From Candidatus Omnitrophota bacterium (lineage in GTDB: Bacteria > Omnitrophota > Gorgyraeia > Aquiviventales > Aquiviventaceae), in NCBI GenBank assembly GCA_016198905.1, contig JACQHR010000006.1, positions 1 through 37,128 on the forward strand: a stretch of DNA of 37,128 nt, read 5' to 3'. The position numbers and the translations under genes are program-made. The notes under the pieces are model-generated. The model saw nothing but the letters and a program-made list of their open reading frames with translations, was not told the origin of the DNA and did no database searches. Of the stretch, positions 1 through 37,128 are shown one piece after another (within the stretch, counting starts at the first letter, position 1; each line of letters starts with the position of its first letter).

Positions 1-78
1 GGCCCGACGCATCTCCGCTCCCAGACTTCGCCGCAAGCGCCGCACCTGTGGCACGACACGCGTTCCAAAGACCTGCAT
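1..78 (-). CDS. N-terminal fragment (26 codons) of an unidentified protein, possibly an IS transposase
   Basis: The frame is open from the ATG at 76-78 to the window edge, so only the first 26 residues are present. They begin MQVFGTRVVPQ and are rich in Arg. A strong Shine-Dalgarno sequence (GGAGGT) lies about 6 nt upstream, and a TATGAT-like -10 box lies about 30 nt upstream. No domain can be assigned from so little sequence. The adjacent non-coding stretch looks like an insertion-sequence end and the opposite edge of the window carries a clear transposase tail, so a transposase is the leading guess. A short regulatory or helix-turn-helix protein is equally possible. Confidence 0.4.
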   Translation of the reverse strand, partial: MQVFGTRVVPQVRRLRRSLGAEMRRA

Positions 79-181
79 GGGGACACCTCCGGTGAGATTC
101 CATCATACCGAAGTGTCACCCATCATTCTGAACGAACTCAACATCTAGGCGGCACTGTCGTTTACGAATTAAAAGTGGACA
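1..181 (-). mobile_element. Possible insertion-sequence end running off the left edge
   Basis: An AT-rich 26-bp tract at 156-181 starts TGTCG and ends GGACA, the TGTC...GACA form of many IS termini. It lies about 80 bp upstream of the truncated minus-strand gene at 1-78, which would be the element's first gene. The tract is compositionally unlike the surrounding GC-rich DNA. The right edge of the window has TGTCAA next to a transposase tail, which could be a related terminus. No complete element or target duplication is visible, so this is tentative. Confidence 0.35.
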
Positions 182-202
182 GATGTAGGGGCGGCACCCT
201 GA

Positions 203-249
203 GGCACTGACCACATCGCTGCCAGTGCCTTCGGCACTCGGTCAGCGCC
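203..249. repeat. Nested inverted repeat
   Basis: Outer arms GGCACTGACC (203-212) and GGTCAGCGCC (240-249) pair at 9 of 10 positions. They enclose an inner hairpin AGTGCC (224-229) / GGCACT (233-238) with a 3-nt loop. There is no adjacent T-run, so it is not a standard intrinsic terminator. It lies just downstream of the small ORF at 265-444 on the minus strand and next to the possible IS end. Confidence 0.4.
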
Positions 250-264
250 CTGCAAGACGCAGAA

Positions 265-444
265 TTAGTGGAGGGCCCAAGCAACCCAGTGCCAGACGAG
301 TGCCAGCGAAAGGCCGATCGCGAGTCCGAGGACAAAGTTCGGCATCCGCGGATGGAGGAATGGGAACACGGAACGCTCCTTGAGTTCGTCTTGCTCGATG
401 GAATTAAACCATTTTACCGTCGACGAACTCGAAGCGTCAAGCAA
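265..444 (-). CDS. Possible small membrane protein (about 59 aa)
   Basis: This is an open frame ending in TAA at 265-267. No ATG precedes the conserved-looking part, so the assigned start is a TTG at 442-444 without a clear ribosome binding site. The translation has a polar N-terminal part (KWFNSIEQDELKERS) followed by one hydrophobic segment near the C terminus (VLGLAIGLSLALVWHW). It begins where the terminator of the preceding gene ends. I do not recognise a family. It may be a chance ORF or a decayed gene. Confidence 0.25.
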   Translation of the reverse strand: MLDASSSSTVKWFNSIEQDELKERSVFPFLHPRMPNFVLGLAIGLSLALVWHWVAWALH

Positions 445-481
445 AAAGACTGCCCCGTACCGAAGAGGCGCGGGGCAGTCT
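443..481 (-). terminator. Intrinsic terminator of the 53-aa membrane protein gene
   Basis: An 11-bp perfect stem, AGACTGCCCCG (447-457) with CGGGGCAGTCT (471-481), has a 13-nt loop. On the minus strand it is followed at once by five T residues (443-447). It lies about 30 nt past the stop codon of the gene at 513-674, the classic Rho-independent arrangement. Confidence 0.85.
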
Positions 482-512
482 GTCTTCTGCTCAGATCCAC
501 GACACGGCTGGG

Positions 513-674
513 TTACTTGAGTAGGCCGACGACCTTTAGGCCCATAATAACCCCTACCACCGTGAGGATACTGAGAATTTCCTTGTGGGCATCCATCGGG
601 AAGTACACCCCGATCAGCAACCCGAATACCACTCCCGTTAGGATGTCCGCACTCAAAATTTTGTCAAGTTTCAT
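513..674 (-). CDS. Small two-helix membrane protein, unknown function (53 aa)
   Basis: ATG at 672-674 follows a near-perfect Shine-Dalgarno sequence (AAGGAGGTGAT), and the frame ends with TAA at 513-515, just before a strong terminator. The 53-residue product starts MKLDKILSADILTG. It has two hydrophobic stretches, about residues 11-26 (ILTGVVFGLLIGVYFP) and 34-52 (LSILTVVGVIMGLKVVGLL), joined by a short polar loop (MDAHKE). This fits a two-helix inner-membrane hairpin. I recognise no family. The good RBS, palindrome in the leader and terminator make it a convincing free-standing gene. It is monocistronic by appearance. Confidence 0.75.
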   Translation of the reverse strand: MKLDKILSADILTGVVFGLLIGVYFPMDAHKEILSILTVVGVIMGLKVVGLLK

Positions 675-694
675 TCTCTGTATCACCTCCTTCT

Positions 695-712
695 TCTAGA
701 CGTTTGTCTAGA
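695..712. promoter_or_regulatory. 18-bp palindrome in the leader of the small membrane protein gene
   Basis: TCTAGAC (695-701) and GTCTAGA (706-712) form perfect 7-bp arms around a 4-nt loop. The site ends a few bases upstream of the Shine-Dalgarno sequence and downstream of the proposed promoter. It could be an operator for a dimeric repressor or a 5'-leader hairpin next to the RBS. The sequence does not decide between them. Confidence 0.55.
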
Positions 713-761
713 TTTGAGCGCCCGGCATCCTCCAAGTTACCGGATCCGCTCTCTGGACAAA

Positions 762-770
762 AGTATACCA
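762..770 (-). promoter_or_regulatory. Extended -10 promoter element
   Basis: On the minus strand the bases read TGGTATACT, an extended -10 (TGn plus TATACT). Only a weak -35 candidate (TTCTCG, 785-790) lies 17 bp further up. Transcription from here would give a leader of about 80 nt containing the TCTAGAC palindrome, reading into the gene at 513-674. Confidence 0.45.
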
Positions 771-823
771 TATGTACCAGGGAACGAGAAGGCTCGCGAC
801 TTAACTTGTGTTAAAATAGGATG

Positions 824-1192
824 TTACGGAGTCGACGGTGTTTCGGAGGAGACTGCGGAGTGCGTGAGACGGTCTAAATACATAGACAAACGTCGCTTAA
901 TCTGCGGAGACGTTTCAAGGAAGGAAATCCCGACCTCAAATTGCTCGCTTTCTGGGATGGTCCTAAACCATGCGATCCGACCTCGAATGGTGACCGCATC
1001 TTGCCCGCCGGAGAGCACCAACTCGACATCAACGGGTGTCGTCACGGGCAATACGGTAGAACTCAAGCAGCGAAGACCGCCTATTCCGAGGTCCTTCGTG
1101 AGCGTTTCGATTGGTTGCGCATAACCTGCTTTGGCCACTCGAACCGGCAGGTAGAGTTGCACGCGTGAAGCTGCTCGCCGCTCCTCACCCAT
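824..1192 (-). CDS. PilZ domain protein
   Basis: This 122-residue protein consists of essentially one PilZ domain, the cyclic-di-GMP receptor fold. The N-terminal arginine motif RRAASR (residues 5-10) fits RxxxR. The second motif reads DLGIGGL (about residues 34-40), where the family usually has D/N-x-S-x-x-G, so the Ser is replaced by Gly. The strand pattern ending in IRGRIAWF and FEVGISFLE is typical. It may bind c-di-GMP weakly or act as a degenerate PilZ adaptor. It is divergent from the GspA-like gene, and PilZ proteins often modulate pilus or secretion machines, so a link is plausible. No Shine-Dalgarno sequence precedes the ATG; its promoter abuts the start. Confidence 0.8.
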   Translation of the reverse strand: MGEERRAASRVQLYLPVRVAKAGYAQPIETLTKDLGIGGLRCLSSTVLPVTTPVDVELVLSGGQDAVTIRGRIAWFRTIPESEQFEVGISFLETSPQIKRRLSMYLDRLTHSAVSSETPSTP

Positions 1193-1201
1193 GGTAGTTC
1201 T

Positions 1202-1230
1202 AGGCTAACAGTCCCCCATCGGCCTGTCAA
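1202..1230 (-). promoter_or_regulatory. Promoter of the PilZ gene, predicted leaderless
   Basis: On the minus strand a perfect -35 TTGACA (1225-1230) is followed by a 17-bp spacer and -10 TAGCCT (1202-1207). Only 9 nt separate the -10 box from the ATG at 1190-1192. Transcription should therefore start within about 3 nt of the start codon, and there is no Shine-Dalgarno sequence. Confidence 0.65.
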
Positions 1231-1249
1231 GAGAGGTATGGAGATTTTC

Positions 1250-1278
1250 TTGCACACGCGAGCCTTCCAGGCTAGAAT
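1250..1278 (+). promoter_or_regulatory. Sigma70-type promoter of the GspA/GspB-like operon
   Basis: -35 TTGCAC (1250-1255), 17-bp spacer and -10 TAGAAT (1273-1278) precede the ATG at 1306. The predicted leader is about 21 nt and contains a GGAGAG ribosome binding site. This is the only plus-strand promoter supported in the window and is divergent from that of the PilZ gene. Confidence 0.75.
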
Positions 1279-1305
1279 GAGGCTATCGTTTCTCGACGGA
1301 GAGGC

Positions 1306-2124
1306 ATGTATCTCGAGTATCTTGGCCTGCGCGAAAAACCCTTCTCGATCACCGCTGATCCCTCGTTTCTCTATCTCTCCAAACGACACCGTGAAGCGCT
1401 TTCGCATATGGTCTACGGCATTCGAGAGCGCAAAGGTTTCATCGAAATTACCGGTGAGATCGGCACGGGAAAAACAACGCTATGCAAAACCCTCCTGCGC
1501 CATCTCGACCCGAATACGAAGACAGCGCTGATCCTTCAACCGGGGCTCTCCGAGCTGCAGTTACTTCAATCGGTCGTGCAGGATTTTGGCATGAATCCGA
1601 TGCGTGGCGGCAAGCTCGGACTCTTCACTCAACTCAATCACTTTCTGCTGGAGCAGGCTGCCCTCGGCAACAACATTGTCCTCATCATCGATGAGGCCCA
1701 AAATCTCACCTTGAGACTCCTCGAGCAAATCCGTATGCTGTCGAACTTAGAAACCGACAAACAGAAGCTCATCCAAATCGTGCTCGTAGGCCAACCGCAG
1801 CTTCGAGAAAAACTCGCCTCGCCTGCGCTGGAGCAGCTGCGGCAACGCATCGGTGTGCGCTACCACGTGATGCCGCTCGACCTTGACGAGGTCAGCACGT
1901 ACATCGACCATCGGCTGCGCGTCGCCGGTTCCGATGGCACGCTGGAGTGGACGCAAGACGGCATGGAGGAAGTCTATCGATGTTCCCGCGGCATCCCGCG
2001 CCTCATGAACTTGATTTGCGATCGCAGCCTGCTGGCGTGCTACGTGTTTCAAGTCAAACGCGTCGATAGCGAGATCGTCCGCCGGAGCTATCAAGAGCTG
2101 TCCGGACAAGTGCTCGTCTCATGA
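1306..2124 (+). CDS. GspA/ExeA-like AAA ATPase
   Basis: 272 residues. The N terminus (MYLEYLGLREKPFSITADP) is the standard opening of the ExeA/GspA family. Walker A GEIGTGKT spans residues 50-57 and Walker B VLIIDE residues 125-130, with sensor-type GQPQL and R-finger regions after it. The C-terminal part holds the winged-helix-like segment expected of AAA-16/22 ATPases. Family members power insertion or assembly of the type II secretion secretin through peptidoglycan; close relatives serve PEP-CTERM/exosortase loci. No peptidoglycan-binding domain is attached here. The next gene, 60 bp downstream on the same strand, is a GspB-like partner, supporting a secretion or pilus assembly role. Confidence 0.85.
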   Translation: MYLEYLGLREKPFSITADPSFLYLSKRHREALSHMVYGIRERKGFIEITGEIGTGKTTLCKTLLRHLDPNTKTALILQPGLSELQLLQSVVQDFGMNPMRGGKLGLFTQLNHFLLEQAALGNNIVLIIDEAQNLTLRLLEQIRMLSNLETDKQKLIQIVLVGQPQLREKLASPALEQLRQRIGVRYHVMPLDLDEVSTYIDHRLRVAGSDGTLEWTQDGMEEVYRCSRGIPRLMNLICDRSLLACYVFQVKRVDSEIVRRSYQELSGQVLVS

Positions 2125-2184
2125 GACACGCATGGTATCGTGGCCAACCACTCGCGCGCATCAATCACAAGGGGAAATTCACGC

Positions 2185-2733
2185 ATGAGCCTGATTGAAG
2201 ACGCCCTTCGGAAAGTGCAAGACCCGATTACTCGTGTACAACCGAAGCCTGCGGCGGAATCTCAGAACGCGATCCACCCAACGACAGAGCCGCCCGCGGC
2301 TCATTCATGGACCACGCCTGCTCCCACGCACACGCGTTCGACACCTCGTCACCCGCTCAATGCCTTGCTCATCGTCGCTGTGGCGGTCTTTGCTCTGACG
2401 ATTGTCTTGGTCATCTGGGGTTCAATTTGGATTGGCCGTCTCCTCGGGATTACAGATCCCTCGGCCCACCAATCTCACGCAAGGTCGGTACGTTCCTCTT
2501 CATCCACGTCGACGCAGCTGTTTGCCGATCCGTCTGCAGACATGGAACCTCGCCAGATGCCCTTTACCCTCAGCGGTATCGTGGAAGGCGGCGAGCCGTA
2601 CGCGGTCATTAACGGAAAAGTCGTGGGGATTGGTGAGCAGATTGAAGGGGCAACCGTCGCTGAAGTCGCAAATGGATCCGTCACGCTGCGCCGACAGGAC
2701 GGCAGCGAACTGCAGTTGCGCGTTTCCCGGTAG
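2185..2733 (+). CDS. GspB-like type II secretion assembly protein
   Basis: The start is placed at the ATG opening MSLIEDALRKVQ, the characteristic N-terminal motif of GspB/ExeB-like proteins, preceded by AAGGGGAAA; the 15 codons upstream look non-native. About 182 residues: a cytoplasmic tail rich in Pro/Thr, one transmembrane helix at about residues 60-83 (LLIVAVAVFALTIVLVIW), a Ser-rich linker, then a C-terminal T2SS-B/PilP-like beta domain (FTLSGIVEGGEPYAVINGK...). It should sit in the inner membrane with its C terminus in the periplasm and work with the GspA-like ATPase encoded just upstream in the same operon. Confidence 0.8.
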   Translation: MSLIEDALRKVQDPITRVQPKPAAESQNAIHPTTEPPAAHSWTTPAPTHTRSTPRHPLNALLIVAVAVFALTIVLVIWGSIWIGRLLGITDPSAHQSHARSVRSSSSTSTQLFADPSADMEPRQMPFTLSGIVEGGEPYAVINGKVVGIGEQIEGATVAEVANGSVTLRRQDGSELQLRVSR

Positions 2734-2771
2734 CCGCGTTCACGGCTCCGGCTCCCGGAATTGACATGACC

Positions 2772-2790
2772 TCGCTACGAGATGTAGCGA
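2772..2790. terminator. Hairpin between convergent genes, weak terminator candidate
   Basis: TCGCTAC (2772-2778) and GTAGCGA (2784-2790) form a 7-bp stem with a 5-nt loop between the plus-strand gspB-like gene and minus-strand aroB. It overlaps the last codons and stop of aroB and has no T-run, so it may be a weak bidirectional terminator or an mRNA 3'-end structure. Confidence 0.35.
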
Positions 2791-3860
2791 TGCACCACCT
2801 GCTTGGCGAACCCTTCCGGAACGTCTTCCGTCACAACGACCCGCCCGATACGGGTCGGCAGCACCCATCGAGGACGTCCGCGGATGAATTTCTTATCGTA
2901 GCGCAGGGCGCGCCACACAGCCTCACGCGACACACCCGTGGCGTGCGTCGGCAACCCTACGGCCTCGATCAGCCGTCTGATGCGCAAGCTATCTGCGGGT
3001 GCGAGCCGTCCAGCCGCAACACTCAACTCCGATGCCGCGCACATCCCGATCGCGATCGCCTCTCCATGCGTCCATCGTCGAAAAGCCGTCGCGGCTTCGA
3101 GCGCATGTCCCAGCGTGTGCCCAAAATTCAGCGCGGCGCGCGCGTCCCCGGTTTCCCGCTCATCAGCCGAGACCACGCGAGCCTTGATGGCACAAGACCG
3201 CGCCACCATCAGCTGCACGGCGCGAAATTCCAGCGCCAGACAGGCTGACACCGATCGCTCGAGCATGGCGAATAAAATCGGATCGGCGATCACACCGTAC
3301 TTGATGATTTCGGCAAGACCCGAGCGCCGCTGGCGCATGGGCAGCGTTGACAAGATCCGCGAATTATTGTAGACCAGCCGCGGCTGGTAAAACGCGCCGA
3401 TCAGGTTCTTCCCTTGCGGCAGATCCACCGCGACCTTTCCCCCGATGGCTGAGTCGACCTGACCCAGGAGCGTCGTCGGAATCTGGACATACGGAATGCC
3501 GCGCCGGAACACCGCTGCGACAAATCCCGTCACATCCCCGACCACGCCGCCGCCGAATGCCATCAGCAGCGGAGCGCGCATCATGGCCTGTCGCGCCATC
3601 ATCGCAAGGATCCGTTCAGCGATGCGGAGTGATTTCGAGGATTCCGACTCAGGAATCGCGATGGGCTGCAGCGACCATCCAGCGCGCGTAAGCGGCCCCA
3701 GCACATCGCGGCCGTAGCGCGCCAGCAGCGATCGATGCGACACGATCCACCCCTGTCGCGGCAGGTCAAGCCGACGCAACCACTGCGGAAGCTGGCGATA
3801 GGAACTCGCCAGGATAATCGGGTACGACCGTTGACCCAGTCTGACAGGAATCGTCTTCAT
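2775..3860 (-). CDS. aroB: 3-dehydroquinate synthase
   Basis: 361 residues, the usual length. AroB converts DAHP to 3-dehydroquinate, the second step of the shikimate pathway, using NAD and a divalent metal. Diagnostic stretches are FGGGVVGDVTGFVAA (NAD-binding), IPTTLLGQVDSAIGGK, GKNLIGAFYQP, and the metal-binding LNFGHTLGHALE. The start is the ATG at 3858-3860 (MKTIPVRLGQRSYPI); a longer open frame upstream overlaps nnrE and does not resemble AroB. The stop of nnrE and this ATG overlap as ATGA. It is the last gene of the long minus-strand run and feeds chorismate to the trp genes elsewhere in the window. Confidence 0.97.
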   Translation of the reverse strand: MKTIPVRLGQRSYPIILASSYRQLPQWLRRLDLPRQGWIVSHRSLLARYGRDVLGPLTRAGWSLQPIAIPESESSKSLRIAERILAMMARQAMMRAPLLMAFGGGVVGDVTGFVAAVFRRGIPYVQIPTTLLGQVDSAIGGKVAVDLPQGKNLIGAFYQPRLVYNNSRILSTLPMRQRRSGLAEIIKYGVIADPILFAMLERSVSACLALEFRAVQLMVARSCAIKARVVSADERETGDARAALNFGHTLGHALEAATAFRRWTHGEAIAIGMCAASELSVAAGRLAPADSLRIRRLIEAVGLPTHATGVSREAVWRALRYDKKFIRGRPRWVLPTRIGRVVVTEDVPEGFAKQVVHRYIS

Positions 3861-4576
3861 CGAGCGGCGTGTTCGAGGAGTTCGCGTGGAATGGTGATCG
3901 GGTCGAGCGTAAGCGATCCGGTATGCGCAGGCCCTTGCGCAATCAGGCAGCCGCGCTTCACGCATCCGAAGGTCACGGTCGTGGTCGCCTTCACCGCCAC
4001 GCCCTGCGGCGTGCCACAATCTCCGTCCAGTCCTGAAGGCACATCGACAGCCACCACAGGAACGCTCGCAGCATTGATCTGCCGAATGAGTGTCGCAAGC
4101 GGCTCGCGCACCCTGCCCTTGGTTCCGATGCCGAGCAGAGCGTCTACAATGAGATCGGCGCCATCGAACCAACGCGCCGCGCGCCTGATGCTCTCAGGCG
4201 TTCGGCAGATTCGCACAGGAACACGCAGGTGACGCAGCATCCCGGCGTACCTTGCAGGTTCTTCTCGTAAGCGACTCAACGCTCCTGCCAGGAGCACGCG
4301 CACACGATACCGATGTTCGCGCAACAGCCGAGCCGTCGCCATGCCATCGCCTCCATTGTAGCCGGTACCGCAACAGATGAGGATGCGTGCGGAGGGAGCC
4401 GCCATCGTTTCGACCGTGCGAGCGACCGCGTCGCCGGCATGCTCCATGAGGAGGAGTCGAGGAATGCCCATCGTCTCAATGGCTGTAGAGTCAATGCGCT
4501 GCATGCGAGCGACGGACACCGCTCGAAACCGATGAGCGGATTTCGCGCGATGAGGACGGATTGTGGCAGGAGACAA
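3857..4576 (-). CDS. nnrE: NAD(P)H-hydrate epimerase (YjeF N-terminal domain)
   Basis: About 239 residues with the YjeF-N Rossmann-like fold only; the C-terminal dehydratase domain found in many bacterial fusions is absent. It interconverts the R and S epimers of damaged NAD(P)H hydrates. Landmarks are RMQRIDSTAIETMGIP near the N terminus, GYNGGDG (nucleotide loop), DALLGIGTKG and AVDVPSGLDGD. The start is uncertain: the open frame begins at a TTG at 4574-4576, one base after the preceding stop, while internal GTG or ATG codons near residues 20-25 would still keep most of the domain. It is coupled to aroB through an ATGA overlap. Confidence 0.85.
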   Translation of the reverse strand: MSPATIRPHRAKSAHRFRAVSVARMQRIDSTAIETMGIPRLLLMEHAGDAVARTVETMAAPSARILICCGTGYNGGDGMATARLLREHRYRVRVLLAGALSRLREEPARYAGMLRHLRVPVRICRTPESIRRAARWFDGADLIVDALLGIGTKGRVREPLATLIRQINAASVPVVAVDVPSGLDGDCGTPQGVAVKATTTVTFGCVKRGCLIAQGPAHTGSLTLDPITIPRELLEHAAR

Positions 4577-4577
4577 A

Positions 4578-4823
4578 TTACGACGAACCTGAAGAGGGAG
4601 CAGCGGGGGCTGCGGCTGTTGCTGCGGTCTCCTCTTTCTCTTTGGCGGCCGCTTTCCGGGCTTTCAACTTCATCTGCTTGATTTTCGGCAGACCAAGGGC
4701 GGAGCGCCCTTCGGTCCACGCGCCCTGCGTCATCATGTGCCGCACGCGCTCGTGCCGCTTCAACACGTTGCGCAGCGCGCCACCGGCTTTCCCGGCTGTC
4801 CGTAGTGATGAGTGGATTGACAT
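4578..4823 (-). CDS. Small basic protein, Chlamydiae/Verrucomicrobia family (TIGR04137 type)
   Basis: 81 residues beginning MSIHSSLRTAG, with RNVLKRHERVRHM, a GAWTEG turn and GLPKIKQMKLKARKA, which match the conserved N-terminal block of the PVC-specific small basic protein family. I recall that family as probably ribosome- or rRNA-associated; its function is not established. The C terminus here is unusual: a low-complexity tail of Ala, Glu, Lys, Pro and Ser (about residues 57-81). A GAGGA ribosome binding site precedes the ATG. It starts one base after the SPOR gene ends. This is the strongest taxonomic marker in the window. Confidence 0.8.
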   Translation of the reverse strand: MSIHSSLRTAGKAGGALRNVLKRHERVRHMMTQGAWTEGRSALGLPKIKQMKLKARKAAAKEKEETAATAAAPAAPSSGSS

Positions 4824-4824
4824 C

Positions 4825-5475
4825 TTAGAGGGTCCTCACAAAACAGTCTTGATACTGGGTTTTTAATGTCGGGAGCTTCTGACTCGCAAAACTCTTGGAC
4901 GGAAATGGCCCGACGTACACCGTCGTCCGTCCTTCCCGAATGATCAGAAACGTCCGTTCGCCTTTCGCGCGCAGACGCGCCATGGCTTGCTGCGCCAACT
5001 GGGGACGCGTGTACGTCACGACCTGAATCGCGTAGCGCGACTTGCTCGTGGCTGCCGGACGCTCCGTCGCGCTCTTGTGTGCAGTGACGGGTGCCGTCGA
5101 CCCCGACGCCACTTTCGTCGGCGACTTCACTTGTGGTGTCATCGTCGGGGACGCAGGAGCTTTCCGCTCCTCGGTTTTCGCAGAGGAGGGGGGTTCCTGA
5201 GTTGTCGGCGCGTTCGGGACGTCACGTGACGTCGCTGACACCGGCTGCTGGCGCGCCAACGTGAACTGTTCGGCTCGCACGAGCTGCTTGCCCCGCTCAA
5301 CTCCGCAGGCGAAGATCACCGTCAGTCCGAGCAGCACACCCACTCCTGTTAAGAGGATCTGGTCGTACCGCGCCTGCAGCAGCACCCGACCCAGAGACTC
5401 ACGATGCGGCCGTGGCGCCGTCTGATTCGCAAGATCAAAGAGCTCAAGCTGCCCTTCAGACGTTCCCGGTTCCAT
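4825..5475 (-). CDS. SPOR domain membrane protein
   Basis: 216 residues starting at the ATG at 5473-5475 (MEPGTSEGQLELFDLANQ). A larger open frame reading further upstream overlaps plsY and is not used. One transmembrane helix lies at about residues 39-58 (ILLTGVGVLLGLTVIFACGV), followed by a long Pro/Ala/Ser/Thr-rich periplasmic linker and a C-terminal SPOR domain (about residues 140-216, SRYAIQVVTYTRPQLAQQA... TVYVGPFPS). SPOR domains bind denuded septal peptidoglycan, so a cell-division or cell-wall role is likely. Its own promoter lies directly in front of the ATG, without a Shine-Dalgarno sequence. Confidence 0.85.
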   Translation of the reverse strand: MEPGTSEGQLELFDLANQTAPRPHRESLGRVLLQARYDQILLTGVGVLLGLTVIFACGVERGKQLVRAEQFTLARQQPVSATSRDVPNAPTTQEPPSSAKTEERKAPASPTMTPQVKSPTKVASGSTAPVTAHKSATERPAATSKSRYAIQVVTYTRPQLAQQAMARLRAKGERTFLIIREGRTTVYVGPFPSKSFASQKLPTLKTQYQDCFVRTL

Positions 5476-5485
5476 GACGCCCGCT

Positions 5486-5514
5486 ATTCTACAAAATGAA
5501 ACTGTCGACGTCAA
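5486..5514 (-). promoter_or_regulatory. Promoter of the SPOR gene, predicted leaderless
   Basis: On the minus strand: -35 TTGACG (5509-5514), 17-bp spacer, -10 TAGAAT (5486-5491). The ATG follows 10 nt after the -10 box, so the predicted transcript starts about 3-4 nt before it. The -35 box overlaps the stop codon of plsY. Confidence 0.65.
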
Positions 5515-6146
5515 CTCAAATGACGGCGCTCGGCACGCTCCTGAGCGTCCTTCCGGTGAAATCGGTGCTCGCGACCATGGAGCAGTCGGTCGATGTTTGC
5601 GCGATGTCGCATCACAATGAGCAGCGCCAGCAGTGTGCCCAGTCCGATCTCCGCTGGTGCGCGATGCGTCGCGAGCTGTCCCAGCGGAATGACGACTGCC
5701 GCCGCAAGTGACGCCACCGACACGTACCGTGTCAGGAAAAAGCCGCACACCCAAACAAGCAGCGAGGCCGCGGCGACCCATGGCATGGTGCCTGCCACGA
5801 TCCCGATCGTCGTGGCCACCCCCTTGCCTCCCTGAAACTTCAGGAAGACCGGAAACATGTGCCCGAGAACGGCCAGCAGGCCGCAGAGGAGTTGCATCGT
5901 CGGGGTCAACGGGTGAATGAGCCACGGCGCGAATCCCCACACCGCAAGCAGACCCTTGATCGCGTCCAGGACAAAGACGAGACGACCCAGCCCTGCCCCG
6001 GCAATGCGCGTTACATTCGTCGCCCCGATATTGCCGCTGCCCACGGTTCGCACGTCCACGCGCTTGATCCATTGGACGAGCACATACCCGGTCGGGATCG
6101 ACCCCACCAGATAGGACGCGAGCCACGCCACGAGTGTCGAGATCAT
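5511..6146 (-). CDS. plsY: Glycerol-3-phosphate acyltransferase PlsY
   Basis: 211 residues, a multi-pass inner-membrane enzyme that transfers acyl groups from acyl-phosphate to glycerol-3-phosphate, the first step of phospholipid synthesis. The three family motifs are visible: GSGNIGATNV (about residues 37-46), KFQGGKGVAT (about 103-112) and HRANIDRLLHGREH near the C terminus. Several hydrophobic helices separate them. The C-terminal tail is very basic. The ATG overlaps the stop of der as ATGA. pgsA, another phospholipid gene, lies just upstream. Confidence 0.95.
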   Translation of the reverse strand: MISTLVAWLASYLVGSIPTGYVLVQWIKRVDVRTVGSGNIGATNVTRIAGAGLGRLVFVLDAIKGLLAVWGFAPWLIHPLTPTMQLLCGLLAVLGHMFPVFLKFQGGKGVATTIGIVAGTMPWVAAASLLVWVCGFFLTRYVSVASLAAAVVIPLGQLATHRAPAEIGLGTLLALLIVMRHRANIDRLLHGREHRFHRKDAQERAERRHLS

Positions 6147-7483
6147 CGTGGCACTTCCTTGTGCGCTTTCACCGTCAGCCGAATGGGAATCCCCGCCAGC
6201 CGCGAATCGGCATGGAGTTGTTTGAGTAGGAAGTGAAGATAAGGTTCTGGAAGCCGGCCCAGCGGACGCGTGGTCAGCTCAAGACGAGCCGGAGGCCCGA
6301 CCAGCCAGCGGGCCTGCTGCAAAGAAATCACGCGTCCGCGAAACCGCGGCGGCTGATGCCGGCTCCACGCGCGGCGCAGCAACACCATACACTCCGCTTC
6401 TGAAAGCCCGCGCCGCATCGCCTGAGCGACCTGACGCGCCAGGGCGAGGCCGCGCGTCACCTGAAAACCTGTCTTGGCGGAGACCGCCACCACCGGCGCA
6501 AAGGTGACCGACGGCGCTGCGCGATGCATCGCCTCTGTCAGCGCCCGTTCACCGCTCCCCTTGACAAGGTCCCACTTATTCACCACGAGCACAAGGCCCC
6601 GCCCGGCTTCACAGACCTGGGTGAGGATGCGCTGGTCATCGCGCGTCACCCCTTGGGTCGCATCAAGCACGACCAGGGCCACATCACAGCGCGTGATGGC
6701 CTCAACCGTCCGCGCCATCGAAAAGATATCGACCGGATGACGCACTTTGCGCCGGTGCCGCAACCCCGCGGTATCAATCAACCGCACGCGCTCCCCGTGA
6801 CTCTCGAGGATCGTATCGACCACGTCTCGCGTCGTTCCAGGCACCTCGCTGACGATCGCGCGCTCCTCGCGCAGGAGGGCGTTGAGCAAGGAGGATTTGC
6901 CGACGTTCTGGCGCCCGACAATCGCCACCCCCATCGTGGCCGTGTGGCACGCCTCCGCACGTCCATTCCCGGGGCGTTGCGCCCAGGCCAGCAGCTGGTC
7001 GAGCACGTGGTTGATGCCGCGGCCATGCAGCGCAGAAATGGGGATGACGTCGCCGACGCCGAGCCCGAGGAACTCCGGAGCCACCTCCGGCCGATGATCC
7101 GCCTTATTGACCACGATCAGCATCGGCTTGCCGGCCCGCCGCACCCGCTCGAGGATCATCTGATCCGCCGGGAGCAGCCCCTCGATCGCATCGCAGACCA
7201 ACACAATCGCGTCTGCTTCGCGCACCGCCTGCTGGACATGGCGCTGCACGGCGGCGGCCAGCGATCCTTCGGTCTCAAATTCCACGCCGCCCGTATCAAT
7301 CACGGTGAAGCGCGTGCCGTGCCACTCGCAGGTCGCATAGAGCCTATCCCGCGTCGTGCCGCGCAACGTAGAGACCACCGCCGTGCGCGAGCCGATCAGG
7401 CGATTGAACAGCGTGGACTTGCCGACGTTGGGACGTCCGACAAGCACGACGCGCAGGTGATGAGAGTCAACCGGTGTAGTCAT
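6143..7483 (-). CDS. der: Ribosome biogenesis GTPase Der (EngA)
   Basis: 446 residues from the ATG at 7481-7483; the 30 codons upstream in the same frame do not look native. Two tandem GTPase domains: the first with GRPNVGKS (residues 16-23), DTGG and NKAD, the second with GRQNVGKSS, DTAGL and NKWD. A C-terminal KH-like domain follows (from about residue 350). Der is needed for late 50S subunit assembly. It lies 55 nt after pgsA and is translationally coupled to plsY. Confidence 0.96.
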   Translation of the reverse strand: MTTPVDSHHLRVVLVGRPNVGKSTLFNRLIGSRTAVVSTLRGTTRDRLYATCEWHGTRFTVIDTGGVEFETEGSLAAAVQRHVQQAVREADAIVLVCDAIEGLLPADQMILERVRRAGKPMLIVVNKADHRPEVAPEFLGLGVGDVIPISALHGRGINHVLDQLLAWAQRPGNGRAEACHTATMGVAIVGRQNVGKSSLLNALLREERAIVSEVPGTTRDVVDTILESHGERVRLIDTAGLRHRRKVRHPVDIFSMARTVEAITRCDVALVVLDATQGVTRDDQRILTQVCEAGRGLVLVVNKWDLVKGSGERALTEAMHRAAPSVTFAPVVAVSAKTGFQVTRGLALARQVAQAMRRGLSEAECMVLLRRAWSRHQPPRFRGRVISLQQARWLVGPPARLELTTRPLGRLPEPYLHFLLKQLHADSRLAGIPIRLTVKAHKEVPR

Positions 7484-7538
7484 GACGTGGGAACATATCC
7501 GCTGAGAGGGGGCGTCGGGACGCTGTGGTACGGTCTGG

Positions 7539-8084
7539 CTAGCTGACAACGGTGCGCAGGCCCCGGCGCACATAGCCGATGGCCGAGAGTACCGTCAGCA
7601 CCGTCGCGATTCCCAACAGCCATGGCTTCAGCGACCACCCCAGCAGCACGGAGGGAATGACCAGCATTTGGGCCACGGTGGTGCACTTGCCCAGCCAGCT
7701 GGGCCGCACGCTCCAGCGCCCCTGAATCGAAAAAAGCACGAGGGTGCCGGTCACCAATAGCGCGTCTCGGCTGATCACCACCAGATTGAACCACGCCGGG
7801 ATGCGCATGCTCTCGGGAAGGCCGTGAATGGTCGAACAACTGATGAGCGCACTCAAGATCAGCGCTTTGTCCGCGATGGGATCCAGGAGCGTGCCGAATT
7901 CGGTTTGCTGATGGCAGACGCGCGCCAGGAATCCATCGAGCGCGTCCGAGGCAATCGCCACCATAAACAACCCGAGCGAGAGAAACCGGAACCAGTCCCG
8001 ATCAGGATGGTAGTACACGAGCGAGGCCACAAACGCCGGCACCAACAGGATGCGGAAGATCGTCACCTTGTTGGCAAGACTCAT
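7539..8084 (-). CDS. pgsA: CDP-diacylglycerol--glycerol-3-phosphate 3-phosphatidyltransferase
   Basis: 181 residues from the ATG at 8082-8084 (MSLANKVTIFRILLVPAF), the typical PgsA start and length. The CDP-alcohol phosphotransferase signature is complete: SDALDGFLAR, 8 residues, G, 3 residues, D, 3 residues, D (DPIADK). It makes phosphatidylglycerol phosphate at the inner membrane. The same frame extends upstream to a GTG at 8184-8186, adding 34 residues (including LLPPEVKPQRG) that do not resemble the family and include a palindrome. The ATG is therefore preferred, although the hairpin abuts it and could mask ribosome binding. Confidence 0.93.
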   Translation of the reverse strand: MSLANKVTIFRILLVPAFVASLVYYHPDRDWFRFLSLGLFMVAIASDALDGFLARVCHQQTEFGTLLDPIADKALILSALISCSTIHGLPESMRIPAWFNLVVISRDALLVTGTLVLFSIQGRWSVRPSWLGKCTTVAQMLVIPSVLLGWSLKPWLLGIATVLTVLSAIGYVRRGLRTVVS

Positions 8085-8112
8085 CCCCCGCTGAGGTTTG
8101 ACCTCAGGGGGG
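8085..8112. repeat. Palindrome abutting the pgsA start codon
   Basis: CCCCCGCTGAGGT (8085-8097) and ACCTCAGGGGGG (8101-8112) form a strong inverted repeat with a 3-nt loop and one unpaired base. It ends exactly at the ATG of pgsA. It would fold in the mRNA over the ribosome binding region. The 100-bp stretch from here to the upstream lipoprotein stop may be an insertion (see findings). Confidence 0.7.
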
Positions 8113-8189
8113 AGGAGTGTCTCGTGCGGCACCCCGCGCGTGACACCGTTGGGTGCCTGAACCGTCGTCGGGGAAATGGGACTCACCCC

Positions 8190-8573
8190 TTACTCTTTCA
8201 CGCGCAGCTCAACCCCGTGGATTGGGCAGTACTTGATATCCTCGCTGTAGAGCTCGCCACCAACCGGGCAGAATTTGGTTTTGTTGGTCGCGACGGGAGT
8301 GGATTGCTGCTGAACCTTCTGATCTTTCTCTTCCATGGCATGCCCGATCAGGCCTCCACCCAGCGCCCCTAACCCGGCGCCGATGGCGGTCCCTGCTCCG
8401 GCGTGACCATCCCCCGCTTGATTCCCCAGAATGGCACCCGTACCGGCGCCGAGCAACCCACCAAGCACCGCCCCTTGGGTCGTCTTGGACTGGGCGGCCG
8501 TGCCCATGCTCTCACAGCCCGTGGCGGCAACCGCCAACGCGATCACTCCGGCAATCATCACCGATTTGGTCAT
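8190..8573 (-). CDS. Glycine-zipper lipoprotein
   Basis: 127 residues from the ATG at 8571-8573, preceded by AGGAGGGG. A lipoprotein signal peptide (MTKSVMIAGVIALAVAATGC) places Cys20 as the lipidated residue. A glycine-zipper region follows (about residues 34-76, GAVLGGLLGAGTGAILGNQAG... GAGLGALGGGLIG), as in YMGG/OmpA-associated lipoproteins that insert in membranes. After a polar linker the C terminus has FCPVGGELYS and KYCPIHGVEL, a pair of Cys-Pro motifs with a His that could bind metal or form a disulfide. Function unknown; an outer-membrane or envelope role is inferred. It has its own strong promoter. Confidence 0.85.
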   Translation of the reverse strand: MTKSVMIAGVIALAVAATGCESMGTAAQSKTTQGAVLGGLLGAGTGAILGNQAGDGHAGAGTAIGAGLGALGGGLIGHAMEEKDQKVQQQSTPVATNKTKFCPVGGELYSEDIKYCPIHGVELRVKE

Positions 8574-8604
8574 CTGTCCCCTCCTGTTGGTTACGAACCG
8601 CATT

Positions 8605-8633
8605 ACTCTAGCATGAAGCCGTACCCCACGCAA
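8605..8633 (-). promoter_or_regulatory. Promoter of the glycine-zipper lipoprotein gene
   Basis: On the minus strand: -35 TTGCGT (8628-8633), 17-bp spacer, extended -10 TGC-TAGAGT (-10 hexamer 8605-8610). It gives a leader of about 25 nt with a good Shine-Dalgarno sequence. It lies in the 80-bp gap after lepB. Confidence 0.7.
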
Positions 8634-8653
8634 CTCACGCCCCCCTATTGCCG

Positions 8654-9271
8654 CTAGTGGAGCAGTCGCCAGCGGCGGATCGGCCAGAAGATGACTTCCG
8701 CTTCCCCGATCACCAGCGGCTTCGGCACAAATCCCCACCATCGGCTGTCGTGCGAGGAGCCGGAGTTATCGCCGAGCACGAAGTACGACCCTTCCGGCAC
8801 CGTGATCGCCTGATGCGCTTGCCCGAATGGACCTTGGTTGTAGTAGTGATTATCCCGAAACATCACCGGGTCGTTGAGGAGCTGGCCGTTGACCAGCAGA
8901 CGACCGTCACGAATCTCCACACGATCGCCCCCCACCGCCACGAGACGCTTGATAAAGGGTCGGCCGGTGCGAAACGGGCTCGCCAGGCGATCCGTCCATG
9001 ACAGGCTGCCGTCCAAGACACCAACGAGGCGCTCATGCAGCGGCCGGTACTCCTTCGGATAATAGAACACCACGATATCGCCGCGGTGCGGCGCGCGGAC
9101 ATGGTACAGGAACTTGTTGACCAGGATCCGATCGCCCTCGAGCAAGGTGGGGTGCATGGATCCTGACGGAATCCGAAAGGGCGCCATGATGAAGGTGCGG
9201 ATCAGCAACGCCAGGGCCACCGCCCAGAGGAACGACTCGACGTTGTCTCGCCACGCGGACCGCGCCGGCAT
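8654..9271 (-). CDS. lepB: Signal peptidase I
   Basis: 205 residues. LepB cleaves signal peptides of exported proteins on the periplasmic face of the inner membrane. The N-terminal helix (about residues 13-30) is followed by PSGSMHPTL with catalytic Ser38, and the general-base Lys108 lies in FIKRLVAVGGD. The box-E motif GDNSGSSHDSRWWGFV is near the C terminus. A single transmembrane helix is typical of the shorter bacterial forms. The ATG directly follows the TAA of lepA, a common bacterial pairing. Confidence 0.95.
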   Translation of the reverse strand: MPARSAWRDNVESFLWAVALALLIRTFIMAPFRIPSGSMHPTLLEGDRILVNKFLYHVRAPHRGDIVVFYYPKEYRPLHERLVGVLDGSLSWTDRLASPFRTGRPFIKRLVAVGGDRVEIRDGRLLVNGQLLNDPVMFRDNHYYNQGPFGQAHQAITVPEGSYFVLGDNSGSSHDSRWWGFVPKPLVIGEAEVIFWPIRRWRLLH

Positions 9272-11065
9272 TTAGATTTTCAACACCGCGAGAAACGCTT
9301 CTTGAGGAATCTCGACGTTGCCAAACTGCTTCATGCGTTTCTTCCCTTCCCGTTGTTTCTCCCATAACTTGCGCTTGCGCGTGATGTCCCCGCCGTAGCA
9401 CTTGCCGGTGACGTTCTTCGCCATCGGCCGCACGCTCTCGCGCGCAATCACGTGGCTGCCGACTGCGGCTTGGATCACGACTTCGAAGAGCTGGCGCGGG
9501 ATGAGCGTTTTGAGGCGCTCGACGAGCGCTTTGCCCTTGTCATACGCGTGCTCCTTGGCGACGACCGAGGAGAGCGGCTCGCAGATGCGTCCATTGAGCA
9601 GAATGTCCAGCCGCGCCAGCTGCGCCGGCCGGTAGCCGATGAGCTCGTAGTCGAACGAGCCGTAGCCGCGCGTGAGCGATTTGAGCCGATCATAGAAGTC
9701 GATGAGGATCTCGCTCAGCGGCATCTCATAGAGCAGCTTCGCGCGCGTCTCGCTGAGGTACTCCGTCGAGCGATACACCCCGCGCTTCTGCATCGCCAAA
9801 TCCATCAGCGCACCGAGCGTGTCGGCAGGACAGAGGATGACCGCGTTGACGTAGGGCTCGGCGACGCTCTCGATGGACCCCGGAGGCGGCAGATCGTGCG
9901 GGCGATGGATTTCGAGCAGCTGCCCGCCGTGCTTCGTCACCTGAAAGACGACGCTTGGCGTCGTCAGCACAAGATCGACCCCGTACTCGCGCTCGAGCCG
10001 CTCCTGAACGATCTCCATGTGCAAGAGGCCGAGAAAGCCGCAGCGAAACCCCTGCCCCAACGCATCCGATTGCTCGGGCTCAAACTGAAACGCCGCGTCC
10101 GTGAGCGCGAACTTCTCCATGGCCGCGCGCAATGTGGTGAGCTCCTGCGCGCTCGCCGGGTAGATGCCGGCAAACACCATGGGCTTGAGCCGTTTGAATC
10201 CCGGCAGGGGTGCCGCGGCCGGCCGCGCGGTCTCGGTCACCGTATCGCCGGACATCACGTCGTGGGGATGCCGAATGTTCGCCGCGAAATAGCCGACGTC
10301 GCCGGCGCGCAATTCCTGGATGGGCTCCGGCAGCGGCGCTAAGATGCCGAGCTCCTGCACCTCAAACCGCTTCTGGTTGCCCATGAGGGTCACCGACATC
10401 TTGGGTTTGAGCACCCCGTCGATCAGGCGGACAAACACGAGGACGCCTTTGTAGGAGTCATAGCTCGAATCGAAGATAAGGCACGTGAGCGGATCGCTCG
10501 CGCTGCCGCGAGGCGGGGGCACCTCATGCACGATGCGCTCGAGGAGCTCATCAACCCCGAGCCCTTCCTTGGCGCTGGCATGGGTGATCGTCACATCGTC
10601 GCGCCCAAGCAAGTGGTGGATCTCTTCGGTGACGCGTCCCGGCTGGGCATTGGGCAAGTCGATTTTGTTGATGACCGGCAGCACCGTCAGCCCCTTGTCC
10701 TTGGCGAGCTGGTAGTTGGCCACCGTCTGCGCCTCCACGCCTTGCGCCGCATCGACGACGAGCACGGTGCCTTCGCACGCCTGCAGGCTCTTGGTCACCT
10801 CGAAGGAAAAGTCCACGTGGCCGGGCGTATCGATCAGATTCAAAATGTAGGCCTGCCCGTCCTTCGCCTGATAGTGCAGCCGCACGTACGAGGCTTTGAT
10901 GGTGATGCCGCGCTCGCGCTCGAGGTCCATGTCGTCGAGCAGCTGCGCGCGGAACTTGCGCTCCTCCACCGCCCCGGTCGTTTGCAGCAGCCGGTCCGCG
11001 AGCGTGGACTTTCCGTGGTCGATATGGGCCACGATGCAAAAGTTGCGGATGTGCCGTGCGTCCAT
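9272..11065 (-). CDS. lepA: Elongation factor 4 (LepA)
   Basis: 597 residues from the ATG at 11063-11065 (MDARHIRNFCIVAHIDHGKST), the standard length. The GTPase domain has AHIDHGKST, DTPGHVDF and NKIDLP. The EF-G-like domains II, III and V follow, and the LepA-specific C-terminal domain ends in KRMKQFGNVEIPQEAFLAVLK. LepA is a ribosome-associated GTPase affecting initiation and back-translocation. Its start overlaps the phosphohexomutase stop by one base (TGATG). A longer open frame upstream overlaps that gene in another frame and is not coding. Confidence 0.97.
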   Translation of the reverse strand: MDARHIRNFCIVAHIDHGKSTLADRLLQTTGAVEERKFRAQLLDDMDLERERGITIKASYVRLHYQAKDGQAYILNLIDTPGHVDFSFEVTKSLQACEGTVLVVDAAQGVEAQTVANYQLAKDKGLTVLPVINKIDLPNAQPGRVTEEIHHLLGRDDVTITHASAKEGLGVDELLERIVHEVPPPRGSASDPLTCLIFDSSYDSYKGVLVFVRLIDGVLKPKMSVTLMGNQKRFEVQELGILAPLPEPIQELRAGDVGYFAANIRHPHDVMSGDTVTETARPAAAPLPGFKRLKPMVFAGIYPASAQELTTLRAAMEKFALTDAAFQFEPEQSDALGQGFRCGFLGLLHMEIVQERLEREYGVDLVLTTPSVVFQVTKHGGQLLEIHRPHDLPPPGSIESVAEPYVNAVILCPADTLGALMDLAMQKRGVYRSTEYLSETRAKLLYEMPLSEILIDFYDRLKSLTRGYGSFDYELIGYRPAQLARLDILLNGRICEPLSSVVAKEHAYDKGKALVERLKTLIPRQLFEVVIQAAVGSHVIARESVRPMAKNVTGKCYGGDITRKRKLWEKQREGKKRMKQFGNVEIPQEAFLAVLKI

Positions 11066-12468
11066 CAGTCGATGAGGTGAACCCCGAACTCCAGCAGGCG
11101 ATTCAATCGGCTTTTCTGCGGTGTTTCGGCGTAGACGCGCACGATGGGCTCGGTGCCCGAGCGGCGAAAGAGCAACCAGCTTTCGTCTTTGCCGATCAGC
11201 TTCACCCCATCGAGCGTGTTCACGCTGACGACGGGAACGCCCGCCATGACCTCGGGTGTGGCGGTGCGCAGCCGCGTAAACAACGCCTCCACCTGCGCCA
11301 TCTTCAGGTGGAGGTCCCGCCGGCCGTACCACCAGCAGCCGAAGTCTCGCTGGAGCTCGCGCATGACCGCCGAGAGCTTCTGCTTGCGCATCGCCAGCGC
11401 CTCCAACACGAGCAGCCCGTTGACGATGCCGTCTCGCTCCGGCAGATAGCCCTTCACACCGATCCCGCCGGACTCTTCCCCGCCGATGAGAATATTGTCG
11501 GTCAGCATGAGTTTCGCCACGTGCTTGAATCCCACCGGCACTTCGATCAGTCGTAGGCCGAGGGCCTCGGCCACGCGGTTGATCATCATCGTATTGGAGA
11601 CGGTCTTGACGACGGCTCCCGTCGCGTTGCGCGTCTTCACCAGATGCATGAGCAGGATGCACATCACCTGCCCGGGATTGAGCCACGTGCCGTCCGGTCC
11701 GACGATGCCCAAACGATCCGCATCACCGTCATTCGCGATCCCTAAGTCCGCTCGGCGGCGGCGTACCGTCGTCGTCAGTTCCTTCAGATGCGACGCGATC
11801 GGCTCCGGCGCCTGGCCGCCGAAGAGCGGATCCGGATCAGGATGCAGCGTGTCGATCCGACAGCGACCGCCTGCGAGCACGCCTTCGATGATGCGCCCGC
11901 CTGCGCCATGCATCGAATCAACGATGACGCGAGATGACGAGCGCTTGATCGCCGGGACATGAATGAAGGATCGAATGCCTTTGAGAAATAGCGGCAGCAT
12001 GCTGACGGGTGTGACGGCTCGACTCTTCAACGCCTCATCAAACACCACGCGTTTCACCGAGGAGCCTCCGATGCGGCTCTCAATCGACGCGACCGTCTCC
12101 GACGTGGCCGAGCCGCCGTAGGCTTCCTTCACCTTGATCCCGTTGTAGATGCCCGGATTGTGGCTGGCGGTGATCATGATGCCGGCCGGCAATCGGCGAT
12201 CGACGACGTAACGGCTCACCGCGCAGGTCGGCACCATACGATCGGTCAGCACGCTGTGAATGCCGTTGCCCGCGAGCACCTCGCAGACCGCGCGCGCGAA
12301 ATAGTCGGAGAGAAACCGCGTGTCATGACCGACGGCCAGCGTGATCGGCTCTGCGGCCTGCGTCTTCATGTGCTCCGCAATCGCCTGGGTGACGATCCGC
12401 ACGTTGTCCGCCGTGAATTCTTCGGCGATGACCGCGCGCCACCCTTCGGTCCCGAACTTGATGCTCAT
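11065..12468 (-). CDS. Alpha-D-phosphohexomutase (phosphoglucomutase/phosphomannomutase family)
   Basis: 467 residues with all four family signatures: phosphoserine loop TASHNP (Ser102), metal-binding GDADRLG, sugar-specificity loop GGEESGG, and phosphate-binding RRSGTEPIVRVY near the C terminus. The GEESGG form fits both phosphoglucomutase and phosphomannomutase activity, so the substrate is not fixed. A mannose-1-phosphate guanylyltransferase homologue lies about 2.4 kb upstream in the same direction, which would fit mannose-1-phosphate supply for surface polysaccharide. Three nt separate it from rpe. Confidence 0.9.
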   Translation of the reverse strand: MSIKFGTEGWRAVIAEEFTADNVRIVTQAIAEHMKTQAAEPITLAVGHDTRFLSDYFARAVCEVLAGNGIHSVLTDRMVPTCAVSRYVVDRRLPAGIMITASHNPGIYNGIKVKEAYGGSATSETVASIESRIGGSSVKRVVFDEALKSRAVTPVSMLPLFLKGIRSFIHVPAIKRSSSRVIVDSMHGAGGRIIEGVLAGGRCRIDTLHPDPDPLFGGQAPEPIASHLKELTTTVRRRRADLGIANDGDADRLGIVGPDGTWLNPGQVMCILLMHLVKTRNATGAVVKTVSNTMMINRVAEALGLRLIEVPVGFKHVAKLMLTDNILIGGEESGGIGVKGYLPERDGIVNGLLVLEALAMRKQKLSAVMRELQRDFGCWWYGRRDLHLKMAQVEALFTRLRTATPEVMAGVPVVSVNTLDGVKLIGKDESWLLFRRSGTEPIVRVYAETPQKSRLNRLLEFGVHLID

Positions 12469-12471
12469 CTC

Positions 12472-13134
12472 TTATGATCCTCGTAAGGACCGGATCGCAT
12501 CTCGATACGATGTCGACCGGAAGACGTACGTTCCGGCGACGAGCACGTTCGCGCCGGCCTCACGGCACAATGCCCCGGTTTGCGCATTGATGCCGCCGTC
12601 GACGGCCAGATGCCCGCCGAATCCACTGCTGCGCACCTGTCGAACTTTCGGCACGACCTCCGGCATGAACGCCTGGCCGCCAAAGCCGGGCTCCACCGTC
12701 ATCACTAACATCAGATCAACGGCCTTGAGGAACGGTGTCAGCGCATCGGCCGTTGTGCGCGGCCGCACGGAGAGCCCTGGCCGCGCGCCGGCCTTGCGAA
12801 TGTCGTCAAGTGTCTTGTGCACGAGTGCTTCGGTGCGCAGTCCCGGCGCTTCGACATGCACCGTCAGGTAGTGCGCGCCCGCGTCGACGAATGGCTTCAC
12901 GTAGTGCTCAGGGTGATTGAGCATGAGGTGCACATCGAGCGGAATGCGGCTCGCCCGACGAATCGCCTCGACGATCACCGGCCCTATAGTCAAATTCGGC
13001 ACGAAATGGCCGTCCATAACGTCCACATGCAGCCAGTCAGCTCCGGCCTCTTCGACCTGTTTGATCTCCTCGGCAAGATGTCCGAAGTCGCAGGCCAGCA
13101 GGCTCGGAGCCACGAGAATCGGCTGGGCGCTCAT
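12472..13134 (-). CDS. rpe: Ribulose-phosphate 3-epimerase
   Basis: 220 residues from the ATG at 13132-13134 (MSAQPILVAPSLLACDF). It interconverts ribulose-5-phosphate and xylulose-5-phosphate in the pentose phosphate pathway. TIM-barrel landmarks are ACDFGHL, HVDVMDGHFVPN (metal His and Asp), DVHLMLNHPEHYV, TVEPGFGGQ and VDGGIN. The ATG overlaps the stop of the M16 peptidase gene as ATGA, which supports this start over one eight codons upstream. Confidence 0.96.
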   Translation of the reverse strand: MSAQPILVAPSLLACDFGHLAEEIKQVEEAGADWLHVDVMDGHFVPNLTIGPVIVEAIRRASRIPLDVHLMLNHPEHYVKPFVDAGAHYLTVHVEAPGLRTEALVHKTLDDIRKAGARPGLSVRPRTTADALTPFLKAVDLMLVMTVEPGFGGQAFMPEVVPKVRQVRSSGFGGHLAVDGGINAQTGALCREAGANVLVAGTYVFRSTSYRDAIRSLRGS

Positions 13135-14444
13135 GCGACGGTTCCGTTGACGCGACACGCGCTGTGCAGTTGAGCTGTTTCCACTTCGGCGATCGGTCCG
13201 ATGGCGACGAGGTGCATCTTCGGCGTCACGAAGAGCTGCCGCGCCACGCGTTGAATGTCCCGCGCCGTCACGTTGGCGAGGTGCGAGAGCAGCAGATCCG
13301 GCTTCGCGATCCGCCCGACCGTCACCGCTTGCTCCCCGATCCAGAGCATGTGGTCCATCGTATCCTCGAGCCCCATGACGAGCTGTCCGGCGTAATAGTC
13401 CTTGGCCCGACGCAGCTCGGCGCGGGCAATCGGCGTCTGCCGGATGCGGCTCATCTCCCTGAAGATGGTCTGCACCGTCGCCATGAGCTTGCCCGTGTCG
13501 CAGCCTGCGTAGATGACGAACGCCCCGGTGTCGTGGAAGCGTTTGATGTGCGTGCCGATTTCATAGACGAGGCCGCGCTTTTCGCGCACTTCGCGAAACA
13601 ATCGCGAGGACATGTTGGCGCCGAGCAAGACATGGAGCAGTTCCAGCGCAAACCGGTCCGGGTGGGTGCGCGGCATCGCATACGTGCCGATGCACACATG
13701 CGCCTGCTCGGTCGGCTTCTTCCACACGCGCACCTGCGGTCCTCGACGGGGCCTGGGGGCTCTGGCAAACTGCGGCGGCCGCATCCCGCGCATGCCGCCA
13801 AGGGCTGCTCGCACCTGGCGCGTGACGGCCTCCCCCTCGAACGCGCCGGCGCATGAAACGAGGACGTTGCGCGGCTGGTACATCGCCCGCCAATACCGCA
13901 CGATGTCCTCACGCGTGATGCGCCGGACTGTGTCGATCGTCCCGGAGAGCAGCGTGCCCAGCGGATGCTCGGGCCACAAGAGTTGGCTGAACAAGTCGTG
14001 GACGATCTGGCCGGGCGCGTCCTCGTACATCCGGATCTCTTCGAGAATCACCTCGCGCTCCTTCTCGATGTCCTGCGGCAAGAAGCTGGGATTGCGGATC
14101 ATATCCGCGAGGACGTCGACGGCGCGCCGGGCATGGCGGCGCGGCACTTTCGCCATGTAGCAGGTGAACTCTTCGGCCGTAAACCCGTTCAGCGAGCCGC
14201 CGACACCCTCCACCTGCTGTTTGAGCTGTTCGCAGGAGCGACGGCGTGTGCCCTTAAAGAGCAGATGTTCAAGAAAGTGCGAGATCCCGGCGCGCTCAGC
14301 CGACTCGTAGCGTCCGCCCGCGCGCACCCACATCCCGACGGCCACGGAGGCGGCCTGCGGCATCGGGTGCAGCACGAGCCCCAACCCGTTCTTCAGGGTC
14401 GTGACGTGATACGGAGATTTAGTTCGTGCGGTTGCGCTGTGCAT
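13131..14444 (-). CDS. M16 family zinc peptidase (processing-peptidase-like)
   Basis: 437 residues. The inverted zinc motif HFLEH (residues 56-60) and the downstream Glu (EEFTCYMAKV region) mark an active M16B peptidase. The second half is the catalytically inactive M16 domain that completes the clamshell fold. Bacterial relatives such as YmxG/PqqL-like enzymes degrade peptides; the substrate here is unknown. There is no obvious signal peptide. Its start overlaps ruvX by 26 nt and its stop overlaps rpe as ATGA. Confidence 0.92.
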   Translation of the reverse strand: MHSATARTKSPYHVTTLKNGLGLVLHPMPQAASVAVGMWVRAGGRYESAERAGISHFLEHLLFKGTRRRSCEQLKQQVEGVGGSLNGFTAEEFTCYMAKVPRRHARRAVDVLADMIRNPSFLPQDIEKEREVILEEIRMYEDAPGQIVHDLFSQLLWPEHPLGTLLSGTIDTVRRITREDIVRYWRAMYQPRNVLVSCAGAFEGEAVTRQVRAALGGMRGMRPPQFARAPRPRRGPQVRVWKKPTEQAHVCIGTYAMPRTHPDRFALELLHVLLGANMSSRLFREVREKRGLVYEIGTHIKRFHDTGAFVIYAGCDTGKLMATVQTIFREMSRIRQTPIARAELRRAKDYYAGQLVMGLEDTMDHMLWIGEQAVTVGRIAKPDLLLSHLANVTARDIQRVARQLFVTPKMHLVAIGPIAEVETAQLHSACRVNGTVA

Positions 14445-14841
14445 CGAGGTAGTGTTGCAAAATAAGCTGGGCGGCGACTTGATCGATCACCTGCTTGCGT
14501 TTGCGACGGGAGGCGCCGGTTTCGATGAGGGCGCGCTCGCCCTGCACCGTCGTCAGGCGCTCATCCACGCAGTCGACCGGCACGGAGAGCCGACGACGCA
14601 GCTGTTGGGCAAAGGCCAGGACTTTCTTCGCCTGCGGTCCTTGAGCGCCGGCCATCGTCAGCGGAAGCCCCACGATCACGCGAGCGACCTGGTGTTCCGC
14701 CACCAGCGCTTCCACGGCCGCGACATCGCTGGCCGCACCCGTGCGCTCCAAGACACGCAAGCGCTGCGCGGTCAGCCCTAACGCGTCGCTGAGGGCGATC
14801 CCGACACGCCGATCGCCTACATCTAATCCGAGAATCCTCAT
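14419..14841 (-). CDS. ruvX: Pre-16S rRNA nuclease / Holliday-junction-resolvase-like RuvX (YqgF)
   Basis: 140 residues from the ATG at 14839-14841 (MRILGLDVGDRRVGIALSDALG); an in-frame ATG 9 codons earlier (14866-14868) is an alternative. RNase H-like fold motifs are visible: LGLDVGDRRVG, VGLPLTMAG, VDCVDERLTT and a conserved C-terminal helix with IDQVAAQLILQHYLD. YqgF processes the 5' end of 16S rRNA. It overlaps the M16 gene start by 26 nt and follows the manC-like gene by 36 nt. Confidence 0.92.
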   Translation of the reverse strand: MRILGLDVGDRRVGIALSDALGLTAQRLRVLERTGAASDVAAVEALVAEHQVARVIVGLPLTMAGAQGPQAKKVLAFAQQLRRRLSVPVDCVDERLTTVQGERALIETGASRRKRKQVIDQVAAQLILQHYLDAQRNRTN

Positions 14842-14877
14842 CGCGTTCACATCCTGCTCCAGGTCCATTGGCTGAGG

Positions 14878-15981
14878 CTATCGGTACTTCGTATATCGCG
14901 CATCGGCGTCGAGGCGCTTGACGACCTCACGCACCGCTTGCGCGCGATCCGGATGGCAAATCAGCGTCGCCGTGGGCGTGTGGACGATCAGCAAATCCCG
15001 CACCCCAACGGTCGCGACCAAATGATCCTCTGCGCCGACGACCGTGACGTTCGCGCTCTCCACCGCGATCGTCTTGCGCGAGGCTTGGCTAAGCCTCGCC
15101 CACGTATCCCAACTGCCCAGATCGGCCCACGAAAAGCGTCCCTCGACGACGACGCCCCCGTTCAGATGATCCATCACGCCGTGATCAAATGACACCGCTT
15201 CCAGCGCTCGGTAAGCGCTGCGCGCGCGGCGCATCAGCGTCGTCATGCCGGCCGTGCGGCGCGCCGTAGGCCGCGGGTGCAAGCCGCTCGCCAGCGGCAC
15301 AAGCCGCTTCGTATGCTCGGGCAGCCACTCCGTCACGCACTCCAGAAACTTATCCGCCTGCCCGACAAAGATACCGCTGTTCCAATACGTATGCGGCTCT
15401 TGCACCAGCGTATGCGCCAGCGCGGGTGTCGGTTTCTCAATGAATCGAGCCAGGCGGAACACGCGCGGCGACGCCGAGCCAGGCAGCAGCGCCCCGGCCC
15501 GCAGGTACCCTAAGCCCGGATGCGGGTGCGTGGGCCGAATGCCGATCATCGCAATGGTATCTTCCGCCACGGCGTAGCGAATGGCCGCGCGCACCGCCTG
15601 TTGAAACGCCCCCGCATCGCCGATCCAGTGATCCGCCGGCACGACGACCATCACTTGATGCGGGTTGCGCATGGCGACGGCGACCGCGGCGAGCGTAATG
15701 CACGCGGCGGTGTTCTTGATTTGCGGCTCGACGATGACCGCGCCGCGCCGCGCGCGCGGCAGGGCCGCGCGAATCGGCCCGGCTTGCCCCTTCGTCGTCA
15801 CGATCAGCCAGTCGGCCTTCGGCCATGCCGCCTTCAACCGATCGATGGTCGCGCGCAGGAGCGTCTGCGTGCCATCCGGCGAGAGACACACTTTTGGAAT
15901 GGTCGTGCGCACGAGCGGCCACAGCCGCTCACCTTTGCCGCCGGCCATGATGACAAACGTCACCGCCAGTCGTCGGCTCAT
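14878..15981 (-). CDS. manC: Mannose-1-phosphate guanylyltransferase
   Basis: 367 residues, matching the single-domain GDP-mannose pyrophosphorylases without the C-terminal isomerase domain. It makes GDP-mannose from mannose-1-phosphate and GTP. The N terminus has FVIMAGGKGERLWP (nucleotide loop); FIEKP, YWNSGIF and SWADLGSWD are the typical substrate-binding blocks, followed by a left-handed beta-helix-like tail. The activation-loop Lys is in IPKV. The ATG overlaps the trpA stop as ATGA, an operon mixing amino-acid and polysaccharide genes. The assignment as GDP-mannose rather than another NDP-sugar enzyme is likely but not certain. Confidence 0.88.
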   Translation of the reverse strand: MSRRLAVTFVIMAGGKGERLWPLVRTTIPKVCLSPDGTQTLLRATIDRLKAAWPKADWLIVTTKGQAGPIRAALPRARRGAVIVEPQIKNTAACITLAAVAVAMRNPHQVMVVVPADHWIGDAGAFQQAVRAAIRYAVAEDTIAMIGIRPTHPHPGLGYLRAGALLPGSASPRVFRLARFIEKPTPALAHTLVQEPHTYWNSGIFVGQADKFLECVTEWLPEHTKRLVPLASGLHPRPTARRTAGMTTLMRRARSAYRALEAVSFDHGVMDHLNGGVVVEGRFSWADLGSWDTWARLSQASRKTIAVESANVTVVGAEDHLVATVGVRDLLIVHTPTATLICHPDRAQAVREVVKRLDADARYTKYR

Positions 15982-16784
15982 CCCACGGCACTCCTCAGGC
16001 GTTTCACGAATCGCGACGCACGTTGCACCGCATCGTCGCGGCTCGATGCGGCAGCTATCGTCTGCACCAACGCGCTGCCCACAATCACCCCGTCGGCGAT
16101 GCGCGCAACGGTAGCTGCTTGAGCCGGTGTTGCGATCCCGAATCCCACGCAGACCGGTTTGGTCGTCATCCGTTTGAGCTGCCGGATCCCTCGGACCAGA
16201 TCATCGGGGAGTGCGTGGCGAGCGCCGGTCGTGCCGGTCACCGAAACGTAGTAGACGAATCCCTGCGAGGCACGGGCAATCGCGCGCAGTCGATTCGGAG
16301 GACTCGTTGGAGCCGCGAGAAAAATCGTCGCGATGCGTTCCTGTGCCGCCGCGTCTTGCAAGACTCGCCCTTCTTCAACCGGCACATCCGGCACGATCAG
16401 GCCTGAGACGCCGTGCGCATGAGCCGCCTGGAGAAATGAGCGGGGGGACCCGTCGGATCCAAACTGCATGATCGGATTCCAATACGAGAGGCACACGATG
16501 GGCACGCGAAGCTGCGCTTGCACAGACGCAATCGCTTCCAACACACGCGACGGGGTGGCCCCCCGTCGCAGCGCCCGCGCCGAGGCTGCTTGAATTGTCG
16601 GGCCGTCAGCCAGCGGATCAGAAAACGGAATCCCCACTTCGATCACATCGGCCCCGGCGTCTTGGAGGGCCAGCAGCAGCGACGCGGTCGTTGCCAAATC
16701 CGGATCCCCACCCATGACGAACGGAATGAGGACGGCGCGCCGACTCCGTCGCAACCGATTAAATGTGGCGCGCAGGCGTTCCAT
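15978..16784 (-). CDS. trpA: Tryptophan synthase alpha subunit
   Basis: 268 residues, usual length. TrpA cleaves indole-3-glycerol phosphate to indole and glyceraldehyde-3-phosphate. Catalytic Glu is in [16 protein letters not shown] and catalytic Asp in [20 protein letters not shown] and [10 protein letters not shown] form the phosphate site. It overlaps trpB by 26 nt and is coupled to manC by ATGA. Confidence 0.97.
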
Positions 16785-17988
16785 TAGATGTCGACATCAA
16801 TCGCTGAGCCATCGTCTGCACATCTTTATCGCCGCGGCCGGAGAGGCCAAGCACGACGACCGCGTGTCGCCGCAGCCGAGGCGCCAGGCGCGCCAGATAC
16901 GCCAGCGCGTGCGACGGCTCCAACGCCGGCAAAATGCCCTCCAATCGCGCCAACTGCTGCGCGGCGCGCAACGCCCGCGTGTCGTCCACCGCCACGTACT
17001 CGGCGCGCTTCGTCAGTTGGTAATACGCGTGCTCCGGCCCGACTCCTGGATAATCGAGCCCTGCGGAAATGGACTCGGTCGCCAATACTTGGCCGACGCG
17101 ATCTTGCAGTAGTAGACTCTTCGCACCGTGGAGGACGCCGGGCCGGCCTTTGACCAACGTGGCCGCATGGTGACCCGGCGTCAGCGACGTGCCGCCGGCT
17201 TCCACGCCAATGAGTCGCACGCGCCGATCGTCTCGAAACGCGTGGAAAAGTCCGATCGCATTCGAGCCACCGCCCACGCACGCGAGGAGCACATCGGGTA
17301 AGCGATGCTCCGCTTTCAAGATTTGTTGGCGCGCTTCGCGGCCGATCACGGATTGAAAATCTCTGACGAGCATCGGATACGGATGCGGTCCGACAACCGA
17401 GCCGATGCAGTAGTGCGTCGTGCGCACGGTCGTCACCCAGTTGCGGATCGCTTCGCTCGTGGCATCCTTCAGCGTCTTGGTGCCGCCGGTCACCGGGGTC
17501 ACGCGCGCGCCGAGCAGCCGCATGCGTACGACGTTAAGCGCCTGCCGCTGCATGTCCTCCTCGCCCATGAAGACTTCGCACTCAAAACCCAGGAGTGCGG
17601 CAACCGTCGCGGTGGCGACCCCGTGCTGGCCGGCCCCGGTCTCGGCAATGATCCGGTGCTTGCCCATGCGTCGCGCCAGCAGCCCTTGGCCAAGCGTGTT
17701 GTTGATCTTATGGGCCCCAGTGTGGAGCAGGTCTTCACGTTTGAGGTAGATGCGCCGGCCGCCGAGCGCTTGACTTAAGCGCTTAGCGTAGTAGAGCGGA
17801 GTCGGGCGGCCTGCGTACTGGGTCAAGAGCTCGCGCAACTCCCGTTGAAACGCGGGGTCGCGACGCGCCTTCGCATAGGCGCGTTCAAGTTCGTGCAGGG
17901 CGGCCATCACGGTTTCAGGGACGAATTGTCCCCCGAAGGGACCGAAATGACCGCTGCGATCTGGCAGGATTTCTCGTCGGATTCTCAT
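16759..17988 (-). CDS. trpB: Tryptophan synthase beta subunit
   Basis: 409 residues. TrpB condenses indole with serine using PLP. HKINN contains the PLP Lys94; [12 protein letters not shown] and VGGGSNAIG bind the cofactor phosphate. It is of the TrpB1 type that pairs with TrpA, whose gene overlaps its 3' end. The promoter lies directly in front of the ATG and there is no Shine-Dalgarno sequence, so the trpBA-manC transcript may begin leaderless. It lies 4.5 kb from the trpEGDC cluster. Confidence 0.97.
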
Positions 17989-17997
17989 GAAACATTA

Positions 17998-18026
17998 ATG
18001 GTAACGTAAACCGGTGGGGGTGTCAA
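17998..18026 (-). promoter_or_regulatory. Promoter of trpB, predicted leaderless
   Basis: On the minus strand: perfect -35 TTGACA (18021-18026), 17-bp spacer, -10 TACCAT (17998-18003). The ATG follows 9 nt after the -10 box, placing the transcription start within about 3 nt of it. The 64-bp gap before trpB holds nothing resembling a trp leader peptide or terminator-type attenuator. Confidence 0.65.
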
Positions 18027-18052
18027 ACCAGGTTGGCCCGCGCACACGCCGA

Positions 18053-19066
18053 TCAGCGGGAGAAAAACTTGAGTCGTTTGCCCATCCCGCGCTGGACCGC
18101 TCGTCGGAAGACCTCGGCGGCCAAGGCAATGTCGTGGATGGCCAGGCCGGTGGAGTCGAAGATGGTGATCTCCTGCCGCGTGCGCCGACCGCGTGAGCGT
18201 CCGATCAGAATCTTGCCGAGGGTGGCATGGATGTCGCGCCGATGGAATTGGCCGCGGCTGATCGCTACGTTGATTTCCCCGCCATGAAGCGCTTGCTCGA
18301 TCTCATCGACGACGACCGTGGCGGCTTGCAGAATTTTTGGATCAAGCTCCTGCTTACCCGGCGCATCCGCCCCGATCGCGTTGATGTGCGTGCCCGGCGC
18401 CACCCATGCGCGCTTCACCAAGGGACGATGCGACGGCGTGATCGTCACGAGGATGTCGACTCCGCGAACGCAGCGTTCGATGCTCGTCACCGGCTCGAAG
18501 ACGACGCGCGGCATCTGCCGGCGCATGCGTTGAGCAAACCGCGCCGCCTCACCCCGACGGAATCCCCACACCTTGACGTGTGAGATCCGGCGAACCGCGG
18601 CCAGCGCCAGGAGCTGCGCATCCGCCTGCGCGCCGCATCCAATAAGTCCAACCGTGCGACTGTCTCGACGCGCCAGCACATCGGCTGCGACGGCCGCGGC
18701 CGCCGCGGTGCGCAACTTCGTGATGAGTAGTCCGTCCATGACCGCCAACGGAATGCCGGTCACCGGATCGTTCAGCAGAATCATCGCCATCACCGTCGGC
18801 AACCCATGGGCTGGATTGTGCGGATGCACGTTGACCCATTTCATTCCGCACGCCGCCGGATGTTGTAGGTACGCCGGCATCGCGCGAAAGTCGCTGTCAT
18901 GCGGCAGCGTCAGATACACCTTCGAGGGCATGGTGGCCTCGCCGCGCGCCATCGCCTTGAACGCCTCGCGCACAACGCGAATGGCCACGCGGACGTCGAC
19001 CAGCGCGGCCACGTCCCGCTGAGTCAGGAGCAGCGTCTGATGGCGTGTGTGCGCCTGCCTGATCAT
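18053..19066 (-). CDS. Ornithine cyclodeaminase / mu-crystallin family protein
   Basis: 337 residues. The fold has an N-terminal substrate domain (TQRDVAALVDVRVAI, the usual opening) and a central NAD-binding Rossmann domain with GLIGCGAQADAQL. KWVNVHPHNPAHGLPTV and TKLRTAAAAAVAADVLA match family substrate/cofactor blocks. Members include ornithine cyclodeaminase, alanine dehydrogenase and ketimine reductases; sequence alone does not fix the substrate. It ends 64 nt before trpB, which has its own promoter, and begins 3 nt after the EamA gene. Confidence 0.85.
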   Translation of the reverse strand: MIRQAHTRHQTLLLTQRDVAALVDVRVAIRVVREAFKAMARGEATMPSKVYLTLPHDSDFRAMPAYLQHPAACGMKWVNVHPHNPAHGLPTVMAMILLNDPVTGIPLAVMDGLLITKLRTAAAAAVAADVLARRDSRTVGLIGCGAQADAQLLALAAVRRISHVKVWGFRRGEAARFAQRMRRQMPRVVFEPVTSIERCVRGVDILVTITPSHRPLVKRAWVAPGTHINAIGADAPGKQELDPKILQAATVVVDEIEQALHGGEINVAISRGQFHRRDIHATLGKILIGRSRGRRTRQEITIFDSTGLAIHDIALAAEVFRRAVQRGMGKRLKFFSR

Positions 19067-19069
19067 CGC

Positions 19070-19489
19070 TTACCGTCGCAACAAGAGCGCACCCGCCACG
19101 ACACACACGACACCGAGCGCGCGCGCGGCGGTGAAAGGCTCGCGCAGCACCCACCAGCCAAGGATCGCCGCCACGAGCGGATACGCGCCCGCGACCGGCG
19201 TCACTTGCGAGACGGCGCCGGACTTGAGCGCATGATAGAAGACGAGTTGCCCGACGAAGCTGGCGAGAAATCCGCCGCCGGCCAGCAACGCCATCGACCA
19301 CCAGGGGGCGACGCGCAGCGTAGACCACGGCGCCCAGAGCCATCCAAACACCACCACACCGACGAGCACGCCCATACTGCGCACGAAGACCCCGCTCGTT
19401 GGGCTCATGTACCCGAGTCCGATTTTCTCCATCAACGGGACGACGCCCCAAATGCACGCGGTCAACGCCGCCCACATAAACGCGCTCAT
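19070..19489 (-). CDS. EamA-type transporter, single-repeat (half-size)
   Basis: 139 residues with one EamA repeat of about five transmembrane helices (WAALTACIWGVVPLMEKIG at the start; SGAVSQVTPVAGAYPLVAAILGWWVLREP, the conserved pore-lining block, in the second half). Full drug/metabolite transporters have two such repeats, so this form probably works as a dimer, as proposed for the four-helix SMR proteins and other half-size members. AAAGGGAGAA precedes the ATG. The substrate is unknown. Confidence 0.85.
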   Translation of the reverse strand: MSAFMWAALTACIWGVVPLMEKIGLGYMSPTSGVFVRSMGVLVGVVVFGWLWAPWSTLRVAPWWSMALLAGGGFLASFVGQLVFYHALKSGAVSQVTPVAGAYPLVAAILGWWVLREPFTAARALGVVCVVAGALLLRR

Positions 19490-19508
19490 CGTATTCTCCC
19501 TTTAGGCA

Positions 19509-20246
19509 TCAGCCATGCCGAAATTGTTGCCACAACCGCCGAAACCGGCTCTCATATAAGAGTTGATACAAGCCTTGTTTTTCCGGAAATAAGCGAGCGA
19601 TGTCCTCGCGCAGAGCCGCCTGCTGAATCTCGATATCGATCGGCAGCGCCTCGCCCGTCACGATCATCTCGCAGATCCGATCCGCCTGCTGCTGCAAGGC
19701 GCGCACCGCCTCATCCTCGGCGCACAGCGCCTGCAAACGCGTCGTCAACTCTTCTTCCACCGCCGCACGGTTCGCCGCCGAGAGGGGAATGAGCTCGACG
19801 TCCTTGCGCTGTTTGAGCGTCGTCAGCAACGGGATGGGAGCGACCCCGGCGGTCGCAATGATGGTCGGCCCGCGATCAAACGCGTCTTGCACCGCCTGCT
19901 CAAACCGCTTGGAGCACAGCTCCATCTTGCCCAGCTCGTCCAGAAAGAGCAGGAAGGCATGTTGCATCGCCCGCTGAATGACGGGCACGGCGATATCGTC
20001 GAGCACCGAGACGTTCACGCGATACGGGCCGACGCGATGCCCCGCCGTCCCTTCCAACTGCCGGTGGGCCAGGAGCATCTGCCGGCCATCGAGCGGACTG
20101 AGCCAAAACCCCACGCGCTGCTCGTGCTCCCGCAACTCTTCCGTGAGAAAGCCGTCGATCGGCCGTGACCGCAGCGACTGTACCAGGCGTTTCATGAGAG
20201 TGGTCTTTCCCACCCCGGGGCGGCCTACAATCAGGAGGTGTTTCAT
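19509..20246 (-). CDS. THEP1-like nucleoside-triphosphatase with C-terminal extension
   Basis: 245 residues. The first 175 or so match the NTPase/THEP1 family: Walker A GRPGVGKTT (residues 8-16), GFLTEELRE, then Walker B FLLFLDELGKMEL, and a Thr/Ala-rich strand (PTIIATAG). Family enzymes hydrolyse several NTPs slowly; the role is unknown. The last 65-70 residues (from about AVRALQQQADRI) are an extension beyond the usual length with a charged helical pattern and the ending YESRFRRLWQQFRHG. The neighbours are a TIGR04073-like protein and a transporter. Start by ATG at 20244-20246, no clear Shine-Dalgarno sequence. Confidence 0.82.
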   Translation of the reverse strand: MKHLLIVGRPGVGKTTLMKRLVQSLRSRPIDGFLTEELREHEQRVGFWLSPLDGRQMLLAHRQLEGTAGHRVGPYRVNVSVLDDIAVPVIQRAMQHAFLLFLDELGKMELCSKRFEQAVQDAFDRGPTIIATAGVAPIPLLTTLKQRKDVELIPLSAANRAAVEEELTTRLQALCAEDEAVRALQQQADRICEMIVTGEALPIDIEIQQAALREDIARLFPEKQGLYQLLYESRFRRLWQQFRHG

Positions 20247-20306
20247 GCGGGAGCGTGCTGCGACCCGTACGTCGCTGGTCGCATCAGGATGAGGCCGCGC
20301 GTCGCG

Positions 20307-20735
20307 CTATTCCAACGGCAACGGCCTGCGTTTGGTCTGGTGCTGGAAGTATTCCAGCGTCGGCAGGATCGGGGTGTAGTTCTCCGGATACGGCAGGAAA
20401 AACGTGGCGGTCTCATAGAGGCCCACGCCCGTGCGAACGACGCCCTTGAAGACGCCGTGCGCCAACCCCGTGAAGAAACTCGCCCCGGTATCGCTCGTCG
20501 AATAACGCTGGCCCACATTCAAGGGAATCTCCAGCCAGCCGCCGAGCGCGTTGGAGAGTCCGCGCCCGAGTTTCTCAAACGCCGGATGGAGGTTGTAGCG
20601 GCCGAGGAGCTGGTCAACTTGGTCTTGCCCGCCGTATGGCGAGCGATCGCCTTCGGCCCACCCGCAGGGACCCTGCAGGCTGATCACCAGAAGTCCGGTG
20701 ACGGTGAGCAGCATCCACCACGATCGTCGCGTCAT
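20307..20735 (-). CDS. TIGR04073 family (exosortase system-associated) exported protein
   Basis: 142 residues with an N-terminal signal peptide (about residues 1-27, hydrophobic core WMLLTVTGLLVISL, likely cleavage near GWA-EGD). The mature part has KLGRGLSNALGGWLEIPLN, then TGLAHGVFKGVVRTGVGLYETATFFLP, the blocks that define the TIGR04073 family. That family was named for co-occurrence with exosortase systems; its function is not known. No exosortase or PEP-CTERM protein is in this window. AAGGAGG lies 10 nt before the ATG. It starts one base after radC ends. Confidence 0.8.
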   Translation of the reverse strand: MTRRSWWMLLTVTGLLVISLQGPCGWAEGDRSPYGGQDQVDQLLGRYNLHPAFEKLGRGLSNALGGWLEIPLNVGQRYSTSDTGASFFTGLAHGVFKGVVRTGVGLYETATFFLPYPENYTPILPTLEYFQHQTKRRPLPLE

Positions 20736-20736
20736 C

Positions 20737-21543
20737 TTATTGCGGCCTCCTTCGTCGTGCCGTCACGTGAGTCTGTGGTCGTGGAGCGGCGTTGGAAGCG
20801 CCCGAGGCCTGGGCGTCTCGCATCAGGCCGGCGGCCCGCAGACTCACGACGCCATCCTTGGCCACAATCAGATGATCGAGCACCTCAATGCCCAGCAGGA
20901 TCCCCGCGTCCACGAGCCGAGCCGTCAGTTGCACGTCATGCTCGGATGGGGTCGGGTCTCCCGAGGGGTGATTGTGCGCCACCAGCATCGCGGCGGCGGA
21001 GGCGGCAATGGCTTCCTTGAAAAGTTCGCGGGGATGCACCAGCGTCGCGGAAAGGCTGCCGACGGCGATCGGGCTGAGCCGAATGAGCTGATGCCGGGCG
21101 TTTAAGAGGAGGGCCACGAAGTGCTCTTTCTGTTTATCGAGCAGATGGGGCCGCACAAGACTCGCGGCTGCCTCGAGCGTGTCCACGATGCAGGGGCGCG
21201 CGCCGGTGGTCGCCTGGGCGATACGGCGGGAGAGTTCCACGGCGGCTTTCAACTGGGCGGCTTTCGCAGGACCGATCCCGTGCACGGACGAGAGCTGTTC
21301 CACGGAGGCGTCGGCCAACCCCTGCACGGTGCCAAAGGTGGCGAGCAGCCGACGAGCGGTCACGAGAACGGATTCGCCGGCGATGCCGCGACCCAAGATG
21401 CAGGCCAGCAGTTCCTGCTCGGCCAGGGCTTCAGCGCCTAATCGCGTGAGCCGTTCGCGTGGTCGCTCGGACAGCGGCAGATCGCGCACCGTCAATCGTT
21501 CGCTGACCTCAAGCGTTGTGCGTGACCACATGACTGTTGGCAT
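20737..21543 (-). CDS. radC: RadC-like JAB-domain protein
   Basis: 268 residues from the ATG at 21541-21543; ATG at 21529-21531 (MWSRTTLEVSERL) is an alternative and earlier codons look non-native. An N-terminal helix-hairpin-helix region (LSSVHGIGPAKAAQL) precedes the JAB/MPN domain with the metal motif HNHPSGDPTPSEHD (about residues 195-208). Despite its name its role in DNA repair is unproven. The C terminus has a basic, Ala/Arg-rich tail of about 30 residues beyond the domain (ending THVTARRRRPQ). Confidence 0.92.
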   Translation of the reverse strand: MPTVMWSRTTLEVSERLTVRDLPLSERPRERLTRLGAEALAEQELLACILGRGIAGESVLVTARRLLATFGTVQGLADASVEQLSSVHGIGPAKAAQLKAAVELSRRIAQATTGARPCIVDTLEAAASLVRPHLLDKQKEHFVALLLNARHQLIRLSPIAVGSLSATLVHPRELFKEAIAASAAAMLVAHNHPSGDPTPSEHDVQLTARLVDAGILLGIEVLDHLIVAKDGVVSLRAAGLMRDAQASGASNAAPRPQTHVTARRRRPQ

Positions 21544-21812
21544 CTTACCCAAGTGCGCGGCACTTGTCGAGATGAACGTTCGCGGAGTGACGATCAAGTT
21601 TGGCGGGTCCTGCCGCTGCGCCACCCCCCGTCCGGCCTCGCCCAGCGACTAGCGCGCTGGTGCTGCGACCGAACCGCTGGCGGTGAGGAAGTATCGGAGC
21701 GCGCTGGCGATCCGACCGGGCGGCCGTGGGGGCCTCGGCTCCGCGGCACCCACCACACTTGACCACTACCGTTCGCGGATCCTGTCGCCTGCCTCCGGCG
21801 TCACCCGTCCCA
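21544..21812. other. GC-rich intergenic region between nth and radC with repeat-family sequence
   Basis: The 269 bases contain no convincing ORF, tRNA or promoter. They include GGCGGGTCCTGCC (21602-21614) and a GGGCGGCCGTGGGGGCC stretch (about 21718-21734), which resemble the interspersed repeats at 27259-27320 and 30143-30229. An inverted repeat GTCACCCGTCCCATCATC / GATGATGGGTGAC (about 21799-21832) spans the nth stop codon and may act as its transcript end, though it has no T-run. Confidence 0.5.
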
Positions 21813-22478
21813 TCATCGATGATGGGTGACACCGCGCTTCGCGCACCAGCGCGCCAGCGGGCAGCGGCTGCACCACGGCGAGGTCGGATGGCACAGATGC
21901 TGCCCAAACGAGACGAGCAAGTCGTTGTAGCGTTGCCAGTACCGGCGCGGCAAGCGCGCGCGCAGTGCTCTCTCCGTCTGTTCCGGCGTCGCGGTGCGGA
22001 CGTAGCCCCAGCGATTGCTGATGCGGTGGACGTGCGTGTCCACGCAAATCCCATCCTGCTTGAAGGCCAAGGTGATGACGAGGTTCGCCGTCTTGCGACC
22101 CACGCCTTTGATCGTCAGCAAGTCCTCGAGGGTGGCCGGCACGCGTCCGCCAAAGCGTTCGAGCAGCGTGCGGCAGACCGTGTGCAACGTGCGCGCCTTC
22201 GTCTTATAGAATCCGACCGGATAGATCGCGCGCTCAATCGTCGGGAGGGAGCGCGCGAGCAGTTGCTGCGGGGTGCGCGCCAGGCGAAACAGCCGCTCGG
22301 AGGCCGCATGCGTCGTGGCATCTTTCGTGCGCAGACTGAGCAGACAGCTGATCAGCGTCGTAAACGGGTCCGCTTTGTAGCGGCCCACCACGGGTTCGTC
22401 CCATTGCCGGACGGTGCGCTCCAAGACGCGAATCACAGACGCGATGGTGCGGTTCGTGACCATGGGGGTGAGAGGCAT
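21813..22478 (-). CDS. nth: Endonuclease III
   Basis: 221 residues. This base-excision DNA glycosylase/AP lyase removes oxidised pyrimidines. The helix-hairpin-helix IKGVGRKTAN carries catalytic Lys129, and Asp147 lies in VDTHVHRI. The C-terminal 4Fe-4S loop is complete: C-x6-C-x2-C-x5-C (CHPTSPWCSRCPLARWC). The start could be the ATG at 22476-22478 or Met6. It follows trpC by 28 nt on the same strand. Confidence 0.96.
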   Translation of the reverse strand: MPLTPMVTNRTIASVIRVLERTVRQWDEPVVGRYKADPFTTLISCLLSLRTKDATTHAASERLFRLARTPQQLLARSLPTIERAIYPVGFYKTKARTLHTVCRTLLERFGGRVPATLEDLLTIKGVGRKTANLVITLAFKQDGICVDTHVHRISNRWGYVRTATPEQTERALRARLPRRYWQRYNDLLVSFGQHLCHPTSPWCSRCPLARWCAKRGVTHHR

Positions 22479-22506
22479 TCAACGGGCGGAGCCGTTCGGG
22501 TGAGAG

Positions 22507-23286
22507 TTACCACGTCCCGGCAAAGAGCTCGCGGATCTTCCGCGCCGGATCCGCCGCCACCATGAGGGCTTCGCCGATGAGCAGCGCGTGGACGCCGCGC
22601 CGCTTCATCAGCTGCACGTCGTCCGCGGTCTGGATGCCGCTTTCCGCGACGATCAATTTCCCTGGCGGGATCATGGGCACCAGCCGCTCGGAGAGGCTCA
22701 AGTCGATCTGGAAGGTCTTCAGATCCCGATGATTGATCCCGATCGCGTGCGCGCCGACGCTGAGCGCGAGTTTCAGTTCGCTCTCCTTGTGCACCTCCAC
22801 CAGCGGCTCAATACCCAGGCGATCGGCCGCCTGCATGCATTGGATGAGCTCGCTCTCATTGAGGAGGCGCACGATGAGCAGCACCGCATCGGCCTGGTAG
22901 AACGCCGCTTCATAGACTTGGTAGGGATCGATCACGAAATCCTTACGCAGGACGGGAATCTCGGTGAATTGCTTGGCATCGCGCAGAAAGTCGAGATGGC
23001 CGCCGAAGTAAGTCTCATCCGTCAGGACGGAGAGGGCCGAGGCGCCGGCTTCCTGCAGCGTTTGTCCCAGGCTCACCGGATCAAAGCGCTCGCGCAGCAT
23101 CCCTTTTGAGGGCGACTTGCGCTTGAGCTCCGCGATGAGCGAGAGCCTGCCGGGTTTGGTCAGCGCCTTGCGAAAACTCCGGTCGGCGAGATAGTTCGCC
23201 GTATGCGCCTGCAGATCATCGAGCGGCAGCCGCTCCTTGGCCATGCGGACTTCCTCTTGTTTGGTCATCACGATGTCATCCAGCAT
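22507..23286 (-). CDS. trpC: Indole-3-glycerol phosphate synthase
   Basis: 259 residues, single TIM-barrel domain without a fused TrpF. It closes CdRP to indole-3-glycerol phosphate. IAELKRKSPSKG (catalytic Lys), VLRKDFVIDPYQVYEA, GINHRDLKTF, VAESGI and LIGEALM are the standard blocks. It overlaps trpD by 11 nt. No trpF follows, which breaks the usual order. Confidence 0.97.
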   Translation of the reverse strand: MLDDIVMTKQEEVRMAKERLPLDDLQAHTANYLADRSFRKALTKPGRLSLIAELKRKSPSKGMLRERFDPVSLGQTLQEAGASALSVLTDETYFGGHLDFLRDAKQFTEIPVLRKDFVIDPYQVYEAAFYQADAVLLIVRLLNESELIQCMQAADRLGIEPLVEVHKESELKLALSVGAHAIGINHRDLKTFQIDLSLSERLVPMIPPGKLIVAESGIQTADDVQLMKRRGVHALLIGEALMVAADPARKIRELFAGTW

Positions 23287-24274
23287 GGCTCATGTCCTTC
23301 ACGTGTTCCAACAGCGTCGCGGCCCGTCCTGATACGAGGGCTTCCTGCGCCTTGGCGATGCCCTCCTGGACCGTCGAGGCTTGCTCGGCAATGTAGATGG
23401 CCCAGGCGGCGTTCACGACAATGATATCACGCTTGGGCGAGGGCGCACCGCCGAGAATCTCTCGGGCCATCGCCGCATTGTCTGACGCGGTACCTCCCTG
23501 CAGCTGCGCCGCGGTACCGCGCGGGATGCCGATGCCGGCAGGATCGAAGAGCGAAGGCGTGGCCATCTCCCCGCGCACCTCGTAAATGCGCGTTGGGCTC
23601 GTCGTCGTCACCTCATCGAGTCCATCCTCGCCATGCACCACCGCGCTGCGACGGACTCCTAAGCGAATGAGCGCTTCGGCCATGGGACGCATCAGCCGCG
23701 CATCCGACACACCGACGAGCTGATAGGTCAGCGGAGCCGGGTTCGCGAGCGGGCCGATGAGGTTGAAAATCGTACGGATGCCTAATTCTTTGCGAATCGC
23801 CGCGACCGCTTTCATGGCCGGATGAAATCGCGGGGCGAAACAAAACCCGAATCCGAGCGCTTCGACGGATCGCGCAACCTGCGCCGGAGAGGCGTCGAGA
23901 TTCACCCCGAGCGCTTCGAGCAGATCAGCACTCCCGCAACGGCTGGAGGCCGCGCGATTGCCGTGCTTGACGACGCGCACGCCGGCGGCGGCCGCGACCA
24001 GGCCCGCCAGCGTCGAGATATTGATGGTCCCGTGCCCATCCCCGCCGGTGCCGCACGTATCGGTGAGCGCGTAGGGCTGCGAAAGGGGTAGCGTCACCGC
24101 ATGCGCGCGCAAGACCTCAACGGCCGAGGCGATCTCTTCGGCGGTTTCGCCGCGCCTGGCAAGCGTCGTGAGGAAATCTTTGACCTCATCGGGGGGTAAG
24201 CGGCCGGCCATGATGTCGCCGAGCACGCGGCGCATGGTCGCCGCTCCCAGCGGCTGCTCGTAGGATCCGGACAT
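23276..24274 (-). CDS. trpD: Anthranilate phosphoribosyltransferase
   Basis: 332 residues. It transfers phosphoribose from PRPP to anthranilate. The GTGGDG loop in TCGTGGDGHGTINIST binds PRPP pyrophosphate; KHGNRAASSRCGSAD and the metal pair in DGLDEVTTTSPT are in place. It follows trpG by 12 nt and overlaps trpC by 11 nt. Confidence 0.97.
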   Translation of the reverse strand: MSGSYEQPLGAATMRRVLGDIMAGRLPPDEVKDFLTTLARRGETAEEIASAVEVLRAHAVTLPLSQPYALTDTCGTGGDGHGTINISTLAGLVAAAAGVRVVKHGNRAASSRCGSADLLEALGVNLDASPAQVARSVEALGFGFCFAPRFHPAMKAVAAIRKELGIRTIFNLIGPLANPAPLTYQLVGVSDARLMRPMAEALIRLGVRRSAVVHGEDGLDEVTTTSPTRIYEVRGEMATPSLFDPAGIGIPRGTAAQLQGGTASDNAAMAREILGGAPSPKRDIIVVNAAWAIYIAEQASTVQEGIAKAQEALVSGRAATLLEHVKDMSHAG

Positions 24275-24286
24275 GGCGTGGGTGGG

Positions 24287-24889
24287 CTATGACGCGCGGC
24301 GGCGCGCGCGACGCTGCGACGCCCGCGAGAGCGTCAAGAAGTTGCGCAACAGGTCCTTACCGACGGGTGTGAGGATGGATTCCGGATGAAACTGCACGCC
24401 GTAGACCGGCAGCGTGCGATGCTGGAGACCCATAATGTCGTTGTCGGCCGTCCACGCGGTCACGGTCAGCGTGTGTGGCAGCGACTCGCGCTTCACGATG
24501 AGCGAGTGATAGCGTGTCGCTTCAAACGGATTCGGCAATCCCTTGAAGAGGGGCGCATCGTGATGGAAGATGCGGGAGGTCTTGCCGTGCATGGGGCGCC
24601 GTGCGCGCACGACCTCTCCGCCGAAGACCTCGCCGATGCATTGATGGCCAAGGCACACGCCAAGGATCGGAATCGTGCCCGCAAACGTCCTGATGAGCTC
24701 ATTCGAGATGCCGGCATCCGAGGGGGTGCCTGGGCCGGGAGAAATCACGATGCTGGATGGTTTCAAGCGCGCCACTTCGCGCGCGGTGATGGCATCATTG
24801 CGCTTGACGACGAGTTTCTCGCCCAGCTCGCCCAAATACTGGACGAGGTTGTACGTGAACGAATCGTAGTTGTCGATCATCAGGATCAT
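24287..24889 (-). CDS. trpG: Anthranilate synthase glutamine amidotransferase subunit
   Basis: 200 residues from the ATG at 24887-24889 ([21 protein letters not shown]). It supplies ammonia from glutamine to TrpE; the PabA role in folate synthesis may be shared. The catalytic Cys is in [13 protein letters not shown] and the His-Glu pair in VQFHPESIL. Normally trpG follows trpE directly; here a GIY-YIG gene lies between them. Its ribosome binding site (AGGTGA) lies inside the inverted repeat of that insertion, and its ATGA is one copy of the flanking 4-bp duplication. Confidence 0.95.
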
Positions 24890-24893
24890 CCCA

Positions 24894-25286
24894 TCACCTG
24901 CCCGTACTGCGCGCCGGCGCAATCAGAGTTCCTGGTGCCCCAGCGACTGCTCGTTTAATGAGGAAGAATCGCATTCGGGGATTCCGCTTCAACAGTACTT
25001 CGCGAGTACGAGCCGCCCGCATGCTCGCATGTATCTCATAGCCCAGGAGACGCCATGGCCGCATGCGTCGAGTCGAGATCGTGGTACCCGCGGCATGTTG
25101 TTCAAGGCGTCGCTGCAGATTGGTGGTCGCGCCAACGTAGAATTGGCCGGTCGCGCGACTTTGCATCACATAGACGTAAGCAAGATTGCTAGCGCCGCCT
25201 TGACGGGCAGGTGATGGGACCCCACCACTTGGCGCTCGCCCCGCAGGGGCGATAGCTGTTGTCTCTGCGACAAGTGGTGGGGTCAT
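24894..25286 (-). CDS. GIY-YIG nuclease family protein (UPF0213-like)
   Basis: 130 residues if the ATG at 25284-25286 is used; that ATG overlaps the trpE stop as ATGA. The GIY-YIG domain occupies about residues 36-110: AYVYVMQS carries the first motif (Tyr-Val-Tyr), FYVG the second, then the Arg-rich NLQRRLEQH and a REVLLKRNP helix with the likely metal-binding Glu. Family members are small standalone endonuclease-like proteins. Residues 1-35 are encoded by the palindromic repeat and look non-native, yet no other start codon precedes the first motif in frame. The TGA stop lies within the left inverted repeat, so the element frames the gene exactly. Activity is unproven. Confidence 0.85.
25218..25284. 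repeat. Long palindrome at the right end of the GIY-YIG element
   Basis: Perfect 14-bp arms GACCCCACCACTTG (25218-25231) and CAAGTGGTGGGGTC (25271-25284) enclose a second hairpin CGCCCC/GGGGCG (25237-25251). In the transcript it would fold just after the trpE stop codon. It could lower read-through into trpG or be a transposition end structure. No T-run follows. Confidence 0.75.
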
Positions 25287-26791
25287 CGAGCAAACCGGCG
25301 TTCGGCGATCTCGATCGCTTGGAGCATGCCCTTGGCCTTACTCAACGTCTCGTGATACTCGCGCACCGGATGCGAGTCGGCGACGATCCCGGCTCCGGCC
25401 TGGATGTAGGCCTGGTGCCCCTTCATGAGAATCGTCCGAATGGTAATGCACGTATCGAGGTTGCCGGAGAAACTCAGATACCCCACCGCCCCGGCATAGG
25501 TGCCGCGATCGTGCCGCTCAAGCTCGGCGATGATCTCCATCGCCCGGACCTTCGGCGCGCCGGTCACCGTGCCGGCTGGAAACGTCGCGCGCAGCACATC
25601 GAAAGCCGTCTTGCCCGGCCGCAGCGTCGCGGTCACGCTGCTGACGAGATGCAGCACGTGCGAGTATTTCTCGACGATCATCAACTCCGGCGTTTGTACC
25701 GACCCGGTCACGGCGACTCGCCCGAGATCGTTACGGCTAAGATCGACGAGCATGAGATGCTCGGCGCGCTCTTTGGGGCTGGCCTGCAGCTGGCGGATGA
25801 GCTGCTCATCTTCGCGATCGGTGGCCCCGCGGCGCCGCGTGCCCGCGATCGGCCGCGTCTCCAGGCGCCCATCTTCGCAGCGGATGAGCATTTCCGGCGA
25901 GGTCCCGACGAGGCACAGCGAGTTGAAGCGCAGGTGGTACATGTACGGCGACGGATTGAGCGATCGCAACACCCGGTAGACATCGAAGGAGCCGCACGTC
26001 ACGCGCCGTTCGAGCCGCTGCGAGACCACACCTTGAATAATCTCCCCCGCGCGAATGTCACGCTTGGCCTGCTCGACCATGCGATGGAACTGTCCCGGCG
26101 TGACATTCGAGTGCACGCGCGTCTCGAGGCGGCTGCGTCGCGGCGAAAGGCGCCCACGCGACGGCGGCAACGGCCCTCGCAACCGGCGCGCCATCGCGTC
26201 GATGCGGCGCACGGCCCTTCGATACGCCGCGCGGGGACGTTCGCCGTCAAGGATCGCGTTGGCCACCAACAGGATTTTGTGCTCGGCGTGATCGAAAACC
26301 GCCATCGTGTCGGCCAGCATCAGCATGATATCCGGCACTTTCACATCATCGATTTGATGGGGCGGCAAGCGCTCCAGGAATCGCACGACGTTGTAGCCAA
26401 GATAGCCGACCAACCCGCCGCAGAAGCGCGGGAGCCCCTCGACGGGGACGGCGCGAAACTGTCCCATCAAGCGCTCGATCTCTTTCAACGGGTCGGTGTG
26501 CGTTTCGAAACGCGCGACGCGCGGCGGCCGCCCCTCGGGAAATTCTGAGCGCTCAAGATGCCGTCCTGACGCCGTGACCAGCCACCGCGGACGGCTGCCG
26601 ACAAACGAGAAGCGCGCGAGTCGTTCCTCGCCGCTGACCGACTCCAGTAAGAAACTGAAGCGCCCGTCATCGAGTTTGAGGTACGCGCTGACCGGTGTTT
26701 CCAGATCGCCCACGTGTTCCCCATAGACCGGGATGACGTTGCCCTGCTTCGCCAACTTCAGAAATTCAGCTTCCGTGGGTCGGATGTCCAT
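25283..26791 (-). CDS. trpE: Anthranilate synthase component I
   Basis: 502 residues. TrpE makes anthranilate from chorismate with ammonia from TrpG. The N-terminal domain has the LLES element (FSFLLESVSGEERLARFSFVG) that forms the tryptophan feedback site. The C-terminal chorismate-binding domain has IAGTRRRGA, LSRNDLGRVA, FPAGTVTGAPKVRAMEII and AGAGIVADS. It starts 5 nt after hisI, so histidine and tryptophan genes share a transcript, and it ends at the inserted GIY-YIG element. Confidence 0.96.
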   Translation of the reverse strand: MDIRPTEAEFLKLAKQGNVIPVYGEHVGDLETPVSAYLKLDDGRFSFLLESVSGEERLARFSFVGSRPRWLVTASGRHLERSEFPEGRPPRVARFETHTDPLKEIERLMGQFRAVPVEGLPRFCGGLVGYLGYNVVRFLERLPPHQIDDVKVPDIMLMLADTMAVFDHAEHKILLVANAILDGERPRAAYRRAVRRIDAMARRLRGPLPPSRGRLSPRRSRLETRVHSNVTPGQFHRMVEQAKRDIRAGEIIQGVVSQRLERRVTCGSFDVYRVLRSLNPSPYMYHLRFNSLCLVGTSPEMLIRCEDGRLETRPIAGTRRRGATDREDEQLIRQLQASPKERAEHLMLVDLSRNDLGRVAVTGSVQTPELMIVEKYSHVLHLVSSVTATLRPGKTAFDVLRATFPAGTVTGAPKVRAMEIIAELERHDRGTYAGAVGYLSFSGNLDTCITIRTILMKGHQAYIQAGAGIVADSHPVREYHETLSKAKGMLQAIEIAERRFAR

Positions 26792-26796
26792 GGGCG

Positions 26797-27228
26797 TTAG
26801 GTGGTCCGATAGATCGTCGCAGGATCGAACACGCGGCGGCCGACGGTGACTACCTTCCCGTTGCGACCGAGCCGTCGGAAGTAGCAGGTGAAATAGCCGG
26901 CGTGGCAGGCGGCGACGTGCTGTGTCACGAGCAGCACGAGCGACTGGCCTTCGCAGTCCATCAAGACTTCCTTAATGAGCTGGATGTGGCCTGAGGTTTC
27001 GCCCTTCTGCATCAGTCGATTCTGCGACCGCCTGAAAAGGTACACCGTCCCGGTCTCCAGGCTCTTCTTCAATGCGTCTTGATTCAGGTAGCAGAGAGTC
27101 AGCACCTGCTTGGTCTTCGCATCCTGGATCACGGTCGGCATCAACCCCTGCTCGTTAAAATGAAGCAGCGGTACGAGCGTCTCGCATCCCTCAATCGGTT
27201 TTCCTCTTCGCTGCATCTTCTGTTTCAT
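26797..27228 (-). CDS. hisI: Phosphoribosyl-AMP cyclohydrolase
   Basis: 143 residues from the ATG at 27226-27228; the frame extends upstream to a GTG at 27307-27309 through repeat DNA, so the shorter form is preferred. It opens the adenine ring of PR-AMP, the third step of histidine synthesis. Landmarks are NEQGLMPTVIQDAKTKQVLTL, SGHIQL and the zinc Cys residues in HVAACHAGYFTCYF. The magnesium motif, usually D-C-D-x-D, reads DCEGQS here, with Glu and Gln in place of two Asp residues. No HisE domain is fused. It follows the gatA/hisF chimera, whose hisF part is its natural operon partner. Confidence 0.88.
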   Translation of the reverse strand: MKQKMQRRGKPIEGCETLVPLLHFNEQGLMPTVIQDAKTKQVLTLCYLNQDALKKSLETGTVYLFRRSQNRLMQKGETSGHIQLIKEVLMDCEGQSLVLLVTQHVAACHAGYFTCYFRRLGRNGKVVTVGRRVFDPATIYRTT

Positions 27229-27258
27229 CAGTTGAATGTCTTCATCTGTTTTCGTTGC

Positions 27259-27320
27259 GGCGGGTTCTGTCGCGGCGTCCCCTCGCCGGCACGCGCTCGT
27301 CGGCCCCACCGTGGCCGCCG
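27259..27320 (+). repeat. Interspersed GC-rich repeat, copy 1
   Basis: It begins GGCGGGTTCTG and, after 5 nt, continues GCGTCCCCTCGCCGGCACGC to GTGGCCGCCG. The reverse strand of 30143-30229 has the same opening and the same roughly 46-bp second block with about five differences, but a 30-nt spacer. It fills the gap upstream of hisI and creates its spurious N-terminal extension. Confidence 0.6.
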
Positions 27321-27338
27321 CGCCACCCGCCGACCAGC

Positions 27339-28724
27339 TCAGACTCTCACAGGAACTCCGCGAGCAGCCAGCGAATGTTTCACATCGCCGATCGACAGCT
27401 CACCAAAGTGAAACAACGAGGCGGCCAGCGCGGCGTCCGCGCCGCCCACGGTGAGCGCGTCATAGAAATGCTCGAGGGTTCCTGCTCCACCCGAGGCAAT
27501 GACCGGAATGCGCACGGCATCCGCGACCGCCTTAGTCAACTCCAGATCATAGCCCGCTTTCGTGCCGTCCCGATCCATGCTCGTCAGTAAAATCTCTCCG
27601 GCCCCGCGTTGCTCAGCATCCTTGGCCCACGCGATCGCATCCTTGCCGGTCGGGGTTCGACCACCGTGCGTGTAGACCTCCCATCGCAAACCTGAGACCG
27701 GAGACCGGAGACCGGAGACTGTTGCGCGTAATCCATACTTCACGCCGTCGTACCGGGCAAGGTTCGAGCTGGCCTCGGCGGTCGCAATAATATAGTAGGT
27801 CTCCACGGCGTGGCTGATGTGCGGGAGCGCGACAGTTTCCGTCGTGACGCCGAGCCGCTCGAAGACGCGCAGCGCCTCGGCGAGCGCGGTCTTGATGCCA
27901 GGATCCAGTCCTTCTTCCGGTAGCGCTGGAACGCCGATGCGCAAGCCTTTCACCGGCTGCTCGAGCGCTCGGAGATACTCCGGAACGTCGACCGGTGCCG
28001 AAGTTGAGTCGCGTTCGTCATGACCGGCGATCACCGAGAGCACGATCGCGGCATCGCGCACATCTTTCGTCAGCGGCCCAATCTGATCGAGGGACGAGGC
28101 GAAGGCGATCAACCCATAGCGCGAGACGCGCCCGTACGTGGGCTTCAGACCCACGATCCCGCAGAACGCGGCCGGCTGCCGGATCGATCCTCCGGTGTCG
28201 CTGCCAAGTGCGGCCACCGCAAGGTCGGCGGCCACCGCCGCGGCCGATCCGCCGCTTGAGCCACCGGGCACGCGATCGAGTGCTTGACCCCACGGGTTCT
28301 TCGTCGGCCCGAACGCCGAGTTCTCGGTGGAGGATCCGAACGCGAACTCATCCATATTCGCGCGCGGAATCAGCACCGCACCCTCGCGCCGCAGGCGCTC
28401 GATCACCGTCGCGTCATACGGCGACCTGAATCCCTGCAGGATTTTGGAGCCGCACGCGGTTTCTTCTCCGGTGATGCAGATGTTGTCCTTGATCGTGATG
28501 GGAATCCCGTGCAGCCGGCCGCGCCGACCGGCTAAGGTTCCACCATCGCGCAGTTGGCGGCGCACGCGCTCAGGTTGAACCATGATGTAGGCATGCAGCG
28601 TTGGGTTGAACCGCTCTATGCGCGCCAGGACATCGTCGAGCACCTCCTGGGGCGACACCGTGCCGGCCTCAAGCAGGCCGCGCAATTCATGAATGGTCTT
28701 GGACGCGAGTTCGCCGGTTGGCAT
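27339..28724 (-). CDS. In-frame chimera: N-terminal GatA joined to C-terminal HisF
   Basis: 461 residues. Residues 1 to about 330 are Glu-tRNA(Gln)/Asp-tRNA(Asn) amidotransferase subunit A, with the full amidase triad: Lys79, cis-Ser156 and nucleophile Ser180 ([15 protein letters not shown]). Residues from about 346 onward are the C-terminal half of imidazole glycerol phosphate synthase HisF ([46 protein letters not shown]). The link is [11 protein letters not shown], encoded by a GACCGGAGA tandem repeat. Missing are the last 150 or so residues of GatA and the first half of HisF, including both catalytic Asp residues. gatC upstream and hisI downstream fit the two halves. Neither function is expected to be complete; misassembly is possible. 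Confidence 0.9.
27691..27720. repeat. GAGACCGG tandem repeat at the gatA/hisF junction
   Basis: About three and a half copies of GACCGGAGA run from 27691 to 27720, exactly at the change from GatA to HisF homology. The 9-nt period keeps the reading frame and encodes SGLRSP-type peptides. Related GAGACCGG/GAGACAGG units occur at 32225-32317 inside the surA-like gene. Confidence 0.85.
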
Positions 28725-28732
28725 CGAATGGA

Positions 28733-29026
28733 TTACGTGTCGATCACTTTGGGGACTGTGATGAACGGAGGCTGCGCGGCAGGGGCCAGCGCCATGACAA
28801 CGTCTTGCGGCAGCGAAGGGCGCAACTCATCCTTGCGCAGCACGTTTGAGAGCGGCAGCACGTGGCTCGTCGGTTCGACGTCTTCGGTCGCCACGGCCTG
28901 GAGCCGTTGGACGTATCCGAGGATCTCATTGACTTGGCCGGCAAACCGCTCCAGCGCCTCGCCTTCCAGGCGCAGGCGCGCGAGTCGCGCCACATGTTTG
29001 ATGATGTCAGGGGTGACAAGGCTCAT
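28733..29026 (-). CDS. gatC: Aspartyl/glutamyl-tRNA amidotransferase subunit C
   Basis: 97 residues. GatC is the small subunit that wraps around GatA in the GatCAB complex. The typical opening [39 protein letters not shown] and the ending with [12 protein letters not shown] and FITVPKVID are complete. It starts the gatCA operon, 8 nt before gatA; gatB is not seen and may have been lost with the gatA 3' part. A promoter and a leader hairpin precede it. Confidence 0.95.
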
Positions 29027-29044
29027 GCATGTCCCTCGTCATTC

Positions 29045-29106
29045 GTTGTCCGTTTACCGACGGACACAACAGGCTCTTTTCTAACATATCACGTCCATCA
29101 ACGCAA
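29045..29106 (-). promoter_or_regulatory. Promoter and leader hairpin of gatC
   Basis: On the minus strand: -35 TTGCGT (29101-29106), 17-bp spacer, -10 TAGAAA (29078-29083). The leader of about 45 nt contains an imperfect hairpin, GTTGTGTCCGT with ACGGACAAC (about 29045-29071). The same -35 hexamer serves the lipoprotein promoter at 8605-8633. The hairpin's role is unknown; it does not resemble a T-box. Confidence 0.5.
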
Positions 29107-29943
29107 GGGCTTCGCGCGCCACACCGCATTCGCCAATGTTGCGAATTGCTCAAGCGACAGGGTCTCGCCGCGAACGCGCGGGGACAGATCCGCGCGAGCA
29201 AGCAGCGCAGAAAGGTCGACACCCTTCAGCCACGCGGCCTGCTCCGCGTGAAGACAATTCAGCAGCGTCTTGCGCCGTTGCGCGAAGGCCGCCTTCACCA
29301 CACGAAAGAACACGCCTTCATCCTCCACCGGCACCGCCGGATGCGCGCGCGCAGCCAATTGAATGCACGCCGAATCCACCGCCGGCTGCGGGAAGAACGC
29401 GCTGCGCGGCACCGGCATGACGGGTGTGATCGTCCAGCAGTATTGCCCAAGCACGCTCAACCGCCCGTAGGCCTTCGTGCCCGGCTTGGCGAGCAAACGC
29501 CGGGCCACTTCCTGCTGAAGAATGAGAATCGCTCGCCGGATGAAGGGCCGCGCCTCGCAAAGTGAGACAAGGATCGGCGACGTAATGTGATACGGAATCG
29601 CGCCCACCACGGTCACGGGCGCGACCTCCTTCCACGCAAACGTCAGAATATCTTGGCACCGCACCGTAATGTTGGAACTCGACGCCAAGCGCTCGCGCAG
29701 CAGCTCGCACACGCCCCGATCCACCTCGACGGCCAGCACCTGTTTGACGCGGCGCGCCAGCGATTCGGTGAGGGCTCCCAGGCCTGCGCCGATTTCGACG
29801 ACGGTGTCCTCAGGCGACAACGCTGCGCGATCCAGCACGCGTTCGATCACGCGCGCATCAATCAGATGATTCTGCCCCAACCGTTTCGTGAGATGGATCT
29901 CATGAATCCGCAGGAAACTCTTGAGCTCCGTAACCGTCAGCAT
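29098..29943 (-). CDS. rsmA: 16S rRNA dimethyladenosine transferase RsmA (KsgA)
   Basis: 281 residues from the ATG at 29941-29943 (MLTVTELKSFLRIHEIHLTKRLGQNHLID). It dimethylates two adjacent adenines near the 3' end of 16S rRNA using SAM. Motif I is VVEIGAGLGALTE. Motif IV, normally N-L/I-P-Y/F, reads GAIPYHIT, so the catalytic-site Asn is replaced by Ala115. The C-terminal helical domain (QRRKTLLNCL, RGETLSLEQFATLANAV) is normal. The upstream open frame to 30141 is repeat-rich and not coding. The gene ends within the gatC promoter region. Confidence 0.93.
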   Translation of the reverse strand: MLTVTELKSFLRIHEIHLTKRLGQNHLIDARVIERVLDRAALSPEDTVVEIGAGLGALTESLARRVKQVLAVEVDRGVCELLRERLASSSNITVRCQDILTFAWKEVAPVTVVGAIPYHITSPILVSLCEARPFIRRAILILQQEVARRLLAKPGTKAYGRLSVLGQYCWTITPVMPVPRSAFFPQPAVDSACIQLAARAHPAVPVEDEGVFFRVVKAAFAQRRKTLLNCLHAEQAAWLKGVDLSALLARADLSPRVRGETLSLEQFATLANAVWRAKPLR

Positions 29944-30252
29944 CTTATCACTTGTCCCACAACCTCCCGCGTGGGTCCTGCCGCCTGAAGAATTGTGTGA
30001 TGCGGTGTAGTCGGGGCGGAGAAACTGCGCTCCATCGGCCCGGCCAGGTCCTGAGCCGGACGTCTCGGAGGGCGAGCGGCCACGGATCCCGAGCCAGATT
30101 AGAGACCGCAGCGAGGGAGAGCGAGCCCGAGAGCCGAGCACCGGCGGCCACGGCGGGGCCGCCGAGTGCGTGCCGGCGAGGGACGCTGGCTGGGCCAGAA
30201 GCAGCCAAGTCCCCTGGCAGAACCCGCCAACGCATATCTCTCATCTCACACC
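29944..30252. other. 309-base intergenic region between pdxA and rsmA, filled with GC-rich repeats
   Basis: No gene or RNA is visible. The stretch holds GGGTCCTGCCGCC (about 29973-29985), several GAGCGAG/CGGAG-type short direct repeats (30030-30140), and a copy of the interspersed repeat (30143-30229). Part of it remains open in the rsmA frame, which gives a false 66-residue extension. Confidence 0.6.
30143..30229 (-). repeat. Interspersed GC-rich repeat, copy 2
   Basis: Read on the minus strand it opens GGCGGGTTCTGCC and ends with GCGTCCCTCGCCGGCACGC through CCGTGGCCGCCG. The same two blocks occur on the plus strand at 27259-27320, separated there by a shorter spacer. The conserved outer blocks with a variable centre suggest a small mobile or recombining repeat. 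Confidence 0.6.
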
Positions 30253-31248
30253 TCAGAGCCTGGCAGCGAGTTTGGTCGCGAGCCTGAGCGCGTAGCGCAT
30301 CGAGCCGGGATTCGCGATGCCGCGGCCGGCGATATCCAGCGCGCTGCCGTGGTCAGGCGACGTGCGCACAATGGGCAGGCCGAGGCTCACCTGACAGCCC
30401 TGATCGCGCGCAGCCATCTTGAATGGGATCAGACCTTGATCGTGGTAGCTGCAAATGATCGCGTCATACCGCGTCGCGTGCGTGAAGAACCCATCCGCCG
30501 CGAACGGCCCGTCGCATCGAATACCTTGGCGACGCAACCGCCGCAGCGCCGGGATCATGACCGCTTGCTCTTCTCGTCCGCATCGCCCTTCTTCACCCGC
30601 ATGCGGATTGATGCCGCACACCGCAAGCGTCGGCTGCCGGATGTGAAACTGTGTGGTGAGTGCGCTCGCGGTCAGGCGCACCGACCGCTCGAGCAGGGTC
30701 GAAGTCACCGCGCGGCCGACCCGATGAAGAGGAATGTGGCGGGTCAGCAGGACCACGCGCATCGCATCTGAGACGAACATCATCACGACCTCGCGCGCCG
30801 CCATCGCGCGCGCCAGATATTCGGTGTGCCCGACGAACGACGGCTCAACCGCGGCCACCGCCCACTTCGTCACCGGCGCGGTCACCAACCCGTGAATCGT
30901 GCCGGCTCGCCACAGTCGAATCGCTTCCTCGAGATACGTCAACGCTGCGCGCCCGGCATGGGACGAGGATCGCCCGGGCACAAACCGCCGCGACGATCCG
31001 CACTCCACGAAGGTCAGCGCGTGGCCGCGCGCGCGATCCATGCCACCGCGAGGCACCACGCGCCAGCGTGGAAGCCGCCGATGCAGCCGCGCCGCGGTGC
31101 GCTCAAACACCGCGAGGTCGCCGATCACCACCAGGCGTGTCCGGCGGACGGCGTCCGTCGTCAGGGCCTTGAGAATCACTTCAGGCCCGACGCCGCATGG
31201 ATCACCGGCAGTAATTGCGAGAGTCACAGGAGTGTTTCGAGCCGTCAT
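30253..31248 (-). CDS. pdxA: 4-hydroxythreonine-4-phosphate dehydrogenase
   Basis: 331 residues from the ATG at 31246-31248 (MTARNTPVTLAITAGDPCGVGPE), preceded by GGAGA. PdxA oxidises 4-phosphohydroxythreonine in vitamin B6 synthesis. Metal-binding His residues are in VGHTEYLA, SYHDQGLIPFK and the GINPHAGE(E)G block; the C-terminal LPIVRTSPDHGSALDIAGRG is characteristic. In many bacteria surA, pdxA and rsmA lie together, and the same order is kept here. Confidence 0.95.
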   Translation of the reverse strand: MTARNTPVTLAITAGDPCGVGPEVILKALTTDAVRRTRLVVIGDLAVFERTAARLHRRLPRWRVVPRGGMDRARGHALTFVECGSSRRFVPGRSSSHAGRAALTYLEEAIRLWRAGTIHGLVTAPVTKWAVAAVEPSFVGHTEYLARAMAAREVVMMFVSDAMRVVLLTRHIPLHRVGRAVTSTLLERSVRLTASALTTQFHIRQPTLAVCGINPHAGEEGRCGREEQAVMIPALRRLRRQGIRCDGPFAADGFFTHATRYDAIICSYHDQGLIPFKMAARDQGCQVSLGLPIVRTSPDHGSALDIAGRGIANPGSMRYALRLATKLAARL

Positions 31249-31285
31249 GGGAGAGTCTCCGCGCCGCGTACACACGCGTGCGGCG

Positions 31286-32338
31286 TTAGCCTTCAGGCGT
31301 GATGTCGATGTAGGCTTTGCGCTTCAGCTCGGCCATCCATCGGTTGAGGGCGTGTTGAAACTTCTGCTGATACAGTTTCTGATAAATCGCCCGGTGAGCC
31401 TCCATCATGGAGAGGCTCGACGCAGGCCGGCGCTCTTCCACGTTCACGAGATGGAACCCCAACTTGGTGCGAATCGGCTCGGACACCGTGCCGGGTGCCA
31501 GGCTTGATACGACCGCATCGAGTTCGGGCAGCAATTCTCCCGGGGCCACCCAGCCCATCGCGCCGCCGTCTGCGCCGTGCGAGTCCTCGGAGTAGCGCTT
31601 CGCCAGCGCTGCGAAGTCGGCGCCACGGCTGAGCTGCTGCCGGATGTCGCGAATCAGATCGCGCGCCTGCTCCTCTGAACGCGCTTCGGTAACGCGGACC
31701 AGCAGACCCGAGGCTTTCACGCGGTCGCCCGGCTTCTCCAGCTCTGGATGCGCGCCGAGTTCTTGCGCCACTTCTTGAGGGCTCACGACAATCTTTGAGC
31801 CGATGTGGTCATCAATGATGCGGCGGACCATCAGGTGCTGGCGCACGCGCTCTTTCAATTGTTCCTCGGTCAGCCCGGCCTGAGCCAGCGACCGCTGGAA
31901 CTCTTCCTCTGAGCGAGCCTGCGCCTTGAGACGGCCCAACCGCTCAAGGACGTCATCCGTGCCGATCGTGATGCCCGCGCGCTTGGCTTCCTGTAACAAT
32001 AATTGTTGTTCGATGAGGTGGCGCAGCGCGGCGCGGCGCATCTCGCTGGCATCCGGCTTGGCTCCCTCGGATGTCGACGCCGTATCATCCAGGAGCGCGT
32101 TCACCTGCGAGGTGACATCCGCCTCGGTGATGACGCCGTCATTCACCACCGCCACGATGCGATTGACCGTCGCGGCCCACAGTAGTGGACCCCCAATCGC
32201 AAGACAGACGAACCCGCCCATCAAGACATGAGACATGAGACATGAGACTGAAGACCGGAGATTGGAGACCGGAAACCATTGACCGGTCTCTGGTCTCCTG
32301 TCTCCTGTCTCCTGTCTCAAACGGGATATTCTGTTCAT
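31286..32338 (-). CDS. surA: SurA-like periplasmic peptidyl-prolyl isomerase (parvulin type)
   Basis: 350 residues. After the export signal, VNRIVAVVNDGVITEADV is the usual opening of SurA N-domains, and one parvulin domain occupies about residues 200-300 (ARDLIRDIRQQLSRGADFAALAKRYSEDSHGADGGAMGWV... GFHLVNVEERRPA). It should chaperone outer-membrane proteins. The start overlaps the mfd stop (ATGA), but codons 8 to about 35 are made of a GAGACAGG-type repeat ([20 protein letters not shown]). The working signal peptide probably begins at one of the later Met codons (MSHVLMGGFVCLAIGGPLLWA). Only one parvulin domain is present, against two in E. coli SurA. Confidence 0.88.
   Translation of the reverse strand: MNRISRLRQETGDRRPETGQWFPVSNLRSSVSCLMSHVLMGGFVCLAIGGPLLWAATVNRIVAVVNDGVITEADVTSQVNALLDDTASTSEGAKPDASEMRRAALRHLIEQQLLLQEAKRAGITIGTDDVLERLGRLKAQARSEEEFQRSLAQAGLTEEQLKERVRQHLMVRRIIDDHIGSKIVVSPQEVAQELGAHPELEKPGDRVKASGLLVRVTEARSEEQARDLIRDIRQQLSRGADFAALAKRYSEDSHGADGGAMGWVAPGELLPELDAVVSSLAPGTVSEPIRTKLGFHLVNVEERRPASSLSMMEAHRAIYQKLYQQKFQHALNRWMAELKRKAYIDITPEG
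32225..32317. repeat. GAGACAGG/GAGACCGG repeat cluster inside the surA-like gene
   Basis: Successive short units, GACATGA (three copies), GAGACCGGA-like, then GTCTCCT in the opposite orientation (TCTCCTGTCTCCTGTCTCC), give an imperfect inverted structure of about 90 bp. It lies in the 5' coding part of the surA-like gene and keeps the frame. The units match those at 27691-27720. Confidence 0.75.
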
Positions 32339-34350
32339 GTCGTCCCAACCGTCACTCGACTGCGTGAGAGCGGCTCACTCGGTGACACACCCTGACGAAT
32401 GCGACTGACGGCCTCGCGTAATAGGCGACAGTATAGATCAAAACCGACCGCGCTGATATGCCCAGATTGCTCCACTCCCAGCACATTGCCCGCGCCGCGG
32501 ATCTTGAGGTCCTCCATCGCGATCTTGAATCCCGAACCCAGGGCGGTATGCTCCATCATCGTATCGAGCCGCTTGCGGGCTTCGGCGGTCGGCACGCCGT
32601 CTTTCGACAGCACCAGATACGCATAGGCTTTGCGATCGAACCGCCCGACGCGTCCGCGCAGCTGATACAAATCCGCCAAGCCGAACGCTTCGGCGTTCCT
32701 GACGATGAGCGTGTTGGCGTTAGGAATATCGATGCCCGATTCAATGATGGTCGTCGTGATCAGGACATCGATCGAGCCATCCATCAGGGCCAGCATCACC
32801 TGTTCCAGTTCGTGCTCGCCCATTTGCCCGTGGGCCACGCCGATGCGCGCTTCTGGTACCAGCTTCGAGAGCCGCTGCGCGACCTGGCGGATGTTGTGCA
32901 CGCGGTTATGAATGACGTAGACTTGCCCGTTCCGGGCAAGCTCGCGCAGGATCCAGCGGCGCATCGCCTCGTCGTCCTCTTCCACCACGTGCGTGTCGAC
33001 CGGATGGCGATTCTCCGGCGCTGTCGTGATGAGCGACATATCGCGCGCGCCCACCAGCGAGAGATACAGCGTGCGCGGAATCGGGGTCGCGGAAAGGGTG
33101 AGCACATCCATCTGGCTGCGCCATTGCTTGAGCTTTTCTTTATCCTGCACGCCAAAGCGCTGCTCCTCATCCACGATGAGCAGCCCGAGATCATGAAACC
33201 GCAGATCGCCGGACAGGAGCCGGTGCGTGCCGATGACGATGTCGCAATGGCCGCGCGCCACGGCGTCCACGATCGCGCGCTGCTGCGCGTCCGTTTGCAG
33301 GCGGCTGAGCATTTCGATTTGAATCGGAAAGTCCGCCATCCGCTTCGTCAGCGTGCGGTAATGTTGATAGGCGAGAATCGTCGTCGGCACCAGCAGGGCG
33401 ACTTGCGTGTGATCCATGACCGCTTTGAATGCCGCGCGGATCGCGACCTCGGTCTTGCCGTAGCCCACATCGCCCAAGAGGAGGCGATCCATCGGCCGCG
33501 GCTGCTCCATGTCACGCTTGACGTCCATCGTCGCGGTCAACTGATCCGGCGTTTCCCGATACGGAAACGCGGCCTCAAACGTCCGCTGCCACTCATGATC
33601 TTTCGAAAACGCTATCCCGGGCAGCGCAAGGCGTTTGGCCTGGATGTCCAGCAGCGCTTTCGCGTACGTCCATGCGCCCACGTAGGCGTGCGTCTTGGCC
33701 CGCTCCCATGCGGCCCCTCCCAATTTGTGCACGCTGGGCGCGCGCGCGCCGAAGGCCACGTACTTCTGCACGAGATGGAGCTGATCCATCGGCACGTAGA
33801 GCCGGTCGCCATCGGCGTACTCAAGGATCAGCGCGTCTTGCCCGCCCCGGCGCTCATGACTGGCGGGCCTGCCCCGGATGTCGTCTCCCGATGCCCGGGG
33901 CCGGGGCGGCCCGCTGGATTCTGCAAGCGTTTCCCGACCAATGTAGCGACCAATACCATGCTCAAGATGCACAACGTAGTCCCCCTTCCTCAGATCGACG
34001 AACGATTCAAACGGCACATCGGTTGAGGGTCTGGTATGGATGCGGCGCGGCAGGATGACGACCATGGTGTGACGGTCGAGCGTGTCCAGCGTCTTCGGGT
34101 TGAAGCTGCGCATGGAGACCACCCGGGAGCCGTCAAACTCGATGCGCAGCGGCGACTCAAACGTCGCCGGGAACACATCGAGGATGCCGCCGCGATGGGC
34201 GAACTCGCCGGGATTCGCGACCTCATCGGCGCGCTCGTAGTCGCACGCCAGCAGCTGCTCGATGAGCGAATGGAGGGATTGGTGTTGACCGACGTAGAGC
34301 CGACAGTATTCAAACATCAGAGAGAAATGCGAGAGTAGCACAAAGCACAA
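32335..34350 (-). CDS. mfd: Short Mfd-type transcription-repair coupling factor
   Basis: 671 residues, against about 1150 in E. coli. It retains a UvrB-like segment (CDYERADEVANPGEFAHRGG and following), the RNA-polymerase-interacting domain (GDYVVHLEHGIGRY, YADGDRLYVPMDQLHLV), and both translocase lobes: Walker A GDVGYGKTE, DEEQRFG, SATPIPRT, IIESGIDIPNANT, QLRGRVGR. It lacks the first 110 or so residues, the roughly 250 residues between the UvrB-like segment and the RNAP domain, and the C-terminal autoinhibitory domain. The stop overlaps surA (ATGA), so the short C terminus looks genuine. The start is uncertain (ATG at 34348-34350 or 34315-34317) and lies in repeat DNA. A 30-residue Gly/Pro/Arg-rich insert interrupts the RNAP domain. 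Confidence 0.88.
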   Translation of the reverse strand: MCFVLLSHFSLMFEYCRLYVGQHQSLHSLIEQLLACDYERADEVANPGEFAHRGGILDVFPATFESPLRIEFDGSRVVSMRSFNPKTLDTLDRHTMVVILPRRIHTRPSTDVPFESFVDLRKGDYVVHLEHGIGRYIGRETLAESSGPPRPRASGDDIRGRPASHERRGGQDALILEYADGDRLYVPMDQLHLVQKYVAFGARAPSVHKLGGAAWERAKTHAYVGAWTYAKALLDIQAKRLALPGIAFSKDHEWQRTFEAAFPYRETPDQLTATMDVKRDMEQPRPMDRLLLGDVGYGKTEVAIRAAFKAVMDHTQVALLVPTTILAYQHYRTLTKRMADFPIQIEMLSRLQTDAQQRAIVDAVARGHCDIVIGTHRLLSGDLRFHDLGLLIVDEEQRFGVQDKEKLKQWRSQMDVLTLSATPIPRTLYLSLVGARDMSLITTAPENRHPVDTHVVEEDDEAMRRWILRELARNGQVYVIHNRVHNIRQVAQRLSKLVPEARIGVAHGQMGEHELEQVMLALMDGSIDVLITTTIIESGIDIPNANTLIVRNAEAFGLADLYQLRGRVGRFDRKAYAYLVLSKDGVPTAEARKRLDTMMEHTALGSGFKIAMEDLKIRGAGNVLGVEQSGHISAVGFDLYCRLLREAVSRIRQGVSPSEPLSRSRVTVGTT
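33838..33925. repeat. GC-rich palindromic insert within the mfd RNAP-interacting domain
   Basis: The bases encode about residues 142-171 (ESSGPPRPRASGDDIRGRPA...), which have no counterpart in other Mfd proteins between IGRETL and LILEYADGD. They contain complementary GC-rich blocks (GCCCCGGCCCCGGGC, CCGGGGCAGGCCCGCC, GCGCCGGGGCGGGC). This resembles in-frame palindromic elements such as those known in Rickettsia. Confidence 0.6.
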
Positions 34351-34481
34351 TCAAGGCAATCGATGTCGGCAGAAAGCAGACGCCTTCACGACTTGTCTAC
34401 GTGGAATCGATAAGAAACAACCCACGTTCTTCCTGCTTTAATCTTGTACTGTGTGCTTACTGCTTTGTGCTTTCTGCTGGT
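34351..34481. repeat. argS-mfd spacer with GCTTTGTGCTTTCTGC-type repeats
   Basis: The 131-bp gap is AT-richer than its surroundings. It has AGCACAAAGCAC and GCAGAAAGCAG near the mfd start and TGCTTTGTGCTTTCTGC near the argS end, that is, inverted copies of the same short units. The mfd start codon itself lies in one copy. No gene is visible. Confidence 0.55.
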
Positions 34482-36158
34482 TTACATGCGTTGCGGCGCG
34501 CTCACGCCAAGAAGACCTAAGCCGTTGGCGAGCACCGTCCGTGTCGCTTGCACCAGCGCCAGGCGCGCCGCGGAAAGACGTGCGTCCTCGATGACCACGC
34601 GATGTTTCGTATAAAACACGTGGAAGCTTTCGGCGAGCTTGCGCAGATACACGGTGATGCCGTGCGGCTCGAGGGCGGTCGCGCACAGGTGGAGGACCAC
34701 GGGATACTGATACAGCCACCGCATGAGCAGCCGCTCCTCAGGCTCTTGGAGCAAGGTCAGATCAGGAGCCCCCGCGCCCGCCTCCGGTGTCGCCTTGGCC
34801 AGCATGCTGCAGATGCGTGCGTGGGCATATTGAATGTAGTACACAGGATTCTCTTGTGACTGAGACTTGGCCAGGTCCAGATCGAAGTCGAGGTGGCTTT
34901 CCATCGTGCGCATGAGGAAGAAGAAGCGCGTGGCATCGATCCCGACTTCCTCCAGCACTTCGCGAAACGTCACGAACTCGCCCTGGCGCTTCGACATCGG
35001 CACCGGCTTGCCCTTGCGCGAGAGCGTCACCAGCTGGACGATCCGCACGATCAGCCGCTCGGCCGGCAATCCGAGTGCCGTCATCGCGGCTTTGACCCGC
35101 GCGATGTAGCCGTGATGATCCGGCCCCCAAAGGTTCACGACTTGATCGTAGCCGCGCTCGTACTTCCATTGATGGTAGGCGATATCCGGGGCCAGATACG
35201 TGAGTTCCCCATCCCGCTTGCGCACCACGCGATCTTTGTCATCGCCGAATTTCGTGGAGGCAAACCACGTCGCGTCTTCCGAATCATAGAGTGCCCCTTT
35301 GGCGTTCAGCGATGCCAGCGCCGCATCGATCTTGCCCGAGGTGCGCAGCCAGCGCTGGCTGCTCCACTCATCAAACTGCAGGCCGAAGCGATCGAGATCC
35401 TTCTTGATCTCTTCCAGCAGACGCGCCATCCCAAACTCCATGAACGCCGGCAGCGCGTGGGCTTCCGGCTCTTTTACAAAGCGAGCGCCGTATTCTTGGA
35501 TGAACGCTTTCGCCACGTCGTAGACATACGCGCCGTGGTAGCCATCCTCGAGAAACGGCTCGGGCGCGCCCTGCAGCTCGAGATACCGCAGCCGCAGCGA
35601 CCGCCCAAGCATCTCGATCTGGCGACCTTCGTCATTCAGATAATACTCCGTCGTCACGCGAGCACCCTGGGAGCGCAGCAATCGCGCCAACACATCACCC
35701 ACGGCGGCCTGGCGTCCGTGCGCGACACTCAACGGACCGGTGGGATTGGCGCTGACGAACTCGATGTTAACCGAAGGCGCAGGATCGAGCAGGCGCTCCC
35801 CATACCGAGATCCCAGCCGCAGGATCTCCTGGAGCACGTGGGTCAGCACGTGCTGGGACAAGAAGACGTTGAGGAAGCCGCCCTTGGCTTCCACGCGGTC
35901 GATGAGTGTTTCCGCACCCGCCTCACGACAGCAACGCAGAAAGGTTTCGGCCAACGCGTGCGCCACCTGCTGCGGCGGGCACTTGCGCTGTGCGGCGAAC
36001 TTGAAGGCGATCGAGTTGGAGAGGTCGCCGAGCGAGGGGTCTTTCGGAATCTCCCAGCGCGTCGCCGCGGCCGGGAGGCGCGCCGCGTCATCCGCCGAGC
36101 CGGAGCTGGAGAGCGCCTGCTGGAGGATGCGGCTGAGTTGATCTTCGATGAGCGACAT
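34482..36158 (-). CDS. argS: Arginyl-tRNA synthetase
   Basis: 558 residues, normal length. The N-terminal Add-1 domain is followed by the class I catalytic core: VNIEFVSANPTGPLSVAHGRQAAVGD carries the HIGH-type motif and PMSKRQG the KMSKS-type motif. The DALR anticodon-binding domain forms the C terminus (PVVLHLCATALEPHGITVYLRKLAESFHVFY), ending in GLLGVSAPQRM as is usual. It follows rsfS by 16 nt. Confidence 0.97.
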   Translation of the reverse strand: MSLIEDQLSRILQQALSSSGSADDAARLPAAATRWEIPKDPSLGDLSNSIAFKFAAQRKCPPQQVAHALAETFLRCCREAGAETLIDRVEAKGGFLNVFLSQHVLTHVLQEILRLGSRYGERLLDPAPSVNIEFVSANPTGPLSVAHGRQAAVGDVLARLLRSQGARVTTEYYLNDEGRQIEMLGRSLRLRYLELQGAPEPFLEDGYHGAYVYDVAKAFIQEYGARFVKEPEAHALPAFMEFGMARLLEEIKKDLDRFGLQFDEWSSQRWLRTSGKIDAALASLNAKGALYDSEDATWFASTKFGDDKDRVVRKRDGELTYLAPDIAYHQWKYERGYDQVVNLWGPDHHGYIARVKAAMTALGLPAERLIVRIVQLVTLSRKGKPVPMSKRQGEFVTFREVLEEVGIDATRFFFLMRTMESHLDFDLDLAKSQSQENPVYYIQYAHARICSMLAKATPEAGAGAPDLTLLQEPEERLLMRWLYQYPVVLHLCATALEPHGITVYLRKLAESFHVFYTKHRVVIEDARLSAARLALVQATRTVLANGLGLLGVSAPQRM

Positions 36159-36174
36159 GTTGGCGCGACTAACG

Positions 36175-36645
36175 TTAACCGGCTCGCGTCACACCCTCAG
36201 AGGATCCGTGCTGGGGCGGCTTGGCGGAAGGAGTCTCGAGCGACGCGACGGGAACGCGCGGCGCGTCCGCCCAGAGCTCCTCCAGCCGGTAGAACGTCCA
36301 TGCCTGCGGATCGAGCACGTGCACGACCACCTCGCCGCAATCCATGAGCACCCACTGAGGATCATGGCCGAATCCGCGGGAGGCCGAAGGGGTGATGGTC
36401 CCTTCGGTATGCCACACCGACGCGCCCTGCCGGGTGAGCGAGGTTTCGATGTGGTCCTTGATGGCGTCCAGCTGAGGAGTACTGCCGGCCGTGCAGACCA
36501 CAAAGAAGTCCGTCACATCGGAGAGGCCGCGCACGTCCATCACGACGACCCCCTCCGCATGCTTCTCAAGGGCCGCTGTCGCCGCCAGCAGCGCCTTGGC
36601 CTGACTCTCAAGTGCAGGCCCCGTCGCGATCACGCACCCCGGCAT
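36175..36645 (-). CDS. rsfS: Ribosomal silencing factor RsfS
   Basis: 156 residues. RsfS binds uL14 and blocks subunit joining in starvation. KHAEGVVVMDVRGLSDVTDFFVVCTAGSTPQLDAIKDHIE, GHDPQWVLMDCGEVVVHVLDP and FYRLEELWADAP are the conserved blocks. About 25 residues of polar C-terminal tail go beyond the usual end. The ATG at 36643-36645 is used; a GTG a few codons in is possible. It follows the DUF5679 gene by 58 nt. Confidence 0.93.
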   Translation of the reverse strand: MPGCVIATGPALESQAKALLAATAALEKHAEGVVVMDVRGLSDVTDFFVVCTAGSTPQLDAIKDHIETSLTRQGASVWHTEGTITPSASRGFGHDPQWVLMDCGEVVVHVLDPQAWTFYRLEELWADAPRVPVASLETPSAKPPQHGSSEGVTRAG

Positions 36646-36703
36646 GGCACGTAGCGCCGTTGGGGCGGCCGCGAGAAGACACGACCACGTACGGACGAAC
36701 GAC

Positions 36704-36844
36704 TCAGGAGCCGAGAATCCGGTAGAGACCCGTCCCGCAGGTGGGGCACTTGCCTTTCATCGCGTTGCGGCCGTTCTTCATCTTGACCTGCTTGGCGTCC
36801 TTCATTTCTCTCTTCGTCTTGCACTTCACGCAGTACGCCTCCAT
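36704..36844 (-). CDS. DUF5679-type small zinc-ribbon protein (46 aa)
   Basis: ATG at 36842-36844 follows AGGAGG, and TGA is at 36704-36706. The 46 residues start MEAYCVKCKTKREMKDAKQV and have two CxxC pairs (CVKC, CPTC) 29 residues apart, a zinc ribbon. KNGRNAMKGKCPTCGTGLYRI matches the DUF5679 family, whose function is unknown. It is the first gene of the minus-strand operon, behind a strong promoter, with argS and rsfS following. Confidence 0.85.
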   Translation of the reverse strand: MEAYCVKCKTKREMKDAKQVKMKNGRNAMKGKCPTCGTGLYRILGS

Positions 36845-36952
36845 CGGGCCTCCTAGTTGCTTCTCCTGCACCGCTCCCACACGACCGTTCCCATACTCGA
36901 GGATTTCCCATTCCTTCCATCCATCGCGGAATGGGAGGCGAAAGACGCGACA

Positions 36953-36982
36953 AGACTAGCACGCTCTCCTAGGCACTGTCAA
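36953..36982 (-). promoter_or_regulatory. Strong promoter of the DUF5679-rsfS-argS operon
   Basis: On the minus strand: perfect -35 TTGACA (36977-36982), 18-bp spacer, extended -10 TGC-TAGTCT (hexamer 36953-36958). The -35 lies at or next to the presumed end of the flanking IS, so the promoter may be an IS/host hybrid. The leader would be about 100 nt. Confidence 0.65.
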
Positions 36983-37004
36983 CCCCCTGTACTCGTCCAG
37001 TAGA

Positions 37005-37127
37005 TTAGTGACACTGGGCCGATTTCTGTTGTTCCCACTGCTGCACGAACTCCTGCGGCGTCAGATAGCCCAGCGCTTGATGAGGGCGGATCGTGTTGTA
37101 GATCCGTTCCCAGGCGTGCAGCTCCGG
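37005..37127 (-). CDS. C-terminal fragment of a DDE transposase (IS3/IS481 type)
   Basis: The last 40 codons of a transposase run from the window edge to TAA at 37005-37007. The sequence ELHAWERIYNTIRPHQALGYLTP is the hallmark C-terminal segment of rve-domain integrases of the IS3/IS481 group, where the Glu of the DDE triad lies upstream, outside the window. The gene is cut by the window edge, so its completeness is unknown. The IS end would lie between 36977 and 37004. Confidence 0.85.
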   Translation of the reverse strand, partial: PELHAWERIYNTIRPHQALGYLTPQEFVQQWEQQKSAQCH

Positions 37128-37128
37128 A

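Follow-up and report, generated by a model that had tools for sequence, protein, structure and literature searches.

The window analysed here is a stretch of 37,128 nucleotides from a Candidatus Omnitrophota genome (G000; 1.41 Mb in 42 contigs, 80% complete). Profile searches support the names of its mfd, gatA, hisF and argS genes and the SurA-type domains encoded beside mfd (the latter by Pfam). The features that concern us are the following.

31286-32338, minus strand: surA-like open reading frame of 350 aa, PPIC/SurA family (ORF list; Pfam Rotamase and SurA_N above cut-off).
32219-32236, minus strand: two later in-frame ATG codons, possible internal surA starts (sequence, ORF list, gene caller).
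32224-32277, plus strand: first arm, an array of GAGACNN heptads in plus-strand sense (period-7 score 22 and sequence).
32278-32284, strand not assigned: gap of 7 nt, ATTGACC, separating both scored arrays (sequence, period-7 scan).
32285-32318, plus strand: second arm, inverted heptads NNGTCTC (period-7 score 22, hairpin folding).
32335-32338, minus strand: ATGA, the surA start overlapping the mfd stop.
32335-34350, minus strand: mfd open reading frame of 671 aa, its best stretch matching TIGR00580 positions 339-822 of 907.
34341-34480, plus strand: third, degenerate inverted heptad pair, between argS and mfd (second arm by TRF, first arm by eye).
27339-28724, minus strand: chimeric GatA-array-HisF open reading frame (profile matches).
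27690-27719, plus strand: second GAGACCG array of the window, four units, at the gatA-hisF join (TRF, period-7 scan).

The surA-like frame scores below the cut-off of the NCBIfam SurA equivalog (171 of 394 bits), and the mfd frame seems to be without N-terminal and internal parts because its match covers only that portion of TIGR00580. The degenerate pair between argS and mfd is of the AGCAC/GTGCT type, with AGCACAN/AGCAGAN units at about 34341-34382 and TGTGCTT/CTGCTTT units at 34444-34478. Elsewhere in the window, a frame of 130 aa at 24894-25286 holds a GIY-YIG catalytic domain (PF01541, E 3.6e-12) and, judged by eye, sits between trpE-like and trpG-like frames.

The first-pass annotation had placed a repeat at 32225-32317, by the surA start. 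The repeat is real: two heptad arrays occupy 32224-32318 and exceed chance, and together they form a palindrome with a 7-nt period, a feature absent from that annotation. On the surA strand the arm at 32285-32318 comes first and reads GAGACAG GAGACAG GAGACAG GAGACCA. Folded as RNA of the surA strand, 32224-32318 reaches -58.3 kcal/mol against -35.0 when shuffled (z -6.4); folded as DNA, z is -5.3, and none of 200 shuffles folds as well in either form. Single GAGACCGG-like 8-mers, with one mismatch allowed, showed no clear excess over chance: 57 were counted in the window where 48.5 are expected, and 13 of 100 shuffled versions had as many or more. The departure from chance at the surA array is its tandem, inverted arrangement, not single 8-mers. 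Positions 26000-34000 of the window gave no Rfam family match at gathering scores, and on this ground we rejected the array as a known RNA family.

The surA frame reads through the array, with MNRISRL before it and the hydrophobic GGFVCLAIGGPLLWAA after it, and contains the in-frame SNLRSS peptide that had been pointed out earlier. The overlap of surA start and mfd stop, also part of the first description, is kept in 21 of 23 genomes examined. Eight genomes have a period-7 score of at least 9 between mfd and mature SurA, and seven of them are open in frame from the ATGA start; the sole exception is G012, in which the frame from the overlapping ATG into mature SurA is not open. Since the ATGA start is kept and the frame is open, we locate the array where it had been placed before, after MNRISRL and ahead of the hydrophobic segment. 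An untranslated spacer is unlikely since the frame is kept in seven of the eight array-bearing genomes, yet the gene caller starts surA after the array, at 32221. This is the first base of the second internal ATG, just past the array; that of the other, 32236, lies inside the array's outer end. Judged from the frames, the array is probably translated, so that the earlier claim of an insertion within the translated region stands as probable.

When the N termini of relatives were compared, strong SurA matches began at query residues 21-59 and Pfam SurA domains at 43-58, with the stretch itself differing among relatives; the array is thus not a conserved N-terminal SurA domain. Some relatives spell the hydrophobic segment itself in heptads, with CTGTTCA units giving LFTVHCS in G010 and TGTGTGC units in G003. 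The mfd-surA junction of G007 (L073) carries a different hairpin repeat, AAAAAGTGCCTGGCACTTTTT and its relatives, in several copies seen by eye.

We scanned the period spectrum of sampled genomes on unmasked bases, with the window included in the G000 sample and arrays at periods 14 and 21 regarded as multiples of 7. This spectrum was used instead of a block-6 shuffle control, which is unfair because it includes masked runs of N and its blocks create repeats (103-295 per period, more than observed). G000 holds 50 period-7 arrays in 362,552 bases, whereas each of the other periods between 2 and 13 gives 0-2. Period-7 arrays number 93 in 387,004 bases of G003, 66 in 258,710 bases of G010 and 23 in 194,625 bases of G027, a member of another family in the same order; across these four genomes, periods from 2 to 13 other than 7 give at most 7 arrays. 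In G023, of the same family as G000, we found 0 arrays in 129,901 sampled bases. A count of GAGACNNGAGAC gave 69 matches in G000 against 3 for the reversed pattern, so that the family is dispersed and not confined to the two loci first described. Three GAGACNN units are present in 14 of 27 family genomes and in 33 of 384 genomes drawn from the phylum; by hand count 55 of the 384 have the reversed control pattern, which is an unrelated heptad, and GAGAC is therefore not special. The notion of one invading GAGACC element did not survive: GAGACNN accounts for only some of 38 heptad types, and relatives carry other heptads or none at the same sites.

Arrays lie mainly between genes. With identical array sequences counted once, 575,060 bases of G000 (87% coding by the gene caller) contain 75 elements, 45 of them intergenic, and thus in 13% of the sampled DNA, 23 inside genes and 7 partly so; the gene caller counts the surA element itself as non-coding. 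The corresponding figures are 42, 17 and 16 for the 75 elements of G003, and 10, 5 and 3 for the 18 of G027. Because array-score thresholds vary (9, 11, 12.5, 13), a count of arrays should not be equated with one of elements or of pairs. The first-pass annotation had proposed a family that is tolerated in, or targets, coding regions; the elements inside genes bear out tolerance, whereas the excess in non-coding DNA speaks against targeting. Divergent spacers hold one of 94 intergenic elements, against 10.5 expected by spacer length or 5.7 by spacer number, and this near avoidance hints at selection.

Neighbouring arrays tend to be inverted copies of each other. In 88 neighbouring pairs from four genomes the consensus heptads are inverted in 54, direct in one and neither in 33, a match being 6 of 7 positions or better. 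None of 10,000 permutations of right arms paired as well as the observed arms in G000, G003 or G010; in G027, with 7 pairs, 197 of 10,000 did. We used this permutation test instead of a 5th-centile arm test (passed by 1/34, 4/25, 0/7 and 8/22 pairs), which is weak, we think, because right arms share heptads.

There is not one heptamer per genome, nor a few: we distinguished 38 heptad types in the 575-kb sample of G000, 36 in G003 and 41 in G010. The largest class makes up 18 of 96 instances in G000, 12 of 93 in G003 and 8 of 21 in G027, where random draws give maxima of 4, 4 and 3; in G010 the largest class (4 of 68) does not exceed what random draws give (maximum 5). The same heptads thus recur within G000, G003 and G027, and, at least in some genomes, spelling is also copied or biased across loci. 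G000 and G003 have 10 types in common (random mean 1.9, maximum 7), and sharing beyond all random draws was not found for the other five genome pairs. We left out a comparison of G010 heptads with those at its own sites, since the sample contains the sites themselves. No common module was seen beside the heptads in 147 G000 flanks of up to 80 bases; of the 22 flank pairs that matched at E<=0.001, inspection by eye put most down to further heptads or to one piece of DNA met twice, and two resemble unrelated matches between coding sequences. Variable columns show a modest tendency to adjoin: two neighbouring columns take 0.73-0.80 of the mismatches, against 0.66-0.72 with columns permuted. Heptads without T on one strand are slightly in excess in G000 (0.55-0.56 against 0.43), and no such excess was found in G027. 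A stop-free design was rejected: 0.51-0.56 of G000 arrays are stop-free on both strands, against 0.72 for random heptads.

Which proteins carry arrays was examined by scanning 20 proteins chosen from 49 array-gene records. Best matches of the G000 proteins were ketol-acid reductoisomerase (IlvC), lysine-tRNA ligase, Lnt, SecA, ClpB, GrpE, DnaK, cytochrome oxidase subunit II, TsaD, porphobilinogen synthase, ATP synthase gamma and PurL (two arrays); those of the G003 proteins were UvrA, LysA, TruA, aspartate-semialdehyde dehydrogenase, NadC (two arrays), a phosphohexose mutase, a PilQ-like secretin and RpiB. Matches of the oxidase subunit, the mutase and the secretin to their models fall short of the curated cut-offs. 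SecA, DnaK, GrpE, IlvC and RpiB carry the array close to the C-terminus, the secretin and the oxidase close to the N-terminus.

We then counted arrays at the same site across genomes, at a period-7 score of at least 9. After HMGWNQV of HisH an array is present in 14 of 25 genomes, after YGFRA of GatA in 8 of 21, and at the SurA site in 8 of 23. Between IDAKR and WEVYT of HisF, a period-7 array is present in 10 of 20 genomes and a period-8 array in one; the other nine have loops of 4-8 residues. The same scoring at other periods from 3 to 12 gave none for HisH or GatA, one for HisF (period 8) and one each at 4, 8 and 9 for SurA. Rows were dropped for GatA in G006 (a length that is not a multiple of 3, apparently duplicated), in G026, G004, G005, G016 and G027 (incomplete or unavailable) and in G000 (chimera); for HisF in G000 (chimera), G001 and G006 (one half only) and genomes with only paralogues; and for HisH in G003 and G004 (cut or masked) and G014 (paralogue), the paralogues L185-L190 and L290-L292 also being left out. 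All counted HisF, HisH and GatA inserts are multiples of 3 in length. The gatA of G006 (L094) has a 109-nt stretch, not a multiple of 3; a short duplication where the array lies seems to have shifted its frame. By eye, arrays at heptad sites of other genomes look period-8 in L120/L166 (G018 hisF; GTGGCCAA) and L079 (G014 surA; AAAGAACC and its inverse); the scored count has one period-8 insert each at the HisF and SurA sites, without naming genomes.

At the HisH site, 13 of the 14 array-bearing inserts are 36 or 39 nt long and one is 75, and the 11 array-free inserts are 15-27 nt. Kinship alone does not account for the heptads: AGCACAC is found in G000, G015 and G018 and AAGCGAC in G002 and G013, and the congeners G010 and G011 have AGCGTNN and AAGTCAA-like units respectively, both in 39 nt. 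HisH had not been preselected; it surfaced as an array-bearing gene in both G000 and G027. Four non-preselected array genes could be assessed in a second sampled genome: HisH again had an array, TsaD a weak one (score 10), and PurL and the phosphomutase none. Not every array site recurs, therefore. In-frame palindromes occur within protein genes at surA of the window and, in relatives, in GatA inserts L100 and L117 and in HisF insert L119. Going by these sites, related species can keep an array at the same place with differently spelled heptads.

The deep branches of a phylogeny of array presence are too weak to decide between gain and loss, and we therefore relied on the congeners G010 and G011, whose aligned loci are 0.85-0.92 identical at aligned columns. 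Their arrays coincide in position within hisH, hisF, surA and gatA, and both also have arrays in the spacers that follow hisH, hisF and gatA (next genes, by eye, hisA and gatB). The spacer after hisH has AGGTTNN/NNAACCY in G010 and AGGCTNN/NNAGCCT in G011, the cores differing in three left and three right units; that after gatA has GAGTGNN/NNCACTC and AGTAGNN/NNCTACK. Native arm pairings at these spacers reach -22.8, -33.5, -35.9 and -37.9 kcal/mol; crossed pairings reach -16.5 and -17.8 after gatA and -13.0 and -25.5 after hisH. At two spacers, then, the core differs in both arms between the congeners, though one crossed pairing, the left arm of G010 with the right arm of G011 after hisH, is as strong as the native G010 pairing (-25.5 against -22.8). 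At the surA site the units of G010 are CTGTTCA; in G011 a single CTGTTCA precedes TTGTTCA, TTGTTCA and TTGTGCA, so that two or three of the four units, but not all, differ by one base. Both gatA genes have GAGCCTN units, with an additional arm in G011, and HisH of G011 has a 21-nt, three-heptad in-frame insertion absent from G010.

The first-pass annotation had counted the gatA/hisF array as a second independent in-frame occurrence. Instead, it joins half a gatA to half a hisF: in the frame at 27339-28724, residues 17-335 match GatA, (GTCTCCG)n follows, and residues 330-460 match positions 120-254 of the 254-position HisF profile. The missing halves lie on contig C6 of G000, the HisF N-half at 6839-7243 and the GatA C-half at 7309-7746, with an array between them. 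This reciprocal product (C6:6839-7746; L052/L251) is out of frame, whereas the window product is in frame. From the sequence, either a crossover in identical arrays or misassembly would give such a chimera; we think misassembly likelier because gatA and hisF are genes normally needed. Metagenome contigs may be cross-joined at identical arrays in different genes, perhaps so here.

The surA feature belongs to a class of short arrays of fixed 7-nt period and free sequence, many of them paired as inverted repeats that form hairpins. As the likeliest cause, at about even odds, we see replication: slippage and template switching would make the arrays, which would be near-neutral. Period, inversion, reading frame, recurrence at the same site with different heptads and core change in both arms at two congener spacers are observed; from these we infer the cause, the near-neutrality and the flexibility of the sites. 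Slippage by one 7-nt step would add, remove and homogenise units in one arm. Intrastrand template switching in the hairpin would then transfer the spelling of that arm to its partner, and both cores would change at once. Some copying or bias between loci also acts in several genomes, as the same heptads recur. The 7-nt step is likelier to come from machinery than from sequence because the period is fixed while the sequence is free. The arrays would have no fixed product and selection would remove them from most genes; they would be tolerated where the frame is kept at a flexible place, such as the n-region of the SurA signal peptide, loops of HisF, HisH and GatA, or protein tails. Several observations pull the other way. 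The recurrence of heptads within G000, G003 and G027 beyond every random draw argues against independent slippage, and the variable two bases often differ between units although slippage should copy them with the core. Single-arm arrays in protein loops have no partner as template, replacement of heptads could also be loss and fresh insertion, and G023 is array-free in 130 kb. The strong crossed pairing after hisH, the partial change at surA, the array sites that do not recur and the avoidance of divergent spacers also count against it.

A mobile palindromic element (MITE-, REPIN- or RPE-like) that copies into new sites, the heptads being its degenerate body, seems unlikely to us. It would suit the many loci with the same heptads in G000, G003 and G027 and the GTCTCCG runs common to the gatA and hisF joins and C6:46549-46581, and in-frame insertion of palindromes is described for Rickettsia palindromic elements (PMC10969869); set against this are the G000 flanks, in which no common module was seen, and the dozens of unrelated heptads per genome. 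A RAYT-like driver gained no support, as Y1_Tnp (PF01797) does not track the arrays within the limits of incomplete genomes: it is found in 19 of 27 family genomes, is present in G024 and G026, where no array was seen at the sites examined, and was not found in array-bearing G003, G013, G015 and G017 (93, 70, 78 and 66% complete). G021 has nine Y1_Tnp matches, the most in the family (next 4). Selection for functional binding sites or RNA hairpins (translation control, mRNA stability, a nucleoid protein) we consider quite unlikely. Heptad cores would then drift with the specificity of a binding protein, and the non-coding excess (45 of 75 elements), the kept hairpin pairing and the nearly array-free divergent spacers (1/94) would fit, as would regulatory roles proposed for other heptamers in PMC4679880 and PMC4692102. 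One binding specificity is hard to square with 38 heptad types in one genome's sample, with different heptads at the same gene across genera and with arrays inside enzyme loops.

An enzyme, a reverse transcriptase or other, that writes heptads at chosen sites from a template would explain why the period is constant whatever the sequence and why all but one of the 14 array-bearing HisH inserts measure 36 or 39 nt though their heptads differ. We find it very doubtful. RVT_1 (PF00078), expected of an element written by a reverse transcriptase (DGR, retron, group II), was found in only one of 27 family genomes (63-96% complete), and this is G023, array-free in the 130 kb sampled; a reverse transcriptase as driver is not supported on that count, and the searched part of the window has no Rfam match. 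That the class is an artefact of assembly or binning is highly improbable: the reciprocal gatA/hisF chimera at an identical array looks like a misjoin and contig C9 of G000 begins within an array, but arrays stand at the same codon positions, in frame, in many separate genomes. More tentatively than slippage with template switching, we put forward a sequence-independent writing under a 7-nt rule, possible though doubtful, that places arrays of site-set length at fixed permissive sites and time and again replaces the heptads of both arms by new ones.

Each ingredient has been described singly: heptameric repeats and their close inverted pairs, palindromes in frame within genes, and hairpins that arise by template switching. 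In the P6b hairpin of the Nostoc tRNA-Leu(UAA) intron, heptanucleotide units pair in the stem and vary in number; unlike the arrays here they are at a single intron site, neither genome-wide nor coding. Heptameric repeats are described as GGGAATC in Xanthomonas, two genomes of which have 70 and 75 close inverted heptamer pairs, and GGGGAYT in Nostoc (PMC4692102), as TAACTGA in Beggiatoaceae (PMC4679880), and also in PMC6749651. According to these accounts they resemble our arrays in being 7-nt tandem units, here beyond chance, dispersed and mostly intergenic, but those papers follow a single heptamer per genome. The genomes here have dozens of unrelated ones, place arrays in frame within core genes and, in related genera, fill one and the same site with different heptads. 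According to PMC4679880, Mrazek et al. 2007 proposed a contact of 7 nt with the polymerase.

Rickettsia palindromic elements likewise place palindromic DNA in frame inside unrelated protein genes, but are presented as families of about 150 bp with a conserved peptide (PMC10969869); here only the period is conserved, as heptads differ at the same site and no flank module is common, and there is no family-wide sequence or peptide. Coding palindromes of nematomorph mitochondria are also inverted repeats inside translated genes; they are perfect, up to 284 bp and in conserved coding parts, and a heptad period is not mentioned in the sections drawn on (PMC6649704). Template switching at quasipalindromes, described as maker and as repairer or keeper of hairpins, can change both arms together, in keeping with the cores at two congener spacers; it is a mutation mechanism, not a repeat class, and no 7-nt period is described in the portion cited (PMC8794818).

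In searches of open-licence literature we found no report of many unrelated heptads per genome that recur in frame at fixed loops of core proteins. The arrays offer a natural series for the old question of why bacteria favour heptanucleotide repeats. At the HisH, HisF, GatA and SurA sites, sister genomes make it possible to test concerted evolution, template switching in hairpins and how far core enzymes tolerate rewritten loops. If the more tentative reading, writing under a 7-nt rule, were true, proteins would inherit the place and the length of an in-frame segment but not its sequence, and the permissive sites would include loops of essential enzymes and signal peptides.
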